Part shown: positions 1 to 64,000 of the stretch, piece after piece | How the letters are laid out: every line of letters starts with the position of its first letter | Position numbering within the stretch: position 1 is the first letter of the stretch | Origin: Balneola sp. EhC07 | GTDB taxonomy: Bacteria; Bacteroidota; Rhodothermia; Balneolales; Balneolaceae | NCBI RefSeq assembly: GCF_001650905.1 | Contig: NZ_LXYG01000012.1 | Coordinates: 62,001-126,000, forward strand | Direction: 5' to 3' | Length of the DNA: 64,000 nucleotides | Translations under genes and position numbers: made by a program | The notes under the pieces: model-generated | What the model saw: the letters and a program-made list of their open reading frames with translations, nothing else | The model's database searches: none | What the model was told of the DNA's origin: nothing

Positions 1-114
1 AGTGGATTAACCATTCAAAAACTCCGTGCCGAAATGGAAGAAATCTTCGGAAAAGGCGAGTTTGATTCAGATCTGAGTTTTGGTACTTCCCAGACTGAGA
101 TGAATTTGAAGTGA
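1..114 (+). CDS. C-terminal end of an unidentified protein (partial)
   Basis: Frame 1 is open from the first base to a TGA at 112-114 and gives 37 residues ending in TSQTEMNLK. The stretch is hydrophilic and acidic with a short helix-like part (KLRAEMEEIFGKGEF). There is no start in the window, so the gene begins upstream. It is kept as a gene because the neighbouring minus-strand gene ends at base 115, directly against this stop, the usual tight arrangement of two convergent genes. I do not recognise the family. Confidence 0.5.
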   Translation, partial: SGLTIQKLRAEMEEIFGKGEFDSDLSFGTSQTEMNLK

Positions 115-726
115 CTATCTGTTTATTAAAAGATGTTCTCTTACACCTCCCTCTAACCATTGTCTTATTCCAATAATTTCATCTTCATATACTGCTAAAG
201 AGTTTTGCTCAATTATAAGAGTGTCAACCACATTATTAGATAAAAAGTAAGTACCTTTATTAATGATGAAAGCTTTTCTATCCAGTAAATGATAGTGAGT
301 TCCTGATGTGCTGTATTCCAAATTTTCCATTTCGAGCGAATTTTCGTTCAAACCAACTTCAGATCCAAAAATAATAACAGTTGAAGTATAATAGTTAAAG
401 TGATCAGAGTTCGGTGGAGGATCGTATTTCAAAGAATATATTTCTAAGTAATAGTCATCGTATCCGTCACTATTAAAATCATAAACCTGAAGATGAGTTT
501 GAGAAGTCTTTTCTAAATGAATAATAGAACCCTCAAAAGGATTTACTTTATTGAATAAATCGGGTTTTGGGAAATCATCAGGAAATAATTCGTAACCTGG
601 ATAAAATTCCTCTAAATAATTTTCGATTTCTTCTTCAATACTTTGATTATTTGAGGTCGTGCAACCTGCTATTCCTAGAAAAGAAATCAAAAAGATAAAT
701 GAAATATTTTTTAATAAAGTATTCAA
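115..726 (-). CDS. Hypothetical lipoprotein with a DxNxDGxDD motif
   Basis: A 203-residue protein with an SPII signal: Lys near the N-terminus, a hydrophobic core and lipobox GIAGC, so Cys22 is the likely lipidated residue and the mature protein is membrane-anchored outside the cytoplasm. Residues 83-91 read DFNSDGYDD, a calcium-loop-like pattern seen in FG-GAP/VCBS and EF-hand-type repeats; only one such loop is visible. The N-terminal mature part is very acidic. I do not recognise the family. It converges on the partial gene to its left and diverges from the methylmalonyl-CoA mutase gene, so it probably has its own promoter in 727-863. The gene call is good from signal peptide and length; function is unknown. 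Confidence 0.75.
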   Translation of the reverse strand: MNTLLKNISFIFLISFLGIAGCTTSNNQSIEEEIENYLEEFYPGYELFPDDFPKPDLFNKVNPFEGSIIHLEKTSQTHLQVYDFNSDGYDDYYLEIYSLKYDPPPNSDHFNYYTSTVIIFGSEVGLNENSLEMENLEYSTSGTHYHLLDRKAFIINKGTYFLSNNVVDTLIIEQNSLAVYEDEIIGIRQWLEGGVREHLLINR

Positions 727-791
727 AAGTCGCAGTTTTTATATTTCTTAAGGTATATAATAATACTCTGGTTATACACATTCACCTCAAA

Positions 792-817
792 TTCTCTTTT
801 TACTTTCGAAAAGAGAA
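792..817. other. Hairpin in the leader of the mutase gene
   Basis: TTCTCTTTT at 792-800 pairs perfectly with AAAAGAGAA at 809-817 around an 8-base loop. It lies 46 bases before the methylmalonyl-CoA mutase start in the divergent gap. I see no cobalamin riboswitch here although the product is a B12 enzyme. The hairpin may be a regulatory leader or a weak terminator; its role is inferred only. Confidence 0.3.
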
Positions 818-863
818 AACCTTACATTAGTTCAGATAAAGGTTTCCATAAAAAACTAACTCC

Positions 864-3008
864 ATGTCAGATAATAGTTCCGGTAAAGAAAATTGGAAGA
901 AAGGTGTAGAAAAGCTTTTAAAAGGTGATAAAGCAGAATCTTTGAACCGACAAAGTCCTGAGGGTTTTGAAATTCAGGCATTGTACGATTCAGAAGATGT
1001 TTCGAACAGAAATGTCGATCCGGGATATCCGGGAGAGTTTCCTTTTACGCGCGGACCGTATTCCAGTATGTATACACAGCGTCCATGGACGATTCGTCAA
1101 TACGCCGGATTTTCAACTGCAGAAGAATCGAACAAATTTTATCGTCAGGCGCTCGAAAAAGGGCAAAAGGGGCTAAGTGTGGCTTTTGACCTTGCAACGC
1201 ATCGGGGCTATGATTCTGACCATCCACGGGTAGTTGGTGATGTTGGTAAAGCCGGAGTTGCCATTGATTCAGTGGAAGACATGAAGATTTTGTTCGACGG
1301 AATTCCTTTGGACAAAATGTCCGTTTCCATGACTATGAATGGAGCAGTGATTCCGATCATGGCAGCGTACATAGTTGCAGCAGAAGAACAAGGAGTTTCA
1401 ACAGAGAAATTAAGTGGAACTATTCAGAACGATATTCTGAAAGAGTTCATGGTTCGCAATACTTATATCTACCCTCCGCAGGAGTCTATGCGATTGGTTT
1501 CGGATATCATCGAATATACCAGCGAAAAAATGCCTCGCTTTAATTCGATATCTATTTCCGGATATCATATGCAGGAAGCCGGAGCTGATTCAGCGCTTGA
1601 ATTGGCTTTTACGCTGGCTGATGGTTTGGAATATGTTAAAACAGCGGTGGAAAGCGGTTTAGATGTGGATGCTTTTGCCCCACGATTATCTTTCTTTTTT
1701 GCGATCGGAATGAACTTCCTTATGGAAGTGAGCAAGCTCAGGGCTGCCAGAACACTTTGGGCAGAATTGATGAAAGAACATTTTGAGCCAAAGAATCAAA
1801 AGTCATTGATGTTGAGAACACATTGCCAAACATCAGGTTGGTCATTAACTGCTCAGGATCCATTGAATAATGTGGTAAGAACTACCATCGAAGCTATGGC
1901 AGCAGTTCTCGGCGGAACTCAATCGCTACATACCAACAGTTACGACGAAGCAATTTCTCTGCCGACAGAAACGTCATCCAGAATTGCCAGAAATACACAG
2001 ACCATCATTCAGGAAGAAACGGATATCACTCACACCGTTGATCCGCTCGGAGGTTCGTATGCAATAGAATCAATGACTCATGACCTGAAAGAAAAGGCTA
2101 AGACCATCATCAATGAAGTGATGGAAATGGGCGGAATGGCAAAAGCTATTGAAGAAGGTTATCCTAAACGAAAGATCGAAGAATCTGCGGCCATCAAACA
2201 AGCCGGAATTGATAAGGGCGACATCACCATAGTTGGTGTGAACAAATACGTAAATGAAAAAGAAGATCCGGTGGATATTTTAGATATCGACAACACCGGA
2301 GTTCGGGATGGGCAAGTTGATCTGATCGATGAGATCAAAGCTAAGCGCGATAAGGTAGCAACTAAAGAAGCCTTGTTGGCAATTACCGAAGCGGCTAGAT
2401 CAGGAGAAGGAAATATTCTGGATCTTGCTGTGGAAGCAACAAGGAGAAGAGCTACTGTTGGAGAAATATCTACAGCACTTGAGCAGGCCTGGGGAAGACA
2501 TACCGCCACCAATCAAACCATAAAAGGAGTGTACGAAAGCGTGTATAAATCGGATAAAGGATATCAAGAAATAAAATCAAAGATCGATGCATTTTCCGAA
2601 GAAGAAGGTCGCCGACCAAGAATTTTAGTAGTGAAAATGGGACAGGATGGTCACGATCGTGGAGCTAAAGTAGTTGCAACAGCATTCGCGGATATGGGTT
2701 TTGATGTGGATGTGGGACCATTATTCTCAACGCCGGAAGAAGCCGCTAAGCAAGCCATTGAAAATGATGTACATGTGATTGGTGTTTCCACTTTGGCTGC
2801 CGGACACAAAACGTTGATTCCTGATCTGGTAAAAATCCTCAAAAAAGAAGAAGCCGGAGATATTATCATTGTGGCGGGTGGTGTAATTCCTGTTCAGGAT
2901 TATGATTTTCTTTATGAAGCCGGTGTTTCTGCAATTTTTGGTCCCGGTACGAATATTCCGAAAGCTGCTTCAAAAGTAATTGATGAAATCAGAGCTAAAA
3001 AAGCATGA
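864..3008 (+). CDS. scpA: Methylmalonyl-CoA mutase, large catalytic chain
   Basis: A 714-residue adenosylcobalamin enzyme that interconverts (R)-methylmalonyl-CoA and succinyl-CoA in the cytoplasm, the last step of propionyl-CoA breakdown from odd-chain fats, Val, Ile and Met. The N-terminal two thirds is the substrate-binding TIM barrel (for example [21 protein letters not shown] near residues 63-83). The C-terminal domain from about 580 carries the B12 signature GQDGHDRG at 593-600, with His597 as the expected lower cobalt ligand. Length matches E. coli Sbm (714), so this is the self-sufficient form that does not need a separate MutA subunit. The stop overlaps the start of the MeaB/ArgK GTPase gene by four bases, showing an operon and translational coupling. 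ATG at 864 is the first in-frame start that keeps the usual N-terminal length. Confidence 0.97.
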
Positions 3009-3976
3009 CCATTGACGAACTTGCAAAAGGGGTTCAGGAAGGAAAACGGCGACATTTAGCCAAAGCCATCACTCTGGTTGAAAGTAATCGGGAGGCAGAT
3101 CAACAAACTGCTCAGGATCTGATCAGTAAAGTAAGATCAGCTAAGGAAACCATTCGGGTTGGTATTTCCGGAGTTCCGGGAGTGGGAAAAAGTACATTTA
3201 TAGAAGCACTTGGAAATCTGTTGATCGAAGAGGGTTTGAAAGTTGCGGTATTGGCTGTAGATCCAAGCAGCCCTGCAACCGGAGGAAGTATTTTAGGTGA
3301 TAAAACCAGGATGGAGACGTTATCCTCAAAGGATGAAGCCTTTATTCGTCCTTCGCCGACTTCCGGCACATTAGGCGGTGTTGCAAAACGAACCCGAGAG
3401 TCCATGATGTTGTGTGAAGCCGCAGGATATGACGTGATCTTAGTGGAAACTGTGGGAGTAGGTCAAAGTGAATTTGAAGTAGCTTCCATGGTGGATTGTT
3501 TCTTGGTGTTGATGTTGCCAGGAGCCGGAGATTCACTGCAAGGCATCAAAAGAGGAATCATGGAGATCATTGATATACTTGTGATCAACAAAGCGGATGG
3601 TGATCAGGAGAAGATGGCGAAAAATGCAGTTACGGAATATCAAAACGCATTTCATTTACTTACTCCAAAGTACGATGGAATTGGAGTGGACTTTTTGACC
3701 GTGAGCTCCATCAAAAAGAAAAGAATTGATGAAGCCTGGGAGAAAATTCAGGGGTTTATTTCTGCATTAAAAGAGAAAGGAATTTTCGAAGCTCAAAGAA
3801 AAGAGCAGGAACTGAACTGGTTTAAACGATTGGTAGAAGATGAAGTGTTAAGGAGACTCTGGGGATCAGAGACAAATAAGGAAAAAGCAGCAGAGCTTGT
3901 TGAACAAATTAAAAAAGGAGAGATAACTCCTGTAAAAGCTGCCTATGATTTTTTGAGCTCAGAAATTAGCAGATAA
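3005..3976 (+). CDS. meaB: MeaB/ArgK-family GTPase, mutase chaperone
   Basis: A 323-residue G3E-family P-loop GTPase. It has Walker A GVPGVGKS at 56-63, the family block [19 protein letters not shown] at 85-103, and NKAD at 195-198 for guanine recognition. Proteins of this family bind methylmalonyl-CoA mutase, gate adenosylcobalamin loading and protect the enzyme from inactivation. The ATG lies inside the last codons of the mutase gene (ATGA overlap), which supports that partnership. Older annotations call the family an arginine/ornithine ABC-transport kinase (ArgK); the context argues against that. About 80 bases separate it from the following acyl-CoA dehydrogenase. Confidence 0.95.
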
Positions 3977-4012
3977 ACACAAAAACAGTAGCAGAAAAGC
4001 GCTTACAATTCG

Positions 4013-4020
4013 TATATTTA
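4013..4020 (+). promoter_or_regulatory. Candidate -7 box TATATTTA
   Basis: The sequence matches the Bacteroidota-type -7 consensus TAnnTTTG except for the last base and lies 33 bases before the acyl-CoA dehydrogenase ATG. No clear TTTG -33 element is seen at the right distance, so this is a weak call. Confidence 0.3.
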
Positions 4021-4053
4021 AAATCTTACAACCTTCAAAGCAGAATATTTTTA

Positions 4054-5217
4054 ATGGAAGCAACAGAACAACTGGTACCACCCCTAACTACTCTAACAGA
4101 AGACGAGCAATTATTAAAAGATGCCGCAGCTGATTTTGCCCAAGCCTCAATAAAGCCTTTGGTAGAGGAAATGGATGAAAACGCTAAGCTTGATCCGGGT
4201 CTTATTAAGGAATTCTTCGAGATGGGTTTAATGGGAATTGATATTCCTGAAAAATATAATGGTGGCGGTGGTACTTTTATGATGTCTGTTGTTGCTATCG
4301 AACAGATATCTAAAGTGGATGGATCTGTGGGTGTTTTTATGGATGTTCAAAATACATTGGTAAATAATGCCTTCGTAAACTATGCATCTGATTTTTTGAA
4401 AGACAAGTATTTGCCACAGCTTGCCACAGAGAAAGTGGGAGCATATTGCTTATCTGAAGCAGGATCCGGAAGCGATGCTTTTGCGTTAAAGTGTAAAGCT
4501 AAAGAAGATGGAGATTCTTACATTCTGAACGGTGCAAAACTTTGGATCACAAACGCAAATGAAGCAGATATTTTTATCGTACTTGCCAATGTTAATCCGG
4601 AAGCTGGATATAAAGGCATCACCGCGTTTGTAGTAGAAAGAGGATTTGAAGGTTTTTCAGTTTCTAAGAAAGAAAATAAACTGGGAATTCGAGCTAGTTC
4701 TACTTGTGAGATCCTGTTAGAAGATTGCAGAGTTCCAAAAGAGAATGTTTTAGGTGATGTTGGGAAGGGATATAAAGTTGCCATTGAAACCTTAAATGAA
4801 GGAAGAATTGGGATCGGCGCCCAAATGGTAGGTATTGCGCAGGGAGCTTTTGATGCTGCTTTGGGATACATACAGGAACGGAAACAGTTTGGCAAAGCTA
4901 TTGCTGAATTCCAGGGAGTTCAGTTTCAATTAGCACGTATGGCAACCGATATTGAAACAGCTCGTTTGCTGGTTTATAACGCGGCCAGAATGAAAATGGC
5001 CGGACAGCCTTTCCTTAAAGAAGCTGCAATGGCAAAATATTATTCATCTGAAGTTGCTGAAAGAGTAGCATCTATGGCTGTGGATCTTTACGGTGGAAAT
5101 GGATTTGTTAAAGAATATCCCGTTGAGAAATTTTACAGAGATGCCAAGATCGGAAAGATCTATGAAGGAACTACGAACATGCAACTTATGACAATTGCTA
5201 AGTTGCTGCTTCGATAA
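4054..5217 (+). CDS. Acyl-CoA dehydrogenase, short/branched-chain type
   Basis: A 387-residue FAD flavoenzyme oxidising acyl-CoA to trans-2-enoyl-CoA with transfer of electrons to ETF. It shows the family signatures CLSEAGSGSDAFAL (FAD/substrate region near 139-152), LNEGRIGIGAQMVGIA and the C-terminal QMLGG-like block LYGGNGFVKEYP. The catalytic base is expected at Glu371 in KIYEGTTNMQ, the position used by short-chain and short/branched-chain (ACADSB-like) enzymes rather than the isovaleryl or long-chain types. It follows the methylmalonyl-CoA genes on the same strand, which suggests work in branched-chain amino acid or fatty acid catabolism feeding propionyl-CoA. A strong hairpin terminator follows at once. 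The exact substrate cannot be told from sequence. Confidence 0.94.
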   Translation: MEATEQLVPPLTTLTEDEQLLKDAAADFAQASIKPLVEEMDENAKLDPGLIKEFFEMGLMGIDIPEKYNGGGGTFMMSVVAIEQISKVDGSVGVFMDVQNTLVNNAFVNYASDFLKDKYLPQLATEKVGAYCLSEAGSGSDAFALKCKAKEDGDSYILNGAKLWITNANEADIFIVLANVNPEAGYKGITAFVVERGFEGFSVSKKENKLGIRASSTCEILLEDCRVPKENVLGDVGKGYKVAIETLNEGRIGIGAQMVGIAQGAFDAALGYIQERKQFGKAIAEFQGVQFQLARMATDIETARLLVYNAARMKMAGQPFLKEAAMAKYYSSEVAERVASMAVDLYGGNGFVKEYPVEKFYRDAKIGKIYEGTTNMQLMTIAKLLLR

Positions 5218-5227
5218 GTGAGTGAGT

Positions 5228-5252
5228 AAAGGGAGCTTCGGCTCCCTTTTTT
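5228..5252 (+). terminator. Rho-independent terminator after acyl-CoA dehydrogenase
   Basis: AAAGGGAGC (5228-5236), tetraloop TTCG and GCTCCCTTT (5241-5249) followed by more T: a 9-bp stem, stable UUCG loop and T tract. It lies between two convergent genes and its flanks (A run on the left) could also stop minus-strand transcription. Confidence 0.93.
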
Positions 5253-5263
5253 ATTTCTATGAG

Positions 5264-6001
5264 TTAATCATCGGCGCACCTGAATCCTATATCTTCAGAG
5301 CGAACATCTCTTAAAGTTCCGGTTCTCCAATAAGTTCGATTGGCAACCATATTTTCATAATAACTTCCGCCACGAATGATACGAACAGCGTCTTCGTCCA
5401 GACTATGTTTTCTTTCAGGCATAGAATAGAATTGATAGTAGTCACCGATCCACTCAAAGACATTGCCACTCATATCATAAATACCCAGATCGTTGGGTTG
5501 TTTTGTTCCAACTTCAATTGATTCACTTCGGTCTTCATCTTTTGTCAGAGCTACAACATAAATCGAATCCAGAGTTGTTGCACCTGATACCACTTGATTC
5601 TTTCCACCTGACCTGGCAGCGTATTCCCATTCTGTTTCAGTAGGTAATCGGTATCCAAAAAACTCACAAAAAGCTTTTGCTTCGTCCCAGGTAATGTAAG
5701 TCACTGCTCGGTTACCCCTTTTTTCCAGATCAGACTCAGGTTCTTTGATCTTAGTTTTCTCAGCGAAGTAGTCAAACTGCTCGTAGGTAATTTCATATTT
5801 ACCGATCTTAAACCCATCAACTTTTACCTGATGAACAGGTATAGCATCTGTGTTTTTACCTTCATAAAAATCTCCATAGGCAAAAGAACCTCCTTCTACT
5901 CGGATCAGCTCCGGTTTGTAGTTTTTCTTCTCATTTAGTTTGAAAAATGAACATCCCGAAAGAGAGATCAACAGAAAGTAAATAAGTAGCTTTTGTAACA
6001 T
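5264..6001 (-). CDS. SUMF1/FGE-fold lipoprotein without catalytic cysteines
   Basis: A 245-residue lipoprotein: short hydrophobic signal and lipobox LSGC (Cys17), then a formylglycine-generating-enzyme (SUMF1/FGE-sulfatase) fold. Typical blocks are present: VEGGSFAYGD, FKIGKYEITYEQFDYFAE, RLPTETEWEYAARSGG, GNVFEWIGDYY, RIIRGGSYYEN and the closing GFRCADD. True FGE uses a cysteine pair just after the GGS motif; here that stretch reads GGSYYENMVANRTYWRT and has none, so sulfatase activation is unlikely. Related non-catalytic members include the T9SS/gliding lipoproteins GldJ and GldK, though this one is much shorter. It stands alone between a terminator and a perfect inverted repeat at its 5' side. 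A structural or carbohydrate-related role is possible; function unknown. Confidence 0.85.
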   Translation of the reverse strand: MLQKLLIYFLLISLSGCSFFKLNEKKNYKPELIRVEGGSFAYGDFYEGKNTDAIPVHQVKVDGFKIGKYEITYEQFDYFAEKTKIKEPESDLEKRGNRAVTYITWDEAKAFCEFFGYRLPTETEWEYAARSGGKNQVVSGATTLDSIYVVALTKDEDRSESIEVGTKQPNDLGIYDMSGNVFEWIGDYYQFYSMPERKHSLDEDAVRIIRGGSYYENMVANRTYWRTGTLRDVRSEDIGFRCADD

Positions 6002-6011
6002 AGAAATTTAA

Positions 6012-6031
6012 TATACTATCAAGATAGTATA
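6012..6031. promoter_or_regulatory. Perfect 9-bp inverted repeat, candidate operator
   Basis: TATACTATC (6012-6020), two bases, GATAGTATA (6023-6031). The dyad lies only 10 bases upstream of the start codon of the minus-strand SUMF1-fold lipoprotein, where a dimeric repressor could block it. The length, symmetry and 2-base spacer fit an operator better than a terminator because there is no T run. No adjacent regulator gene is visible. Confidence 0.45.
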
Positions 6032-6118
6032 ATGTAAAAAATTTCTGCTTTAGAATGGAATGGTTTAAAGTATTGAATAGTTATAAACCTAAATATACCC
6101 TCTATAAACACTATCGCA

Positions 6119-7378
6119 ATGAGTATAAGAGAATCTGAAATTCTTGAATTAATAAAATCGTGCAGTAAAGACAAAGCTTCCGAATCAAAATTGGAGAGTT
6201 TGTTTTCTGAGATCCTGCAAAAATATGATCGGACTAAGTCTCACTTGTCGCTTCTGGAGAACGCAACCAAGCATGATTACGATTCCATCTTAATAACAGA
6301 ATTGAACTTAAAAGAACCCGGACCGCGTATTGTATACGTGAACGATGGGTTTACTAAAATGACGGGTTATTCCAGAGAAGAAGTGATAGGGAAAACACCA
6401 AGAATTCTACAAGGAGAAAAAACTGACAGACATGTTTTAGATCGTTTGAAAAAAAGGTTGATAGATGGGCAGGCATTTTTCGGGCATACTGTAAATTACA
6501 GAAAGGATGGATCGGAGTTTATTAATCAGTGGGACATTCACCCTCTTACAAATTCAGAAGGCGAGATAACACACTGGGTTTCTTATCAGAGAGATATTAC
6601 GGAAAGACAAGAAACCAGTAAGGTGCTTTTTGATGCCACAATAGATTTTGAAGAACTGGAAGAAAACTCTAAAAGAACCTTTGTGGATCTTGACATACAA
6701 GGTAACATCATTTCCAGCAATAAATCTTTTCGGGAGATTTTAAAACGAGATGTGGATGAACTTAAAGAGATAAAAATATGGGATTTAGTAGCCGAGAAAG
6801 ACAATGCCGAAGTTAAAGATCTTTTTCAGGATTTTGATGCTGATGTAATTTCTGAAGACAATTACACATGGGAATTTAAAAGTGATGGCGATCAAAAATT
6901 GATGCTGGAAGCTGATGTTAAATCATTTGTAAGCAGCGATCATACCGTTATCAGAATTCACTTTGATAATGTTTCTTTGAGAAATCGTGTTATCGAAACA
7001 CTGAAGAAAAAAAGTGAGAACATTGAAGACTTGCTCAAAAGTCATGATGAGTTCGTAATGAAGTTTAAGAAAGATGAAAATGGCGAGATCTACTGCAGTT
7101 ATGTTTCAGAGTCTTATCAGGATATTACAGGGCTATCGCAGGCAACTTTGTTGGATCAGGGAATCGAATCCGTAGTTTCAAAAAAGACAGCGGATATTAT
7201 TAGAGAAAGCCTGACCAAAGCTTTTGGTGGAAAGCGGTGTTCCGAAAAATGTGAGTATGTAGGGAAAAATGATGGCACTATTGCTATGATACAATCATTC
7301 AAGCCAATCGTAAACGAGAAAGAAAATAAAGTGGAAGCAGTAAAATCTGTAGCTCTTTTAGAATTAGGAATAGACTAA
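6119..7378 (+). CDS. Multi-PAS sensor protein lacking an output domain
   Basis: A 419-residue soluble protein built of three PAS-like units and nothing else. The first (about 50-165) is the clearest: RIVYVNDGFTKMTGYSREEV, then GKTPRILQGEKTD and WVSYQRDITERQ. This matches the LOV-like PAS layout, but the position of the photoactive cysteine in GRNCRFLQ is a proline here, so flavin-adduct photochemistry is not expected. The second (about 175-290) and third (about 300-419) are more diverged. No kinase, GGDEF, HTH or receiver part follows. A hybrid histidine kinase lies two genes downstream on the same strand with sufE between, so this could be a stand-alone sensory partner; that is inference. 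Confidence 0.8.
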   Translation: MSIRESEILELIKSCSKDKASESKLESLFSEILQKYDRTKSHLSLLENATKHDYDSILITELNLKEPGPRIVYVNDGFTKMTGYSREEVIGKTPRILQGEKTDRHVLDRLKKRLIDGQAFFGHTVNYRKDGSEFINQWDIHPLTNSEGEITHWVSYQRDITERQETSKVLFDATIDFEELEENSKRTFVDLDIQGNIISSNKSFREILKRDVDELKEIKIWDLVAEKDNAEVKDLFQDFDADVISEDNYTWEFKSDGDQKLMLEADVKSFVSSDHTVIRIHFDNVSLRNRVIETLKKKSENIEDLLKSHDEFVMKFKKDENGEIYCSYVSESYQDITGLSQATLLDQGIESVVSKKTADIIRESLTKAFGGKRCSEKCEYVGKNDGTIAMIQSFKPIVNEKENKVEAVKSVALLELGID

Positions 7379-7419
7379 GAAATAAAGCTCTGAGGGTTAA
7401 TTTAATGCTCTCCTTTCAT

Positions 7420-7427
7420 TACCTTTA
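7420..7427 (+). promoter_or_regulatory. TACCTTTA box three bases before the sufE ATG
   Basis: TACCTTTA fits the TAnnTTTG-type -7 box with one change and ends 3 bases before ATG 7431. If used, transcription would start at or next to the start codon and give a leaderless message. No TTTG -33 box is seen at the proper distance. A similar arrangement occurs before the 2-hydroxyglutarate oxidase gene. Confidence 0.3.
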
Positions 7428-7430
7428 GGT

Positions 7431-7859
7431 ATGGATATACAAGAAGTACAGGAAAGAATAGTTAAAGAGTTTAGTTTATTTGAAGACTGGACCGAGCGTT
7501 ATAAATATATCATCAAACACGGCGAAAAGCTGGAAGAATTGCCTGATGAATACCGTGTTGAAGGTAATTTAGTTAAAGGCTGTCAAAGTCAGGTTTGGCT
7601 TACTGTTGAACTGGATGGCAATAAACTGATTTTTAAAGCAGACAGCGACGCCGCAATAACAAAAGGTTTGGTTTCTTTAGTGGTGAGATTATACTCTGGT
7701 CAAACACCTGAAGCGATATTGACTACAAATCCGGAGTTCATTTCTAAGATCGGTATGCAACAGCATTTATCGCCCACAAGAGCTAACGGCTTGGCGTCCA
7801 TGGTGAAGCAAATGAAAATTTATGCCATGGCTTACAAATCAAAGTTGCAAACGTCTTGA
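7431..7859 (+). CDS. sufE: SufE-family cysteine desulfurase partner
   Basis: A 142-residue cytoplasmic sulfur-acceptor protein that takes persulfide sulfur from the SufS desulfurase and hands it to the Fe-S scaffold. The acceptor cysteine lies in VKGCQSQVWL at position 51, the same position and motif as in E. coli SufE. The rest has the expected length and fold pattern (YIIKHGEKL, the helix LVSLVVRLYSGQTPE, the C-terminal helix GLASMVKQMKIYA). No other suf genes are in the window, so it is separated from the main cluster. It is monocistronic-looking between two signalling genes. Confidence 0.95.
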   Translation: MDIQEVQERIVKEFSLFEDWTERYKYIIKHGEKLEELPDEYRVEGNLVKGCQSQVWLTVELDGNKLIFKADSDAAITKGLVSLVVRLYSGQTPEAILTTNPEFISKIGMQQHLSPTRANGLASMVKQMKIYAMAYKSKLQTS

Positions 7860-7901
7860 CCAATAGAGAATAATTGCCGTACTTAGTTCAATATTTCAGG
7901 T

Positions 7902-9731
7902 ATGGCAAATAACTTCTCACTTACAGGTATAACAGATAGTCAATCTGTTAATTTACAAGACGATCAGAAAGGTGATGGTGGTTTATTCAGATTACCCGTT
8001 CTTGATGTTGTTTCTTATTCGATTGCTCTTATTTGTACTCTTTTCTTTCTCATCTTTGCGATTGATGAATCCATGTCAGTTTCATGGTTCTTTATTTCTG
8101 AGATCATAGCACTGTGTTTAATTCCTGTTCTTTCGAAACAAGGGTTTGAAACAATTGCTAAATTTCTTCTCATCCTTTATGTAGATATAGCGATAATAAT
8201 ACTCAGCTCAATTTTTGACGGAGAAGCAGAGATACAGTATTTCCTGATTCCTGCTATGGGCTTATCTATTCTTCTTTTTGAATCCGGACATAATCGGATC
8301 AGAAATGTTTCCATATTTATATCTGTGGTTTCGTACTTCATCATAGATTTTATAGCTATAGACAGGGTATCTCTCAGTCCGGAAACAATTGATTACGTGA
8401 GATGGGGAGTAATAGCAGCGGCCTTTGTAACCACATGGATCATATTTAACATATTTTCAGAATCGAAAGAGAGAGCAGAGCAAATTACCAGAGAATTCTT
8501 AGAGAAGGAGAAAGAACTGAACAGGCAATTAAGCCTTAAACAGGACGAGCTTCAGGAATACATCGAAAAATTGGAATCAACCAGTGAGCAGTTAAAGAAA
8601 AGTTCTTCAGCTAAATCTGATTTCCTGGCAACCATGAGTCATGAGATCAGAACGCCAATGAATGCAATACTGGGAATGACAAATTTTCTGAAAGAGGATA
8701 ATCCCAGAAAAGATCAGCTTGAATCAATTAACATTGTAGATTTCTCAGCCAAAACGTTATTGAGCCTGATCGATGATATTCTTGATTTTTCAAAAATAGA
8801 TGCCGGAAAAATTGAGTTTGAACAAACGGACTTTGAACTAAAAGAACTGGTTAGTACGGTATCAGAATCGTTTAAAACTACTGCCGTAAATAAAAAGGTT
8901 GAGCTGATAACAGAGATAGGAGAGAAGCTCCCGAAATACCTGACAGGAGATCCTGCCAAGCTCATTCAAATCCTTAATAATCTTGTTAGCAACGCTTTGA
9001 AATTCACTGACAAAGGTTATGTGAAAATTTTTGTACAATGTGTTGCAGAAAAAAATAAAAAAGTAGATGTTGAGTTCAAGGTTTCAGATACAGGAATTGG
9101 GATTGAGGAGTCCAGATTGGACTCGATATTTGAAAGTTTTGTGCAAGCTGATAAAAAAACAAAAAGGTTGTATGGCGGCACTGGTTTAGGATTAAGCATC
9201 AGTAAAAAGTTAGTTGAACTGCAGAATGGTTCAATTTCAGCCAAAAGTACATTAGATAAAGGCAGCGAGTTTATTGTTCTGCTTACATTTGGGAAACCCG
9301 AAAACAAAGAAAACACAGACGCAGGTAGAGTGGAAACTCAGGAAGAAAACATAGAAGGTCTAAAAGTTATAGTTGCGGAAGATAATCTTGTGAACCAAAA
9401 GGTTATGCAAAGTTTTCTGAGAAAATGGAAAGTTGATGCTACCATTGTTTCTAACGGACTTGAAGCCATAGAAGCATTGAAAAGTAATGAGGTCGACTTG
9501 ATTCTAATGGATCTGGAAATGCCTGAAATGGACGGATATGAAGCTGCAACTGCCATACGTAATCTGGAGGATGCAACGAAAAAGAATATCCCGATAATAG
9601 CCTTAACGGCAGCAGCACTTAACGAAGTAAAAGAAAAAGTGTATTCAGTGGGAATGAATGATTTCGTTACCAAGCCTTTTAATCCGGTTGAACTCAGAAG
9701 AAAACTTTCCGAAATAAATAAAGCTATTTAG
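7902..9731 (+). CDS. Membrane hybrid histidine kinase with receiver domain
   Basis: A 609-residue sensor: hydrophobic N-terminal part with about five or six membrane segments (35-185), a coiled coil (about 188-235), HisKA with ATMSHEIRTPMN (His247), HATPase_c with NNLVSNALKFTDKG, DTGIGIEESRLDSIF and GGTGLGLSISKKLV, and a C-terminal receiver (about 485-605) whose phospho-acceptor is Asp537 in LMDLEMPEMDG and conserved lysine 591 in TKPF. No periplasmic sensor domain is evident, so the signal is probably sensed in or near the membrane. No DNA-binding regulator follows; output may pass to an unlinked partner. Its last 8 bases overlap the convergent PaiB-like gene. Confidence 0.95.
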   Translation: MANNFSLTGITDSQSVNLQDDQKGDGGLFRLPVLDVVSYSIALICTLFFLIFAIDESMSVSWFFISEIIALCLIPVLSKQGFETIAKFLLILYVDIAIIILSSIFDGEAEIQYFLIPAMGLSILLFESGHNRIRNVSIFISVVSYFIIDFIAIDRVSLSPETIDYVRWGVIAAAFVTTWIIFNIFSESKERAEQITREFLEKEKELNRQLSLKQDELQEYIEKLESTSEQLKKSSSAKSDFLATMSHEIRTPMNAILGMTNFLKEDNPRKDQLESINIVDFSAKTLLSLIDDILDFSKIDAGKIEFEQTDFELKELVSTVSESFKTTAVNKKVELITEIGEKLPKYLTGDPAKLIQILNNLVSNALKFTDKGYVKIFVQCVAEKNKKVDVEFKVSDTGIGIEESRLDSIFESFVQADKKTKRLYGGTGLGLSISKKLVELQNGSISAKSTLDKGSEFIVLLTFGKPENKENTDAGRVETQEENIEGLKVIVAEDNLVNQKVMQSFLRKWKVDATIVSNGLEAIEALKSNEVDLILMDLEMPEMDGYEAATAIRNLEDATKKNIPIIALTAAALNEVKEKVYSVGMNDFVTKPFNPVELRRKLSEINKAI

Positions 9732-10347
9732 ATGAATCGAGGTTTCGTTTCATAATTGCGCTTATATCTTCCCTCCCTAAATCTTCCATCTTAGCAATTA
9801 CACTTTTCTGGTCCTTATCAGGCTTATTCTGATTGAATTTGAATTTACCTTCCATTTTTGAGATCTCAATTTCCAATCCCACAATCGCTTTTAAGTCAGT
9901 GTTGTAATCTTTTTCAGGTACTTCATCAAGCTTCCAGCCTGTGTTTTCCTGATCTTCATGAAAATGTGTGAGCTCTTTAACCATTTTGTTCAGCTCAGCG
10001 GCATCTTCTATAACCTTAGGTTTGCCGAACACATGAACTGTTGCGTAATTCCAGGTGGGTACTTCAGCTCGGTTTACGTACCAGGCCGGCGAGATATAAC
10101 TGTGTGGACCTTGAAAAACCACTAATACACCTTTTGCCTCATCTAACTTTTTCCAGTGCTTATTTGCCTTCGCAAAGTGAGCGATCAAAGTTCCGTGTTT
10201 GCCTTTTTGTCTGTGTACTAAAAAGGGGAGGTGAGTAGCTTCAGGCTGATCTTGATGCTGGCTGAAGATAATTCCGAAATTATGTTCTTCGATCAGGTCA
10301 AAAAGCACATCCGGATTTTCTTCTTTAAAGGAAGAGGGTGTATACAT
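9724..10347 (-). CDS. PaiB-family FMN-binding protein
   Basis: A 207-residue protein of the FMN-binding negative transcriptional regulator family (PaiB-like split-barrel). It begins MYTPSSF like other members and has the typical blocks THLPFLVHRQ, LIAHFAKANKHWKKLD, VFQGPHSYISPAWY and PTWNYATVHVFGKP. The founding member is encoded beside the acetyltransferase PaiA and influences sporulation and protease genes in Bacillus; in other bacteria the role is mostly unknown and may be flavin- or heme-related oxidoreduction. It converges on and overlaps the hybrid kinase gene. No paiA is next to it. Confidence 0.92.
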   Translation of the reverse strand: MYTPSSFKEENPDVLFDLIEEHNFGIIFSQHQDQPEATHLPFLVHRQKGKHGTLIAHFAKANKHWKKLDEAKGVLVVFQGPHSYISPAWYVNRAEVPTWNYATVHVFGKPKVIEDAAELNKMVKELTHFHEDQENTGWKLDEVPEKDYNTDLKAIVGLEIEISKMEGKFKFNQNKPDKDQKSVIAKMEDLGREDISAIMKRNLDSSK

Positions 10348-10403
10348 ATGGTTTTTCAGCGAAGATACTACATAATTTATTTTTGTACCTATATGTATTC
10401 AGA

Positions 10404-10440
10404 GCAAAAAAAGCCGATTCTTATTTACGAACCGGCTTTG
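10404..10440 (-). terminator. Terminator of the small basic-protein gene
   Basis: AAGCCG-A-TTC and GAA-C-CGGCTT form a 9-bp stem with one mismatch around a short loop, preceded on the + strand by a run of A (T run on the - strand). It lies 20 bases past the stop of the minus-strand 39-residue gene and so supports that gene being a real transcription unit. Confidence 0.8.
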
Positions 10441-10460
10441 TGTAAAAAATTTAGTCTAAA

Positions 10461-10580
10461 TTATTTACGACCACTTTTCTTTGCTTGACCAACTTTCTTC
10501 GCAGGAGCTGCATTCTTAGCTGAAGATTTAGTTTGGTTGACAGCAGGCTGTTTAAATTTATTAGCCATTGCTTTATCCAT
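10461..10580 (-). CDS. 39-residue Lys/Ala-rich basic protein
   Basis: A short reading frame: begins MDKAMANKFKQPAV, continues with an Asn/Ser/Ala stretch and ends QAKKSGRK before TAA at 10461-10463. It has nine lysines and one arginine against one acidic residue, and Ala/Pro-Ala-Lys-Lys pieces like those of histone H1-like or ribosome-associated tails. An in-frame stop lies just upstream, so the start is ATG 10580 or the second Met at 10568 (MANKFK, 35 residues). Its own strong terminator follows 20 bases downstream. GGCGGGAG lies about 20 bases upstream, too far to be a normal ribosome binding site. Nucleic-acid binding is a guess from charge alone. Confidence 0.6.
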   Translation of the reverse strand: MDKAMANKFKQPAVNQTKSSAKNAAPAKKVGQAKKSGRK

Positions 10581-10818
10581 TGGATGTTTTGGTTATGTTC
10601 TCCCGCCTGTTTTGGCGAAATCGTAACCCATGATCAGACTGTTTTAATTCTGATCATTAAATAATGGTACGAAGAATTTTGATCATTTCAACTAGTTTTA
10701 GAACCGGATAAAAAATATTTTTTTGATCATTGAATATTTCAGGCATTCACTTTTTCTGTTATTTTAAAACTGTTAAAGGTGAAAGATTTTAATAATTGAA
10801 TAAACGGAATAACCGGGG

Positions 10819-11565
10819 TTGATAGAACATCAGATCAAATTGAATTCATTTTTCGAGACTACATATTTATTTTCTTCATATTCAGCTGAGCATCTGTTCT
10901 TGCTGATCGGATTCGTAGTTTTCTTTGTGTGGTTTATTCGCTCCTTGAAACAAAAACCTGAATCGATTCAGCAAAGGATACTGCTTGTTCTCGCTCTGTT
11001 TCTTACTGTTCTGCAATTGGCAAAGATTCCTCTGAATCACTATACGGGTGTTTTTGATGTTACCAAAGATATTCCTCTGCATATGTGCAATTTCCTTCCC
11101 ATGATCATGGTTTGGGTGTATGCAACTAAAAACAGAACCGTTTGGGCTACGATCTTTTTCTGGATCATATTGGGGGTTTCCCAAGCCAATTTTACTCCTT
11201 CCGTAGAATTCTCATTATTTCATTACGATGCCATTCGGTACTGGATGGTTCACCTGATGTTGGTTTTGCTGGGGCTTTATCCTGCGATCGTCTGGGGATG
11301 GGAACTGGAATTAAAAGATGTGGGAAGATCATTTATAGCTCTGAATGTGGTAGCAGGTGTGATCTATTTTTTAAATCTGATCCTGGACAGCAATTATCTG
11401 TATGTAATGGATAAACCACCGGGAACTACTTTCTTCAGTCTGCTTCCTGAATGGCCGGTCTATATTCTGGTTCTGGAAGCGATCATCATCGTTTGGTCGC
11501 TAATGGTTTGGGGAGTTTTTAGGATGGTTAAGAGCCGTGTTGTTAATAAAAAGGCTGTTATATAA
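10819..11565 (+). CDS. TIGR02206/YwaF-family integral membrane protein
   Basis: A 248-residue polytopic membrane protein with about seven hydrophobic segments. It carries the hallmarks of the YwaF/TIGR02206 family: PLHMCNFLPM after the third segment and NYLYVMDKPPGTTFFS with LPEWPVY before the last. Function of the family is unknown. The reading frame has no ATG before residue 94, so translation most likely starts at TTG 10819 (Ile-Glu-His next), preceded by ACCGGGG. Transcription is divergent from the small basic-protein gene; the 238-base gap between them holds the start regions. A repeat-rich 576-base gap follows. Confidence 0.88.
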   Translation: MIEHQIKLNSFFETTYLFSSYSAEHLFLLIGFVVFFVWFIRSLKQKPESIQQRILLVLALFLTVLQLAKIPLNHYTGVFDVTKDIPLHMCNFLPMIMVWVYATKNRTVWATIFFWIILGVSQANFTPSVEFSLFHYDAIRYWMVHLMLVLLGLYPAIVWGWELELKDVGRSFIALNVVAGVIYFLNLILDSNYLYVMDKPPGTTFFSLLPEWPVYILVLEAIIIVWSLMVWGVFRMVKSRVVNKKAVI

Positions 11566-11719
11566 CCGTTATTACGTGGATGTCCTTTTAAACCAATCCG
11601 GATCTCGGACATACTACGCGAGATGGTCAAGATTGAGGCTTGTTCTGACCCCATCTGTCTTCCCCTTGGATAAGGGGAAGGACTTTTTAATTACATCACA
11701 ATAGTATTAAAAACCCAGG

Positions 11720-11744
11720 GTCATCCTGAACTCGTTTCAGGATC
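11720..11744 (+). repeat. GTCAT-type palindromic repeat, copy 1
   Basis: A 25-bp element starting GTCAT with stem ATCCTGAAC / GTTTCAGGAT. The same element, differing by one base, is at 63616-63640, and an inverted copy with two compensating stem changes at 63727-63751. A split version lies inside the restriction enzyme gene. Confidence 0.8.
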
Positions 11745-11867
11745 TTTGTGAGGTCTGGTAGTTTAATCAGGTCTACCGGCTCTGTTTTCTAACCCACTTA
11801 CACAAACGCAGGGCTGAAGCCCTTGCTAGCTTATGAACGAGGCTTTATTCTATCCTATGTAATTAAG

Positions 11868-11891
11868 GTCATTCCTGCGGAGGCAGGAATC
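11868..11891 (+). repeat. GTCATTCCTGC palindrome
   Basis: A 24-bp GTCAT-led palindrome with stem GATTCCTGC-like arms (ATTCCTGC / GCAGGAAT) and a GGAG loop. It shares the GTCAT start and GATC-like end with the other copies but has a different stem, so it is a sister type of the same class. Confidence 0.7.
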
Positions 11892-12141
11892 TGGATCGTC
11901 ATCACAGGCATGTTTCTCTAAACCAATCCAGATCTCGGGCATACGCCGCGAGATGACCTACTTACTCCATTCACGATCCCGAGAATTCGGAAGAAGTGAT
12001 CTCCCGAATATGTTTGGAATTTAGTTTATGGAGATTGCTTCGTCGTATGCACTCCTCGCAAAGGGCATCTCAAAATTTTACAAGCATTCCTTTCTACTGA
12101 GTTTCTCTTTCGCTATAATCCGTTGATAATAAAAGGAGAAG

Positions 12142-15100
12142 ATGATCAATTTTCAGACTAAGAAGGTTCGGCAGGGTATTAATAAAGCATATCTTAAAGT
12201 AAATGTTAAGCAGGGTGACTTAAACACGTTCAAAGATGAAGCAACAACCTACCTAAACAATCTTAAGCAAGCTCAAGGCGAAAGTGAAGAGCACTTTAAA
12301 GGGTATTTAAAAGATTTTCTACAAGATGCTTTTTATTCGAATGCAGAAAAGTTAGTGAATACCAGTGACCGAATTGATCTGGCTATTTACTCTGGAAAAT
12401 CTAAATCGACTTCTGTTGATGTAATTATTGAAGCCAAGCGACCTGATAACAAATCGGAAATGATCAGTAAGGACAAGCTGAATCAAAAAGCTTTTCAGGA
12501 AGCGCTACACTACTATTTTGATGAGCGAGAAAAAGGTAACGACAGCATCAAGCAAGTAGTAATTACCAACTATACTGAGTTTTTTATCTTCGATGCGCAG
12601 GAAATAGAACGCCTCTTCTATTCTAAGAAAAAACTGGTAAAGACCTATAAGGAATGGCAAAACGACGGAAAAGTATCAGGTAAAACAGAATTCATATACG
12701 GTAAGTTTGAAGAGTTTATAAAAAACTCAGAAGGAACGCTTACTGGAATTTATGCGGACCTGAACAATTACAAAAAGCAACTTAGCACAACAGGAGATGA
12801 AGACACCGACAAAAAGTTAATTCCTCTGTATAAACTGTTTTCGCCTGAGCATCTAACTAAAAAGAGCTTTGCCAACGATAGTAACTCTCTGGATAAAGGC
12901 TTTTATAATGAGTTGCTTCATATTCTGGGATTACAAGAAGTAAAAGAGGGAAGTAAACGACTTATTCAGCGATTATCCGAAGATGATCGCAATACAGGAT
13001 CTTTAGTAGAAAATACCATTGCCACGCTGAAGTACGATCAGCATATGAATGAAGTGCGTGACGCAAAAATCCAGTATGGTGACAGCGAAGACGATCAGTT
13101 ATTTGGTGTTGCACTGGAACTGGTAATTACCTGGGTGAACCGCGTTTTATTCTTAAAGCTGTTGGAAGCGCAGTTATTAGCGTATCATAAGTTTGATGAG
13201 AAGTTTAAGTTTTTGGTGTTTGAAGGAATCATTGATGAATATGACGAACTAAACAAGCTCTTTTTCAGAGTGCTTGCGCTAAAGAACAACGACAGACCGG
13301 AATCTTTACAAAAGAGATTCGGACATATTCCTTATCTAAATTCTTCTCTTTTTGATTCTACTACGTTAGAAAAGAAGACCATCCAAATTTCGGGACTGGA
13401 TGATAAAGCGTCACTTCCCATTTATAACCGAAGCGTATTCAGAAAAAGTGCCAATCCGCCGAAAGGCTCTCTTAATACCTTAGAATATTTACTCCGTTTT
13501 TTAGATGCCTATAACTTTAGTGCAGAAAGTTCAGGCGGAATTCAGAAGGAAGACAAAGCCCTTATAAATGCTTCAGTTCTTGGATTGATCTTCGAAAAAA
13601 TTAATGGCTATAAAGACGGTTCGTTCTTTACTCCCGGATTTATAACCGAATACATGGCTCGGGAAACGCTGCGTAAGTCGGTGGTTGACAAACTGAACGA
13701 TGCTTTTGATTGGGATTGTAAGGAATTCAATGAATTACATCGTAAAGTTGAAAGTACATCGCTTGGAGAGGTAAATGCTGTTATTAACTCCATCACTATT
13801 TGTGATCCCGCCGTGGGTTCCGGTCATTTTTTGGTGAGTTGTTTAAATGAATTGCTAGCCATAAAAGCAGAATTGAAAGTGCTTTGTGATGTGGAAGGAA
13901 AGCGCATTCCATATTTGGATATTGCAGTAGAAAACGATGAACTGGCGATCGAGCACAACGGTGAACTGTTTGAATACAAAGTAAATCACGAATGGAAGAA
14001 TGAACTTGTTGAACGAAGCCACGCCGGACAAGATCGCCAACGAATTCAAAAGGCATTATTCCACGAAAAGAGATCTCTGATAGAACACTGTTTATTCGGA
14101 GTAGATATAAACCCGAATTCAGTAAAGATCTGTCGGCTTCGTTTATGGATAGAACTACTAAAGCACGCTTATTATAAAGAAGACCGTCATGCTGAACTTG
14201 ATACTGAATCGAGTTCAGCACAGGTTTCAGCATCTGTGGAGGCTTCGAAAGAAAAATATGTCCCATTCTCCGAACTCGAAGTACTCCCCAACATAGACAT
14301 TAATATAAAGCAAGGGAATTCGCTGGTAAGTCGGTTCGGGTTAGACGAAGATCTGACGGCGATATTTAAGAAAAGCGAACACTCACTAGAAGACTACAAA
14401 CAAGCGGTAAAGAATTACAGGGAAACACGTGACCGTTCTGAAAAACAGCGCCTGCAAAAACTGATCAATGATATAAAAGAAGAGTTCTCAATTGGACTTG
14501 AGCAATTACATCCTGAACGAGTTAAGTTGAAGGAATTAATTGCTAAACATCATAAACTATCAACTCAGTTTGATATGTTTGGAGATGATATTGAGGGTGA
14601 AGCAGGATCAAGAAGAGCACGAATTAAAAAAGCAGAGCAGGAGCTTGAAAAACAACAAAATATTGTAGATGAAATGGAGGCGGGCACATTTTACCGTGAA
14701 GCCTTTGAATGGCGCTTCGAATTCCCGGAAGTGTTAGATGACAAAGGAAATTACAAAGGCTTTGATGTAGTGATTGGGAATCCGCCGTACATTCGTCAGG
14801 AAGAGTTTAAGGATATTAAAACCTTTTTAGAAAGCAAATATACTACCTATGCTGGCACGGCAGATTTATTTGTCTACTTTGTAGAATTAGCTTTTCAAAA
14901 CCTGAGAAAAAAGGGTGAATTTATTTTCATCATACCTAATAAATGGATGAGAGCAGGATATGGAAAAAACCTCAGAAATTTCCTTAAAGATTATCGCATT
15001 CAATCTATTTTGGATTTTGGGGACCTGCCTGTATTTGAAGAGGCAACAACATATCCTTGCATTCTGTCTGTTTCTAAAAACGAACCAAAAGTAGAGTTTG

Positions 15101-16080
15101 AAGCCGTAAGTATTGAAATTTTGGAATTTCCAAATGGCTTAGAAGAGTATATTAAAAGTAACAAAATAGATGTTTTAGCTAATGAATTACCTGAACAAGG
15201 TTGGGCTTTAATTGATGCTCAAGAGCAGAAATTATTAATAAAATTAAGAGGAAAAGGCATTTCACTTGGTGAGTATGTAGACGGTAAAATTTTTAGAGGA
15301 GTATTAACTGGACTTAATGAAGCTTTTATAATAGACAGTGAAAAAAGAAGTGAACTTATCCAACAAGACAGGAAAAATGAGCAAATAATAAAGAAATTTT
15401 ATTCCGGGAGAGATATAAATAAATATTCAATTAATGACAGTAATAAATACTTAACATTTTTACCATGGCATTTTCCATTACATGAAGATGAAACTATAAA
15501 TGGATCTTCTGACTTAGCAGAAAAGAATTTTAAAGCGAACTATGAACCGTTATATAAGCATATAGAAGTTTATAAGAAAAAACTTCTAAAAAGAAATAAA
15601 GCTGAAACTGGAATTAGATACGAATGGTATGCACTTCAAAGATATGCATCGTCTTACTATAAAGAGTTTGAGAAGAAAAAAATTGTTTGGCCAGAAGTTA
15701 GTAAAACAAGTTATGTTGCATTAGATGAAAGTAAAGCATTCTTAAATAAAACCTGCTTTTTTATACCTATTTCTGATCTTTATTTAGTTGGTTTATTAAA
15801 TTCAAGTTTGGTTCAATTTTATCTAGATAAAACAGTCTCGAAAATGAGGGGTGGCTACTTCTTATTAAGTGAAATCTACATGGAAAAAATTCCTATCCTT
15901 AATTTTAATAGTAATAGAAGTGAATTATTTGAATCTAAAGTCACCCAAATCCTCTCCCTCAAAAAAGAAAACCCAGAAGCCGATACTTCAAAACTAGAAG
16001 CCGAGATAGACCAACTGGTTTACGAGCTGTACGGCTTAACCGAAGAAGAAATTGCTATAGTAGAGGAGAGTGTGGGGTGA
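12142..16080 (+). CDS. Type IIG restriction-modification enzyme (Eco57I-like)
   Basis: A 1312-residue single-chain enzyme combining DNA cleavage, adenine N6-methylation and target recognition. The N-terminal nuclease part shows a PD-(D/E)XK pattern: Asp79 in DRIDLA and E97-A-K99 in VIIEAKRP. Methylase motif I is DPAVGSGHF at 555-563 and the catalytic motif IV is NPPY at 880-883 in VIGNPPYIRQEEF. The C-terminal part (about 980-1260) is the TaqI-like target-recognition region, with YSGRDINKYSI. No separate methylase or specificity gene is adjacent, as expected for this class. Two oddities: a palindromic repeat is inserted in frame near residues 682-698, and GC falls from about 40% to below 33% between roughly 15070 and 15950, the recognition region, then recovers. 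The start has a strong AAAAGGAG site. A candidate toxin-antitoxin-chaperone module follows after 65 bases. Confidence 0.92.
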   Translation: MINFQTKKVRQGINKAYLKVNVKQGDLNTFKDEATTYLNNLKQAQGESEEHFKGYLKDFLQDAFYSNAEKLVNTSDRIDLAIYSGKSKSTSVDVIIEAKRPDNKSEMISKDKLNQKAFQEALHYYFDEREKGNDSIKQVVITNYTEFFIFDAQEIERLFYSKKKLVKTYKEWQNDGKVSGKTEFIYGKFEEFIKNSEGTLTGIYADLNNYKKQLSTTGDEDTDKKLIPLYKLFSPEHLTKKSFANDSNSLDKGFYNELLHILGLQEVKEGSKRLIQRLSEDDRNTGSLVENTIATLKYDQHMNEVRDAKIQYGDSEDDQLFGVALELVITWVNRVLFLKLLEAQLLAYHKFDEKFKFLVFEGIIDEYDELNKLFFRVLALKNNDRPESLQKRFGHIPYLNSSLFDSTTLEKKTIQISGLDDKASLPIYNRSVFRKSANPPKGSLNTLEYLLRFLDAYNFSAESSGGIQKEDKALINASVLGLIFEKINGYKDGSFFTPGFITEYMARETLRKSVVDKLNDAFDWDCKEFNELHRKVESTSLGEVNAVINSITICDPAVGSGHFLVSCLNELLAIKAELKVLCDVEGKRIPYLDIAVENDELAIEHNGELFEYKVNHEWKNELVERSHAGQDRQRIQKALFHEKRSLIEHCLFGVDINPNSVKICRLRLWIELLKHAYYKEDRHAELDTESSSAQVSASVEASKEKYVPFSELEVLPNIDINIKQGNSLVSRFGLDEDLTAIFKKSEHSLEDYKQAVKNYRETRDRSEKQRLQKLINDIKEEFSIGLEQLHPERVKLKELIAKHHKLSTQFDMFGDDIEGEAGSRRARIKKAEQELEKQQNIVDEMEAGTFYREAFEWRFEFPEVLDDKGNYKGFDVVIGNPPYIRQEEFKDIKTFLESKYTTYAGTADLFVYFVELAFQNLRKKGEFIFIIPNKWMRAGYGKNLRNFLKDYRIQSILDFGDLPVFEEATTYPCILSVSKNEPKVEFEAVSIEILEFPNGLEEYIKSNKIDVLANELPEQGWALIDAQEQKLLIKLRGKGISLGEYVDGKIFRGVLTGLNEAFIIDSEKRSELIQQDRKNEQIIKKFYSGRDINKYSINDSNKYLTFLPWHFPLHEDETINGSSDLAEKNFKANYEPLYKHIEVYKKKLLKRNKAETGIRYEWYALQRYASSYYKEFEKKKIVWPEVSKTSYVALDESKAFLNKTCFFIPISDLYLVGLLNSSLVQFYLDKTVSKMRGGYFLLSEIYMEKIPILNFNSNRSELFESKVTQILSLKKENPEADTSKLEAEIDQLVYELYGLTEEEIAIVEESVG
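14186..14234 (+). repeat. GTCAT-type palindrome embedded in the restriction gene
   Basis: GTCATGCTGAACTTG (14186-14200) and GGTTTCAGCATC (14223-14234) are the two halves of the same GTCAT palindrome seen in the intergenic gaps, separated by a 22-base insert that itself contains GTTCAGC (14213-14219), able to pair with GCTGAAC (14191-14197). Stem changes relative to intergenic copies are compensated on the other arm. The frame stays open and encodes RHAELDTESSSAQVSAS, a low-complexity stretch between two conserved methylase blocks (RLWIELLKHAYY and LEVLPNIDINIKQGNSL). Confidence 0.75.
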
Positions 16081-16113
16081 TGATGCGATTAAGGAACGTT
16101 ATTAATAAAATAA

Positions 16114-16131
16114 TTGTCAATTTATTGACAA
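16114..16131. promoter_or_regulatory. Inverted repeat before the toxin-antitoxin genes
   Basis: TTGTCAA (16114-16120), four bases, TTGACAA (16125-16131), 14 bases before the first gene of the candidate TAC operon. Such a dyad is where an XRE-type antitoxin would be expected to bind for autoregulation. The second half also resembles a -35 TTGACA but the spacing to the ATG is too short for that use. Confidence 0.45.
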
Positions 16132-16145
16132 ATGCACTATTTTAG

Positions 16146-16637
16146 ATGACTTTTTCGTTTAACATAGTGCCATTTTATGAAGGAAAAAGAGCAAACTTCT
16201 ATACAATTATTATCGAAGGTGAAGAATTACCTGAAGGAGATAAATTTTTGAGCAATGAAAGAGTTAATACAAACTCTCATTTTAATAAATTGAAACAAGT
16301 CTTTTTCAACTTATTGAATCGTTTTGGGGCAAGACAACAATTTTTTAAAGATGAAGGTCTTGCAGGCGACATGGTAAATGCCTTTTACGTAAGGAGAGGT
16401 AATTTAAGATGGTATTGCTTAAGATGGAGCGAGCAAATGGTAATATTTGGTAATGGTGGAGTAAAAACTGTTAGAGCAACTCAAGACGACCCATATTTAA
16501 AGAATTGTGAATACTCGTTAAGATGGATAGACAAATGCCTTACTATTGCCCTTAAAGAAGGAAAGATTTCAGTATCAGGAGATGGGAAACTTTCCGGTGA
16601 TTTGAGGTTTAACAAAGAAGATTACATTAATCTATAG
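16146..16637 (+). CDS. Candidate toxin of a toxin-antitoxin-chaperone module
   Basis: A 163-residue protein I do not recognise by family. Its C-terminal half has a RelE/HigB-like pattern: a helix (about 46-62), then FYVRRGNLRWYCLRW and a strand pair ending MVIFGNGGVKTVRA, followed by a helical stretch with basic residues. It is the first gene of a tight three-gene operon: 4 bases to an XRE-type antitoxin gene and 8 bases from that to a SecB-like gene. Toxin-first order with an HTH antitoxin is the HigBA arrangement. The N-terminal 60 residues are longer than in classical RelE toxins. Composition is AT-rich, pointing to transfer. The toxin role is inferred from context and weak fold resemblance only. 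Confidence 0.6.
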   Translation: MTFSFNIVPFYEGKRANFYTIIIEGEELPEGDKFLSNERVNTNSHFNKLKQVFFNLLNRFGARQQFFKDEGLAGDMVNAFYVRRGNLRWYCLRWSEQMVIFGNGGVKTVRATQDDPYLKNCEYSLRWIDKCLTIALKEGKISVSGDGKLSGDLRFNKEDYINL

Positions 16638-16641
16638 CGTT

Positions 16642-17115
16642 ATGGATATTAATAAAAGCAAACAAATTAGAGATAGCTTTGAAGCCCTTGAGGTTGAAGA
16701 AAGTCGATTTGTGGACAATCAAATGTTTGTTGCAGCACAAATCCAAAATGGTTTGGAAAGAAAAGGTTGGTCACAAAATAAATTATCAAGAGAATCAGGT
16801 TTGAATGAAAATGTGATTCGTCAAATAATAGCAGGCGAAGGAAATCCAACGCTAAAAACAATCTCAGCAATAGAACAGGCTTTAAATGAAGAAGTTATTG
16901 TGGCTCCGGACTTCTTTATGGAAGAGTTAGAAGAGAAAGGGGTTATTATCAGTGAATCGAACTATATGGATTTTTCATTTAGATATACTGAAGAACTATC
17001 AAGTTCTATGTTTGCGGAAGGAGCTGAGTATTCTTTTGAGTTCAATAAAAAAAATAGAGATCAAGTAGAATATATACCATCTGATAACATGCATTTATTG
17101 CCAAAAGCCAGCTAA
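16642..17115 (+). CDS. XRE-family HTH antitoxin with long C-terminal tail
   Basis: A 157-residue protein with a clear XRE/Cro helix-turn-helix at about 43-82 (WSQNKLSRESGLNENVIRQI, then GNPTLKTISAIEQAL). This is the HigA type of antitoxin DNA-binding domain, probably binding the dyad at 16114-16131. After the HTH comes a tail of about 70 residues rich in aromatic and exposed hydrophobic residues (YMDFSFRYTEEL, FAEGAEYSFEF, VEYIPSDNMHLLP). In known toxin-antitoxin-chaperone systems such a tail is the chaperone-addiction region recognised by a SecB-like protein, and a SecB-like gene follows 8 bases downstream. The first 40 residues form a helical extension. Role as antitoxin is inferred from domain and operon. 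Confidence 0.75.
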   Translation: MDINKSKQIRDSFEALEVEESRFVDNQMFVAAQIQNGLERKGWSQNKLSRESGLNENVIRQIIAGEGNPTLKTISAIEQALNEEVIVAPDFFMEELEEKGVIISESNYMDFSFRYTEELSSSMFAEGAEYSFEFNKKNRDQVEYIPSDNMHLLPKAS

Positions 17116-17123
17116 TTAGAAGA

Positions 17124-17570
17124 ATGGAAAAAAAATTAAGTTTTGGTTTAGATTCTTTCAAAGTAAAATCTTTTCGGTTTGATTCAACGGAGAAGACAAT
17201 TCGGAAGGATCGTATAAATTTTGATATTCAGTTAAATATCAAATCAAAAAAAGGCGAAAGAAAATGTACTGTGTTTTTTCGCATTGAGGCGAAGCATGGA
17301 AAGCAACAACCAATTAGCTTAGGTGTCATCGAGACAGAAACAATTTATAATCTTATTGGTGAAATACCTTACAATGAAGAAACAGATTCTATACAGTTAC
17401 CTAACGATCTAATTGTTACGTTTGTATCAATAGGATATTCAACCACAAGAGGAGCTTTATTAGTAAAAGCTCAATCCACGATACTTGCAGATGCTCCACT
17501 GCCCATTATTGATCCAGTGAAGCTTTGGGAGCATTTTAAAAATCAAAAAAGCGAAAAAAAATCAGGTTAA
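17124..17570 (+). CDS. SecB-like chaperone, third gene of the module
   Basis: A 148-residue protein that I read as SecB-fold: alternating beta strands (INFDIQLNIKS, RKCTVFFRIEA, ISLGVIETETIYNL) followed by a helix turn and the C-terminal block TTRGALLVKAQSTILADAPLPIIDP with KLWEHF. This closely mirrors the SecB end, where a SRG motif is followed by a proline-bearing loop and a NFDALF-type helix. General SecB is a tetrameric export chaperone; SecB-like proteins encoded third in TA operons (as in M. tuberculosis Rv1955-1957) instead protect the antitoxin. Operon position, small spacing and the aromatic antitoxin tail fit that use. Similarity was judged by eye. Low GC. Confidence 0.6.
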   Translation: MEKKLSFGLDSFKVKSFRFDSTEKTIRKDRINFDIQLNIKSKKGERKCTVFFRIEAKHGKQQPISLGVIETETIYNLIGEIPYNEETDSIQLPNDLIVTFVSIGYSTTRGALLVKAQSTILADAPLPIIDPVKLWEHFKNQKSEKKSG

Positions 17571-17683
17571 TTACTTGATACACACCCCCCAAACCTTCAA
17601 TAACCCATCCGGCATTTACTAAACTGATCGCGGTTTCCTGAGCTTTTTCGCTGGATTAAAAAAGACGGGCGACTCTACTAAAA

Positions 17684-17723
17684 TAAAAAAGCCCTCAGCG
17701 CTGTGAAGACGCGTTTTGGGCTT
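17684..17723 (-). terminator. Probable terminator after tRNA-Arg
   Basis: AAGCCC (17689-17694) and GGGCTT (17718-17723) can pair around a loop that holds the small dyad CAGCGCTG; the + strand A run on the left gives a T run on the - strand. It lies 10 bases past the tRNA 3' end. Confidence 0.6.
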
Positions 17724-17732
17724 ATTTAGGTG

Positions 17733-17806
17733 TACACCCGACAGGAGTCGAACCTGTAACCGCCTGATTCGTAGTCAGGTACTCTATCCAATTGAGCTAC
17801 GGGTGC
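17733..17806 (-). tRNA. tRNA-Arg (ACG anticodon)
   Basis: On the minus strand a 74-nt cloverleaf can be drawn: acceptor GCACCCG with CGGGTGT (one G-T pair at the end), D arm with AGCTCAATTGGATAGAGT, anticodon stem CCTGA/TCAGG enclosing CTACGAA (anticodon ACG), and T arm ACAGG-TTCGACT-CCTGT. The 3' CCA is not encoded (the sequence continues CACC). ACG is read as ICG after deamination and decodes CGU/CGC/CGA. Its 3' end points at the restriction/TAC region, an arrangement often seen with integrated elements, but I found no second copy of the tRNA end on the far side. Confidence 0.97.
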
Positions 17807-17882
17807 ATTTTCAATAAAATTAATTGAGAGCCTTAAAGATAAGGACTTCTTTACCGCTTCACAATCATTTTTTGCAATAAAA

Positions 17883-17913
17883 AAAGCCTTTCTGTGAAAC
17901 ACAGAAAGGCTTT
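17883..17913 (-). terminator. Terminator of ahcY
   Basis: AAAGCCTTTCTGTG and CACAGAAAGGCTTT form a perfect 14-bp stem with a three-base AAA loop, with a run of A on the + strand (T on the - strand) directly past the stem. It lies 34 bases past the ahcY stop. Confidence 0.93.
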
Positions 17914-17947
17914 GAAATTTGATACTTGAAATTTGTTCTTTAAGCTA

Positions 17948-19255
17948 TCAATATCTGTACTGATCAGACTTGTAAGGTCCTGTAATCGGAACACCAATAT
18001 ATTCAGCTTGTTCTTCAGTAAGTGTTTCCAGCTCAACGCCAATTTTAGATAGATGTAATCGTGCTACTTTTTCATCTAAAGATTTAGGCAACACGTGAAC
18101 ACCGGGCTCAAATTCTTCCGGTCTGTTCCAAAGTGCGATCTGAGCTATAGTCTGATTTGTGAAACTGTTACTCATCACAAAAGATGGATGTCCGGTAGCA
18201 TTACCAAGATTCATCAATCTTCCTTGTGAAAGAAGCACGACTTGTTTTCCTGATTTCAGAGTAAAAATATCAACCTGAGGCTTGATGTTTTCTTCTTCGG
18301 AATTCGCTTTCAACCAGGCTACGTCAATTTCGTTATCGAAATGACCAATGTTACCAACGATCACTTTGTCTTTCATGCTTTCAAAGTGACGACCTTTAAC
18401 GATGTCTTTGTTTCCGGTAGCTGTAACAACGATGTCAGCACGTTTAGCAGCTTCATCCATGGTCTTAACTTCAAAGCCATCCATTGCAGCTTGTAGTGCA
18501 CAGATCGGATCAATTTCAGTTACAATCACGCGGGCACCGGCTCCTCTCAAAGAAGCAGCAGTTCCTTTTCCTACATCACCGTATCCGGCAACCACGGCAA
18601 CTTTTCCTGCCATCATAACATCGGTAGCTCTGCGAATGGCATCCACCGCTGATTCTTTACAACCGTACTTGTTATCAAACTTAGATTTGGTAACAGAATC
18701 ATTTACGTTGATTGCAGGAAGTGTAAGTGTTCCTTTTCTTTCTCTTTCGATTAAGCGAAGAACACCGGTGGTAGTTTCTTCTGAAATTCCGTTAATGCCA
18801 TCCACTAATTCAGGATATCTGTCCAGAACCATGTTGGTAAGATCTCCACCGTCATCCAGAATCATGTTGAGAGGTTGTCCGTCAGGGAAGAATAATGTTT
18901 GCTCAATACACCAATCAAATTCTTCTTCGGTCATTCCTTTCCAAGCGTAAACCGGAACTCCGGCTTTAGCAATAGCTGCAGCGGCGTGATCCTGAGTGGA
19001 ATAAATATTACAAGATGACCACGTTACATCTGCTCCTAGATCAACAAGCGTTTCAATAAGAACGGCAGTCTGAATGGTCATGTGAAGACAACCTGCAATT
19101 CGCGCACCTTTTAAAGGTTGCTCAGATTTATACTCTTCTCTCAATGCCATTAATCCCGGCATTTCAGCTTCAGCAAGCTCTATTTCCTGTCGGCCATATT
19201 TAGCTTGAGAAATGTCTTTTACTTTGTAGGCTAATTTTTCTTTTACTTCTGGCAT
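17948..19255 (-). CDS. ahcY: Adenosylhomocysteinase
   Basis: A 435-residue NAD-dependent enzyme that reversibly splits S-adenosylhomocysteine into adenosine and homocysteine, removing the product inhibitor of SAM methyltransferases. Visible blocks: [16 protein letters not shown] (55-70), [17 protein letters not shown] (80-96), the NAD-binding AGYGDVGKG (223-231), and the C-terminal tail PYKSDQYRY, whose Lys and Tyr complete the cofactor site of the neighbouring subunit. Length is typical of the bacterial form without the 40-residue insert. It is followed by its own terminator; 15 bases upstream lies the stop of the thiol-disulfide lipoprotein gene, so the two may be cotranscribed. Confidence 0.98.
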
Positions 19256-19270
19256 AATGTATAATCTAAT

Positions 19271-19813
19271 CTATGATTGTTTATTGTCTTCTATAATGGT
19301 CTTGGCTTTTAAGTAATCGCCTTCAGTTCCATTAGAACCCACTTCTGCTTTAATAAGATAGCCATTTGGGTCTATAAATATCTTAAATGGGATTCCGAAA
19401 CTGATCACCTTAGGTCCGATCTCATTTTTATCAAGAACAAAGTTGAAGTCATAATTTTTGTCATTCATAAAAGCTTTCACTTCTTTCGGAGTATCACTGT
19501 CTTGTAAGTTTACAGCCAATACTGCGAAGTCGTCTTTATATTCTTTTCTTAGGGAATCCATCGCCGGAAAAACTTGCAGACAAGGTCCGCACCAGGTTTC
19601 CCAGAAATCAATCAAAACAACTTTTCCTTTATAATCCTGAATAGAAACTTCATTTCCATTCAAGTCAGTAAAAGTCGAGTTCCAGATAATTTCGCCAATT
19701 TTTAATTGCTCATCATTCAGCTCTCTTGGGTTTTTGCGAGGCTCACCGCACGAAGATATCAGAAGAGAAGTAAAAAGCAGTCCGAGTAGTATGTGTTTTT
19801 TTGTCATTTTCAT
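19271..19813 (-). CDS. TlpA/ResA-type thiol-disulfide lipoprotein
   Basis: A 180-residue envelope protein with a signal ending in lipobox ISSC (Cys22) and a thioredoxin-fold domain. The redox pair is in WETWCGPCLQ (Cys75 and Cys78) and the cis-proline loop is FGIPFKIFIDPNG. Members of the TlpA/ResA group reduce or oxidise cysteines outside the cytoplasm, for example in cytochrome c maturation. The N-terminal mature part holds a charged stretch EPRKNPRELNDEQ. It lies upstream of ahcY on the same strand with 15 bases between. The client protein is unknown. Confidence 0.93.
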   Translation of the reverse strand: MKMTKKHILLGLLFTSLLISSCGEPRKNPRELNDEQLKIGEIIWNSTFTDLNGNEVSIQDYKGKVVLIDFWETWCGPCLQVFPAMDSLRKEYKDDFAVLAVNLQDSDTPKEVKAFMNDKNYDFNFVLDKNEIGPKVISFGIPFKIFIDPNGYLIKAEVGSNGTEGDYLKAKTIIEDNKQS

Positions 19814-19898
19814 ATTTGTTTTAACAACAAAAGATAAGGCAAAGTTCTGTTAAATGAGATAACAGTTCTGTAACAAATAAATGCGAATATGGGAAAAG

Positions 19899-19931
19899 TT
19901 TGAAACTTAAAGTTAAGTAACAGTATCTTTA
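19899..19931 (+). promoter_or_regulatory. Bacteroidota-type promoter, possibly leaderless
   Basis: TTTG at 19899-19902, 21 bases, then TATCTTTA at 19924-19931, close to the TTTG/TAnnTTTG consensus. Only 3 bases separate the -7 box from ATG 19935, so transcription would begin at about the start codon. Confidence 0.5.
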
Positions 19932-19934
19932 AAA

Positions 19935-21146
19935 ATGCAGAATAATATATATGATTTCACAATAGTAGGAGCCGGAATTGTAGGCCTCTCCACTGCTTAC
20001 AAACTTTCATTGGCAATGCCGGATGCGAAAATATTAATTCTTGAGAAAGAAGATAGAGTAGCAGCTCACCAGACCGGGAAAAATTCAGGAGTTATACATT
20101 CCGGTATTTATTACAAACCGGGAAGTTACAAGGCCAAAAATTGTATCAATGGCCGTCATCAACTGGTAGATTTTTGTAAAGAAAACGACGTGGCTATTGA
20201 TATATGCGGTAAAGTAATTGTGGCAACAGAAGAATCAGAAATGGAGAGACTCGATTCTATTTATAAGCGTGGACTGGAGAACAAGATAGAAGGTTTAGAA
20301 AAGATCGATCAAAATGAATTGGTAGAAATTGAACCCTTTGTCAGTGGTGTTGGAGCTATCAAAGTTCCTTGCGCAGGTATTGTTGATTATGCGGGAATGT
20401 GCAGGAAACTTCTGCAGAAAATAATTGGGCTTGGCGGGAATATAGCTTTTGGAGAAGAAGTAGTACGCATTAAAACTGAAGTTGATTTTCTTTCTGTAAA
20501 CACCAAAAAGAACAGCTATAGATCTAACTATTTAATTAATTGCGCAGGTTTATATTGTGATCATGTAGCCAGAGCAGCCGGTATAAAATCGCCAATTCAG
20601 ATAGTCCCTTTTAAAGGCGAATATTATGAGTTAAAACCCGAAGCTGAATATTTAGTAAAGCACCTGATCTATCCACTTCCACATAAGGATTTTCCATTTC
20701 TGGGAGTTCACTTTACAAGAATGGCAAATGGGGGAATAGAATGTGGACCGAACGCCGTTCCTGTGTTTAAAAGAGAAGGATATAAGAAACTCTCTTTTGA
20801 TATGGAAGAAGCATTGGAGATGATGAATTTCTCAGGGTTTTGGAAGCTTTCGAAGAAGCATTGGAGGATGGGAATGGACGAATACCATCGCTCTTTATCA
20901 AAAGCTGCGTTTGTTAAAGGATTACAGAAATTGATACCAAGCGTAAAGAAAGAACATCTTAAAGTTGCTCCATCTGGAGTAAGAGCGATGGCTCTAAAAT
21001 CGGACGGAGAAATCTTAGATGATTTTTATTTTGAAGTAGTTGATCGTCAGATTCATGTTTTAAATGCTCCAAGTCCGGCTGCTACGGCCGGGTTAGCTAT
21101 AGGAGACGAGATCGTAAAAAAGATAAAAGAAAGTTTTATACATTAA
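19935..21146 (+). CDS. lhgO: L-2-hydroxyglutarate oxidase/dehydrogenase
   Basis: A 403-residue FAD protein of the LhgO (YgaF) family, which oxidises L-2-hydroxyglutarate to 2-oxoglutarate, usually passing electrons to the quinone pool. The dinucleotide-binding motif is VGAGIVGLSTA (11-21), followed by LILEKEDRVAAHQTGKNSGV with IHSGIYY, a strong family signature, and near the C-terminus APSGVRAMAL and NAPSPAATAGLAIG. Length is typical. The gene probably starts an operon with a C5-epimerase-like lipoprotein and a YdiJ-like D-2-hydroxyacid dehydrogenase, so both enantiomers of 2-hydroxyglutarate may be handled here. Confidence 0.94.
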   Translation: MQNNIYDFTIVGAGIVGLSTAYKLSLAMPDAKILILEKEDRVAAHQTGKNSGVIHSGIYYKPGSYKAKNCINGRHQLVDFCKENDVAIDICGKVIVATEESEMERLDSIYKRGLENKIEGLEKIDQNELVEIEPFVSGVGAIKVPCAGIVDYAGMCRKLLQKIIGLGGNIAFGEEVVRIKTEVDFLSVNTKKNSYRSNYLINCAGLYCDHVARAAGIKSPIQIVPFKGEYYELKPEAEYLVKHLIYPLPHKDFPFLGVHFTRMANGGIECGPNAVPVFKREGYKKLSFDMEEALEMMNFSGFWKLSKKHWRMGMDEYHRSLSKAAFVKGLQKLIPSVKKEHLKVAPSGVRAMALKSDGEILDDFYFEVVDRQIHVLNAPSPAATAGLAIGDEIVKKIKESFIH

Positions 21147-21192
21147 GGGCTAATATCCGGACTCACAAGCATATATAAACAGCTATTCCATA

Positions 21193-22122
21193 ATGAATGT
21201 TAAAGTTATTTTTTTTCTGTTAATCAGTGTCTTAGTACTGTCCTGTAAATCAGAAATTGAAGAAGATCTAAAAGACCTGTCTTCAGTTAAGGTGACTGAG
21301 TATTCCTATCAGGAGTTACCATACTTGGAGCAACCATATATCAGGGAGAATTATATATCTACTACGATCGAGTATTTCGATCAGGACTCCGTTCCGGTGC
21401 AGATTAAAAATGGAGAAATGTATTACAATCCTGTGTTTACATCCCTGTATGGAATAAGATATGTGGATGCATTTATACGAAGTGGGGATTCTTACTATTT
21501 AACATTGGCTAAGCGTATTGCAGATAGATTAGTTGAGGAGTCAAGGGATGATAATCAGATTTTATTATTTCCTTATAATTTTGAATTCGAATACTCGCAT
21601 GAAGATAGGTTTCAAACTCCTTGGTATTCAGGAATGGCTCAAGGCAGAATGTTGACTTTTTTTGTGAGAATGTATGGTGTGACGAATGAGTCTAAATATT
21701 TGGAATGGGCACACCAAACTTTCGAGACATTTAAACTTCTTCAAAGTCAGGATCAGGATTGGATCGGATATATAGATAATGAAAATTATTACTGGATCGA
21801 GGAATACCCGGCTGAAAATCCTATTCATGTGCTTAACGGATTTATTTATGCCATTTATGGTTTGTACGATTATTATTTACTAACCAAAGATGAGGAGAGT
21901 TTGTATTTGCTCAATGCTTCTGTGACAACAATTGAAAATTATATTGAGGACTTCAGAAACCCCGGTGGCATTAGTAGTTATGATCTAAAGAATCGTTTTT
22001 TAAATTCTGATTATCATGATATTCATGTTGACCAATTAAATATGTTATTTGCGATAACCGGAGAAACTTACTTTAAAGAAAAAGCCGACCTCTTTGAAAA
22101 TGATTTTTCAGGTTCCAATTGA
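21193..22122 (+). CDS. C5-epimerase-domain lipoprotein
   Basis: A 309-residue lipoprotein (signal with lipobox VLSC, Cys18). The mature part has the fold marks of the D-glucuronyl C5-epimerase C-terminal domain: TPWYSGMAQGRMLTFFVRMY (142-161), YWIEEYP (200-206) and NGFIYAIYGLYDYY (215-228). This (alpha/alpha)-type domain occurs in heparan sulfate epimerases and in many bacterial proteins of unknown substrate. An outer-membrane or periplasmic polysaccharide-modifying role is likely. It lies between two 2-hydroxyacid oxidase genes with gaps of about 50 bases on each side; no functional link to them is obvious. Confidence 0.85.
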   Translation: MNVKVIFFLLISVLVLSCKSEIEEDLKDLSSVKVTEYSYQELPYLEQPYIRENYISTTIEYFDQDSVPVQIKNGEMYYNPVFTSLYGIRYVDAFIRSGDSYYLTLAKRIADRLVEESRDDNQILLFPYNFEFEYSHEDRFQTPWYSGMAQGRMLTFFVRMYGVTNESKYLEWAHQTFETFKLLQSQDQDWIGYIDNENYYWIEEYPAENPIHVLNGFIYAIYGLYDYYLLTKDEESLYLLNASVTTIENYIEDFRNPGGISSYDLKNRFLNSDYHDIHVDQLNMLFAITGETYFKEKADLFENDFSGSN

Positions 22123-22172
22123 TTTTCAGTATTAATTAACACAAAATTTTTTCATAAAAAGGAAGATCCCAG

Positions 22173-25010
22173 TTGATAGATTCTAATAAACTTACAAAAA
22201 TGCTTTACTCTCAGGATGCATCTATGTATCAAGAGACACCAAAAGGAGTTTCATTTCCAAGATCGGTTGATGATATCAGGGAGTTGGTTCTGAAAGCTAA
22301 TAAAGAACGATTTTCAATAACTGCCCGGAGTGCAGGAACCAGTTTAGCAGGGCAAACTACGGGATCAGGTGTGATCATGGATATTTCAAAATTCATGACA
22401 AAGATCGTAGAAATTGATACTGAGAATAAAAGAACAATTGTTGAACCCGGAGTGATCAGGGATGTTTTAAATCATGAAGTCGGGAAGCATGATCTGTTAT
22501 TTGGTCCTGATACTTCTACCACAAATAGGTGTATGATCGGTGGGATGATCGGAAATAATTCATCCGGATCGTTTTCCATCAAGTATAAAACGACAAGAGA
22601 GCATGTACTTTCAATGGATGTGGTTTTAAGTGATGGAAGCATAGCCAGGTTTGAGCCACTTTCGCCAAACGAACTGGAGGAAAAGAAAAAGCTTCAGAAT
22701 CTTGAAGGAAGTATCTATCGCAGTATGCTATCCTTGCTTGAAAAAAATAAAGAACTGATTAAGAAAAATTATCCGCATCCGGAAATAATTAGAAGAAATA
22801 CCGGCTATGCTCTGGATAAATTGCTTGAAATGGAGCCTTTCACCGATGGGGGGAGAGCATTTAACTTATGTGAGTTGCTTTGTGGTAGCGAGGGCACACT
22901 GGCAATGACAGGGTCCGCTACATTAAACCTTGTTCAAACAGATTCAATTCAAAAAATAGTGATACCTCATTTCAATACTATCAATGAATCCATGGTAGCA
23001 ACTATTGAGGCAGTAAAATATGATCCTAGTGCTGTTGAGCTTATTGATGATATTATTCTGAATGCTACAAAGGCCAATCCGGAACAATCACAAAACAGAT
23101 TTTTTCTGGATAAGGAGCCTAAAAGCATACTTGTCGTACAATTTACAGGTAACGATGAAGCCGAAATTGATCTGAAAATAGATGAATTGATACGATCTCT
23201 AAGTAGCAAAGGTCTTGGATATTCTTTTCCAGTACTTTCGGATGCTTCAGAAATGAAAAGTGTTTTCGATCTGAGAAAAGCCGGACTTGGTCTTTTAATG
23301 GGATTAGGTAAAGAAGCAAGATCACCAACTTTTTGTGAAGATACAGCTGTTCGAGTCAAGGATTTGCCTGAATATGTAAACCGATTCCAGAAGCTTTTGG
23401 ACAAACACAAAACCACATGTGTATTCTACGCTCATGCATCTGTAGGTGAACTGCATCTTCGCCCTATGATAGATACGATGACTCCCGAAGGAATCGAGAA
23501 GATGAAAATCATGGCTGAAGAAATTGCTGAACTTGTTGGTGAGTTCAGGGGATCATTGTCGGGAGAACATGGTGACGGAAGGGCAAGAGCACCTTATATT
23601 GAAAAAGTTCTCAGTAAAGAAATGATGCCGATTTTAAAGCAGGTGAAAGAGATCTGGGATCCTAATTACATCTTCAATCCTGGGAAAATAATTAACGCAA
23701 AACCAATTGAAGAAGATCTAAGGTTCTCTCCGGCATATCATTCAAAACCGGTGAGTACAGAATTTCATTGGCGAAGAGAAGGTAGTTTAAATGAAGCTTT
23801 AGAGCTTTGTAACGGTGCTGGAGTGTGTAGAAAGCTTTCATTAAGTGGTGGTACAATGTGTCCGTCATATATGGCTACTACAGACGAAAGAGACAGTACC
23901 AGAGGTAGAGCTAATGTTTTCAGGCAGGTTTTTGAGGGAGAGAATCCTGATCAGTTTAAGTCTAAAGAACTAAAAGAAGCACTGGACCTCTGCCTGAGTT
24001 GTAAGGCTTGTAAAAGCGAATGTCCTGCCAATGTAGATATGGCAAAAATGAAGGCAGAGTTTATGAATGGGTGGCATCAAGAGCACAGAAGTACCATTGG
24101 AGAAAAATTCTTTGTTAATTCATCAAAACTATATCCTTTGGCGGCTTTATTTCCGAGGCTTTCAAACCGGATTTCAAGCCTTGAGGTAACAAAGAAGCTT
24201 TTGGAAAATATTGCCGGAATATCTTCATCAAGAACACTTCCGGAGTTTTCTGATCAGACCTTCCGGTCATGGTGGAGATCATATAAAAAGAAGGAAGCTT
24301 CAAAGAAAGTAGCGCTGGTTGTAGATCTCTTTACAAACTATCATGAACCTGAAGTAGCCAAGTCAGCAGTATTCGTGTTAGAAAAAATGGGATTTCAGGT
24401 TATAGTTCCAAAAGTTGATGAGCTCGGTCGACCTCAATTATCAAAAGGCTTTTTAAAAGAAGCTAAAAAAATAGCTCATAATGCGATTTCTGAATTAAAG
24501 GGATTCGCAAATAATAAGATCCCGGTAATTGGTCTGGAGCCATCTGAGATACTAACGGTAAAAGATGAATTTCTGGATCTGTGCGATGAACAGCATTTAA
24601 AAGACGCACATCAATTAGCTAAACACTGTTATACTTTTGAAGAGTTTTTGGCTTCGAATCTAGAATTACTGCCTGCATCAAAGTTTGATGATCCTGTAAT
24701 TGTACATGAACACTGTCACGCTAAAGCGCTTTCTAAAAAAAGGTTGTCCAAAAAAATACTGGAGCATGTTGGATTTAAGGTAACAGAATTAGACGCGGGA
24801 TGTTGCGGAATGGCCGGAAGCTTTGGGTATGAAAAAGATAAGTTTGAAGTGTCTATGGAAATCGGAAGCCAACGATTATTCCCTGCAATTAAAGAGGATA
24901 ATAATCGTAGTAGCGTATGTGCTTCTGGGTTCTCTTGTAGACATCAGATATTTGACGGAACTGAAACGAAAGCAAAGCATATAACTCAATTGATTTCTGA
25001 TAAAATTTAA
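22173..25010 (+). CDS. YdiJ-like FAD and iron-sulfur D-2-hydroxyacid dehydrogenase
   Basis: A 945-residue fusion of a GlcD-type FAD-binding domain and a GlcF-like iron-sulfur domain. The N-terminal part has SAGTSLAGQTTG (FAD pocket), GPDTSTTNRCMIGGMIGNN and SGEHGDGRARAPY. Two 4Fe-4S sites follow: C546, C552, C563 (GGTMCPSY) and C607-x2-C610-x2-C613-x3-C617P. A CCG-type domain closes the protein (HEHCHAKAL, DAGCCGMAGSFGYEKD). E. coli YdiJ, of the same layout, oxidises D-2-hydroxyglutarate; the upstream lhgO supports that substrate, although D-lactate cannot be excluded. Translation seems to start at TTG 22173 (Ile-Asp-Ser next), preceded by AAAAAGGAAG; the next ATG would remove nine residues of a conserved helix. 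Confidence 0.92.
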   Translation: MIDSNKLTKMLYSQDASMYQETPKGVSFPRSVDDIRELVLKANKERFSITARSAGTSLAGQTTGSGVIMDISKFMTKIVEIDTENKRTIVEPGVIRDVLNHEVGKHDLLFGPDTSTTNRCMIGGMIGNNSSGSFSIKYKTTREHVLSMDVVLSDGSIARFEPLSPNELEEKKKLQNLEGSIYRSMLSLLEKNKELIKKNYPHPEIIRRNTGYALDKLLEMEPFTDGGRAFNLCELLCGSEGTLAMTGSATLNLVQTDSIQKIVIPHFNTINESMVATIEAVKYDPSAVELIDDIILNATKANPEQSQNRFFLDKEPKSILVVQFTGNDEAEIDLKIDELIRSLSSKGLGYSFPVLSDASEMKSVFDLRKAGLGLLMGLGKEARSPTFCEDTAVRVKDLPEYVNRFQKLLDKHKTTCVFYAHASVGELHLRPMIDTMTPEGIEKMKIMAEEIAELVGEFRGSLSGEHGDGRARAPYIEKVLSKEMMPILKQVKEIWDPNYIFNPGKIINAKPIEEDLRFSPAYHSKPVSTEFHWRREGSLNEALELCNGAGVCRKLSLSGGTMCPSYMATTDERDSTRGRANVFRQVFEGENPDQFKSKELKEALDLCLSCKACKSECPANVDMAKMKAEFMNGWHQEHRSTIGEKFFVNSSKLYPLAALFPRLSNRISSLEVTKKLLENIAGISSSRTLPEFSDQTFRSWWRSYKKKEASKKVALVVDLFTNYHEPEVAKSAVFVLEKMGFQVIVPKVDELGRPQLSKGFLKEAKKIAHNAISELKGFANNKIPVIGLEPSEILTVKDEFLDLCDEQHLKDAHQLAKHCYTFEEFLASNLELLPASKFDDPVIVHEHCHAKALSKKRLSKKILEHVGFKVTELDAGCCGMAGSFGYEKDKFEVSMEIGSQRLFPAIKEDNNRSSVCASGFSCRHQIFDGTETKAKHITQLISDKI

Positions 25011-25051
25011 TTAGATTGATATTAAACTAAATTGAAGAAAGGAGATGTTTT

Positions 25052-25717
25052 ATGAAAAGAATGTTACTAGTTTTAAGTTTTAGCATAATAAGTTTTACAG
25101 CTACTGCTCAGATAGATTACGGTAATGACATTCAACCAATTTTTACTAGTAATTGTAATTCTTGTCATAGCGCCGGTCAGAATAGCTTCAATTCAAGTTC
25201 TTATTCTGCGGTAATGGCGAGTACAAGTCCTTCCAGCACGTATGATAGTAAGCATGTAATTCCGAACAATGCTCAGGGGAGTCCTTTGGTGGATAAAATT
25301 GAAGAAAGTCCGGAATTTGGGGATAGAATGCCTCAGGGAGGTCAGCTTTCTACTGATGAGATTGACAAGATCAAACAATGGATTAATGAAGGTGCTCATG
25401 AAGAGGTTCAAACGTCTAATGAGATCGAATCAGACTATCCCGATAAATTTGAACTTCTCGGCAACTATCCGAATCCATTTAACCCAAGTACAGTAGTACA
25501 GTTTCGATCACCTGTAAGTACAGAATTTCGGATCACTGTTTATAATGCGAACGGGCAACAAGTAAATTCATTGACCGGAAGAACAGTTATTGGAGAGAAC
25601 GATTTCACAGTTAATCTTTCCGATCAACCAAGTGGGGTTTATTTTTACAGAATCAGAGCAACTTCGAATGTATCAAACAGTTTTATTGGTTCCGGAAAAA
25701 TGACACTGATCAAATAA
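25052..25717 (+). CDS. Secreted c-type-cytochrome-like protein with T9SS tail
   Basis: A 221-residue secreted protein. A cleavable signal ends near TATAQ (20). Residues 22-115 form a small cytochrome-like domain of the planctomycete-cytochrome type: heme motif CNSCH (35-39), later GDRMPQGGQLS with a possible Met ligand, and KIKQWINEGA. The C-terminus is a T9SS type A sorting domain with LGNYPNPFNPSTVVQF and SGVYFYRIRA, so it should be exported by the type IX system and attached to the cell surface or released. The ATG is preceded by AAAGGAG, a rare strong ribosome binding site here. The stop lies one base from the convergent recN stop. A surface electron-transfer role is inferred. Confidence 0.9.
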   Translation: MKRMLLVLSFSIISFTATAQIDYGNDIQPIFTSNCNSCHSAGQNSFNSSSYSAVMASTSPSSTYDSKHVIPNNAQGSPLVDKIEESPEFGDRMPQGGQLSTDEIDKIKQWINEGAHEEVQTSNEIESDYPDKFELLGNYPNPFNPSTVVQFRSPVSTEFRITVYNANGQQVNSLTGRTVIGENDFTVNLSDQPSGVYFYRIRATSNVSNSFIGSGKMTLIK

Positions 25718-25718
25718 A

Positions 25719-27425
25719 TCAGTTCTTAAAAGTGTTCCGTGAGATCAGTTCTTCGGCACTTTTAAGAGAATTTTCTGAAATCTCAGAACCACTCATAAGA
25801 CTTGCTACTTCGCGAATATGTTCTTCATTGGAAAGGGACAGTATTCGTGTAATGGTTCGGTCTTCAGTTTCCTGCTTATCCACCTTGTAGTGATGGTGCG
25901 CCTGACTCGCTATTTGTGGTTGATGAGTTATGGCTATGATCTGACAATGATTAGATAACTTCCGCATTGCCCGGCCTACTTTTTCTGAAACTTCGCCGCT
26001 GATACCGGTATCAATTTCATCAAAGATCATTACCGGCAAGCTTTGTTCTTTGGCCAGAATAGATTTCAATGCCAGCATTACTCTGCTTATCTCTCCGCCC
26101 GATGCAATTTTTGCGAGAGGTTTAGGTTCTTCACCTTTATTCGTTGAGATGAATATTCGGATATCATCGCAACCCAATTCGGTGCATTCTACCTTTTGTC
26201 CATCTATATCTACCCAGCCGTTGTTTGCAAATAGCCATTCAACAGAAACTTTCAGATTTGCATGTTGAATTCCTAATTGAGCAAGCTCGATCTGAATTTG
26301 TTCTGATAAATGCTCTCCGATCTGTGTTCTTTTGTTATGAAGTTGTTTAGCAGAGTGAGCTAATTTTATCTGTTGATCTGATATGGATTGTTCAATTTTT
26401 TCAATTTCCAGATCAAAGTTATCAGCAATAGACAGTTCTCTTTGAATCTCATTCAAGTATTTAATCAGCTCCGGAATATCCCGCTGATATTTCTTTTGAA
26501 TTCGATTCAGCTCACTTTGTCGTTGACGAAGTTCTTCCAATCTGTTCGGGTTGAATTCGATCGTACTTCGATATCGTTCTGCAAACTGGATAGCTTCATT
26601 AATACTGACACGGGCAGCATTTATTTCTTCCAGATAAGTTGAAAATTCAGGTTCAATTCTGGTTAGATCTTCAAGATTCAGTTTTAAGTGATTTAATAGC
26701 TGAGAAATATTCCCGTCATCACTTTCTTCCATTTCAGAAATCGCAGCTGCTTTTTGATCAAGCAATTCTGCATTATCCAGAAGATTCATTTCGGCTTCCA
26801 ATTCCTCTTCTTCTTCTACCGAAAGATTTGCGTTTGCTAACTCATTTACCTGAAAGCGATAAAGTTCTGTTTTCTCCTGTAGATCTGATTCTCTTTTCTT
26901 TAATGAAGACAATTCTTTTTGAAGGGACTTCATCTTGCTAAATTCTTTCTGATAGGAATTTAAAACTGGTTCAATTTCTCCAAAACCGTCTATCACACTT
27001 CTGTGATTTTCTTCTTTCAACAAGAGTTGATGGTCGTGTTGTCCGTGCAGATCCACGAGCTGATCCCCAACGGCTTTCAGAACACCAATGTTTACAGGAG
27101 TGTCATTAATAAAAGCTCGACTTCCTGTTTGACGAATTTCTCTTCTCAGGATCAGATAGTCAGCTAACTCAACTTCATTATCTGTGAGTAAATTCTTCAG
27201 AGTTTTGTTTTCAAAATATTTGATAGTCGCTTCAGAGATGGCTTTATCTGCACCACGACGGATGACTTCTGTATCAGCTCGTTCACCCAGGATCATATTC
27301 AACGCACCAATGATGATCGACTTTCCTGCTCCCGTTTGTCCGGTGAGGATATTTAACCCTTGCCCGAAACTAACTTCCAGCTCGTCAATTAAAGCAAAAT
27401 CTTTTATGTGCAATGATTCTATCAT
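25719..27425 (-). CDS. recN: DNA repair protein RecN
   Basis: A 568-residue SMC-like ATPase acting early in double-strand break repair. Walker A is GQTGAGKS (29-36), followed by IIIGALNMILGERAD. The middle is a long coiled coil (about 150-370), and the C-terminal head has LASGGEISRVMLALKSIL (signature) and MIFDEIDTGISGEVSEKVG (Walker B). Length is typical. The gene ends one base from the convergent cytochrome gene and begins two bases from an imperfect 33-bp inverted repeat that frames the upstream four-helix-bundle gene, so its native promoter may have been displaced or lies in that repeat. Confidence 0.97.
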   Translation of the reverse strand: MIESLHIKDFALIDELEVSFGQGLNILTGQTGAGKSIIIGALNMILGERADTEVIRRGADKAISEATIKYFENKTLKNLLTDNEVELADYLILRREIRQTGSRAFINDTPVNIGVLKAVGDQLVDLHGQHDHQLLLKEENHRSVIDGFGEIEPVLNSYQKEFSKMKSLQKELSSLKKRESDLQEKTELYRFQVNELANANLSVEEEEELEAEMNLLDNAELLDQKAAAISEMEESDDGNISQLLNHLKLNLEDLTRIEPEFSTYLEEINAARVSINEAIQFAERYRSTIEFNPNRLEELRQRQSELNRIQKKYQRDIPELIKYLNEIQRELSIADNFDLEIEKIEQSISDQQIKLAHSAKQLHNKRTQIGEHLSEQIQIELAQLGIQHANLKVSVEWLFANNGWVDIDGQKVECTELGCDDIRIFISTNKGEEPKPLAKIASGGEISRVMLALKSILAKEQSLPVMIFDEIDTGISGEVSEKVGRAMRKLSNHCQIIAITHQPQIASQAHHHYKVDKQETEDRTITRILSLSNEEHIREVASLMSGSEISENSLKSAEELISRNTFKN

Positions 27426-27426
27426 T

Positions 27427-27459
27427 GAATTATGAATTTTGGATTATTAATTCTGAATT
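27427..27459 (+). repeat. Left 33-bp inverted repeat of the four-helix-bundle cassette
   Basis: An AT-rich 33-bp sequence beginning GAATTATGAATTTTGGATTA. It matches the reverse complement of 27804-27836 at 27 of 33 positions. It covers the stop of the four-helix-bundle gene and ends two bases from the recN start. Confidence 0.6.
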
Positions 27460-27803
27460 GAAGATTGTGACGTTTTTATAATTGATGTTATAATTCTGAT
27501 TATCTGATCAATTTCATTCAAGTATAAAGATACATCAATATTAGTCAAATCACTTTTTTGAAGAAGTTTTAACCAATAGGCTGTTTCTCTGGCTTCTTTA
27601 GATGAAATAGACATTTTATGAATAAAATCTTTTCTGGATTGTGCGGCAATGGCTTCCTCAATATTTGCACCAATGCTCGTCCCACTTCTTAGCAGTTGTT
27701 TTGATAGTACATATTCTCTCTCTTTTTTTAAGGATATATATAGCTGGATTATTGATAAAGAGAAATCAAAACTTTTCTGTTGTATAAGGTTATCTTTAGG
27801 CAT
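27447..27803 (-). CDS. Four-helix-bundle protein (S23/IVS-encoded family)
   Basis: A 118-residue all-helical protein of the family first found in intervening sequences of 23S rRNA genes (TIGR02436-like; related to the Avd accessory protein of diversity-generating retroelements). Typical blocks: FDFSLSIIQLYISLK, VLSKQLLRSGTSIGANIEEA and ISSKEARETAYWLKLL. The basic outer face of such proteins can bind nucleic acid. Here it is not in an rRNA gene but between recN and rluD, framed by 33-bp imperfect inverted repeats that begin right at its start codon and cover its stop. No reverse transcriptase or variable repeat is nearby. Function unknown. Confidence 0.9.
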   Translation of the reverse strand: MPKDNLIQQKSFDFSLSIIQLYISLKKEREYVLSKQLLRSGTSIGANIEEAIAAQSRKDFIHKMSISSKEARETAYWLKLLQKSDLTNIDVSLYLNEIDQIIRIITSIIKTSQSSIQN

Positions 27804-27836
27804 AATTCAAAATTTAGAATCAAAAATTTAAAATTC
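27804..27836 (-). repeat. Right 33-bp inverted repeat of the four-helix-bundle cassette
   Basis: Counterpart of 27427-27459, starting one base upstream of the four-helix-bundle ATG. Its reverse complement begins GAATTTTAAATTTTTGATTC. Six differences in 33 positions separate the arms. Confidence 0.6.
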
Positions 27837-27884
27837 TCTATAGTTAGACAGCTTGGAGTCATAATCCTTACAAAAAAAGATAAA

Positions 27885-28892
27885 GTGAGTAGAGAAGAAG
27901 AAAAGAAAACCACAGTTTACGAATTCAAAGTACCGGAAGGTCAACAGGAATCGATTCGCCTTGATGTGTATATCACAAACTTCGTTGAAAATGCTACCCG
28001 AACCAAAGTTCAGGAAGCTATTAAGGACGGATATGTTCAGGTAAACGGGAAAAAAGAAAAACCATCTTATAAAATGTTACCGGGTGATGAGATCTTTATC
28101 GAATTACCAAAAGCTCCGCCTCCCGAAGCTGTCGCTGAAAAACTGGATATCAATATTGTATATGAAGATGACGATATCATTTTGGTGAATAAAGAAGCCG
28201 GAATGGTAGTTCATCCTGCTTATGCCAACTGGACGGGGACCTTGGTGAACGGATTGATGTATCACGTAGACGAACTAGCCGAAAATGAGGATAATGATCT
28301 TCGCCCGGGAATTGTGCACCGTCTGGATAAAGACACCAGCGGATTATTGGTAGTGGCTAAAAACGATGAAGCCCTCGCAAATCTCTCCGCGAAGTTTGCA
28401 GAAAAAGATGTAGAACGAACATATTGGGCGATAGTTTGGGGAACTCCAAAAGAGGAGGGAACCATTGAAGGAGACATCGGCCGTTCCAGACACGATCGTA
28501 AATTGATGACGGTGTTACCGGAAGGAAAAGGCAAGCACGCCGTTACTCATTGGAAAGTTCTTGAATATTTTGATTACCTGAGTTTGGTGGAAGTAAAACT
28601 GGAAACGGGAAGAACACATCAGATCCGGGTTCACTTTAATCATATTGGTCACAACGTATTTGGGGATAAAACCTATGGCGGAACTTCTGTTCGATATGGT
28701 TCCAACACCGGGTCCCGAAAAGTGATGTTCCATAAATTGATCACAGATTTAGACCGACAAGCATTACACGCTAAAACCTTGGGGTTTGAACATCCAACCA
28801 CTGGTGAAAAAGTAAGTTTTGATTCGGAACTACCTGAAGACTTTTCTCATGTTTTGAATATGCTAAGGGAGCACTGCAAAGCGGAGTATTAG
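27885..28892 (+). CDS. rluD: RluD-type 23S rRNA pseudouridine synthase
   Basis: A protein of 335 residues from GTG 27885 that isomerises uridines in 23S rRNA (helix 69 in the RluD case). An S4 RNA-binding domain comes first (RLDVYITNFVENATRTKVQEA, DGYVQVNGK), then the RluA-family catalytic domain with GIVHRLDKDTSGLLVVAKND; the catalytic Asp148 is in HRLDKDTSG. Later blocks are EVKLETGRTHQIRVH and HNVFGDKTYGG. The frame is open further upstream to 27780, but that extension runs into the inverted repeat and gives an AT-rich, atypical peptide, so GTG (KDK-V-SREEE) is the better start. A second, diverged copy of the last 203 bases lies 266 bases downstream. Confidence 0.92.
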   Translation: MSREEEKKTTVYEFKVPEGQQESIRLDVYITNFVENATRTKVQEAIKDGYVQVNGKKEKPSYKMLPGDEIFIELPKAPPPEAVAEKLDINIVYEDDDIILVNKEAGMVVHPAYANWTGTLVNGLMYHVDELAENEDNDLRPGIVHRLDKDTSGLLVVAKNDEALANLSAKFAEKDVERTYWAIVWGTPKEEGTIEGDIGRSRHDRKLMTVLPEGKGKHAVTHWKVLEYFDYLSLVEVKLETGRTHQIRVHFNHIGHNVFGDKTYGGTSVRYGSNTGSRKVMFHKLITDLDRQALHAKTLGFEHPTTGEKVSFDSELPEDFSHVLNMLREHCKAEY

Positions 28893-29158
28893 TTGGATAT
28901 TGAATATTGAACCGAAGAATATTGAATGATGAATCAGGACTTTGTCAATTCGAACTAATGTGAGAAGCTTAGTAATTTTTTGGAGCCTGATGTTTTATGT
29001 TCGGTCGTAGCTCATTCAGAACGAGGAGTAAATTGACAATCCATCTGACGGATATCCCGTCTGATGGATTTCTCTTCTTTGAACGGATACGGCATCGGTC
29101 AGACGGACTTCAGCCGTCAGACCGACTTATCCCGCTCCAAAACTCCGCGTAGGAACGG
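28893..29158. repeat. Spacer with 88-bp two-hairpin repeat
   Basis: The spacer between the rluD stop and the second rluD 3' end. No gene is seen. Bases 29038-29125 are copy 1 of an 88-bp element that recurs at 35523-35610 with 10 differences. The element has two dyads: ATCC-ATCTGACGG with CCGTCTGATGGAT, and GGTCAGACGG with CCGTCAGACC. Just after the rluD stop, TTGAATATTGAA-like short repeats occur. Confidence 0.8.
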
Positions 29159-29361
29159 TTCGTTATGGTTCCAACACCGGGTCCCGAAAAGTGATGTTCC
29201 ATAAATTGATCACAGGTTTAGACCGACAAGCACTCCACGCAAAAACCATGGGTTTTGAACATCCTACTACCGGGGAAAAAGTTAGTTTTGATTCTGAATT
29301 ACCTGAAGACTTTTCTCATGTTTTGAATACGTTGAGAGAGAACTGTAAAGCTGAGTATTAG
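29159..29361 (+). pseudogene. Diverged extra copy of the rluD 3' end
   Basis: This 203-base stretch aligns without gaps to rluD 28690-28892, including the stop codon, with about 21 differences. It would encode GSNTGSRKVMFHKLIT, then FEHPTTGEKVSFDSELPEDF and end CKAEY. Most differences are synonymous; only about five residues change (Asp to Gly, Leu to Met, Met to Thr, His to Asn, plus one at the left edge). It has no start or catalytic part, so it is not a gene. The pattern suggests that it was under selection in a functional allele for most of its divergence. Confidence 0.85.
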
Positions 29362-29402
29362 TTGGGTATTCATGAATAATGAATCCGAAAAGTGTAAAGG
29401 CA

Positions 29403-29819
29403 TCAATCAGAAGTTTTAACAGTGTAAGCTTTATGGATAATAGTCCATTTCCCGTCAGCTTTGGCAAGCATAAAGTAGTCGATAAATGGAGCATCGCGGC
29501 CCGGAATAATGATCTCAGCTTTGGCTACTGCAACATCATTTTCATAATCGATAGATAGAATTTTCCCTTTTCTTCCGGTATCTCTTCCTTCGATAATTCC
29601 ATTTATATAATCCTGGCCAAACCAAACATTAAGTTTGCCATTTCTGATGGAGTAAAGATTCAGATCCGGATGGAAGGCATTTCGTACTTGATCTTGATTA
29701 CCGTAAGATGTGCCCTCTATATAATCATTGATGGTATCTGTTATTAGTTCTTTTTCAGTTTGGGCATGTAATGAGGTTGACAAAAAAAGGGCAAAAGCGA
29801 ATAAGAAAAACTTTTTCAT
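29403..29819 (-). CDS. Secreted NTF2-like (putative lumazine-binding) protein
   Basis: A 138-residue protein with a cleavable signal (MKKFFLFAFALFLSTSLHAQ). The mature part has the SnoaL/NTF2-like cone fold of the putative lumazine-binding family (PF12893): helix ITDTINDYIEGTSYGNQDQVRNAFH, then strands LNLYSIRNGKLNVW and KILSIDYENDVAVAKAEI, and a final FMLAKADGKWTIIHKAYT. No catalytic residues can be named. Its upstream region shares a 46-bp block with the upstream region of the neighbouring secreted hydrolase, so the two genes may be coregulated or share an origin. Confidence 0.85.
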   Translation of the reverse strand: MKKFFLFAFALFLSTSLHAQTEKELITDTINDYIEGTSYGNQDQVRNAFHPDLNLYSIRNGKLNVWFGQDYINGIIEGRDTGRKGKILSIDYENDVAVAKAEIIIPGRDAPFIDYFMLAKADGKWTIIHKAYTVKTSD

Positions 29820-29868
29820 AGGTATGGGTTAATTATTGATGTTTTGTAAAATCTATAAAATGAAAAAC

Positions 29869-29914
29869 TAAAGAACCCAAAAATGGACTTCGGATTTACA
29901 AATCTGAAGAAGAA
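29869..29914 (-). repeat. Upstream block shared by two secreted-protein genes, copy 1
   Basis: 46 bp with four differences from 31221-31266. Copy 2 covers the last codons and stop of the AraC regulator gene and lies just upstream of the hydrolase start; copy 1 lies upstream of the NTF2-like gene. The minus-strand sequence TCAGATTTGTAA keeps the final Asp-Leu-stop codons of the regulator in copy 1. Confidence 0.7.
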
Positions 29915-29946
29915 ATTTGAGAACATTAACCTACAAAGAGTTCGTT

Positions 29947-31171
29947 TTAATATTTGCTCTCTAATGGCTTGGCATTCATTAAGTATTCGTAAAGAGCAGT
30001 CATAAATTCAGTAGTTAACATGCTATGATGGTTTCCTTCAATTTCTACAACGGTAGTTCCTTTCTGCTTAAGTATCTTTATTTCTTCTGTAGACTTTCTT
30101 CCATTCGCTTCATCTTGAGTTGAATAAACGGATATTATTTTTTTAAAATCCTCATCTTCTAGTAGCTTGGTATACTTTTTTTCCATGTTACTTCTAACAA
30201 TCATGGTCAGGTTATCTGCAACTCTATCGAAAGAGGATTTTAAAGGATGTTTATTTGAAATTCCTCCAAAAACAGTTCTAGCAAATGGCTCCTTTCCATT
30301 TTCCCATCTTATGTACTCACCAGAGTTTAGAGTTTCCCAACTGCTGATATCTTCGTCTAAATCCAAGCCCATTAAAACTACTTTTTCCGCCAAATTTTTT
30401 CTAGAGTTAACATATTCCATACTTATAGAAGCTCCGTATGAATGCCCTATTAAAAACACCTTCTTTTTGCGATCAACTAAATATTTAATGACTCTGTCTA
30501 GAATCTCAACACTTTCTGCATTTTCATAAGCACTTTGCTTTTCAGTCAAAATCGGGCTGGATATGATCGTTTTCGGATTCAATATCTGTGCCTGATATGG
30601 GTATATTTTTAGCAGATCTTCATGATTTGGCATTAAGTGTAATCCGTCTCTGGGACCTATATTAAGTTGCAGATCTGGCCCGCCTTGTACGTACACAAAG
30701 GCTATTTCATTTTCCCAATTACCCATTTTACGAAATAAATTTACTGTATCTGGAGGAAGGAGGGTTGGTTGATAAATATTCGGCCTTAAGTAACCAATTT
30801 GATGGAAATGAGCTCTTCCATTAAGTTCAATAGCTTTTCGATAATACTGAATAGATTTTTCGAAATCCTCAACAATCAGATACCCTTCAGCTGCGCTATC
30901 AAATGCATTTGAAGACTCCGGATATAATTGGATGATGAGTTCAAATATTTTTATTGCTTCTTGAGGTTTATTTAAATTATAAAGTAGCCTGTAACCAAAA
31001 GCGTTTAGGCTCTCCTCATCTATTTCAAAATAGTCCGATTTTTTATTTTCGGTCAACCAATCATTAACCTCTTGAACACCGGTTTGAAGTAATTTTTGTT
31101 CTTTATCTATTTGAGCTGAAGTCGGAACAGTTAAAAAAAAAGACAACAGCAAGTAATATCAGGCTTTTCAT
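29947..31171 (-). CDS. Secreted TPR plus alpha/beta-hydrolase protein, probable N-terminal frameshift
   Basis: About 400 residues: two to three TPR-like helices (for example PQEAIKIFELIIQLYPESSNAFD) followed by an alpha/beta-hydrolase domain with the nucleophile elbow IGHSYGASIS and a late EGNHHSM histidine. The good start, ATG at 31171, gives MKSLILLAVVFF, but a run of nine A (31133-31141, T on the coding strand) then throws it out of frame and to a stop after 22 codons. With eight bases the frame joins perfectly to LTVPTSAQIDKEQ, making a normal signal peptide. As written, only a TTG start at 31152 is in frame, giving MLLSFFLTVPTSAQ. Sequencing error, slippage or phase variation are all possible. 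The rest of the frame is intact. Confidence 0.8.
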
Positions 31172-31220
31172 AAAGGAATAATTGAATTGTTGATTCCAGA
31201 AAACCTATCAAAAGAAATCT

Positions 31221-31266
31221 TAAAGAACCCAACATTGAACTTCGGATTTACAAATCTGTAGAAGAA
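31221..31266 (-). repeat. Upstream block shared by two secreted-protein genes, copy 2
   Basis: Partner of 29869-29914, four differences in 46. It includes the end of the AraC-type regulator gene (stop at 31248) and the start of the hydrolase upstream region. Weaker similarity continues toward both downstream start codons. Confidence 0.7.
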
Positions 31267-32318
31267 TTACTCAGATTTTTTTTGAATTCTCCGGGTGTAA
31301 CACCTTTTATCTTTTTAAAAGCAGCATAGAACGTTGAATTCGACTTGAAACCACATTCCTGTCCAATAGCTTCTACAGTAAGAAGGTCATTATTTCTAAG
31401 CATATCTTCAGCAGCGTGTACACGATACTCATTAACAAAGTTCGTAAAGCTTTTGTCCAGATTGCCATTTAAAAACTGAGAGAGATAATTCGGAACAAGG
31501 TTCATTTTGTCTGCCACTTCCGAAAGCTTCAAATCAGGATTTTTATAAAGCTCTTGTTCTTTAAACAACTGCTCAAGCTTTATTGCAATCGAATCGGATT
31601 CTTTAGGGGCGATGGTTTTTGAAGCATATTTTTCCTGAGACTCAAAAAATGGAGCAACTTTTCCTTTCCTTGATACCCAAAGCAATATAGATATGTAGAA
31701 AATAAATGAAAAAGACAGAGCTCCAACAATATATGAAGTATATCCATTTGAGTAGTAGGCAAGGAAGACAACCCAAATACCGGAGACTACATTTACCAAC
31801 CAGATATCCTGACTTCCAATCGCGAATTTTTTAGAGAATATTTTTTTGAATGAGTTTTTTGCTAAGTAACTGGCGCATAGTAAATACAAAAACCATTGAA
31901 TGTACATAAACCAACCAAGTATACCTCCCGCATTTCGATACCAAAGATGACGATGTTCTTGATATGGGTATGTATAACCAATAATGATCATGGCAATAAT
32001 TATTGGAAGAATATGGATCAACCAATTCCAGGATTCATACTTTTTATCTGTTGTTGAACGGACATGCAAGTACAAAAAAGGTCCGATAAGTAAACAAGCT
32101 GTTAATCCAATTTGTATAAATGAACTAGACAATCCCCCATAGAAAAAGAAAAAGGCAGATTTAGTAACCCGAATACTAATTACAAACAAAAGAGAAGATA
32201 GAAGGTAAGTGGTTTCATTTCGTTTCTTGATGAAGAATGCAAAATATACGCTAAGAAAAAGCCCATTTACTCCACCCAGTGCGCTAAATAAAAAAATTAG
32301 TTGGTCTTCTAAACTCAT
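31248..32318 (-). CDS. Membrane-anchored AraC-family regulator
   Basis: A 356-residue protein: the first about 215 residues contain seven or so membrane segments, followed by a linker and a C-terminal AraC/XylS DNA-binding domain with two HTHs (LSEVADKMNLVPNYLSQFLN and VEAIGQECGFKSNSTFYAAF, then KKIKGVTPGEFKKNL). This 7TM-HTH arrangement is common in Bacteroidota and related phyla and probably senses a membrane or extracellular signal. Its stop lies 77 bases from the start of the secreted hydrolase gene on the same strand, so it may be in one unit with it or control it and the NTF2-like gene. Confidence 0.92.
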   Translation of the reverse strand: MSLEDQLIFLFSALGGVNGLFLSVYFAFFIKKRNETTYLLSSLLFVISIRVTKSAFFFFYGGLSSSFIQIGLTACLLIGPFLYLHVRSTTDKKYESWNWLIHILPIIIAMIIIGYTYPYQEHRHLWYRNAGGILGWFMYIQWFLYLLCASYLAKNSFKKIFSKKFAIGSQDIWLVNVVSGIWVVFLAYYSNGYTSYIVGALSFSFIFYISILLWVSRKGKVAPFFESQEKYASKTIAPKESDSIAIKLEQLFKEQELYKNPDLKLSEVADKMNLVPNYLSQFLNGNLDKSFTNFVNEYRVHAAEDMLRNNDLLTVEAIGQECGFKSNSTFYAAFKKIKGVTPGEFKKNLSNSSTDL

Positions 32319-32457
32319 GATTCAATTTCGGTAATCAGAAAGACAATGGGTACTAATTGTTTGTTGTTTTGTTTCAACCTTAGCCAAGGAATGAAATTAC
32401 AAACCGATACTTGAAACTTATTTCTTTCTAAATAGTAGAGGTTATAAATTTTTCTTC

Positions 32458-32465
32458 TATATTTG
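32458..32465 (+). promoter_or_regulatory. -7 box TATATTTG of the PadR-permease operon
   Basis: A perfect TAnnTTTG match 24 bases before ATG 32490. It also overlaps an upstream in-frame TTG codon, which argues for ATG 32490 as the true PadR start. Confidence 0.6.
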
Positions 32466-32489
32466 TTCTACAATTTAGTAATAAACATT

Positions 32490-32831
32490 ATGAAAGAAAC
32501 AAAACTTGGAGATTTTGAAGAAACGCTACTACTCATTGTAGGGATACTTGAAGATGAAGCGTATGCATTCAAAATTGCAGAAGAATTCGAAAATCAATTA
32601 AATCGCTCCGTATCTATCGGGGCAGTTCATTCTACACTAAGCAGACTGGGTGACAAAGGATTTTTGATCTCAGAAATGGGGAAACCTACTGCTGAGCGGG
32701 GTGGTAGACGTAAGCGTATCTATGAAATTACAGGAGCCGGTCAACGAGCACTTAAAGATTCCAGGGATATTAAACTCTCGTTGTGGAGTCAGTTTCCTGC
32801 TTTTGCTGATCTTAAATTCAACGTGGGATAA
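32490..32831 (+). CDS. PadR-family transcriptional regulator
   Basis: A 113-residue winged-helix regulator: LGDFEETLLLIVGILEDEAY, the recognition region VSIGAVHSTLSRLGDKGFL, and the wing GGRRKRIYEITGAGQRAL. The frame extends upstream to a TTG, but that codon is in the -7 box, so ATG 32490 (MKETKLGDFE) is chosen. Its stop directly abuts the start of an ABC-type permease gene. PadR proteins of this kind are regularly paired with such permeases and probably repress the operon until a ligand binds. Confidence 0.93.
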   Translation: MKETKLGDFEETLLLIVGILEDEAYAFKIAEEFENQLNRSVSIGAVHSTLSRLGDKGFLISEMGKPTAERGGRRKRIYEITGAGQRALKDSRDIKLSLWSQFPAFADLKFNVG

Positions 32832-35432
32832 ATGGATCCAAAGCCTCCAAAAATAGCCATTCGATTCCTGACTTTTTTCCTGAAAAAAGAATTACGGGAA
32901 GAGGTATTGGGTGATTTGGAGGAGCAGTTTTATGCATCAGTAAAAACACACACAGCTTTTAAAGCAAAGTTAAAATATTGGTTTCAGGTTTTGAATTATC
33001 TGAGACCGTTTGCTATCAAAAATTTTAAATCACCTGAAATTTATCCTGCCATGTTCTCTCATAATATCAAAATCAGTTACCGGACACTTATTAGAAATAA
33101 ATTTTTTTCTCTAATAAATATCGGAGGGCTTGCTTTAGGAATGACTGTAACCATTTTTATAGCACTCTGGATTTATGATGAATATTCCTACAATACAAAT
33201 CATCGGCATTATGATCGAATCGTTCAGGTGATGCGTAAAGACATATCTGATAATGGCATACAGGTCAGCAGCTCGCAGACAGGCGGTTTAGGAGTAGAAC
33301 TGGAGGAGAAGTTCCCTCACTACTTCGAGCATGTGGCGATGACATTTTATCGTCCTGCCCCACAGTTGCTGCTTTTTGATGATAAACATTATCGGGAAAT
33401 GGGGTATTTCTTCCAAAAAGATATTCCTCATATCCTCACCTTGAATATGCAAAAAGGCACAAGAAGTGTGCTTGAAAATCCCGGTAGCATAATTATTTCG
33501 GAGAGTCTTGCCGGTAAACTATTCAATGAAGAAAATCCAATGGGGAGAACCATTTCATTGAATTCTAGTGCAGACTTAATCATTCAGGGTGTTTTTGAAG
33601 ACTTGCCTGAAAACTCCACTTTTGGAGACGCTGATTTCTTTGGTTCTATGGCTTTGTTATATAATGAAGACAGGCCTTATGTCTGGAATAATTACAATAT
33701 GAAGGTCTTTGCTTTGCTCAATGAAAATGCTGACCCGGAAGCAGCTTCTCTCGCCATAAAAGATGTATTGAAACCTTATCGGGATGGCGATGATAACCCA
33801 AGAGAATTATTCTTACTTCCTATGAAAGACTGGCATTTTTATGCGACGAATCAACTTGGTGAACAGGTTACGAGTAAGCTGGTTCAGTTTATACGGCTTT
33901 ATGGAGCGATCGGAATTTTTATTCTACTCATTGCGTGTATCAATTTCATGAATCTGAATACTTCCAGATTCCAAACACGTGGAAAAGAAGTAGGGATTCG
34001 AAAAGCAATCGGTTCACTCCGTTCTGAAGTAGTAGGTCAGTATTTAACAGAGTCGTTCTTATATGCATTTGGAGCATTAATTATATCACTATCGTTGGTT
34101 TACTTTTTGCTCCCGTTATTTAATTCATTTACCGCCAAAGAAATATCATTTCAATGGAGAAACCCTGCGTTTTGGCTCATAAGTTTTGGATTCAGTTCGA
34201 TAGTGGCTTTACTGGCGGGTAGTTATCCTGCGCTGTTTCTGTCATCTTTTCGACCGGTGCAAGCGCTTAAAGGTCGGCTTAGGCAGGGAAAGAAAAACGA
34301 GCGTTTACGACAAGGATTAGTAGTATTTCAATTTGCCATTTCTATTGTACTGATTATTGGTACGATTACTATAAATGAACAAATTCAACACGCGAAAAAC
34401 AGATCGACCGGATATCAAAAAGAAGGCCTGATAACAATGACAGGTAGCCAGTCTGTTTATCAAAACTTCGATGTATTGAAATCTGAATTAAAAAATACCG
34501 GAGCGGTAGAAGAAGTAGCCTTATCAAATTATCCGCTTACAAACACATTGGGAAATAACGGAGGATTTAGACTATCAGGCTCATCTGATGAAATTCCGAT
34601 AACATTTAATACGATTTACGTTAGCCCGGAATATGGGAAGGTTACTAAGTTTGAGTTAATAGCAGGTAGAGATTTTTCGAGAGATTTAGAAGCTGAATCT
34701 GCGAATATTATTCTAAGTGAATCAGCCATTCAAGCTATGGGATTAGAAAACCCCATTGGAAAGCAATTGAGCTCAAGTAGTGAAAGAAATGGTCATACCA
34801 CATTTACTATTATTGGAGTTGTTAAAGATATGATCAAAGGCTCTCCATTTGAGGAACCCATGCCATTAATGTTATTTTCCACTACTGATCCAATGAGTCA
34901 CATGTTTCTGCGAGTAAATCCTGAAGTTTCGCTTGGAATAGTATTATCAAAAATAGAAGAGGTTTTTGAAGAAGTAGTTCCCGAACACCCATTTGAATAT
35001 GCCTTCGCTGACGATCAATATCTTACCAAATTTAAAGCTGAAGAGCAGACCGGAACGTTAGCAACACTATTTAGTGGTTTAGCTATTTTGATCAGTTGTC
35101 TTGGGTTGTTTGGTTTATCAGCATTTATGGTTGCACAAAGAGTGAAAGAAATTGGAATTCGAAAAGCACTCGGCGCTTCGGTAACAAATCTCTGGATCCT
35201 TCTTTCAAAAGATTTCGGAATTTTAATTACACTAGCGTGCTTGGTTTCTATGCCAATTGCTTCGTATATGATGAATATCTGGCTACAGGATTATGAGTAT
35301 CGAATTCAAATTTATTGGTGGATTTATGCAACAGGGGCGTTTGCATGCTTATTAGTTACCATGCTAACCGTGAGTTATCATTCTATTAAAGCATCTATGG
35401 CTAATCCGGTGGACTCATTAAAAACGGAATAG
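32832..35432 (+). CDS. Orphan MacB/FtsX-type permease with prefix domain
   Basis: An 866-residue membrane protein. The first 75 residues are a cytoplasmic permease prefix domain (PPKIAIRFLTFFLKKELREEVL and LGDLEEQFYAS). Two MacB_PCD-FtsX repeats follow: each has one membrane segment, a periplasmic domain and three more segments, with GKEVGIRKAIGS in the first FtsX part and VKEIGIRKALGASV in the second. This is the duplicated-permease layout often called ADOP. No ATP-binding protein gene is adjacent; it would have to be supplied from elsewhere or is not needed. Start follows the PadR stop with no gap, an operon with translational coupling. Confidence 0.93.
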   Translation: MDPKPPKIAIRFLTFFLKKELREEVLGDLEEQFYASVKTHTAFKAKLKYWFQVLNYLRPFAIKNFKSPEIYPAMFSHNIKISYRTLIRNKFFSLINIGGLALGMTVTIFIALWIYDEYSYNTNHRHYDRIVQVMRKDISDNGIQVSSSQTGGLGVELEEKFPHYFEHVAMTFYRPAPQLLLFDDKHYREMGYFFQKDIPHILTLNMQKGTRSVLENPGSIIISESLAGKLFNEENPMGRTISLNSSADLIIQGVFEDLPENSTFGDADFFGSMALLYNEDRPYVWNNYNMKVFALLNENADPEAASLAIKDVLKPYRDGDDNPRELFLLPMKDWHFYATNQLGEQVTSKLVQFIRLYGAIGIFILLIACINFMNLNTSRFQTRGKEVGIRKAIGSLRSEVVGQYLTESFLYAFGALIISLSLVYFLLPLFNSFTAKEISFQWRNPAFWLISFGFSSIVALLAGSYPALFLSSFRPVQALKGRLRQGKKNERLRQGLVVFQFAISIVLIIGTITINEQIQHAKNRSTGYQKEGLITMTGSQSVYQNFDVLKSELKNTGAVEEVALSNYPLTNTLGNNGGFRLSGSSDEIPITFNTIYVSPEYGKVTKFELIAGRDFSRDLEAESANIILSESAIQAMGLENPIGKQLSSSSERNGHTTFTIIGVVKDMIKGSPFEEPMPLMLFSTTDPMSHMFLRVNPEVSLGIVLSKIEEVFEEVVPEHPFEYAFADDQYLTKFKAEEQTGTLATLFSGLAILISCLGLFGLSAFMVAQRVKEIGIRKALGASVTNLWILLSKDFGILITLACLVSMPIASYMMNIWLQDYEYRIQIYWWIYATGAFACLLVTMLTVSYHSIKASMANPVDSLKTE

Positions 35433-35522
35433 CTAAATTATAAAAGGCTTGCAGCTTATACTCAATATGCACCAACTTTACATTCCGACGCAGAGCGTTC
35501 GGAAGGAGTTGTTCCACAAAAT

Positions 35523-35610
35523 AATCCATCTGACGGATATGCCGTCTGAAGGATTTCTCCTCTTTGGAGCGATATGGCATCGGTCGGACGGACATTAGCC
35601 GTCAGACCGA
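35523..35610 (+). repeat. 88-bp two-hairpin repeat, copy 2
   Basis: Same length and orientation as 29038-29125, 78 of 88 positions equal. It lies in the gap between the permease and the SRPBCC gene. Just before it, near 35483-35505, TTCCGACGC...GCGTTCGGAA forms a further dyad resembling the one at 43921-43948. Confidence 0.8.
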
Positions 35611-35648
35611 TTCACCTTCGATATTATACTTCGCGTCAGAGCTTTTAT

Positions 35649-36062
35649 TCAAGACTCCACATACTTCTTAAAATTATTCAGAATAGCCTGCCAGCCGTCG
35701 CGTTGCATTTCGATCGGGTTTTCGGATTCTGCATCAAAGACCGTTATGACTTTAGTTGTACCATTCAGTTTCTCAAAAGTAGTTGTTACTTTTCTGTTGT
35801 CCGCAAGGGTATAAGTAATCTTTTCTTGTTTGATGATCTCATCGTAGACAGCTTCAAAATCGAAGCCGAAACTCCCGTCTTTAGCTTCCATTCGGGCTTT
35901 GTATTTGCCACCGACAACCAGATCATTTTCAGCACTTGGGCAGCACCAGTCATTGGAGGCAAAATTCCATTTTATGATATGGTCAGGTTCAGTCCAGTAG
36001 GACCAAATTTTTTTCGGAGTTGCTGAGATTATTGAATCAATCGTTATTTTTGTTGTTGCCAT
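35649..36062 (-). CDS. SRPBCC/AHSA1-domain protein
   Basis: A 137-residue START-like (AHSA1/PF08327) protein with a hydrophobic ligand-binding fold: TIDSIISATPKKIWSYWTEPDHIIKWNFASNDW, then GKYKARMEAKDGSFGFDFEAVYDEI and the final helix MQRDGWQAILNNFKKYVES. It is the last gene of an ArsR-led operon with two longer SRPBCC paralogs (14 bases from the next). It belongs to a different subgroup from those two. Ligand unknown. Confidence 0.9.
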   Translation of the reverse strand: MATTKITIDSIISATPKKIWSYWTEPDHIIKWNFASNDWCCPSAENDLVVGGKYKARMEAKDGSFGFDFEAVYDEIIKQEKITYTLADNRKVTTTFEKLNGTTKVITVFDAESENPIEMQRDGWQAILNNFKKYVES

Positions 36063-36075
36063 AGCGGATTAATAT

Positions 36076-36573
36076 TTAATCGTTATTTAATAACTCAGTT
36101 AACTGTTCTAGGCAAGCTGTAAAGCCTTCTTTAAAGCCCATTTCAATAATCTTCTCGAGATCTTCCAGAGTTTCATGTTTGATTTCTACATAAACCGTTG
36201 TTACTCCATCAGATTCACTAAAGCTTACTGTCCAGGAGGAATCAGGAAGAGATTCGGTTCTATTTCCTTCACTGTCACAAAATCCGTCACTGTACGAAAA
36301 ATTATCTTTTGGATTGATTGAAGAATAGTCTGCAAAAGCCCAATGCTCTTCTCCATTTGGGCCAACCATTGCATATAAGCGTCTTCCGCCTTCTTCGAAT
36401 TCCATATTCTTGGTTACGGATCTCCATGGTTTTGGAGCCCACCATTTGTCAAGCAGCTCAGGTTCTGTCCATGTTCTCCAAACCAGATCTTTATTTGCCG
36501 TAAATTCACGGGTTACATTAACTATACTATTTTCTTTATCGACTATGAAGTCGTTTATAAGTTGTGGTTTCAT
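36076..36573 (-). CDS. SRPBCC/AHSA1-domain protein, paralog A
   Basis: A 165-residue AHSA1-type protein: VNVTREFTANKDLVWRTWTEPELLDKWWAPKP, GGRRLYAMVGPNGEEHWAFADY and the C-terminal helix MGFKEGFTACLEQLTELL. It is clearly a tandem duplicate of the gene at 36584-37087, sharing layout and many residues. It lies 10 bases downstream of that gene in the ArsR-led operon. Proteins of this type next to ArsR regulators are common, but the ligand or stress is not known. Confidence 0.92.
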   Translation of the reverse strand: MKPQLINDFIVDKENSIVNVTREFTANKDLVWRTWTEPELLDKWWAPKPWRSVTKNMEFEEGGRRLYAMVGPNGEEHWAFADYSSINPKDNFSYSDGFCDSEGNRTESLPDSSWTVSFSESDGVTTVYVEIKHETLEDLEKIIEMGFKEGFTACLEQLTELLNND

Positions 36574-36583
36574 AATTTTAGAG

Positions 36584-37087
36584 TTATTTAGTTAAGGTTT
36601 CGAGTAATTCATCTAACCTTTCAAGGGTTGAGATCATACCTTCTTCCATGCCCATATTTATGACGGTTTCCAGATCTTCTAGAGATTCATAATTAACTAC
36701 GGTTGTTACCACAGCATGATCATTCGATTCTGAAAATTGAACGTGCCATTTCGCCTTTGGCAGATCGGGATTAATGTTTCCTTCACTATCAGAAAAAGCA
36801 TCCACGGTTCGGTAATCATCGATCGGGTTTATCTCATAATATTCAGTGTAGCCCCAATATTCCGTTCCATTTGGTTCCACCATAGCATAATGCCAATGAC
36901 CGCCTTCACTAAAATCCATGGATTTGGTTTTAGTTGTGAAAGGCTTTGGGGCAAACCACTGGTTCAGGAGTTCTATTTTAGTATAGCAGTCCCAAACTAA
37001 TTGTCGGTTAGCAGCAAATTCCCGTTTTATAGTAAGTGTGTTGTTTTCCTTGTCTGCAAGGAAGTCGAATTGAAGATCAGCTTTCAT
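36584..37087 (-). CDS. SRPBCC/AHSA1-domain protein, paralog B
   Basis: A 167-residue AHSA1-type protein: [55 protein letters not shown] and the final helix [19 protein letters not shown]. Its start overlaps the end of the ArsR-type regulator gene by 11 bases, so translation is coupled. It shares a recent ancestor with the next gene in the operon. Confidence 0.92.
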
Positions 37088-37403
37088 CGTTTTCTGATTT
37101 TAGTTTAGTTAATAAGTCATCAAGTTGATCGAATCTGTTTTCCCAGATCTTTCGGAATTGCTCCAGCCATTGATCAACTTCTTTCATTTTATCGATTTTT
37201 AGTTCGTAGTAAATTTCTCTGCCCACTTTTTCTTGTTCCAGTAATTCACATTCATTCAGGATCTTTATGTGTTTTGATACAGCTTGTCGTGTAATGTCAA
37301 ACTGATCAGCAAGTGCATTTGGAGTTAATGCCTGAGTAGCAATTAAAACCAATATCGCTCTTCTGGTTGGATCTGCAATGGCTTGAAAAATGTCTCTTTT
37401 CAT
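37077..37403 (-). CDS. ArsR-type winged-helix repressor of the SRPBCC operon
   Basis: A 108-residue ArsR-family regulator: [16 protein letters not shown], then the recognition region [21 protein letters not shown] and the wing [14 protein letters not shown]. No metal-binding cysteine pair (CVC) is visible, so it is unlikely to be a metal sensor; members paired with AHSA1 proteins are thought to sense other signals. It begins an operon of four genes and probably represses it. Confidence 0.93.
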
Positions 37404-37518
37404 AAAAAACTAGTTGATTATGCAATCATTAGGTTGCATAAATATACGCAACCATTTAGTTTCTCAAAAATTATTTTTTTGTTTTTTTAAAATTTCTCGA
37501 ACTCTTGCGAATTCCCCT

Positions 37519-37526
37519 TATCTTTG
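37519..37526 (+). promoter_or_regulatory. -7 box TATCTTTG of gldC
   Basis: A perfect TAnnTTTG box 23 bases before the gldC ATG. A TTG lies at 37505-37507, closer than the usual -33 position. Confidence 0.55.
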
Positions 37527-37549
37527 AGTAAACATCAAAACCACTTTTT

Positions 37550-37882
37550 ATGCCAAAGAAAGACATTAATATTTCAGTAGAACTTGACCAGGATAACGTA
37601 CCAGAAAACATCATTTGGAATGCGGATGATATGAATGGAATGGGAGAAGCAAAGTGCAGAGCAATGCTGCTTTCACTTTGGGATTCTGAAGCTAAAGATA
37701 CTTTAAAGCTGGATCTGTGGACGAAAGATATGACCGTAGACGAGATGAAAATTTTCTTCCATCAAACACTGGTAACAATGGCAGATACTTTAAAACGTGC
37801 TACCAACGACGAACGCATTTCAGGAGACATGATGGATTTCTGTGATTATTTTGCCGAGAAGATGGAGATTAAAGGGAGCTGA
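37550..37882 (+). CDS. gldC: Gliding-motility-associated protein GldC
   Basis: A 110-residue cytoplasmic protein matching GldC: DINISVELDQDNVPENIIWNADD, LLSLWDSEAKDTLKLDLWTKDMTVDEMKIFFHQTL and DMMDFCDYFAEKM. It is linked to gliding motility and is widely distributed in Bacteroidota and relatives, also in non-gliding species; its biochemical task is unknown. It stands alone with its own promoter and is followed by a 20-bp hairpin. Confidence 0.93.
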   Translation: MPKKDINISVELDQDNVPENIIWNADDMNGMGEAKCRAMLLSLWDSEAKDTLKLDLWTKDMTVDEMKIFFHQTLVTMADTLKRATNDERISGDMMDFCDYFAEKMEIKGS

Positions 37883-37908
37883 GGTGCGGTAGTGAAGAAG
37901 GTGCGATA

Positions 37909-37960
37909 GTTTTAAGGTGTTATGGTGGTCTAAATTTACGCCACCATAACACCTTAAAAC
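37909..37960. repeat. 20-bp perfect hairpin
   Basis: GTTTTAAGGTGTTATGGTGG (37909-37928) and its exact complement at 37941-37960, with a 12-base loop, between the convergent gldC and HEAT-like genes. The arm resembles the hairpin arms at 61981-62027 (ACCATAACAC core). It may act as a two-way terminator but lacks a clean T run at the stem end. Confidence 0.8.
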
Positions 37961-37981
37961 CGCAATACTATGTTACTTGTA

Positions 37982-38500
37982 TTAACTTAAATTCTGAGAT
38001 GTCAACTCATTAATACTTTTAAGAACACCTTTCCTAACTCCCGGCGAAAGTGTATTCACGAAATGAGGTTGAGCTAGTGACAAAACCTCATTCTTCAATT
38101 CGGGATATTTTTCTACTACCTTCATCATACCTTGAAAAGCATAATAGCGAACAGAAGACTGTTTCCGAACTTGTTCCCACAGAGTTACTGAAATATCAAA
38201 TAGCAAACTCTCGAAGTCTTCATCCAACTCCATTTTCAGTAGAATTTTCAAAAGCTCTCTTTGGTGTCCATCGTCCCGGTCAGGAAGTACTTCAATTATT
38301 TTTTGAATAAAAGGTCTAACTCTTTGATCATCTTTTTCCATAACCCCGGCAACAAGCCATGTCGCTCTCCATGATAAATTCTCTTCATTTTCGAGAGCTA
38401 ATTTTATTGCTTGATCAAAAGATTCCGGATGACTGTCCATAAACTCTACCATCTCAGACTTTCTTCTTCTAATTAAAACAGATCGAAGAGTTTCACTCAT
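37982..38500 (-). CDS. Hypothetical all-helical (HEAT-like) protein
   Basis: A 172-residue cytoplasmic protein of successive helix pairs, for example SFDQAIKLALENEENLSWRATWLVAGV, RVRPFIQKIIEVL, HQRELLKILLKMELDEDF and SSVRYYAFQGMMKVVEKYPEL. The spacing is like HEAT repeats. No catalytic motif. It follows the YfcC-type transporter gene by 3 bases on the same strand, so they are cotranscribed. Function unknown. Confidence 0.8.
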   Translation of the reverse strand: MSETLRSVLIRRRKSEMVEFMDSHPESFDQAIKLALENEENLSWRATWLVAGVMEKDDQRVRPFIQKIIEVLPDRDDGHQRELLKILLKMELDEDFESLLFDISVTLWEQVRKQSSVRYYAFQGMMKVVEKYPELKNEVLSLAQPHFVNTLSPGVRKGVLKSINELTSQNLS

Positions 38501-38503
38501 ATT

Positions 38504-39838
38504 CTATAAACCAATAAAAATTGCAACGAATATAGCAACCAAAGACATCCCCATGATGATCAAAAAGGGTTTGATGCAAAACGAGAACCACTCTTTAAAG
38601 CTCACTCCTGCAGCGGTTATCATAGCTAGTAATGCTCCGTTTGTTGGGGAGATCATGTCCATCATTGCCGCTCCGTACTGGTAACAGAGAATCATTACCT
38701 GACGCGACATGCCAATCAAATCAGACAACGGAGTAAGCAAAGGCATCGTCAATACAGCCTGACCTGAATTACTTGCAACGGGTATATGAAGCAAGGCTTG
38801 AGAAACGGTCATTCCAACCGCTGAAACAGCAAGAGGCAGATCTTTCAAAGGATTAAAAAGTCCGTATACAATGGAGTCAATGATTCTGCCTTCGTCAAGA
38901 ACTAAGAATATGCTTCGTGCTAACCCAACCACAACTGCTGCAAAAGCAAGTTCCTGAAAACCGGTTGCATACGCTCTTGAAGTTCCGTTCATGCCAAGTT
39001 TGCCAATAATTCCGCAAACGATACCCATCACAAAAAACAAAGCAGACATCTGGTTGTAGTCCCAATCCCAGGCTAGAATTCCATATACCATAACCGCAAA
39101 AGTGACTGCGACTAAAATCAGAATTAAAGCGGAACGTAGTGGAAGTTTGAAATCTTTCTCTGGTGCTTCAATTTCTATCTTTTCACTGGATTTTCCTTTT
39201 TTGGTCACCCAATAGATCCAGAAACTAAGTACGATTACAAACACGATCATTCTGAAAAGGGTACCCGAGAATGGTTGAACTTCAGCAATTTTTTGAGCCA
39301 ACAGAACTGCAAATGGGTTCATTGGACTAAATGCTGCACCGATGATCGCAGAACCGGCACTTATGGCAAGTACACCTGTTTTGGTATATCCGATTCTTTT
39401 ACCCATTACGATCAGAAAGGGAACCATGGCTATTATTTCTTCAAAGGTGTTGTTCAGTAATCCCACCGTTGCGAAAGTAATTCCAACAACAATAATTACC
39501 CGATCTTGTGTGTGTTCGAACTTAGTTACCAGTGCATTTATTCCATCTGTGAACGCGCCCGTTTTATCTACAACAACGAAAGCACCACCAATGATGAGGA
39601 TTAAAACGACAATATCTGCACCAAAAATAAGTCCTTCAGGAACTTTCAGAATGGTTTCAAATATCCCAACCGGGTTCGCTTCAATTTCTTGATAGCTGTT
39701 AGCAACCACAACTTCCCGACCGGTAGCTTCATCGGTAACTCTATCATATTGTCCCGCCGGTATAATGTGAGTAAGAACAGCAGCCAGTGCGATGAAGATC
39801 AACAGAATGGCTAAAGGATGTGGAAACTCAAATTTCAT
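38504..39838 (-). CDS. YfcC/DcuC-superfamily transporter
   Basis: A 444-residue inner-membrane protein with about eleven membrane segments, of the PF03606 group (C4-dicarboxylate anaerobic carrier or basic amino acid antiporter-like YfcC). Typical blocks: FPHPLAILLIFIALAAVLTHIIPAGQYDR at the N-terminus, GLLNNTFEEIIAMVPFLIVM, SAIIGAAFSPMNPFAVLLAQ, and HIPVASNSGQAVLTMPLLTPLSDLIG. The substrate is not predictable, organic acid or amino acid. First gene of a two-gene unit with the HEAT-like protein. Confidence 0.9.
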   Translation of the reverse strand: MKFEFPHPLAILLIFIALAAVLTHIIPAGQYDRVTDEATGREVVVANSYQEIEANPVGIFETILKVPEGLIFGADIVVLILIIGGAFVVVDKTGAFTDGINALVTKFEHTQDRVIIVVGITFATVGLLNNTFEEIIAMVPFLIVMGKRIGYTKTGVLAISAGSAIIGAAFSPMNPFAVLLAQKIAEVQPFSGTLFRMIVFVIVLSFWIYWVTKKGKSSEKIEIEAPEKDFKLPLRSALILILVAVTFAVMVYGILAWDWDYNQMSALFFVMGIVCGIIGKLGMNGTSRAYATGFQELAFAAVVVGLARSIFLVLDEGRIIDSIVYGLFNPLKDLPLAVSAVGMTVSQALLHIPVASNSGQAVLTMPLLTPLSDLIGMSRQVMILCYQYGAAMMDMISPTNGALLAMITAAGVSFKEWFSFCIKPFLIIMGMSLVAIFVAIFIGL

Positions 39839-39898
39839 AAATACCCTGATTATTTAGTTTGAAGAAAGTAGGTAAAAATAGAGCAATTAAGAATTAGG

Positions 39899-39929
39899 CA
39901 ATTAACAATGTAAAAATCATTGTTAATTG
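39899..39929. repeat. 12-bp hairpin CAATTAACAATG
   Basis: CAATTAACAATG (39899-39910), 7-base loop, CATTGTTAATTG (39918-39929), between the Memo-family gene stop and the transporter start. AT-rich arms make it a weak terminator at best. A similar AATTAAGAATG-type hairpin is at 54221-54253. Confidence 0.6.
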
Positions 39930-39944
39930 GTCATAGAATAATCC

Positions 39945-41186
39945 TTAATTGAAAAGAATACTCCCAAAACTGACGGCACTTTCTCGTTCGGTTTCATCCC
40001 AAAGATCTCTGGAAATTATTTTTCCATTTAACTCAGGAAACGCATTCAAAAAAACATACAGAGGAGGGAAGCCACATATTCTATACGGATCATACTCCGA
40101 ACTCATGATTTTCAGCATAGTTTTAGAATCGTTATTTGCGCCAACTTCCAGAAAGGCTTCATCAAAGGCTTTTACTTTATCGAATAGTTCAGATGCGGGT
40201 TGTTGGTCACCGAATTTCTTTCCGAAGTGAGCCAGATCTCCGCTTATAAGAAAAAAAGTGTCCTGATCATTGAATTGCTGATTCAGCAAATAAGTAAAGG
40301 CTTCTATCTGATTAGCTAGAAATCCATCTTTGGCATAATATAGCTGATCAAAATTGCCAACCAGAATAGGAACAATCTCAAAATCATGTTGCCAAATGTG
40401 ATTCAGAAATAACAGAGGTAGCTCAATGCTGTGTTCAATTCTGTGGGCTCGATCAGAAAATGAAGTCCCGAATATCTCATCATGAGAGGTTTGTTCCTTT
40501 ATGAGAGAGATCGTTCTTTTGTCTGTTTTCACTAAACCATTTGGTAAGTCAAAGTCTTTGTTTGAAATAATGAAAGGCTTATTGGAGTATTCATTGTTAT
40601 ACAATCCTGAATAATGAGATGTAGCCAGGATAAATATCCGCTTAGGCTTTAAATTCCTGATTGCCGAGAAAGCTTTAACGTAGGATGCCATCCCAAAGCG
40701 TGGGTCAATATGTGGAGTATAAAGAGCTTTAGCGGTATCGACCGAGTCTGAATGGGCATGATTTTGAAAAGCTGCATTGAGAAATTCTGTGAGCTCTTCA
40801 GGATCGGCAGGGTAAGAGTTTCCGGCGGTAACAGATCGATGAGCTTTTGATTTTTCATATTCACTTTCGATCAGTTCAGCATGTTCGGAGAAATACTCAG
40901 AATCTAGTAATCCGTTTTCATCCAGAAACCGCGCATAACCCAGAATATGTTCTTTAGTAACTTCATCAGAGCTGAATTTAATAATGTCGTTTACGGAACG
41001 GGTTCCATCCATCAAAGAAAGAATCGGTTCAGCATCTGTAGGCAAAGCAAAATCAGGAGTTGAATAACCTAACTGATCATAAAAGTAGATAAACGATCTT
41101 CCATTATCCTGAATAGGAATGCGTTGAATATCGTACCTGAGATTCGGGATTGGATCGGAATATGAATCGAACAATTTTTCTGACAT
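39945..41186 (-). CDS. Memo-family protein (AmmeMemoRadiSam B type)
   Basis: A 413-residue protein. The C-terminal 280 residues form the Memo domain, related to class III extradiol dioxygenases: LYTPHIDPRFGMASYVKAF, RIFILATSHYSGL, RAHRIEHSIELPLLFL and FFLISGDLAHFGKKFG with metal-type His positions. The N-terminal 130 residues include LSLMDGTRSVNDIIKF, a PqqD-like helical segment seen in other bacterial members, and NSYPADPEELTEFLNAAF. In many organisms this gene is beside AMMECR1 and radical-SAM genes; neither is here. Biochemical role unknown. It stands alone; upstream lies a 20-bp hairpin. Confidence 0.88.
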   Translation of the reverse strand: MSEKLFDSYSDPIPNLRYDIQRIPIQDNGRSFIYFYDQLGYSTPDFALPTDAEPILSLMDGTRSVNDIIKFSSDEVTKEHILGYARFLDENGLLDSEYFSEHAELIESEYEKSKAHRSVTAGNSYPADPEELTEFLNAAFQNHAHSDSVDTAKALYTPHIDPRFGMASYVKAFSAIRNLKPKRIFILATSHYSGLYNNEYSNKPFIISNKDFDLPNGLVKTDKRTISLIKEQTSHDEIFGTSFSDRAHRIEHSIELPLLFLNHIWQHDFEIVPILVGNFDQLYYAKDGFLANQIEAFTYLLNQQFNDQDTFFLISGDLAHFGKKFGDQQPASELFDKVKAFDEAFLEVGANNDSKTMLKIMSSEYDPYRICGFPPLYVFLNAFPELNGKIISRDLWDETERESAVSFGSILFN

Positions 41187-41350
41187 GCGCAGAAGATAGT
41201 CGATTTAGATTATGAATTCAGGTATAAAAATAATCTGAGTTAAAATGTCTCTACCGATACCTTAATCGTCGGACGTAAACGACTTCCTTGTATAAAATCC
41301 TTAAACATGGAGACTCTTCAGGGTCGACGAGATTATAAGTATATATAGAT

Positions 41351-41394
41351 AAAACACCGTAGGCACGCAAGATTTTGCGTGCCTACGGTGTTTT
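41351..41394. repeat. 20-bp perfect palindrome, GTAGG...GCAA family
   Basis: AAAACACCGTAGGCACGCAA (41351-41370), loop GATT, exact complement at 41375-41394. With A and T runs at both feet it could stop transcription both ways. Its GTAGG-n3-GCAA core is shared with the palindrome at 53096-53129. Confidence 0.8.
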
Positions 41395-41411
41395 AAATGA
41401 TGCCAAATAAA

Positions 41412-41440
41412 AAAGCTCCGATACGAAGTATCAGAGCTTT
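41412..41440 (-). terminator. Terminator of the DUF2188 gene
   Basis: AAAGCTC-C-GATAC and GTATC-A-GAGCTTT around GAA, with A runs on the + strand left side: minus-strand terminator 21 bases past the stop. Confidence 0.85.
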
Positions 41441-41460
41441 AAAATGTGATCGGCTTTAAA

Positions 41461-41700
41461 TCAGCCTGGAACATTTACAGGATCATTACCGGGAGCAATG
41501 GTATTTTTTTCTCGTATTTGCCCGTCTAGACCTTTAATACTTATCTCTCCACCGCCTTGATTATGTAACATTTCTTTAGCGGCTTCATAAGCTTCTTCCT
41601 GAGTGTCATGTAAGGTGCTTGCTTTACCGGCTTCATGCTTTTCATTTACCCACTTTCCATCTTCATTTTTATAAATTGTTCTGTCTTGTGGCTTGCTCAT
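41461..41700 (-). CDS. DUF2188-family small protein
   Basis: A 79-residue hydrophilic protein with the DUF2188 pattern: DRTIYKNEDGKWVNEKHEAG, ASTLHDTQEEAYEAAKEML and GGEISIKGLDGQIREKNTI. Such proteins are small beta-alpha units, often induced in stress; function unknown. It stands alone with its own terminator, just downstream of dnaK. Confidence 0.9.
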   Translation of the reverse strand: MSKPQDRTIYKNEDGKWVNEKHEAGKASTLHDTQEEAYEAAKEMLHNQGGGEISIKGLDGQIREKNTIAPGNDPVNVPG

Positions 41701-41796
41701 TGTCTCTTGTATTAAGTTATAATTCGCTATTCACTTACATTTAAAGCGTTTTGGGGATCATTTGTTTCAAATTCTATTCTTGAAAAACAGATAGAA

Positions 41797-41832
41797 ATAA
41801 AAAAAGCTCCGACACTTTCGCATCGGAGCTAA
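41797..41832 (-). terminator. Terminator of dnaK
   Basis: AGCTCCGA (41805-41812) and TCGGAGCT (41823-41830) with a 10-base loop and a long A run on the + strand side (T run on the - strand), about 70 bases past the dnaK stop. Confidence 0.85.
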
Positions 41833-41899
41833 TTTCTAAATATCTAGCAATGAATTAGATAAAGATGTCTAACATCTTATATCTAAAGTCTAAATACTA

Positions 41900-43831
41900 T
41901 TATTTCTTTTCGTCTTCTTCGTCTACAACTTCGTAGTCTGCGTCAACAGCTTCTTCGCCTTCAGAAGATTCGCCATCTGCAGATGCTTGTTCCCCAGCAC
42001 CTTCAGCACCGGCAGCTTCAGCTTCTGCTTGAGATGCAGCGTAGATTTCTTCAGAAGCTCCGGTCCAGGCAGCATTCACCGCTTCGATTCCGGTGTCAAT
42101 TGCTTCAAGGTCTTCGGCTTTATGAGCTTCTTCCAATTTAGCAATAGCGTCTTCGATTGCTTTCTTGTTGTCTTCAGAGATCTTATCTCCGTATTCATCA
42201 AGTTGCTTTTTGGTTGAGAAGATCAGACCATCAGCCTGATTCATTTTCTCTACTTTCTCACGAATTTGCTTGTCTTCCTCTTCATGCTCTTTAGCAGCAT
42301 TCTTCATTTTTTCGATTTCCTCATCGGATAATCCTGAAGAAGATTCGATTCTGATAGTCTGTTCTTTTCCTGTTCCTTTGTCTTTTGCTTTGATGTTGAT
42401 CACACCGTTTGCATCAAGATCGAAAGTAACTTCAATTTGTGGCATTCCGCGTGGTGCAGGAGGAATTCCGTCTAAGTGGAAACGACCAAGCGTTCTGTTG
42501 CTTGCTGCCTGAGCACGTTCACCTTGTAATACATGTATTTCCACACTGCTTTGGTTGTCGGCAGCAGTAGAGAACACCTGTGATTTACTAGTTGGGATCG
42601 TGCTGTTTGCTTCAATTAGTGGAGTCATAACGCCACCAAGAGTCTCAATACCTAAAGTAAGAGGAGTTACATCCAGAAGAACTACATCTTCAACATCTCC
42701 TGAAAGAACACCACCCTGAATGGCAGCACCAACGGCAACAACTTCATCAGGATTTACACCTTTACTTGGATCTTTACCAAAGAACTCTTTAACAGCTTCC
42801 TGAATTCTTGGAATACGAGTTGAACCACCAACCAGAATTACCTGATCGATATCGTTCTTGCTCATTCCTGCATCTTTTAACGCTTTCTCACATGGAGTGA
42901 TAGAGCGTTTTACAAGATCGTCAACTAATTGTTCAAATTTAGCTCGGCTTAAGTCAACATTTAAATGCTTTGGACCGTCATTAGTTGCAGTAACAAACGG
43001 TAAGTTCACATTTGTTTTGGCTGAGCTTGAGAGTTCGATCTTAGCTTTCTCTGCAGCATCTTTAAGACGTTGCATTGCCATTGGATCGTTTCTAAGATCA
43101 ATTCCTTCGTCTTTCTTGAACTCATCTGCCAAGAAATCGATAATACGGGCATCGAAATCGTCACCACCAAGATGCGTGTCACCATTGGTTGATTTTACTT
43201 CAAATACGCCGTCACCAAGATCAAGGATAGAAACATCAAATGTACCACCACCAAGGTCATACACCACAATAGTTTGATCAGTTTCTTTCTTATCAAGACC
43301 GTAAGCAAGTGCAGCTGCTGTTGGCTCGTTTATAATTCTTTTAACTTCAAGTCCGGCAATTTTTCCGGCTTCCTGAGTTGCTTTACGTTGAGCATCGTTG
43401 AAATAAGCAGGAACTGTAATAACAGCTTCCGTTACTTTTTCACCGATGTACTCTTCTGCAGTCTGCTTCATTTTTTGCAGTACCATTGCAGAAATTTCTT
43501 GTGGAGCATATTTACGGTCATCGATCTCAACACGAGCTGTACCGTCATCGCCTTTAACAACTTTGTATGCAACTTGCTTGGATTCATCTTTTACTTCGTC
43601 GAACATACGACCCATGAATCGCTTAACAGAAGCAACTGTTTTATCCGGGTTAGTGATAGCCTGACGTTTTGCAGGAGCACCTACCAAACGTTCGCCATCT
43701 TTTGAAAATGCTACAACAGATGGAGTTGTGCGTCCACCTTCAGCATTCTGAATTACAACCGGCTCGTTTCCTTCCATTACAGAAACGCATGAGTTGGTAG
43801 TTCCTAAGTCAATTCCTATGATTTTTCCCAT
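41900..43831 (-). CDS. dnaK: Chaperone DnaK (Hsp70)
   Basis: A 643-residue ATP-dependent chaperone. Nucleotide-binding marks: [14 protein letters not shown] at the N-terminus, [35 protein letters not shown] and [17 protein letters not shown]. The substrate-binding part has [16 protein letters not shown]. The C-terminal lid ends in an Ala/Gly/Glu-rich tail and EEDEKK, typical for cooperation with DnaJ/GrpE, which are not adjacent. It is monocistronic with its own terminator. An hsp20 gene lies upstream on the same strand across a hairpin-rich gap. No CIRCE element was seen before the start. Confidence 0.99.
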
Positions 43832-43920
43832 TGGTCTAAAATCTGATTTTAATTGTGTGATCTCAGCTACTTTAGCACGAAACCACGAATGTTTATTGTT
43901 TACTTGTTTAAACTAATTGT

Positions 43921-44048
43921 TCGTTCCGACGCCGAGCGTGCGGAACGAGAAAATTCAATATTTATGTCTTGCTCCAATGTTCTGCGTTGGAGCAAATTTG
44001 TTAAGCCACAAATACACAAAGTTGTCATTTGAATTTTGTGTATTTGTG
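43921..44048. repeat. Three consecutive hairpins between hsp20 and dnaK
   Basis: TCGTTCCG / CGGAACGA (43921-43948, with ACGC/GCGT inside), TTGCTCCAA / TTGGAGCAA (43969-43995), and CACAAATACACAAA / TTTGTGTATTTGTG (44007-44048, 14-bp perfect). A fourth, GTGACATT / AATGTCAC (44054-44072), overlaps the hsp20 stop. The first resembles a dyad at 35483-35505. Confidence 0.75.
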
Positions 44049-44068
44049 ATTTAGTGACATTTATAATG

Positions 44069-44512
44069 TCACTTTACCGGTATCGATTGAGTATCCTTCA
44101 AATTTTCTGATTTCGGCATACTCACTGTCAATACTCCATTTCTGAAACTTGCGTTTACCTCTGCTTTGTTTACATTTTCAGGTAAAGCAAAAGAACGGGC
44201 AAATGCACCACGAGTTCTTTCCTGTCGTTTAAATTCTTCTCCTTCTGATAATGTAACTTCGCGTTCACCTTTTATAGTGAGAACGTTGTCTTTTAGGGAA
44301 ATTCCGATCTCCTTTTTCGAAAGCCCCGGAAGATCGATCAGAATCTTGAATTCATCATCACTTTCAACGATATCACAATCAGGAGCAAAGTCTTTATCTT
44401 CATTGGTCAGCGGAACTACTTTTTCCACAAACTGTTGGATGTCTTTTCCGAGTTTGGAAAGATGTTTTTCCACCTCAATACCGAATTCTGTAAAATCTCC
44501 CATGATGCTCAC
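44069..44512 (-). CDS. Small heat shock protein, Hsp20/alpha-crystallin
   Basis: A 147-residue ATP-independent holdase. The alpha-crystallin domain spans about 50-140: DCDIVESDDEFKILIDLPGL, ISLKDNVLTIKGERE, and the conserved NGVLTVSMPK. The C-terminal tail ends SIPVK, with an I-x-V motif used for oligomer assembly. It lies upstream of dnaK on the same strand, separated by hairpins, so heat-shock coregulation is likely but separate transcripts are possible. Confidence 0.96.
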   Translation of the reverse strand: MSIMGDFTEFGIEVEKHLSKLGKDIQQFVEKVVPLTNEDKDFAPDCDIVESDDEFKILIDLPGLSKKEIGISLKDNVLTIKGEREVTLSEGEEFKRQERTRGAFARSFALPENVNKAEVNASFRNGVLTVSMPKSENLKDTQSIPVK

Positions 44513-44771
44513 CTCATTAAATTAATTTCAAGGAGAATAGAGCAAGCACAATGCCAACTTAGATGGGTTTAAGACAAACTGTCGCTTTGGCAGGCCACGC
44601 TATGCGTGGGATTAAAAAATATAGAATGAAAAATTAAAGATAAGTTAGGTTTTGACTTATCGAAAAAGGGGAGGGTGTCATTTGCTATGGTCGGCAAAGT
44701 GGACACGGACTCCCCACAGAACATTTAAAGAATCAACTTGAACCTTGATCTCCTCTCAGAAGAGATTGTTG

Positions 44772-47741
44772 TTATTTAACCAACACCATTCTCTGAGTTA
44801 AAGAAGTAGTAGGCGTTCTTAACTGGTAAATATAAATACCACTGGAAAGATTGCTTGCTTCAAATCTTACAGTATGACTTCCGGAAGTTAGATTACCATC
44901 GACCAAAGTTTCAACCTTTTGGCCGAGCATATTGTACACGATAAGCTGCACTTTTGCACTTTGCGGAAGCACAAAGGAAATATTTGTAGATGGATTAAAT
45001 GGGTTTGGATAATTTTGTTTGAGGACAAAACTATCCGGACTGTCTGTTCCTTCATTTTCAATAGAAACAGGAACAGTTCCGTTTGCCCAACCCGGAGTTC
45101 CGCCCAATCTTGACGAAGCCATCCAGCTTGCTGCTAATGTGTTATCAGAACTAGCATCAGTAAGTTCTAATGTTGAGCCATCACCATCAGCTTCAATTGG
45201 CCATGGAGCATTATCTGAGTAGGTAAGAACATCTACGAGTCCGCCATCGGCATTAAATAAGCGTAATTCTTCACCCGATCCTGAAAGATTGAATGCAAAA
45301 TCTCCAATGTAATTTCTGGCATCCGGGTTTACTGTTTTGAGTTTTGTGGTATCGTCAGCAATTACTAAATACCCAAAAGCTTCAAGAATAGTGTTATTTG
45401 GAATGACGAATGAATTTGAATCCACTTGATCTTTGAAAATCCAGCCGGAAACATCGACAGCTTCGTCCATAGTATTGAAAATTTCTACCCAATCTCCGGT
45501 TCCGAAATCATCAGATGAATTATAATTGATCTCATTAATGACCAATACATCAGTGATCTCTGAGAATTGAGCCTCTACTGTTACCGGACTATCCGTTAAT
45601 GGAATCGTTAAAGTCTGAGATGCAGGTTGAGATTGACCATTAACAACCCAGGCAGAAATCTGGTAACCGAGCTGTGGTTTAGCTTCGAAAGTTGCATCAG
45701 TTCCCTGAAAATATATTCCACTCCAGTTTGAAGATGAAATATCAGGATTGATCGAATTAATTTGTACTGTTCCGTTTTCGGATGAAAGCAAATTAACACT
45801 GGTTGTATCGTTTCCAAGAGTGTCTGCTATTTCTGAATAGATAAAATCCGGAATATCTTCTACATACCATTCGGTGATGGTTTTAATGTATTCCATATTA
45901 TAGTTTGTTGGACCTCCAATATCATACCATCCATCTGTCCAGCGAGCAATATCTCGAGACATTTCCGGATTAATTGCAGTATCAATAGAGTCGATCAAAC
46001 CCATCATGTACTCAGGCTGAAAAGAGGTGTTCAGAAGATCTGCCAGACGATTTAAAAAGATCTCTTTATATCGATCATTTTCCAACATTCTGCCCAATAT
46101 TTTATAACCTCCTGTACTTCCGCTCATAAAATCTCTCAGTGAGCTAACAAACTCATTTGGCTCGTCGCCTAAATTTTCCCACCAATCAAAATCATATGAA
46201 ATGTAGTGCCATTTTCCACCCTGTTGACGGGGTCTCCAGTAGCGAATATTGTTAGGATCACCGTGAGAAGTATAAAGTTGATAAATCCAATGGTCTGTAA
46301 AACTGTCAAAGTCTATCACAGATTCAGCATAATTGAAGAAAGCATCTCCGGTCAGAGTTTCGTCATTAAAATTATCAAGAAGTTCATCGTAAGCAATCGC
46401 ATCACCGTCGGTTACTTCGTCATAATCTTTGATCATATCAATGTCATTAAAACCATATCGGGATTCCACAAAATCATCATTCTTTCTTTCGTAGATATTA
46501 TAAATACCCCAATACTGCCCGTTTATGTAAAGTACAGCAGGTTTGTAAGACTGCATTGCATTTTTATGATCCCATTGGATGTTTATGGTTCTCATAAGTT
46601 CATTTAATAATCTGGAACGTTCTTCCGCACCGGCTCTTAAAGAAAAACCATCATATTCCTGATAATCATTTTCCGGAAAAAGTGGGTAATTCAGTCTGTC
46701 TAGACCAAACTGATCATTGTTATTTATAATGAAAGATTTCTTTGGAAATCCGCGACTGAAATTTCCACCTATCTCTGCTTCTGCCATAAATTCGAATTCA
46801 GGATTTCCGAACTCATTCATGTATTCGATGTGGAGAGGATATTGAAAATCTTCCCAAAAATTAGCTCCGAAGAAAGGATACTGACCATTTGTCTCAGAAG
46901 AATCACCAATCACATACATACCTTTATCATAATCGAACAGCGAATCGGGCTCCATCACAAAGGAAACAACCGGGATAGTGTGTTGATCTTCAAATAAGAA
47001 CGTATTTGTTATAGTTTCACTCGCTTGTTTTCCCGATTCGATTGCGATAGCTCGAATCACAGTAGAAGTATCCAGTGAAATTGGTGACGAATAAAGAGGT
47101 GAGTTTGCAGTTGGGACTGAACCTCCGGTTTCATATCTGATCTCAGCACTTCCTGAAGCCGAAAGCCCAACCGTTATGGTTCCTGAATAGAATCCGGTTT
47201 CCAGAGAAAAGGAGGGGGTGTCAGAAATTTCTGCAACAACACTGCCATCATTCATAGCATTTGGAGTCGGGTTTAAGAATGCAAAAGAGCCAACGCCATC
47301 CGTTTTACGACCAAGAGAAATATCGGTGGTTTGTTCTCCAAAAGAGATAGAATCTAAAACTGTGGTGCCATCCGTATCAACAAGTGCAATGTGCTCTCCA
47401 CCTGCGCTCAATTTAAAATCAACGTGATGAGCACCCTGCTCAGGATCATTATCCAGCCAAATGATCAAATAACCGTTCGCATTTATAGTAGTTTGAGCAC
47501 TTGAAGTACTTGGGATCTGCCATTTTGTAAGATCATCCGGGTCATCTGATAAATATAATCCTGCAAGGTTAACAGAGACATTTCCGGCATTATAAATTTC
47601 AATCCAGTCATCGAATTCACCTTCATTATCAGCTATAACTGTTGAGTTTGAAGCCATGATCTCGTTAATGGAAAGTTGTGCGAAAGCAGGGGCAGAAATA
47701 AAAAATAGAAGTAGCGTGGCAAGTGTGTAGCGAATATTCAT
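44772..47741 (-). CDS. Large T9SS-exported CotH and lamin-tail-domain protein
   Basis: A 989-residue secreted protein. After a signal peptide (to AFAQ, 22): lamin-tail domain (LSINEIMASNSTVIADNEGEF, IEIYNAGNVSVNLAGLYLSDD), a chitobiase/CBM-like repeat (VGLSASGSAEIRYETGGSVP), a CotH protein-kinase-like domain (about 250-620, with KKSFIINNNDQFG, LNELMRTINIQWDHKNAM, LYINGQYWGIYNIYERKND and YISYDFDWWENLG), a short beta domain, a second lamin-tail domain (LVINEINYNSSDDFGTGDW) and a T9SS sorting domain (NYPNPFNPSTNISF, SSGIYIYQL). CotH is a surface kinase of spore coats; here a cell-surface or biofilm role is inferred. It stands alone. Confidence 0.93.
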   Translation of the reverse strand: MNIRYTLATLLLFFISAPAFAQLSINEIMASNSTVIADNEGEFDDWIEIYNAGNVSVNLAGLYLSDDPDDLTKWQIPSTSSAQTTINANGYLIIWLDNDPEQGAHHVDFKLSAGGEHIALVDTDGTTVLDSISFGEQTTDISLGRKTDGVGSFAFLNPTPNAMNDGSVVAEISDTPSFSLETGFYSGTITVGLSASGSAEIRYETGGSVPTANSPLYSSPISLDTSTVIRAIAIESGKQASETITNTFLFEDQHTIPVVSFVMEPDSLFDYDKGMYVIGDSSETNGQYPFFGANFWEDFQYPLHIEYMNEFGNPEFEFMAEAEIGGNFSRGFPKKSFIINNNDQFGLDRLNYPLFPENDYQEYDGFSLRAGAEERSRLLNELMRTINIQWDHKNAMQSYKPAVLYINGQYWGIYNIYERKNDDFVESRYGFNDIDMIKDYDEVTDGDAIAYDELLDNFNDETLTGDAFFNYAESVIDFDSFTDHWIYQLYTSHGDPNNIRYWRPRQQGGKWHYISYDFDWWENLGDEPNEFVSSLRDFMSGSTGGYKILGRMLENDRYKEIFLNRLADLLNTSFQPEYMMGLIDSIDTAINPEMSRDIARWTDGWYDIGGPTNYNMEYIKTITEWYVEDIPDFIYSEIADTLGNDTTSVNLLSSENGTVQINSINPDISSSNWSGIYFQGTDATFEAKPQLGYQISAWVVNGQSQPASQTLTIPLTDSPVTVEAQFSEITDVLVINEINYNSSDDFGTGDWVEIFNTMDEAVDVSGWIFKDQVDSNSFVIPNNTILEAFGYLVIADDTTKLKTVNPDARNYIGDFAFNLSGSGEELRLFNADGGLVDVLTYSDNAPWPIEADGDGSTLELTDASSDNTLAASWMASSRLGGTPGWANGTVPVSIENEGTDSPDSFVLKQNYPNPFNPSTNISFVLPQSAKVQLIVYNMLGQKVETLVDGNLTSGSHTVRFEASNLSSGIYIYQLRTPTTSLTQRMVLVK

Positions 47742-47884
47742 ATATGTTGTGCTTAATAATGATTTACAATGAAAGTAAAATTCTCTCTATAACAATGAAT
47801 TTTAACTAAATATAGGAAGAAATCTAAGCATGAAATTGTGAAAAGTCGTTTCCCTGCGCTTATTCGGATTAGAATCGCATAATA

Positions 47885-49267
47885 TTAGTTGGTAGTCATC
47901 CATTTAATGATGTGATCAAGAAAGCCATCAACAAATTTTTTATCTAGTTGAGGATATTCGTTTGCCAAACCGGTATTTGCTTTTTGAAACAAATGATTAG
48001 CATCATCAAAGATCTTGATTTCAAATTCCGTTCCCGAAATTTCCAGAGCCTTTCTTATTTTTGCCTGATTTTGAGTAATGGTGACCTGGGTATCTTTTCC
48101 TCCAAATAATACTAAAGTCGGTACATTAATTTTTTCAAGGTCATCCGTAGGAACATAAAACAACAAAGATTTTACCTGAGGTGAGCTGTAAATTTGAGCC
48201 AATTGATCAGTTTGATTGTTGACCATAGCATTGATATCAGGAATGGAATTTTTTTGAGAATCGGGTAATGCATTTAATAACTCAGAATAAGCCTGATTGT
48301 AACCAATTTTGGCTGCATCAATATCGTTATTGAAAGCAATTGCTTTCATCAACTCTTCTCTTGCATTGATCTCTTTTTCAACAAGGCTTTCCTCAACAGG
48401 AGAAGCTGCATATGCAAACTCAACCTGATAACGAAGTATCTCGCTAAGAGAAGGAGCAGTAGATCCCATAAGTATAAGTTGATCGACAGCTACATTTTCG
48501 GCAGCTACTTTCCCGGCTACAACGCCTCCCTGACTATGCCCCAGTAGTGCAAAGCGTTGGAATTTATTTTTTGCATCGTTTTGAAAATATGACATTATAG
48601 TTTCCACATCTGAAGCCAGATCATCTAAAGTAGTATTTCCAAAATTTCCTGTAGACTCACCAACACCCCTGTCGTCATATCTGAAACTAGGAATTCCTTC
48701 TTCTGCCAGACGTTGTGCCATATCAGAGAATATCTTGAAACCAAAAACCTCTGAATCACGATTTTGTGCACCGCTACCTGAGCTCATTATCAAAAGAGGA
48801 GCTTTAACATCGCCTGCAGGTAGTGTAAGTGTTCCACCAATTTGTATTTCACCATTAGAAATTATCAGATCTGTTTCATTTTCAGGCTTTGGTGGTGTAG
48901 TTGTTAATGAAGTTCTCTCTACAGAAAAAGGAGTGGTAGGACCGCCTTGAGAATAATTTCCTGAAATTTCGGTCTTGGAATCAAAGTTGCCTGTAAATTG
49001 TCCGGTGATTTGCCCTGCAGTAAATGCTAAAGCAACGGAATCTCCAGTTTGAAAAATTGGATCTAACTCTAAACCTTTAGCTCCTTGTTGGGGGATATCC
49101 AATGTTCCCGAATAACCATCAGCGAATTTGTCAATTTTGAATATGATCTTTAATTCTCCGCCCGGTACAGTTATGCCACCTTCCCAGATGCCCTGAAGAG
49201 AATTCTGACTATAAATTTGCGATGTAGATATCAGTGTTAGAAGAAAAGATACAAGAAATAGTTTCAT
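47885..49267 (-). CDS. Secreted alpha/beta-hydrolase with N-terminal beta domain
   Basis: A 460-residue exported protein (signal to IYSQ, about 20). Residues 22-115 form a lipocalin-like or DUF-type beta domain (GIWEGGITVPGGELKIIFKI, FADGYSGTLDIPQQG). The rest is a serine alpha/beta-hydrolase: MSSGSGAQNRDSEVFG, RYDDRGVGESTG, nucleophile elbow LLGHSQGG, acid region LVLFGGKDTQV, and catalytic-type DANHLFQ. Its start overlaps the stop of the SdpI-like gene by one base, so it is the third gene of an SdpR-SdpI operon. An esterase or peptidase of unknown substrate. Confidence 0.9.
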   Translation of the reverse strand: MKLFLVSFLLTLISTSQIYSQNSLQGIWEGGITVPGGELKIIFKIDKFADGYSGTLDIPQQGAKGLELDPIFQTGDSVALAFTAGQITGQFTGNFDSKTEISGNYSQGGPTTPFSVERTSLTTTPPKPENETDLIISNGEIQIGGTLTLPAGDVKAPLLIMSSGSGAQNRDSEVFGFKIFSDMAQRLAEEGIPSFRYDDRGVGESTGNFGNTTLDDLASDVETIMSYFQNDAKNKFQRFALLGHSQGGVVAGKVAAENVAVDQLILMGSTAPSLSEILRYQVEFAYAASPVEESLVEKEINAREELMKAIAFNNDIDAAKIGYNQAYSELLNALPDSQKNSIPDINAMVNNQTDQLAQIYSSPQVKSLLFYVPTDDLEKINVPTLVLFGGKDTQVTITQNQAKIRKALEISGTEFEIKIFDDANHLFQKANTGLANEYPQLDKKFVDGFLDHIIKWMTTN

Positions 49268-49935
49268 CAGGAATCCTCATTAAAGTTTTTGAGCTTGTTG
49301 AATAATCTGTATGAATAAACGAAAGGAATTACGGCTAAAATGAGAACTGCCCCAACAATGAAGAACAGAGAACCTTTCAAGAAAGGGATAAAAGCTGAAA
49401 CCATCATCAAAACTCCACCTGCAATCCAAAGTTTACTTGCAAAACGGTGAGTCTTCTTCCATACTTCCGGGTTTTCTAAAGTCCATGGAGTTCTAATGCC
49501 GATAAAGTAATTCGGCTTGATGGAATTCATATAATTTCCGAAAATTGCGATCAGAATACCAACACTAACTAAAACAAATTGACCGATATCTGCTTCCAGA
49601 TCGAATGACTTCATCATAACCAAAGCATAAACACCAATCAGAAAAAGTGAAATTACAATACGTATTGCAGCAATTGGCTTCTGTGTGTTTTCAATCCTCT
49701 TTTTAGGGTCAATTGCAGGAATAACCAATAAGAAAAGGTAGGTTGCAAATGCAATTCCCGGTATTAAAAATGCATTTATCCATTTGGGACCAAAGTCGTC
49801 AGCTTCACCGGCAGCATTAAAATGTACAGGAACTATATCAGGCATTTTCTCCCAAAGTATGAAAGAAGCTATAAATGGTGCTGAGAGCAAAACTATCATA
49901 TACCATTCTTTCTTTAGTGTGTTTTTGATATTCAT
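49267..49935 (-). CDS. SdpI-family membrane protein
   Basis: A 222-residue membrane protein with six segments: DUF1648-type start (MPDIVPVHFNAAGEADDFGPKW) and SdpI-type end (YFIGIRTPWTLENPEVWKKTHRFASKLW). In Bacillus SdpI gives immunity to the cannibalism toxin SdpC and acts as signal receptor for the SdpR repressor. The upstream gene here is an SdpR-like ArsR regulator, 4 bases away, as in Bacillus. No SdpC-like toxin gene is visible; a secreted hydrolase is the third gene instead. Confidence 0.92.
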   Translation of the reverse strand: MNIKNTLKKEWYMIVLLSAPFIASFILWEKMPDIVPVHFNAAGEADDFGPKWINAFLIPGIAFATYLFLLVIPAIDPKKRIENTQKPIAAIRIVISLFLIGVYALVMMKSFDLEADIGQFVLVSVGILIAIFGNYMNSIKPNYFIGIRTPWTLENPEVWKKTHRFASKLWIAGGVLMMVSAFIPFLKGSLFFIVGAVLILAVIPFVYSYRLFNKLKNFNEDS

Positions 49936-49939
49936 GGCA

Positions 49940-50200
49940 TTAATTTGAGTTCATTAACTTAAAAAGCCATTGCGTGGCTTCTTCCAGAGCAGTTGTATCC
50001 AGTGAATAAACTATAAACTGGCCATCCCGTTCAGAGCTCACCAATCCTGCGTTTTTCAGAAGATCAAGATGATGAGAAATGCTTGGCTTGGAAATTTCAA
50101 AAGCTTCTGCTATTTCTCCTGCTGATAAATCTTTTTCCTTCAAAAGATCCAGGATCTGTCTACGAGTGGAATTGTTTAATGCTTTAAATAGTTTGTTCAC
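49940..50200 (-). CDS. SdpR-like ArsR-family autorepressor
   Basis: An 86-residue winged-helix protein: FKALNNSTRRQILDLL, LSAGEIAEAFEISKPSISHHLDLLKNAGLV and the wing SERDGQFIVYSLDT. This is the short SdpR-type ArsR repressor, lacking metal-binding cysteines. It starts a three-gene unit with an SdpI-like membrane protein and a secreted hydrolase and probably represses it. TTAGATAATTAGATAACTGTCTAA-like sequence just upstream contains a direct repeat (TTAGATAA) that could be its operator. Confidence 0.92.
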   Translation of the reverse strand: MNKLFKALNNSTRRQILDLLKEKDLSAGEIAEAFEISKPSISHHLDLLKNAGLVSSERDGQFIVYSLDTTALEEATQWLFKLMNSN

Positions 50201-50266
50201 TTAGATAATTAGATAACTGTCTAAATATAAATTATAAAAACGAAGATTCAATAGAAAGGTTTCAAA

Positions 50267-50806
50267 TTAGTTTTGGGCTATCCCAATAACACCACAAGCA
50301 ATACGAGCTCCGGCATCTCCGGAAGGCTGAGAGGTAAGATCATCTTCACCGGCGTGTATGATAATTCCGCGACCGATAATTTCTTCCAAAAAGATATGAT
50401 TATCTACATAACTAAGTGTAGTTGTAGATTCCTCGCCTTCGCTTACCAGGTTTCCCATGTCACCAACGTGGCGTTTTTCTGCGTCTCTTGAATTGTGTTG
50501 CATGTCGTCAGGATCAAAATGTCCACCCGCTGAGCTCCCATCTGGTGCTGTGCAATCACCATACTGGTGGATATGGAAACCGTGCTCGCCTTCCGATAGG
50601 CCTGTAATTTCAGCAGTTATTTTAGTTCCGTTGTTTATTTTATCAAAGTTGACAGTTCCGGAAATGTCGCTATCCCCAATGGGATGGATTACAGCTACAG
50701 CATTTTGAATCTGAGGTCCGTCAAATTCCTTAACTACCTCAATTCTTTCTGTTTTGGTACAGTTTAAAATTAGTGTAAGCGCTAAAAGTGTAAATAGATT
50801 CTTCAT
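50267..50806 (-). CDS. sodC: Cu/Zn superoxide dismutase, lipoprotein form
   Basis: A 179-residue envelope enzyme converting superoxide to hydrogen peroxide and oxygen. A signal with lipobox ILNC (Cys16) anchors it. Metal ligands are visible in GFHIHQYGDC (His78, His80), AGGHF (His96), KRHVGDMGN and the later GRGIIIHAGEDD; the disulfide is between QYGDC and ARIACGVIG. Length normal. It stands alone and faces away from the SdpR-like gene. Confidence 0.96.
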   Translation of the reverse strand: MKNLFTLLALTLILNCTKTERIEVVKEFDGPQIQNAVAVIHPIGDSDISGTVNFDKINNGTKITAEITGLSEGEHGFHIHQYGDCTAPDGSSAGGHFDPDDMQHNSRDAEKRHVGDMGNLVSEGEESTTTLSYVDNHIFLEEIIGRGIIIHAGEDDLTSQPSGDAGARIACGVIGIAQN

Positions 50807-50849
50807 GTCAGTTAATTTAGTTTTTTAATTAACAAAGAGAATTATTACT

Positions 50850-52130
50850 TCATTCACCTTTAACAACAACTTTTCTGAACTCAGCAATTTTAGATAGCTT
50901 CGTTTTCAGGTCATTAAAAATATCAGGGTTGGATAATTTGAACCGCTGAATTTTCTTTTTCTCTTTTTGATTTCGGAGTAGCTCGTTCGCCCTTTTAAAC
51001 ATTGTTGAGGTAAACAAACTAACCAGAAAATATCCCCATGCCCAGATCGCCGGTACTCCGGCAATTAAAAGAATACAAGTCACTAATAGATAGAAAAGAG
51101 GGAAGAGAAATAATCCAAGAACGAATTTGATGGAGACATCGAAAGCTTTGTCCTGGATCTTATTTTTGATGATGTAGCGAGCGGGTTGATATGGGATAAT
51201 TCCATTCAGCCAAACAAGAAGGTAAATGGGAGACAAAAGAATTCTTTTGATCATGGGTAGTTTTACTTCAGATAAAGCTCTTACACTCAACTTATTCTTC
51301 TCAGCGACTTCCAGTACATGTTCCGCATCTGATATCAGTTCCGGTGTTTGCAGTTTTTCAGCATTCTGAACTAAAGTATTCATGTACTCATTATTCGAAA
51401 GTTTTGCTCTGTCAGATTCCATTTCATCCAGTGCAATCTTTATCAGAGGATACTGATCCAGTTTAGGGACATGCATGATCAATGGTTTCAGATTATCTGA
51501 AGTCTGATTCTTTAAACTGTTTGCAGCACTCCGCTCACTTTCTTCATATTCTTTTCTGTAGTCCGAAACTTTGATAGGATCTCCGAAAACAACACGTACT
51601 TCATTTCTGGAATTTTGATGGTCGCTGTAATTAACGCCAACCGGCTGAACATACAGATCTAGATTCCAGTCATTTTTGATTTCAGCATCAAAAGCTATTC
51701 TTGTAAACCCTTTGCTGAAAGGACGAAGGCGTCTCTTCAAGTCATGATTAGCTTCTGCAAAAACAAGTATAGCTTCTCCATTCGTTAAATATTCAACGCA
51801 AGTTTGAAATATCTCATTGTTCTTTTGGATCTCACTCATTCCGTCTCTCACCCGGTAAACTGGAAGCAGGTTCAGGGAGCGTAAAAACCAATTCATGAAC
51901 TTCGACTGAAATGCTTTTGCCCGAGTCAAAAAAGAAGTGGTTTGAAACACAGTTGTAGTAACCAACAACGCGTCCATAAAAGAATTCTGATGATTGGGAA
52001 CCAATAAGATCGGTTTACCTTTTGGGATCTTATGTTTGTCGACTACATGTATTTTTTTATAAAAAAACTGTAGTCCGGTTCTTACTAAACCAAGACGAAT
52101 AAAATTGTACCAAAGAAAGTTTTTACGCAT
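50850..52130 (-). CDS. PlsC-family glycerol phosphate acyltransferase
   Basis: A 426-residue membrane-associated acyltransferase for phospholipid synthesis. The catalytic block is VPNHQNSFMDALL (His47, Asp53; the five-residue spacing occurs in the GPAT-like subgroup), with LPVYRVRDGMSEI, FAEANHDLKRRLRPFSKGF and VQPVGVNY as further blocks. The C-terminal part has two or three membrane segments (for example LFLFPLFYLLVTCILLI). Acyl donor and acceptor are not determined. Its first 8 bases overlap the end of the sodium symporter gene, so they form an operon. Confidence 0.9.
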   Translation of the reverse strand: MRKNFLWYNFIRLGLVRTGLQFFYKKIHVVDKHKIPKGKPILLVPNHQNSFMDALLVTTTVFQTTSFLTRAKAFQSKFMNWFLRSLNLLPVYRVRDGMSEIQKNNEIFQTCVEYLTNGEAILVFAEANHDLKRRLRPFSKGFTRIAFDAEIKNDWNLDLYVQPVGVNYSDHQNSRNEVRVVFGDPIKVSDYRKEYEESERSAANSLKNQTSDNLKPLIMHVPKLDQYPLIKIALDEMESDRAKLSNNEYMNTLVQNAEKLQTPELISDAEHVLEVAEKNKLSVRALSEVKLPMIKRILLSPIYLLVWLNGIIPYQPARYIIKNKIQDKAFDVSIKFVLGLFLFPLFYLLVTCILLIAGVPAIWAWGYFLVSLFTSTMFKRANELLRNQKEKKKIQRFKLSNPDIFNDLKTKLSKIAEFRKVVVKGE

Positions 52131-53049
52131 TAGTTATCACGCGTTGAATTGATTTTTTCCCAACCGACCAGTACCAGCCAAGGCTCATTCCTGCAAGTAT
52201 ATGCCAGATTCCCCACCAGGCTGTAATAAGTGCCATGCCGCCTAGTCCGTCAAAAAAGTTGAAAATTAAAAGTAAACCCAATCCCGAGTTTTGAATTCCT
52301 GTTTCAATGGAAATCGACCTTCTGTCAGCTTCAGGAAGGTTAAATGCTCTGGCAAGCCCATATCCTGAAGTTAAAGCTACAGCATTATGGATAAATACCA
52401 AAAGCAGAACAAACTGTACATATGCAATAAAATTGTCAAAGTTGGTCCAAAAGGCAACAATCACAAATCCCGCAAAGAAAATCACGCCAAAACCTTTAAT
52501 CCAGGGGCTGATCTTTTCAGCTACATTTGATTTAAAATGACGAACGATCATCCCCAAAACAAGCGGAATCCCGAGAATCAAAACTATGATCTCAAATACT
52601 TTACCCAGATCTAAACTGATCTCCTGAAGGATCGCATTTGTTGGAGAATACAAACCTGCCCAAAAAGTGAAATTCAGTGGTGTCATAACGATAGCAAGTA
52701 ATGTTGCAATGGCAGTCATGCTGACCGAAAGTGCAGCATTTCCTTTTGCCAGCAAAGAAAAAAAGTTGGAGATATTACCACCTGGACAAGCAGCTACCAT
52801 AAACATTCCTAAAGCAACACTGGGTGCGGGTTGCATCAGCCAAACTAATACAAATGTTAGAAATGGAAGTAGTAAAAACTGAGAAAAGGAGCCTATAAGA
52901 GTGGATTTAGGGTTTTTTGCGATGTCTTTAAAGTCTTGTATAGTAAGCTCTAGAGCCACACCAAACATAATTACGGCAAGCGATACATTCATCACCATTA
53001 AGCCGCCTTCCCCGAGATTTAATTGCAGAGCATCAATCGATTCAGTCAT
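52123..53049 (-). CDS. Bile acid:sodium symporter-family transporter
   Basis: A 308-residue membrane protein of the BASS family with nine to ten segments. Sodium-site regions are visible in AACPGGNISNFFSLLAKGNAALSVSM and in SIETGIQNSGLGLLL. Bacterial members carry pyruvate, pantoate or other organic anions rather than bile acids. Its stop overlaps the acyltransferase start by 8 bases. Confidence 0.93.
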   Translation of the reverse strand: MTESIDALQLNLGEGGLMVMNVSLAVIMFGVALELTIQDFKDIAKNPKSTLIGSFSQFLLLPFLTFVLVWLMQPAPSVALGMFMVAACPGGNISNFFSLLAKGNAALSVSMTAIATLLAIVMTPLNFTFWAGLYSPTNAILQEISLDLGKVFEIIVLILGIPLVLGMIVRHFKSNVAEKISPWIKGFGVIFFAGFVIVAFWTNFDNFIAYVQFVLLLVFIHNAVALTSGYGLARAFNLPEADRRSISIETGIQNSGLGLLLIFNFFDGLGGMALITAWWGIWHILAGMSLGWYWSVGKKSIQRVITNA

Positions 53050-53095
53050 GCAGTGAATGTATAAAATAAGTGGGTTTTATTTAGGGAGAATTTTA

Positions 53096-53129
53096 CAAGT
53101 AGGGTCGCAAAATTTTGCGACCCTACTTG
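53096..53129. repeat. 34-bp perfect palindrome, GTAGG...GCAA family
   Basis: CAAGTAGGGTCGCAAAA followed at once by its exact complement (53113-53129), no loop. It lies between asd and the symporter gene. Core shared with 41351-41394. Confidence 0.85.
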
Positions 53130-53142
53130 ATATCAATAAAGG

Positions 53143-54192
53143 CTACCCTAGAAATCCTTTTACCTTTAATAATTCCGCATTCAGGATTGCGCCACCGGCA
53201 GCTCCGCGGATAGTATTATGAGCCATGGCAACGAAACTGATATCAAACACTTCAGATTCACGAAGTCGACCCATATGTAATTGCATGCCGCCTTCCTGAT
53301 CAGCATGGAGTCTGGGTTGAGGATATCGGTCATCTTCATGAAGTTTGATCACTTCTTTGGGTGAAGAAGGAAGATCCAGATCCGCAATTGGGTTTTCCCA
53401 GTTCTGAATTGCTTGTTTTACTTCGTCGATGGATGAAGGAGTTTTTTTCAATTTTACGGTTGCCGAGATCATATGTCCATTGATGGCAGGAACACGGGTT
53501 GCGGTAGCACTCAGATTAATTTGTGGTTCCGTAAGTTTTCCATCTGTGAGATCAGATAATAATTTCTGAGTTTCCGGTTTGATCTTAGGCTCTTCTCCTG
53601 AAATAAAAGGAACCACATTGCCTAAAATATCTAAACTGGCAACGCCTGGGTATCCAGCTCCGGAAATCGCTTGCATTGTGGTTAAGATCACGGTTTCAAT
53701 TCCGAAGGCATCATGAAATGGTTTCAATGCTAATGAAAGTGGCACAGCAACACAGTTGGGATTGGTAACAATCCAGCCCGAGCCATCTGCAGTAAATTTC
53801 TGAGTTTTGATGAGGTCTATATGATCAGGATTTACTTCCGGAACCAAAAGCGGAACAGTGTCATCCATACGGAAATTCTTCGCATTCGAGATCACAGGAA
53901 TACCCGCTTTAGCGAACGCTTCTTCGATCTCACCGGCAACGGAAGAATCCAGACCGGAGAATACAAAATCAACGTTTCCGAATTCCTCCGGTTTACAGTT
54001 AGCTACAATCATTTTTGCAATCGAAGAGGGGAGATTAACATCTTCGATCCAATTGGCTGCATCATTATATTTTTTACCGGCTGAGCGTTCTGAAGCACCC
54101 AAAGCTTCAATTTTAAACCATGGATGGTTTTGAAGTAAACGAATAAATTTTTGTCCAACGGCACCGGTAGCGCCTAAAATACCAACTTTCAT
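53143..54192 (-). CDS. asd: Aspartate-semialdehyde dehydrogenase
   Basis: A 349-residue NADPH enzyme reducing aspartyl phosphate to aspartate semialdehyde, the branch point to Lys/diaminopimelate, Thr and Met. The NADP motif is LGATGAVGQKF (6-16), the catalytic cysteine is Cys147 in VTNPNCVAV, and the late AINGHMISATVKL and FVAMAHNTIRGAAGGAI blocks carry the His and loop typical of the archaeal/fungal-type subgroup. Length fits that subgroup. Single gene; no lysC or dapA is adjacent. Confidence 0.95.
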   Translation of the reverse strand: MKVGILGATGAVGQKFIRLLQNHPWFKIEALGASERSAGKKYNDAANWIEDVNLPSSIAKMIVANCKPEEFGNVDFVFSGLDSSVAGEIEEAFAKAGIPVISNAKNFRMDDTVPLLVPEVNPDHIDLIKTQKFTADGSGWIVTNPNCVAVPLSLALKPFHDAFGIETVILTTMQAISGAGYPGVASLDILGNVVPFISGEEPKIKPETQKLLSDLTDGKLTEPQINLSATATRVPAINGHMISATVKLKKTPSSIDEVKQAIQNWENPIADLDLPSSPKEVIKLHEDDRYPQPRLHADQEGGMQLHMGRLRESEVFDISFVAMAHNTIRGAAGGAILNAELLKVKGFLG

Positions 54193-54220
54193 GTGTTCAA
54201 TTAAGAATGATTCAATGTAG

Positions 54221-54253
54221 AATTAAGAATGGCTAAAAATAGCATTCTTAATT
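54221..54253. repeat. Near-perfect hairpin in the asd-glyS divergent gap
   Basis: AATTAAGAATGGCTA (54221-54235) and TAGCATTCTTAATT (54240-54253) pair with one bulged base. Neighbouring AATTC-rich repeats suggest an AT-rich repeat family. Confidence 0.6.
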
Positions 54254-54341
54254 CCTAATTCTCAATTATTCATTCAAATTTGGTTAAACTAAATTCTTAT
54301 CTTCAAAGCTTATTCAAAATCAAAAACAGAGTTAGAACTTA

Positions 54342-55796
54342 ATGTCGAACTTAGATAGCCTGGACAAGATCGTTTCACTGGCAAAAGCACGTGGTTTCAT
54401 TTTTCAATCTTCTGAAATTTATGGCGGACTTAGCGCTGTATATGATTACGGCCCATTAGGTGTGGAATTGAAGAACAATATCCGCAATACCTGGTGGAAA
54501 GAAATGACGCAACGACATGATAACATTGTTGGTATTGATGCGGCTATCTTCATGCATCCGAAAGTGTGGGAAGCCAGCGGCCACGTAGGCGGATTTAACG
54601 ATCCCATGATCGATGACAAGCAGTCCAAGAAACGCTACCGCGCAGATATGTTGATCGAGCAGTATATCGCTAAGCTGGAAAAAGATGGCAAGCAGGATGA
54701 GGCTGATAAAATTCAGGAGCAGTTAGATACTACAGGAACTCGCAAAAGTTTAACAGAAGACCTGTATGATATTATCATGGAAAACGAAATTCGTTCTCCC
54801 GACTCCGGCGCTTTCGACTGGACCGAAGTTCGTCAGTTTAACTTGATGTTCAAGACTCAGTTTGGTTCTACATCTACAGAAGAAGATGGAGTGTATTTAC
54901 GTCCTGAGACTGCACAGGGAATTTTTGTGAATTATAAGAATGTACTGGACACAGCCAGAGTTCAGGTTCCTTTTGGGATTGCACAAACAGGAAAGGCATT
55001 CAGAAACGAAGTAGTAGCCCGACAGTTTGTTTTCCGTATGAGAGAATTCGAACAAATGGAGATGCAGTATTTTGTAGAGCCGGGTACAGATGGTGATGCT
55101 TATGAAGAATGGCTGGAAAAAAGATTAGCTTGGCACAAAAGTATTGGGATACGAGAAGAGAATTTAAGAACAGCTCCGCATCCGGGTGATAAACTAGCAC
55201 ACTACGCCAGAGCCGCTGCCGACATTCAGTATAAATATCCGATTGGCTGGCAGGAAGTGGAAGGAATTCATAATCGCTCTGATTTCGATCTTACTCAGCA
55301 CCAGGAATTTTCCGGAAAGAAATTGGAATATTACGATCAGAAGAATCAAAAAAGATACATGCCGTACGTGATCGAGACTTCAGTTGGACTTGATCGTTTG
55401 ACGCTTATGGTTCTTTGTGATGCATACCGTGAAGAAGAAATAGACGGTGATTCCAGAACGGTTCTGAAATTGGATCCGAGATTAGCTCCTGTGCAAGTTG
55501 GCATTTTTCCATTGATCAAAAAACCTGAATTGCAGGAAATAGCTCATAAAATTGAGAAAGAGCTTCGCGAAGATTATTCAGTTCAATACGATGAATCCGG
55601 TTCTATCGGTAAGCGATACAGAAGATTAGACGAAGCAGGAACACCGTTCTGTATCACCGTAGATTTTGAAACGATAGAAGATGATAATAAGGTAACTATC
55701 CGATACAGAGATGATATGAGTCAGGTTCGAATTCCTATTGAGAAAGTTGGTGATGTGATTAGGGATGGTATTAAGGACTGGAAGGTGGAAGGATAG
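54342..55796 (+). CDS. glyS: Glycyl-tRNA synthetase, alpha2 type
   Basis: A 484-residue class II synthetase charging tRNA-Gly, of the homodimeric (eukaryote/archaeal-like) type rather than the bacterial alpha-beta form. Blocks: ARGFIFQSSEIYGGLSAVYDYGPLGVELKNN, motif 2 FRNEVVARQFVFRMREFEQMEMQYF, and motif 3 SVGLDRLTLMVL. The C-terminal anticodon-binding domain contains YDESGSIGKRYRRLDEAGTPFCI. Length is typical. Divergent from asd. Confidence 0.97.
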   Translation: MSNLDSLDKIVSLAKARGFIFQSSEIYGGLSAVYDYGPLGVELKNNIRNTWWKEMTQRHDNIVGIDAAIFMHPKVWEASGHVGGFNDPMIDDKQSKKRYRADMLIEQYIAKLEKDGKQDEADKIQEQLDTTGTRKSLTEDLYDIIMENEIRSPDSGAFDWTEVRQFNLMFKTQFGSTSTEEDGVYLRPETAQGIFVNYKNVLDTARVQVPFGIAQTGKAFRNEVVARQFVFRMREFEQMEMQYFVEPGTDGDAYEEWLEKRLAWHKSIGIREENLRTAPHPGDKLAHYARAAADIQYKYPIGWQEVEGIHNRSDFDLTQHQEFSGKKLEYYDQKNQKRYMPYVIETSVGLDRLTLMVLCDAYREEEIDGDSRTVLKLDPRLAPVQVGIFPLIKKPELQEIAHKIEKELREDYSVQYDESGSIGKRYRRLDEAGTPFCITVDFETIEDDNKVTIRYRDDMSQVRIPIEKVGDVIRDGIKDWKVEG

Positions 55797-55835
55797 TCTT
55801 TTCTGCTTATATATAAGAGAAGCGTCACGGAGGGC

Positions 55836-55922
55836 GTTGTAAAGTTTTGCAATTTTGAGCTTTACAACACCCCTCAGATCAAATCGAGAACTGTCGATTT
55901 GACCGTCTCCCCTCGAGGGGAG
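55836..55922. repeat. Three hairpins after glyS
   Basis: GTTGTAAAG / CTTTACAAC (55836-55868), CAAATCGA / TCGATTTG (55880-55901) and the perfect CTCCCCTCGAGGGGAG (55907-55922) follow one another in the gap after glyS. No T run marks any as a classical terminator. Confidence 0.75.
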
Positions 55923-55962
55923 AATTATATGACAACCTTTTTATGTAGTTGTATATTCTTAT

Positions 55963-56556
55963 ATGATTCGTATGATTTTCTTTCTTTTAGTTTTTACAGT
56001 TTCTAATTGGGCTCTTCCAACTTATAGTTATGAAAATGAAAGCGATCTTTCAGAAATAGTTCTCAGAGAAGACTCGATTGATAAGTTTAGCTTGCCATTT
56101 CCTGAAAAGAAGATGTTTAATGAACTGGCATTGTTTTACGAACGATTTGTTGTCAAGGAAGAAATCGGGATGCAAGATGGCCCCGACTTTCCATTAATCA
56201 GCTTTTACGATAACAATAATGAAGTATTATTCTTCAAGTTTGATCCGGAAAATAGGCTATTATTAGATAAAGTAATTGTATCAAACTCAATCGTAAGAGA
56301 TGAATATGGGTTGCAAGTCGGATTAACAGTTTCTGATATAATAAAGAATCGTGGCACAGATTTTAGAATCATAACAGATGCCCATCAGCATACCTACTTA
56401 AAGAATGAAAGGTCAAAAATAAGTTACGAGATAAGTGTAAGTTCTTTTATATCGGATGCAGAGCTTAGTTCGGTTAGTTCCTCAGATTTTAAAGCTTTAG
56501 AAAATGCAACAATCGAGAGGATCATCTGGACTAATAAAAAGATTGATAGTAATTAA
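55963..56556 (+). CDS. Hypothetical secreted protein
   Basis: A 197-residue protein with an N-terminal signal (MIRMIFFLLVFTVSNWALP, about 20). The mature part has an alpha-beta pattern with NNEVLFFKFDPENRLLLDKVIV and DEYGLQVGLTVSDIIKNRGTDFR, somewhat like DUF1131-type envelope proteins, but I am not sure of this. Monocistronic between glyS and a convergent kinase gene. Function unknown. Confidence 0.75.
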   Translation: MIRMIFFLLVFTVSNWALPTYSYENESDLSEIVLREDSIDKFSLPFPEKKMFNELALFYERFVVKEEIGMQDGPDFPLISFYDNNNEVLFFKFDPENRLLLDKVIVSNSIVRDEYGLQVGLTVSDIIKNRGTDFRIITDAHQHTYLKNERSKISYEISVSSFISDAELSSVSSSDFKALENATIERIIWTNKKIDSN

Positions 56557-56621
56557 ATTTTACTATGTAGGTTTAATCTGATTTTTCAGAAAATTCCCTT
56601 AAGCAATCAAATATATATAAG

Positions 56622-57545
56622 CTAATCAGCCACACTTCCCGGAAGATCGATAATTACTTTAGTGCCTTTTCCGGGAACACTTTCTATTTGCAATTTGCCA
56701 TCCATAATTTCAATGTATTTGGCAGCTGCCTTAAGACCAAATCCGGTTCCTTTTTCATCATTAGTGCCAACGGTGGTTACCCATTCTTTACTAAACAGGA
56801 TCTTTTCCAGCTTCTCCTCACTTATCCCTACTCCATTATCCTCAATCGTTGTAATGGTACGATCACCTTTTTTTGTCAGATCAATATAAATGGATCCGCT
56901 TTTTGGGGTGAACTTTATTGCATTATGAAGAATATTACGTGTGACAAAAGAATAGCTTCCCTCGTCTGCATAAATTGACTGTTCTAAATTGTGAGTAACG
57001 AGATTTATATTCTTGGATTCTATGTTGTGATGATAAAGAGCCAGAACCTGAGTCCATGTTTTTTGAGAATTGAAAAGCTCAGGTTCGATCTCTTTATTTT
57101 CGATCTGTGCTTTTGACCATTGTAAAATATCGTCTAAAAAACTAAGGAGGTTATCAACTGTTCCGGAAAGGTCATTGATATAGAAGCTTAATTCTTCTTT
57201 AGAAAATGTTTCTAACTCGATCAGATCAAGAATTCCGTAGACGCCTGAAATTGGGCTCCTGATATCATGCGCTATAATTGAGATAAGACGATTATTTATT
57301 TCATTTAACCGTTGCAATTCATCTTTCTGAACCTCAATTTTTTTGTAATACCGGATCAAAAGATAGGACATTGGATATGAGATCAACGCCGGGATTATTA
57401 CAGAAATAGACAGACCAAAAGTATTTACCTCAAAGCCCCATATTGCACTTAAGATCAAGTAACATACAAGTGAAATAATTATTGAAATAACCATCACCTT
57501 TAATGGTGATAGCATGAACTTTGCTAAGGTGTCTCTTTTGTGCAT
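56622..57545 (-). CDS. Small membrane histidine kinase
   Basis: A 307-residue sensor: two membrane segments (16-36 and 43-66) with almost no periplasmic loop, a short coiled coil, HisKA with SIIAHDIRSPISGVYG (His93), and HATPase_c with RNILHNAIKFTPKSG, IEDNGVGISEEKLEKI and GTGFGLKAAAKYIEIM. No sensor domain, PAS or receiver. No response regulator gene is adjacent; an orphan kinase. The signal may be sensed by the membrane part. Confidence 0.94.
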   Translation of the reverse strand: MHKRDTLAKFMLSPLKVMVISIIISLVCYLILSAIWGFEVNTFGLSISVIIPALISYPMSYLLIRYYKKIEVQKDELQRLNEINNRLISIIAHDIRSPISGVYGILDLIELETFSKEELSFYINDLSGTVDNLLSFLDDILQWSKAQIENKEIEPELFNSQKTWTQVLALYHHNIESKNINLVTHNLEQSIYADEGSYSFVTRNILHNAIKFTPKSGSIYIDLTKKGDRTITTIEDNGVGISEEKLEKILFSKEWVTTVGTNDEKGTGFGLKAAAKYIEIMDGKLQIESVPGKGTKVIIDLPGSVAD

Positions 57546-57724
57546 GTTAGGATTTTTTCAGTCAGAACTTAAGTTTTAAAAGAATTTATACCAACTCGAT
57601 TTTAGTCAATAAATATTCATTTTATAAAAACCGAAAATTTTGGATTCTGATTAAAATCAGTTTCAACTTCTATAATTGAGTTTTATAGATTAAGTGCCGT
57701 TCTTTAATAAAAAAGTAAATAGTT

Positions 57725-58606
57725 ATGGAACTATTCGTTGAATTTTTTGAAAATATCCCGACGGCATTTAGGGCAGGATTATTGGTTGGAGGTATTTTTC
57801 TGTTCTGGATCATTGAAGGAGTATTTCCACTTTTCGAATTCGGATATAAGAAAGTTCGTCATGCCGGGATAAATTTATTTCTGAATGGTTTGTTTCTAGC
57901 TATCGGACTTGCTTTTGCAGGGTTGCTGGTGTGGTCGTCTGATCTGGTGACGACTGAAGGTTTTGGAGTTCTTCAATGGATCGAAATGCCGCTATGGGCT
58001 CAGGCAACTGTAGGAGTTCTGCTACTCGATTTCTTTGGAGCTTATCTGATCCACTGGATAGAGCACAAAGTGGTTTTTATGTGGAGATTTCATTTGGTTC
58101 ATCACAGCGATACTACCGTTGATGTTACCACAGGTTTACGTCATCATCCCGGAGAAGCAGTTTTCAGAATGGTATTTACGATCTTAGGAGTAATTTTGGT
58201 CGGTGCCCCGATCTGGATCATCTTTTTGTATCAAAGTATTTCGGCACTATTTGCACATCTTACACATGCTAACATCAATATGCCTAGAAAGATCGATCGT
58301 GCGTTATCATGGATTTTCATTACTCCGTTGATGCATAAAGTTCATCATCACTACACACAGCCTTTAACAGACACCAATTACGGAAATATTTTCTCTATTT
58401 GGGATCGCCTGCTCGGCACGTTCGCTCAGGTTGATGAAATGACTGAGCTGAAATATGGAATTGATACTCATATGGATCCCAAAGAAAATGATAATCTTGG
58501 GAATTTGTTAAAGATCCCGTTTCAGCAATATCGCCCGCCGGTAGGTTCTAAGTTTGGAGAGGAAGAAGGTGATGCCACGGAATCACAAAAACTCGGAAAA
58601 GAGTGA
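57725..58606 (+). CDS. Sterol desaturase/fatty acid hydroxylase-family protein
   Basis: A 293-residue membrane di-iron enzyme with about four to five segments and the three histidine clusters of the family: HWIEH (110-114), HLVHHSD (123-129) with RHHP (139-142), and HKVHHHY (204-210). Such enzymes hydroxylate or desaturate lipids such as fatty acids, carotenoids or sterol-like molecules. The C-terminus PVGSKFGEEEGDATESQKLG is charged. A diverged second copy of its 3' end lies at 59345-59404, on the other side of a VapBC-like module, which suggests insertion at the gene end. Confidence 0.93.
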   Translation: MELFVEFFENIPTAFRAGLLVGGIFLFWIIEGVFPLFEFGYKKVRHAGINLFLNGLFLAIGLAFAGLLVWSSDLVTTEGFGVLQWIEMPLWAQATVGVLLLDFFGAYLIHWIEHKVVFMWRFHLVHHSDTTVDVTTGLRHHPGEAVFRMVFTILGVILVGAPIWIIFLYQSISALFAHLTHANINMPRKIDRALSWIFITPLMHKVHHHYTQPLTDTNYGNIFSIWDRLLGTFAQVDEMTELKYGIDTHMDPKENDNLGNLLKIPFQQYRPPVGSKFGEEEGDATESQKLGKE

Positions 58607-58635
58607 AAGAGAAAACCTTTCAGCTTATATTCTAG

Positions 58636-59058
58636 TCACACAAATGGATTGATAATCTGGACTGAGTAAATTTTTTGTTTATGTTGCAAATCTTCGGAGT
58701 AAAGGGTGGAGCAACCGGCTTCAAGTGCAGCGGCAATAATTAAAGAATCGTAGAATGAATATTTCCAACGCTCAGCAATATTTATGGCTGAATAAATTAA
58801 CTCTTTGTTGGGATTTACGTCCCAAATTAAGGCAAGTGATCGATCTATAAACAGCTGACAATCACTCCACTTTATCGGAGATTTGAATTTTTTTGTTGCA
58901 ACGTTCACAAATTCCTGAATAACTTGATAGCTTATTGAGGCTGTATTATTAGATACTCCTTTGATAATCAGCTCTTTTGCAATCTTTTGTTTATTTAGAT
59001 CTTCGTTTTCATATGCATATACGATGATATTAGTATCAAGAAAGTATCTATCGCTCAT
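58636..59058 (-). CDS. vapC: PIN-domain toxin, VapC type
   Basis: A 140-residue PIN-domain ribonuclease. Acidic residues of the metal site are visible: Asp8 in FLDTNIIVYAY, Glu49 in VIQEFVNVA, Asp104 in SFYDSLIIAAA and Asp123 in LYSEDLQH. VapC toxins usually cut tRNA or rRNA. Its start overlaps the upstream antitoxin gene by 11 bases, the normal TA arrangement. It converges on the hydroxylase gene, 29 bases away. Confidence 0.95.
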   Translation of the reverse strand: MSDRYFLDTNIIVYAYENEDLNKQKIAKELIIKGVSNNTASISYQVIQEFVNVATKKFKSPIKWSDCQLFIDRSLALIWDVNPNKELIYSAINIAERWKYSFYDSLIIAAALEAGCSTLYSEDLQHKQKIYSVQIINPFV

Positions 59059-59266
59059 TCATTTCATCTCTTGTGAACTTGCCACCTGAATTTACATAAC
59101 TTAAATCTTCCATAAGCTGTTCAAATTCTTTTCGATAGTCATTTTCTGATGCATATCTTTTCAACCAATCTCTGAATTGTTGATTGAGCGTTGTTTTTTC
59201 TTTAGCCGCTTTTAACCGGGCTTTTTCGATGAGCTTTTCGTCAGCGCTGAATGTGATATTCTTCAT
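59048..59266 (-). CDS. Antitoxin of the PIN-domain toxin
   Basis: A 72-residue protein: ITFSADEKLIEKARLKAAKEKTTLNQQFRDWLKRYA at the N-terminus is a ribbon-helix-helix-like DNA-binding part (DUF6364-type), followed by an acidic tail EQLMEDLSYVNSGGKFTRDEMNER that would cover the toxin. First gene of the module, overlapping the toxin start. It should bind the repeats at 59269-59300. Confidence 0.9.
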   Translation of the reverse strand: MKNITFSADEKLIEKARLKAAKEKTTLNQQFRDWLKRYASENDYRKEFEQLMEDLSYVNSGGKFTRDEMNER

Positions 59267-59268
59267 AA

Positions 59269-59300
59269 TACACGAGTTTAGTGTACACGAATATAGTGTA
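59269..59300. promoter_or_regulatory. Double operator of the VapBC-like module
   Basis: Two 17-bp imperfect palindromes TACAC-n7-GTGTA (59269-59285 and 59284-59300) overlap by two bases and repeat with a 15-bp period, starting 3 bases upstream of the antitoxin ATG. This is the pattern expected for cooperative binding of a dimeric RHH antitoxin. Confidence 0.7.
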
Positions 59301-59344
59301 TAATTTCAAAATTAGCTACTTCATGGTTTTAGAATGATCCCATG

Positions 59345-59404
59345 CAAATAGGTTCTAAGTTTTCTGAAGAAGAAAATGATGCCACTAAATCACAAAAACA
59401 CTAA
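59345..59404 (+). pseudogene. Diverged extra copy of the hydroxylase 3' end
   Basis: This + strand stretch reads IGSKFSEEENDATKSQKH and a TAA, matching the end of the hydroxylase gene (PVGSKFGEEEGDATESQKL...). Over 51 bases from TAGGTTCTAAG there are about 8 differences. Upstream similarity is patchy (GATCCC and GCAA pieces). It lies on the far side of the VapBC-like module. Not a gene by itself. Confidence 0.75.
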
Positions 59405-59430
59405 GGCTATAAATTTTTTGTGATTTAGTG
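59383..59430. repeat. 16-bp perfect hairpin at the symporter 3' end
   Basis: CACTAAATCACAAAAA (59383-59398) and its exact complement at 59415-59430. It overlaps both the hydroxylase 3' fragment and the stop of the minus-strand symporter gene, and T runs in the arms could end transcription from either side. Confidence 0.8.
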
Positions 59431-61155
59431 TTTCCGTGGCCAGATCAAACTAACTCCAATCCCAACTATAACAACCACAAAAGCGCCCAGCGGATTTAAC
59501 CACAAAAACTCAATGGCTTTGGAATATCCTTCCGGAGTTTGTGACCACGGAAAGAAAAAAGAATAATCATGTGTTGCAGCATTATAGAAAAGTCGATCAA
59601 ATGTAAATACAGAGGCCATTCCTGAGAGAAGTCCGATCAACGCTCCATTTCCATTTGCTTTCTTTACCCAAAGCAGGAGAATAAATACACCGAGAATAGA
59701 ACCATAAAAATAGCTTCCTATTTGATTGATCAACTCGATAATAGAACGTGTTTCACCGAGAACTAGTGCTGAGCCTGTGGCTATCACTCCCCATAATACA
59801 GTAACCGAACGGGAAGATTTTAAGAAGTGCAACTCACCCGGATCATCGGGTCGGAGTCGTTTGTACCAATCCACAATAGAGACGGTAGTGAGGGCATTCA
59901 ATTCTGAATCAATGGAACTCATAGCTGCTGCGAAAATTCCGGCTACGATCAGACCAACCAAACCAATTGGAATGTATTTTAAAATGAAATAAGGGAAGAT
60001 GTAATTGGTGTCGTTTACATCAGCCTGACGAATTTCTGCTTGCAGAGCCAGTTCTTTTTGTCTGGCGGTATTCAGATCAGCATCTGCTTCAAGGAATGCT
60101 TGCTGAGAAATCATATCTCGATTTTTTGCAGCTTCTACTGCTAATCTCTGTCGATTTTCACGAGCTTCTAAATATTGTTGTTCAATGATCTGCTCACGAT
60201 CCATCTGCTCTTCAGTTTGGGCAACAGGATCGGTAGCCCGGAAAGAAATTGGGGCATCATTGAAAATGAAGAACACATACAGCATCACACCCAATAACAA
60301 AATAAAGAATTGCATAGGTACTTTTGCATAAGCTGAAAGCAACAGAGATTTCTTCGCTTCTTTCGTATCAGAAGTAGTTAAATATCGTTGAACTTGAGTT
60401 TGATCCGTTCCGAAATAAGAGAGCATCAGAAACAGAGCCGCAAAAACACCACTCCATACATTATACTTTTCGCTGAGATCAAAATTCAGATCCAGAGCGG
60501 TAAGTTTATCCAGACTTCCGGCGAGGTAAAGGGCGTCCCCAAAACCAACATCTTCCGGGAGGTTAGCCATCACTATAAAAAAGCAGAAGACAAGGCCGAA
60601 CATCATCACAGCCATTTGCTTGATGTCGGTTGTAATTACACCCGCAACTCCACCGTACATGGTATAAATGGTTGCGATCAAACCTATTATAAGAATGGTT
60701 GCAGTAAGTGGAAGATTCAATAAAAGAGCCAATACATAACTTGGAGCAGCAATTACAGCTCCTAAAGCTAATCCTCGGGAAATCAAAAATAATCCACTGG
60801 TGGTAAGTCGTGTTTTTAGACCAAAACGTTCTTCCAAAACTTCATAAGCGGTAAAGGCTTTCATCTTGCTGAAGAAAGGAACCAGAAATAAACAGATCAG
60901 GATCATTGCAAAAGGAATAGCCAGATACACCTGAACAAATCGCATGTCTTCTACATAAGCAATTCCGGTAGTTCCTATAAAAGTAATTGCAGAAGCCTGA
61001 GTGGCCATGATGGAAAGTCCGGCTGCCCACCAAGGCATGCTTCGTCCGGCAAGTAAAAATCCTTCGATGTTTTCCGCATCTTTACCGCGTCGGGTTCCAT
61101 CCCAAATGGTATACAACAAAAAAAGTGAGAGTACTGCCCAGTCTATCCAATGCAT
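59425..61155 (-). CDS. Sodium:solute symporter (SSS family)
   Basis: A 576-residue transporter from ATG 61155 (MHWIDWAVLS), with about 13-14 membrane segments. Family blocks: ENIEGFLLAGRSMPWWAAGLSIMATQASAITF, GGVAGVITTDIKQMAVMM, SYFGTDQTQVQRYLTT and IFAAAMSSIDSELNALTTVS. The frame could extend 19 codons upstream but that part is read in another frame by a 39-residue membrane protein gene ending one base before the ATG. Unusual is a charged insert of about 70 residues (about 312-384, with AQTEEQMDREQIIEQQYLEA and helical continuation) between two membrane segments. Substrate unknown (sugar, sialic-acid-like or organic acid). Confidence 0.92.
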   Translation of the reverse strand: MHWIDWAVLSLFLLYTIWDGTRRGKDAENIEGFLLAGRSMPWWAAGLSIMATQASAITFIGTTGIAYVEDMRFVQVYLAIPFAMILICLFLVPFFSKMKAFTAYEVLEERFGLKTRLTTSGLFLISRGLALGAVIAAPSYVLALLLNLPLTATILIIGLIATIYTMYGGVAGVITTDIKQMAVMMFGLVFCFFIVMANLPEDVGFGDALYLAGSLDKLTALDLNFDLSEKYNVWSGVFAALFLMLSYFGTDQTQVQRYLTTSDTKEAKKSLLLSAYAKVPMQFFILLLGVMLYVFFIFNDAPISFRATDPVAQTEEQMDREQIIEQQYLEARENRQRLAVEAAKNRDMISQQAFLEADADLNTARQKELALQAEIRQADVNDTNYIFPYFILKYIPIGLVGLIVAGIFAAAMSSIDSELNALTTVSIVDWYKRLRPDDPGELHFLKSSRSVTVLWGVIATGSALVLGETRSIIELINQIGSYFYGSILGVFILLLWVKKANGNGALIGLLSGMASVFTFDRLFYNAATHDYSFFFPWSQTPEGYSKAIEFLWLNPLGAFVVVIVGIGVSLIWPRKH

Positions 61156-61156
61156 A

Positions 61157-61276
61157 TCAGGAAGGCAGATTAAAGGTGGACGTGAACCAGAAGAATAGAA
61201 GAATGAACACAATCCCTGTTATAAAAACAGCAGCGTAGATCTTGGTCCAGTTGGTGGTTGATTTTTCTTCTTTCAT
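61157..61276 (-). CDS. 39-residue membrane protein upstream of the symporter
   Basis: A short gene from ATG 61276 to TGA 61157-61159: MKEEKSTTNWTKIYAAVF, then ITGIVFILLFFWFTSTF and NLPS. A charged head, one membrane helix (about 13-35) and a stop one base before the symporter ATG (TGATATG). SSS and related transporters are often encoded with a tiny membrane partner. Tight spacing implies translational coupling. Not a known named family to me; its reality is supported by the transmembrane pattern and the position. Confidence 0.7.
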   Translation of the reverse strand: MKEEKSTTNWTKIYAAVFITGIVFILLFFWFTSTFNLPS

Positions 61277-61298
61277 GACGGATGATAGGGATTGGACA

Positions 61299-61958
61299 TT
61301 ACAATTTCTCTAAAATTCTGAAACTCTCGACACCTTTATTCAAGAGCAGATCCAGAACAGAACAACCAGAAACAAATCCGGGATAAGCCTGATCGTACGC
61401 CGGATGCTTTTCAAGAGCTACTTGAGCTTGCTTAGTTTGACGTTGATAGTTTTTGGATTGATGCTCCAGATACAAAACTTCAGCAGATAACTTTTTCTTA
61501 GTCTCATCAGGGAAAGTGCTGTAACCGGAAACTTTACTAGCAAGCTTATACTTAATATCGATTTCCATATAGCGAAGTAATCGCTCAAAAAAATAAAGAT
61601 TGAACTCCATCAAATATTCAAATTCGAACGCTTGTTGAATGTCATGATAGAGCTCATCTTCAAAATGATCGAAGTAAGTAGCGTTTCTGTAATTATGAAG
61701 GATCGCATTCCAAAACGGATCTAACCATTGTTGATCATGATCTAGTCGCACATCTTTGATAGCTTTTTTCCGATCTTCTGAAACTACAGGAAGGTTGATC
61801 CACTGAGAGTCCTCTTCATTTCTGATTTCTGCCCGATGCGTTCTCCCTTTACGGGACCATTTTTCCACATCTGTAAAGATAATCCGATCTGCTTTCAACA
61901 TCGAAGCCAGGTCATAGAGATTAGGAGCAAATTGGGGAGTAAGAATTGTCAGAATCAT
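61299..61958 (-). CDS. WbqC-family protein
   Basis: A 219-residue protein with the WbqC pattern: LTPQFAPNLYDLASMLKADRI, IFTDVEKWSRKGRTHRAEIRN, WINLPV and WLDPFWNAILHNYRNATYFDHF. WbqC-like proteins occur in O-antigen clusters and elsewhere and are thought to act in sugar nucleotide or glycan modification; the reaction is not firmly known. It lies upstream of the symporter and its small partner on the same strand (22 bases), a possible operon. Confidence 0.9.
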   Translation of the reverse strand: MILTILTPQFAPNLYDLASMLKADRIIFTDVEKWSRKGRTHRAEIRNEEDSQWINLPVVSEDRKKAIKDVRLDHDQQWLDPFWNAILHNYRNATYFDHFEDELYHDIQQAFEFEYLMEFNLYFFERLLRYMEIDIKYKLASKVSGYSTFPDETKKKLSAEVLYLEHQSKNYQRQTKQAQVALEKHPAYDQAYPGFVSGCSVLDLLLNKGVESFRILEKL

Positions 61959-61980
61959 AATTTTATAGAGCTATAACACC

Positions 61981-62027
61981 ATAACACTTTAGCACAAAAG
62001 GTAAGTGTTAAGGTGCTAAAGTGTTAT
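61981..62027. repeat. 15-bp perfect hairpin
   Basis: ATAACACTTTAGCAC (61981-61995) and its complement at 62013-62027 in the gap between WbqC and gltX. Arm resembles that of 37909-37960. Confidence 0.75.
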
Positions 62028-62074
62028 AGTCGCTCTAATAAAATGAATGCCTGATTCTGAACCTTATTATTCCT

Positions 62075-62082
62075 TATCTTTA
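62075..62082 (+). promoter_or_regulatory. Candidate -7 box TATCTTTA of gltX
   Basis: One change from TAnnTTTG, 43 bases before the gltX ATG. No clear -33 element. Confidence 0.35.
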
Positions 62083-62125
62083 ATGCTCAAAAATAATAGA
62101 ATTCATCAAAATTTAGTTAGAAAAT

Positions 62126-63607
62126 ATGAGCGTTCGCGTACGTTTTGCTCCATCACCAACAGGATTTCTTCACATCGGCGGTCTCCGCACAGCATTATAT
62201 AATTATCTGTTTGCCAAACATCATGGCGGAACTTTTGTTCTTAGAATTGAAGACACCGATCAATCTCGTTATGTAGAAGATGCCGAACAGGATATTATCG
62301 ATTCTTTGGAATGGGCCGGGATGACGATCGATGAGGGTCCTACCAATCCCGGAGAAGTTGGTCCGTATCGACAGAGCGAGCGTAAGGAAATGTATCACAA
62401 ATATGCCAAGCAGTTGATCGAAAGTGGTCATGCTTATTACGCCTTTGATACAACTGAAGAGATCGATCAGATGAGAGAGCGATTAAAAGCTTCCGGAAAT
62501 CCATCTCCAAGCTACGATTCTATCACACGTCAGTCGATGAAAAACAGTTTGACACTTCCTCAGGATGAAGTTGAGAAAAAGCTGGAAAACGGTGATGATT
62601 ATGTGATCCGTTTAAAAGTACCAAGAAGAGAAACCGTAAAGTTTGAAGATCTTATTCGCGGAGTGGTTTCTTTTGAAACAGCCGGATTAGATGATCAGGT
62701 TTTGATGAAGTCGGACGGGATGCCAACCTATCATTTAGCGAATGTTGTGGATGATCATACAATGAATATCACACATGTGATTCGTGGAGAAGAATGGTTG
62801 AGTTCAGCTCCAAAGCATATGTTGTTATACAATGCTTTTGGATGGGAGCCGCCAACAATGGCACATCTGCCTTTAATAATGAGTCCAAGCGGTGGAAAGC
62901 TTTCCAAAAGAAAAGCAGAAAGCGAAGGGATTCCTGTAAATACAAAAGATTATATAGCCGGAAACTACGAGCCGGAAGCGCTGATCAATTTCTTAGCATA
63001 TTTGGGATGGAGTCCGGGCGATGATTCTGAAATCCACGACATGAAAGAATTGTGCGAACTGTTTACGCTCGATCGAGTGAGCAAAGGCGGCGCGGTATTC
63101 AACTACAAGAAGTTGATGTGGTATAACGAACACTACATTCGTGAGACTTCAATTGCTGACTTGCTTCCAAGAGTCAAAGAACTGGCTGAAGATGCAGGTT
63201 TTGATACAAAGGATGACGAGTATTTAGAAACCGTAGTAGGTTTACTGCACGAACGTGTTTCCAAAGTAGATGAATTTGTAGAAATGGGATCGTTTTTCTT
63301 TGAAGCTCCGAAAGAATATGATGAAAAAGCACTGAAGAAATGGAAAGACGATAGTGCCGGATTAGTAACTGCATACAAAGAAAAAGTTGAAGCTTTATCT
63401 GATGCTGAGTTTGAAGCAGCTACTCTGAAATCCAAGCTGGAAGAAACAATTTCAGAACATGAGGTTGGTTTTGGAAAGTTGATGATGCCACTTCGAATTG
63501 CGGTAACGGGACAAGGTTTTGGACCGGACTTGTTTGCTTCTTTAGAGCTTCTTGGAAAAGAAGAAGTTTTGGATAGGATTGATGTAGCTTTGGAGAAGTT
63601 GGGGTAG
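62126..63607 (+). CDS. gltX: Glutamyl-tRNA synthetase
   Basis: A 493-residue class I synthetase charging tRNA-Glu. The HIGH-type motif is in RFAPSPTGFLHIGGLRTALY and the KMSKS-type motif is KLSKRK in MSPSGGKLSKRKAE. Other blocks: RIEDTDQSRYVEDAEQDIIDSLEW, LKSDGMPTYHLANVVDDH-like VLMKSDGMPTYHLANVVDDH and RGEEWLSSAPKHMLLY. Length is normal for the bacterial enzyme. Single gene; two GTCAT palindromes follow. Confidence 0.98.
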   Translation: MSVRVRFAPSPTGFLHIGGLRTALYNYLFAKHHGGTFVLRIEDTDQSRYVEDAEQDIIDSLEWAGMTIDEGPTNPGEVGPYRQSERKEMYHKYAKQLIESGHAYYAFDTTEEIDQMRERLKASGNPSPSYDSITRQSMKNSLTLPQDEVEKKLENGDDYVIRLKVPRRETVKFEDLIRGVVSFETAGLDDQVLMKSDGMPTYHLANVVDDHTMNITHVIRGEEWLSSAPKHMLLYNAFGWEPPTMAHLPLIMSPSGGKLSKRKAESEGIPVNTKDYIAGNYEPEALINFLAYLGWSPGDDSEIHDMKELCELFTLDRVSKGGAVFNYKKLMWYNEHYIRETSIADLLPRVKELAEDAGFDTKDDEYLETVVGLLHERVSKVDEFVEMGSFFFEAPKEYDEKALKKWKDDSAGLVTAYKEKVEALSDAEFEAATLKSKLEETISEHEVGFGKLMMPLRIAVTGQGFGPDLFASLELLGKEEVLDRIDVALEKLG

Positions 63608-63615
63608 TTAGTTAG

Positions 63616-63640
63616 GTCATCCTGAACTTGTTTCAGGATC
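63616..63640 (+). repeat. GTCAT-type palindromic repeat, copy 3
   Basis: 25 bp, one base different from 11720-11744. Stem ATCCTGAAC / GTTTCAGGAT. Confidence 0.8.
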
Positions 63641-63726
63641 TTACGCCATGGCTCTATTTTTTCAATTGATGTGAATAGTCTTTGTTCAAATTTATTGCGG
63701 CTATCTAAGAATTTGGTCTCTACAAA

Positions 63727-63751
63727 GATCCCGAAACAAGTTCGGGATGAC
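63727..63751 (-). repeat. GTCAT-type palindromic repeat, copy 4 (inverted)
   Basis: Reverse complement begins GTCATCCCGAACTTG. It differs from copy 3 by two changes, T to C and A to G, that fall opposite each other in the stem and keep pairing. Confidence 0.8.
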
Positions 63752-63899
63752 GTATTTATTTCGTTTAATATTTTCATGCACTTGAGAAGAAAAATCACCC
63801 TAAAGAACACTTCCGAAGGATCTGCACGACAACGAGCTTAGCAGATTCTTAGCTATCGCTCAGAATGACTATACAAAGAAATAACTATCGTAAACAAAA

Positions 63900-63930
63900 A
63901 AAGGCTCCCGATCGATGATCAAGAGCCTTT
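63900..63930 (-). terminator. Terminator of the gene at the right edge
   Basis: AAAGGCTC and GAGCCTTT with a GATC-rich loop, A run on the + strand left side: minus-strand terminator 20 bases past the stop at 63950. Confidence 0.85.
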
Positions 63931-63949
63931 AAAATATTCAGAAATCTAA

Positions 63950-64000
63950 TTACTTCTTCTTAGTAACAACACCACCTTTTTGACTGTCTACTTTTACCGT
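63950..64000 (-). CDS. C-terminal end of an unidentified protein (partial)
   Basis: The last 16 codons and TAA of a minus-strand gene entering from the right edge: TVKVDSQKGGVVTKKK. A Lys-rich basic tail. The terminator directly downstream supports a real gene. Family not recognisable from so little. Confidence 0.6.
   Translation of the reverse strand, partial: TVKVDSQKGGVVTKKK

Follow-up and report, generated by a model that had tools for sequence, protein, structure and literature searches.

A dispersed palindromic repeat inserted in frame in a Balneola type IIG restriction gene, with a GIY-YIG nuclease as its possible mobiliser

Palindromic elements inserted in frame in protein genes are known from Rickettsia (PMC2229807, PMC3733652), where these Rickettsia palindromic elements (RPEs) are described as measuring 105-146 bp and being specific to the genus (Ogata 2000, reviewed in PMC2229807). 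CGTC-tagged REPs also have intragenic members; Bacteroidetes are among their hosts and no association with a transposase was reported for them (PMC3733652). Each has an 8-9 bp stem whose first pairs are A-T and T-A, a loop of 4-5 nt, an unpaired CGTC tag and a 3-nt tail that is CCA in most cases, not all, and most form head-to-head dimers (PMC3733652). The enzyme that spreads them was left open in 2013 (PMC3733652). For other REPs, mobilisation by RAYTs is the leading model (PMC3116915, PMC3733652). The repeat reported here is closest to the RPEs and the CGTC-type REPs.

The window, a 64,000-nt stretch, belongs to a 3.62-Mb draft genome of the Balneolaceae, a family that also includes Fodinibius sediminis (search and tree). 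We identified in it a gene whose product has the Pfam domains DUF7149, DUF7814, Eco57I and TaqI_C and matches the PADLOC model REase_MTase_IIG PDLC03612 (E=3e-277; Table 1). Residues D79, E97 and K99 and the motifs DPAVGSGHF and NPPY are conserved, and the catalytic columns are invariant across the homologue alignment. Judged by these intact motifs, the product is a type IIG enzyme, with predicted nuclease, methylase and specificity parts in a single chain. The homologues, sampled as the returns of a pattern scan and an order-level search, come from Balneolota, Bacteroidota, Cyanobacteria, Desulfobacterota, Myxococcota and Pseudomonadota. The predicted fold of the methylase part matches the BrxX/PglX and CamA adenine methyltransferases. 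Three small genes 3' of the restriction gene (16146-17570) match the PADLOC candidate defence models PDC-M64B/C, and together with it they possibly form a defence island.

Table 1. Positions of the restriction gene, the parts of its palindromic repeat and related intergenic copies in the window
Feature	Position	Strand	Basis
Type IIG restriction enzyme-methyltransferase gene, 1312 aa, Eco57I-type	12142..16080	+	Pfam and PADLOC
Codons of RLRLWIELLK, helix before the insertion loop	14134..14163	+	AlphaFold2 helix 210-225 = residues 658-673; invariant columns
In-frame palindromic repeat (composite REP with tail), peptide R682-S702	14186..14246	+	Family match; absent from homologues
Left part of outer palindrome, GTCATGCTGAACTT	14186..14199	+	83 genome matches of left half
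24-nt nested unit, core ATACTGAATCGAGTTCAGCACA at 14201-14222	14200..14223	+	Dispersed repeat itself
Right part of outer palindrome, GTTTCAGCATCT	14224..14235	+	Family comparison
Tail, GTGGAGGCTTC	14236..14246	+	Matches subterminal sequence of the family's left end
Codons of strand after the insertion loop, residues 722-724	14305..14313	+	AlphaFold2 strand 274-276
Intergenic copy of the in-gene repeat's family	11720..11745	+	Pattern scan, family comparison
Intergenic repeat, one arm of head-to-head pair after gltX	63616..63641	+	
Second arm of head-to-head pair after gltX	63726..63751	-	

A preliminary description of this DNA had placed the two halves of a palindrome, GTCATGCTGAACTT and GTTTCAGCATCT, within coding sequence whose frame stays open, and both statements hold: the halves lie inside the ORF 12142-16080 (+), which is uninterrupted. 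Joined to each other, they make an exact 26-nt unit of a repeat family with the consensus GTCATCCTGAACTTGTTTCAGGATCT, and the ATGCTGAA/TTCAGCAT stem of the in-gene copy recurs in three other complete copies. The whole repeat reads GTCATGCTGAACTT + GATACTGAATCGAGTTCAGCACAG + GTTTCAGCATCT + GTGGAGGCTTC, is 49-61 bp long and encodes the 21-residue peptide RHAELDTESSSAQVSASVEAS (R682-S702). Its tail has equivalents at other copies, for example TTTGTGGAG and TTTGTGAGGCTTC. The fold energy is low for its composition (z = -3.1), with 0 of 200 shuffles equally stable. The halves had been described as split by 22 bases that add a further pairing arm. A 22-nt core is real, but the interruption is better delimited as 24 nt (14200-14223), or eight codons; the middle piece is indeed palindromic, and it is more than an extra arm, being a second, nested repeat.

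The left half of the outer palindrome, searched as GTCATNCTGAACTNG with at most one mismatch, has 83 matches genome-wide versus 2 for the control. In the window alone, a loose pattern gave 11 matches versus 6.7 expected, which is not above chance; the evidence for the repeat is genome-wide. In genome stretches taken from around the repeats, we read about 80 complete units and computed stem statistics over 85 copies. The family stem is ATCCTGAA/TTCAGGAT, with the first pairs, A-T and T-A, paired in 99% of the 85 copies. One stem pair occurs as C-G (72), T-A (5) or G-C (3) and a second as T-A (44) or C-G (39), which bears out the earlier statement that base-pair changes between copies are compensated. 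The loop is CTTGT in 59 of 85 copies. GTC is preceded by G in 53 of 80 copies and by C in 24 of 80, the in-gene copy having CGTC, and the bases 3' of the stem are CTT in most copies. About a dozen head-to-head pairs of 105-113 bp and several longer ones occur alongside many singlets.

The nested core ATACTGAATCGAGTTCAGCACA is itself dispersed: with at most two mismatches, it has 35 copies across 7 of 8 genus genomes, and the reversed-pattern control has 0. In the majority of them the core is enclosed by the same outer palindrome, as GATCCTGAAACA[22 nt]TGGTTCAGGATGAC, and compared with this common form the inner unit of the window copy is inverted relative to the outer one. Another nested form occurs in the relative L232, and two repeats of this genome have CCGCCAGCTGGCGG. 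Together, the nested forms point to one palindrome having probably inserted at the apex of another.

An ordinary low-complexity loop expansion could resemble the repeat by chance, and loop length does vary in this enzyme family, in which some long loops are not palindromic. However, the outer left half and the inner 22 nt match genome repeats far beyond their controls (83 vs 2; 35 vs 0), and the outer right half and the tail also match the family. On these counts we rejected chance resemblance, which is extremely improbable.

The same palindrome was also sought in other coding genes of the genome, among ORFs of at least 120 aa, and no second genuine in-gene copy was found. The sole other ORF with a repeat pair, a 225-aa frame antisense to gltX, lacks a Pfam match and was discarded as spurious. 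A search for Rfam families over 11000-17600 returned none. For the intergenic copies, no clean empty site was found in the C14 region, which is a mosaic of repeats. Further repeats were noted in passing. A second palindrome subfamily is represented just upstream of the enzyme gene (11868-11957) by two head-to-head copies, GTCATTCCTGCGGAGGCAGGAATCT plus GTCATCTCGCGGCGTATGCCCGAGATCT on the other strand, a kind that flanks a GIY-YIG gene in a genus-mate (L234). A repeat of ~200 bp (L073:10404-10610, G000:C14) has many copies of ~90% identity in most genus genomes, often beside palindromes. A recurrent sequence, ACACTGAATCAAGTTCAGCGCATGCTCGTTTGTAGC, flanked by TATAACAAGC and TTTTAACTA, occurs at G000:C18:148873, C18:149969 and C17:399429 (L270, L274), and these sites resemble integron attC sites.

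Homologues differ at the position of the in-gene repeat. Residues ~682-708 are missing in many of them, with ELLKHAYYKES joined directly to LEVLPNID, and many have just 6-9 residues between RLWIELLKNAYY and LExLPNID. Since relatives lack the R682-S702 peptide, it is an insertion, as the preliminary description had expected for residues about 680-705; none of the sampled homologues carries the peptide. The absence from many homologues, the match to a genomic repeat and the preserved frame and catalytic motifs mean that the in-gene repeat behaves like an RPE, a likeness already drawn in that description. In-frame insertion of a dispersed repeat into the type IIG gene is almost certain. In an AlphaFold2 model of residues 449-995 (pLDDT 77, pTM 0.79), pLDDT falls below 50 at residues 683-708, between the RLRLWIELLK helix and the next strand. 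In this model the repeat falls within a methylase-domain loop that is predicted to be disordered and lies outside the catalytic motifs, and from the general topology of class I methyltransferases it would follow that the loop lies away from the active site.

The same loop holds unrelated inserts, many of them palindromic, in homologues from Balneolota, Bacteroidota, Cyanobacteria and Desulfobacterota. In a genus-mate (L014) it contains a 69-nt two-ended GTCAT element, and in two family members (L008, L002) a single unit read from the other strand as IPDQVRDDN and its like. L002 has an extra 51-nt in-frame insert that is absent from L008; TTTCTCCCT stands on both sides of it, and L008 has one copy. 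Algoriphagus and Belliella loops contain AGACCTGYCAGGTTTTGAAAACCTGRCAGGTCT, a Dolichospermum loop CCCCTCTCCT..AGGAGAGGGG, and further homologues CTCCCC/GGGGAG palindromes. The loop of L023 accommodates an entire DUF559 nuclease domain, in frame and flanked on either side by a short GC-rich palindrome, and in L024 a DUF559 domain lies between CCCTCTCCCC-type palindromes at a second site near residue 520. In a census over the whole gene, the methylase loop emerged as the principal site filled by repeats. Geobacteraceae-like homologues have a second, smaller site near residue 979, where L142, L144, L151, L152 and L163 carry repeat-like inserts (PSPSGRGG, PPSPPYQGG). Separately, the non-palindromic inserts in the loops of L119, L122 and L131 share a motif like SSPVCYAxxEELRDEYK.

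We compared 31 long-loop homologues (loops of 30-100 aa; long-loop threshold set, by our choice, at 33 residues from the R of RLWIELL to the D of LPNID) with their own genes. The insert fold is stabler than 95% of same-length windows of the gene in 19 of the 31, and a perfect stem exceeds the same level in 16, where about 1.6 would be expected in each case; 12 of the 31 are not palindromic beyond their own gene's background. Two insert families were searched for in their own genomes. The AGACCTG palindrome occurs elsewhere in most genomes tested, at 2-14 sites, and the CCCCTCTCC palindrome likewise at 0-5 sites, with controls of 0 for both. A FastTree tree was built from 92 homologues after removal of the loop; on it, 21 inserts require 18 changes (gain and loss not separated), at least 14 of them forced by supported branches, and the inserts cluster no more than shuffled labels. 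Near filled/empty pairs were found in Dolichospermum and its kin (L168/L164, L136/L161). The close Dolichospermum genes with and without an insert, L168 and L164, show recent change at the loop. The methylase loop is thereby shown to have been invaded many times by other palindromic repeats.

That one loop is lengthened again and again in many lineages would suit an adaptive role, the peptide having been recruited as a linker or regulatory segment. But the inserts are unrelated in sequence and length, ranging from a few to ~200 residues, many are like genomic repeats, the loop is predicted to be disordered and many relatives do without an insert; we consider recruitment improbable. In-gene copies would survive only if they leave the frame open and the loop can take additional residues, and for this reason the peptide is most likely near-neutral. 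We have good confidence that it is a passenger of the enzyme.

The palindrome also forms the inverted ends of an element of ~400 bp that encodes a GIY-YIG nuclease of ~100 aa, in this genome and in many relatives. Of the 11 GIY-YIG genes in the genome, six are flanked left and right by the palindrome, or its variant, in inverted orientation. Four copies (C2, C17, C19 and C20), each with a palindromic end on either side, are 93-100% alike. In C20 the two ends are retained and the right flank is different; the other three share flanks, so part of the copy number reflects larger duplications. Because the sample from relatives was ranked by similarity to a repeat-flanked gene, other GIY-YIG subfamilies and random positions served as controls. 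The palindrome was found within 250 bp at 29 of 43 subfamily loci, 25 of them on both sides (background 2.3%, Fisher p 5e-25), and flanking inverted repeats were beyond the 99th percentile at 24 of the 43. Among the best-scoring GIY-YIG genes of the bacterial family, mostly from other subfamilies, 3 of 29 had it. At loci sampled outside the bacterial family, the palindrome is present on one or both sides in 9 or 10 of 13. Many of these loci conserve a TGTAAGG...GTCTTAC pair located 5' of the GIY-YIG gene. Nuclease-gene fragments adjoin repeats, and repeat pairs of 207-209 bp retain homology to the ends of the element. The shorter pairs and the fragments look as in putative miniature (deletion) derivatives of the GIY-YIG element.

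Other nuclease and transposase genes also lie between palindromes. Three of the five DUF559 genes of the genome (L042, L043, L045) are between CCCTCC/GGAGGG-type palindromes, a different family from that of the GIY-YIG element, and two Y1 (IS200-like) transposase genes (L047, L048) are between yet other inverted palindromes, GCGAATACCTGAAGGAATTCGC and ACCAGCGAGGATTTTAATCCG. RAYT-type (Y1, IS200-like) transposases might move the Balneola repeats as for GTAG-type REPs, with GIY-YIG genes just landing in repeat pairs, and beyond the standing of that model for other REPs (PMC3116915, PMC3733652) there are six Y1_Tnp matches in the genome. The palindrome is, however, absent within 1.5 kb of all six genes, two of which have other palindromes at their borders, and the near-identical GIY-YIG copies with palindromic ends, one of them with a differing right flank, also argue against it. 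Mobilisation by such transposases is unlikely.

The repeats might also be immobile RNA-level elements, terminators or regulatory hairpins, propagated through recombination and gene conversion. The majority of copies are intergenic and form hairpins, and some are in duplicated flanking segments; but the in-frame gene insertions on many separate branches and the nuclease-bearing copies with different flanks indicate mobility, and we give this explanation little chance. The best overall explanation, to which we assign a probability of about 80%, is that a solo repeat was inserted into the restriction gene, the palindromes being selfish end-sequences or miniature derivatives of the GIY-YIG element that the nuclease would move by nicking or cleavage followed by repair. 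As a separate question, the odds that the GIY-YIG nuclease is the mobiliser of the palindrome seem about even; it may instead be carried along as a passenger, or be a homing gene with repeat pairs as its targets.

In-gene palindromic repeats were already known, and a specific nuclease between repeats is the addition made here. With such a nuclease between repeats, in several near-identical copies and in many genera, the question of the enzyme behind CGTC-type REPs becomes directly testable. The repeatedly invaded methylase loop is a natural record of insertions that a protein will tolerate, and engineering studies of restriction enzymes could use it as a candidate tolerant site. Somewhat more tentatively, GIY-YIG may be the missing mobiliser of CGTC-like REPs and form, with DUF559, parallel "palindrome plus nuclease" systems, with the methylase loop as a cross-phyla safe harbour that records insertions. 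A literature search, with most subscription journals outside its reach, returned no description of a GIY-YIG partner of REPs or palindromic repeats. The mostly open-access literature likewise gave no report of the methylase loop as a hotspot or of DUF559 with repeats, and no description of the repeat sequences or the HAELVSAS peptide.

As with the RPEs, the Balneola repeats are dispersed palindromes of which one is in frame in a conserved protein gene, with the frame open and the addition apparently tolerated by the protein. In contrast to the RPEs, from which the described size and host set it apart, the in-gene repeat is 49-61 bp long and in a Balneolaceae host; a second repeat is nested in it, one of its relatives bears a nuclease, and the loop that it occupies is a recurrent target. 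The Balneola family shares with the CGTC-type REPs an 8-bp stem beginning AT, a 5-nt loop and an intragenic member. The likeness is weaker in the tag before the stem, which is CGTC in the in-gene copy and more often has G than C in the family, and some copies pair head to head while many are singlets. The family differs in that the 3' tail is CTT, not CCA, and in having a GIY-YIG gene between repeats, whereas CGTC REPs were reported without a transposase (PMC3733652). Paired inverted REPs, here often of 105-113 bp, as the likely replicative unit, with singlets as remnants, are shared with the REPIN/RAYT system (PMC3116915); unlike that system, the Balneola repeats occur with a GIY-YIG nuclease in multi-copy elements, not with a single-copy Y1 tyrosine transposase.

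Follow-up and report, generated by a model that had tools for sequence, protein, structure and literature searches.

A predicted toxin-antitoxin-chaperone operon with a divergent HigB-like toxin and a SecB-like chaperone in Balneola sp. EhC07

Introduction

Between positions 16114 and 17570 of a 64,000-nucleotide stretch of the Balneola sp. EhC07 genome (hereafter the window), three short genes follow one another behind an inverted repeat. The initial annotation took them for a candidate toxin-antitoxin-chaperone (TAC) operon whose toxin belonged to no familiar family, and which might represent a new TAC branch. We asked what these genes, called T, A and C here, are likely to encode, how they relate to TAC systems already described, and what the operon may do for its host. 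TAC systems as such, those with a HigB-type toxin and those triggered by phage are already known, and the three genes are already catalogued in PADLOC. Within the literature searched, and allowing that the first point may have been stated earlier, two things are new: the recognition of PADLOC entry PDC-M64 as a TAC branch whose toxin and chaperone lie outside the Pfam families, and the exchange of chaperone classes together with an operator common across the phylum.

Three adjacent genes conserved in Bacteroidota

All three genes lie on the plus strand. The toxin gene T (16146-16637, 163 aa) opens with an ATG directly 3' of an in-frame TAG, and is followed by A (16642-17115, 157 aa), a HigA-type XRE antitoxin gene by its HTH_3 and PADLOC matches, and by C (17124-17570, 148 aa), a SecB-like chaperone gene by fold, profile and PADLOC matches. 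The gaps are 4 bases (CGTT) between T and A and 8 bases (TTAGAAGA) between A and C, and G+C is 33% in each gene versus 38% window-wide. The tight packing, the AT-richness and the TAC-like order of adjacent toxin, antitoxin and SecB-like chaperone on one strand, all reported initially, are thus as described.

T, A and C co-recur throughout Bacteroidota. T was found in 29/296 sampled Bacteroidota genomes with a single-sequence query and in 60/394 with a profile query, and C in 22/296; its nearest named relatives place T among Balneola and Fodinibius records. Most genomes sharing both T and C keep the order T-A-C, in dozens of loci with one orientation. For close pairs, dN/dS was 0.09-0.27 for T, A and C, which indicates purifying selection. 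Because the genes recur jointly across Bacteroidota and are constrained in this way, we regard them as real genes.

The toxin

The window protein T had no Pfam match up to E 10 and no NCBIfam match. None of 21 T relatives matched a Pfam toxin family, and hmmsearch with the T family returned nothing relevant. Relatives of T were found neither among INPHARED phages nor, in a single-protein scan, in IMG/VR. An AF2 model of T (pLDDT 73, moderate, with residues 62-80 poorly modelled) had Mycobacterium tuberculosis HigB1 (7nbu) as its best VIA match, with Z 6.5, rmsd 4.4 and 116 aligned residues, tied with Streptococcus pneumoniae HigB (6af4, Z 6.4); the Z scores of 6.3-6.5 obtained for the T and C models are too low to be conclusive by themselves. 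Nearly all of the 48 rows in the VIA listing were RelE, HigB or ParE proteins. When a profile of 48 T sequences was compared with Gp49/HigB proteins of the same order, hhalign gave a probability of 78.6, an E value of 1.7e-5 and a score of 36.5, while 40 column-shuffled decoys reached a maximum score of 17.9.

Two residues of the likely active site are invariant in 48/48 relatives. Arg88 (codon 16407-16409, plus strand) aligns with the HigB arginine (R77 of M. tuberculosis HigB1, R61 of RelE), and Lys107 (codon 16464-16466, plus strand) aligns with HigB1 K95 (RelE R81); both R77 and K95 of HigB1 are required for toxicity (PMC9098466). Fold and profile together point to T as a divergent HigB/Gp49-like toxin of the RelE fold, and the initial supposition of a RelE/HigB-like protein is borne out by computation. 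As T has no Pfam match over the cut-off, we call it HigB-like only and do not count it as a member of Pfam Gp49 or HigB_toxin.

Two further parts of the initial description needed adjustment. A long N-terminal extension had been proposed, and an extension does exist; it comprises only some 14-17 residues (about one extra strand) beyond the HigB core, and the remaining surplus is mainly C-terminal. T had also been said to match no familiar family, which is so for Pfam and NCBIfam models but not for PADLOC, where the PDC-M64B model matches with E 2.8e-34. HEPN, MqsR and HicA identities for T were dropped, since the fold and profile matches are to RelE/HigB. A start at Met56 was considered, as many relatives have no earlier ATG, and is disfavoured by the conserved N-terminus and an in-place GTG.

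The chaperone

The window protein C likewise had no match in Pfam, including SecB (PF02556), or in NCBIfam, and none by phmmer against the PDB. With 20 C relatives, a single weak match to Pfam SecB was obtained (E 0.053), and E. coli-type SecB at E 0.25 was the sole relevant match of a C-family hmmsearch. A single-protein scan of IMG/VR found no C relatives. Pfam SecB itself was not found in the window's own genome and was detected in just 6/247 sampled Bacteroidota genomes.

The AF2 model of C (pLDDT 68, moderate; residues 109-131 poorly modelled) has four long strands followed by a C-terminal helix. Its top Foldseek matches were SecB, at probability 1.00, and its best VIA match was the M. 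tuberculosis TAC chaperone Rv1957 (5mtw; Z 6.3, in the range qualified above, rmsd 3.2, 99 aligned residues), tied with SecB. We then used a profile built from the Pfam-type SecBs of other toxin-antitoxin loci to search 3328 ORFs from all loci. It recruited the C family (E 3.6e-7 for the nearest relative of the window locus, L049, and 0.0014 for the window C), and every match at E < 0.01 was a SecB or a C-family member. The profile-profile comparison of C with SecB by hhalign gave a probability of 94.7 and an E value of 5.8e-8. Homology and modelled fold thus agree in predicting that C is a SecB-type chaperone homologue, as had been suggested initially; like the assignment of T, this is a computational result.

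The antitoxin tail

In A, Pfam HTH_3 matches residues 38-83 (E 2.7e-9). Behind it lies a putative chaperone-addiction (ChAD) tail, residues 83-157 (16888-17112, plus strand), which is 75 aa long, contains 14.7% F/W/Y and ends in PKAS; the XRE antitoxin with an aromatic-rich tail of roughly 70 residues was therefore described correctly. Across the family, a longer aromatic tail goes with the presence of a chaperone. The median post-HTH tail was 56 residues where a chaperone was present (n=36) versus 25.5 where it was not (n=12; Mann-Whitney p 2e-4, indicative only, as the p-values ignore the kinship of the sequences), and its aromatic content was 10.3% versus 4.6%. The last two antitoxin residues were small or aliphatic (AA, AS, AG, VG etc.) in 23/30 distinct chaperone-linked ends versus 66/322 background ORFs, for a motif chosen post hoc. 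Such ends can act as ClpX signals: CmdA ends in LAA (PMC11618068) and HigA1 in VA (PMC8165232). The window A ends in PKAS rather than the classical LAA, and ClpX is present in the window genome.

In two Chlorobiaceae copies (L123, L127), the toxin and HTH are kept and a single deletion apparently took the antitoxin tail and most of the chaperone; in L123, a remnant of the C-terminal chaperone motif (ISTTKGIFLQKVPG) is still readable.

A candidate operator

The dyad noticed ahead of the operon, TTGTCAATTTATTGACAA, lies at 16114-16131, 5' of T, and its inverted-repeat score was equalled or exceeded in 2.5% of shuffles. Related elements are widespread. ACTTATAAGT occurs exactly in 27/42 distinct loci, either overlapping the toxin start or no more than 95 bases upstream of it, compared with 0.05% of shuffles; with up to one mismatch, it occurs in 34/42 distinct loci versus 1.4% of shuffles. 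TGTCAAnnnnTTGACA is found exactly at -31 in two loci, the window and L002 (L049), its nearest relative, and in degenerate form in L003. These three loci combine an altered operator with different recognition-helix sequences in A, and this joint change supports binding of the dyad by A. From these sequence patterns, TTGTCAATTTATTGACAA is probably autoregulatory.

In Chlorobiaceae toxin genes (e.g. L004, L006-L010, L013), the GTG start comes directly after an in-frame TAA and falls within the operator ACTTATAAGTG; this position suggests that translation starts there are leaderless or occluded by the repressor.

Genomic setting and mobility

The operon belongs to an accessory insert of 6.1 kb (11548-17677) beside tRNA-Arg. 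The insert also holds a type IIG restriction-modification gene of the Eco57I family (12142-16080, plus strand; PADLOC REase_MTase_IIG, E 2.9e-277; Pfam Eco57I, TaqI_C, DUF7149 and DUF7814), which is not a part of the TAC. Three sister genomes, 91-95% identical in the right flank, have 24, 29 or 352 bp at the insert site, and in G038 the insert is replaced by an apparent Mrr-like restriction gene, assigned by eye (hotspot loci L171-L174). T was found in 2/8 genomes of the genus, a patchy, mobile distribution. On the opposite side of the tRNA-Arg, G054 has a sulfotransferase-like insert (gene call by eye).

Defence genes are found beside T-A-C in several relatives, given here as a listing of cases rather than as an enrichment figure: PglZ and BrxL upstream (L103), BrxC adjoining (L106), a type I restriction enzyme (L094), IetS (L112), PDC-S37 (L111) and a type IIG gene (L049). 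A T-A-C copy at L092:3992-5334 is located on a 62-kb Bacteroides thetaiotaomicron plasmid (NZ_CP103284.1), where the annotation lists T and C as hypothetical proteins; the plasmid also carries a phage antirepressor gene, so it is possibly a phage-plasmid.

Relation to PDC-M64 and known TAC systems

All three window proteins match PADLOC models of PDC-M64: T matches PDC-M64B (the match given above), A matches PDC-M64C (1.1e-12) and PDC-M64B (6.6e-12), and C matches PDC-M64C (1.8e-10). The BREX-adjacent relatives (L103 and L106) match most strongly, at 5e-61 and 4e-57, the window copy being divergent within the group. PDC-M64 is a numbered phage defence candidate of PADLOC-DB, and we found no mention of it and no described mechanism in the literature searched; a 2024 preprint of Payne et al. 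is cited for PDC systems in PMC13356809.

Among described systems, M. tuberculosis HigB1-HigA1-SecB(TA) (Rv1955-Rv1956-Rv1957) has the same order of toxin, antitoxin and chaperone, and of all solved structures its toxin and chaperone match T and C best. Its HTH antitoxin has a C-terminal, aromatic-bearing tail as A does, and the equivalents of HigB1 R77 and K95 are the invariant residues of T. Unlike the M. tuberculosis proteins, T and C have no Pfam-level sequence match. T exceeds HigB1 by about 14-17 N-terminal and about 25 C-terminal residues, its Q113 lies three residues farther from the lysine than HigB1 Q98 does, and the tail is 75 aa in the window A versus about 45 in HigA1. HigBAC of E. 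coli C496 combines a HigB-type toxin, a HigA-type antitoxin and a SecB-like chaperone in anti-phage abortive infection, and its HigB is activated by the lambda major tail protein (PMC11980606); the likeness to the window operon is one of described composition, and T falls outside Pfam Gp49 and HigB_toxin. CmdTAC, which is PD-T4-9 and whose CmdT is an mRNA ADP-ribosyltransferase (PMC11618068), has a SecB-like chaperone too. T-family relatives carry a PD-T4-9_C chaperone, and the small residues that end CmdA resemble those of the chaperone-linked antitoxins of the T-A-C family, whereas T has the RelE fold and A an XRE-type HTH.

The proposal of a new TAC branch is therefore to be narrowed. T and C do lie outside Pfam and NCBIfam, but the genes are already catalogued, and given the PDC-M64 entry and the known HigB-type TACs, they form a divergent HigBAC-like branch rather than a new toxin class.

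Proposed mechanism and alternative explanations

That the locus is a TAC operon of some kind is highly probable. Our overall explanation, to which we assign a probability of roughly 0.85, is a HigBAC-type TAC operon with a divergent toxin and chaperone, working as follows. The evidence above covers the gene set and its homologies, the link between tail and chaperone, the small-residue end, the operator, and the operon's mobility and defence neighbours; to this the explanation adds toxicity, mRNA cleavage, chaperone dependence, ClpXP and a phage trigger by analogy with HigBAC, CmdTAC and the M. tuberculosis TAC. T would cleave mRNA in a ribosome-dependent manner, acting as a HigB-like endonuclease whose active site includes R88 and K107; fold and residues suggest this role. 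A would bind and block T and, via its HTH, repress the operon at the TTGTCAA-TTGACAA dyad. The long aromatic tail of A would be poorly folded and bear a C-terminal degradation signal; C would bind this tail, aid the folding of A and shield it from ClpXP. CmdTAC and HigBAC suggest that a freshly synthesised phage structural protein is the likeliest agent to titrate C off; A would then be degraded and T released, and mRNA cleavage and a stop in translation would abort the infection.

The phage-related part of this mechanism deserves less confidence than its molecular core, and we consider an anti-phage role likely, though by no means assured. The same molecular parts would equally serve an ordinary stress-responsive or addiction module, with a chaperone that responds to proteins that are misfolded or bound for export, a role that has been put forward for the M. 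tuberculosis TAC. The window's own genome has no Pfam SecB, so C could meet general chaperone clients, and some relatives lie outside a recognised defence setting, such as L110 amid heavy-metal-type genes (by eye). Against this, the distribution is patchy and mobile, with T in 2/8 genomes of the genus and the operon at a tRNA-Arg hotspot, the neighbours include BREX and other defence genes, and CmdTAC and HigBAC set a precedent; we judge a role apart from phage defence to be rather unlikely, if clearly the most serious competitor.

The part given to C could also be mistaken. In some three-gene toxin-antitoxin systems the third gene is used otherwise, and C might be an accessory toxin enhancer, a targeting factor or a second antitoxin instead of the chaperone of A's tail. 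With the SecB homology of C, and with tail length and end chemistry both tracking chaperone presence, this seems improbable. Least credible of all is a decaying or inactive cluster, or a chance adjacency: some Chlorobiaceae copies are indeed broken, the tail and most of C being deleted in the two loci described above, but gene order is kept in dozens of loci, dN/dS is low and the window copy has intact frames and conserved catalytic residues.

Exchange of partners between toxin-antitoxin pairs and chaperones

The combinations in which the three genes occur support the assignment to the TAC type. The same T and A are followed in L110, L111 and L112 by a third-position protein over the Pfam SecB cut-off, and profile matches identify the third genes of L099 and L108 as SecB. 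Those of L018, L020, L024, L025 and L108 are SecBs of another class than C, and those of L110 and L099 match PADLOC PD-T4-9_C, the CmdTAC chaperone. Conversely, in L116 and L117 the two genes ahead of the C-family chaperone encode a Pfam HigB_toxin (PF09907) and an HTH antitoxin. CmdC-type SecBs accompany the T-A pair and Pfam HigB toxins accompany the C family, so the locus belongs to a TAC branch, and T, A and C swap partners within the known TAC repertoire. T and A were also found at 12 loci where no chaperone was detected, so the T-A pair does not depend on C in every case.

The two loci with a HigB_toxin, both on the minus strand, share a long-tailed HTH antitoxin and a C-class chaperone and differ in their neighbours. 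An AbiEii-like AAA gene adjoins L116:5971-7313, and a GmrSD restriction gene adjoins L117:6016-7381.

A broader and distinctly tentative idea, which we think may well prove wrong, is a Bacteroidota-wide TAC immunity branch in which one T-A pair is swapped between two SecB-like chaperone classes. The two classes would stand in for one another in sensing phage structural proteins, and the module, carried within BREX and restriction loci, would be a backup triggered once DNA-targeting defence has failed. The present assignment gives PDC-M64, listed by number only, a testable mechanism, that of a chaperone-addicted HigB-like toxin. It adds to the TAC systems a Bacteroidota branch whose toxin and chaperone had gone unrecognised, in a phylum where Pfam SecB is scarce, and it offers natural variants for studying how chaperones become infection sensors: the same toxin with different chaperone classes, the same chaperone class with different toxins, and loci from which tail and chaperone were lost jointly.

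Two loci show further architectures. At L108:5896-7400 (minus strand), the antitoxin seems to hold two tandem HTH-like repeats before its tail, with a SecB-like gene next to it. At L135:1462-2670 (minus strand), a HEPN-domain protein (PF05168), a 128-aa protein ending in ALAA and a Pfam SecB/PD-T4-9_C chaperone form what looks, from sequence, like a TAC unit with a HEPN toxin.
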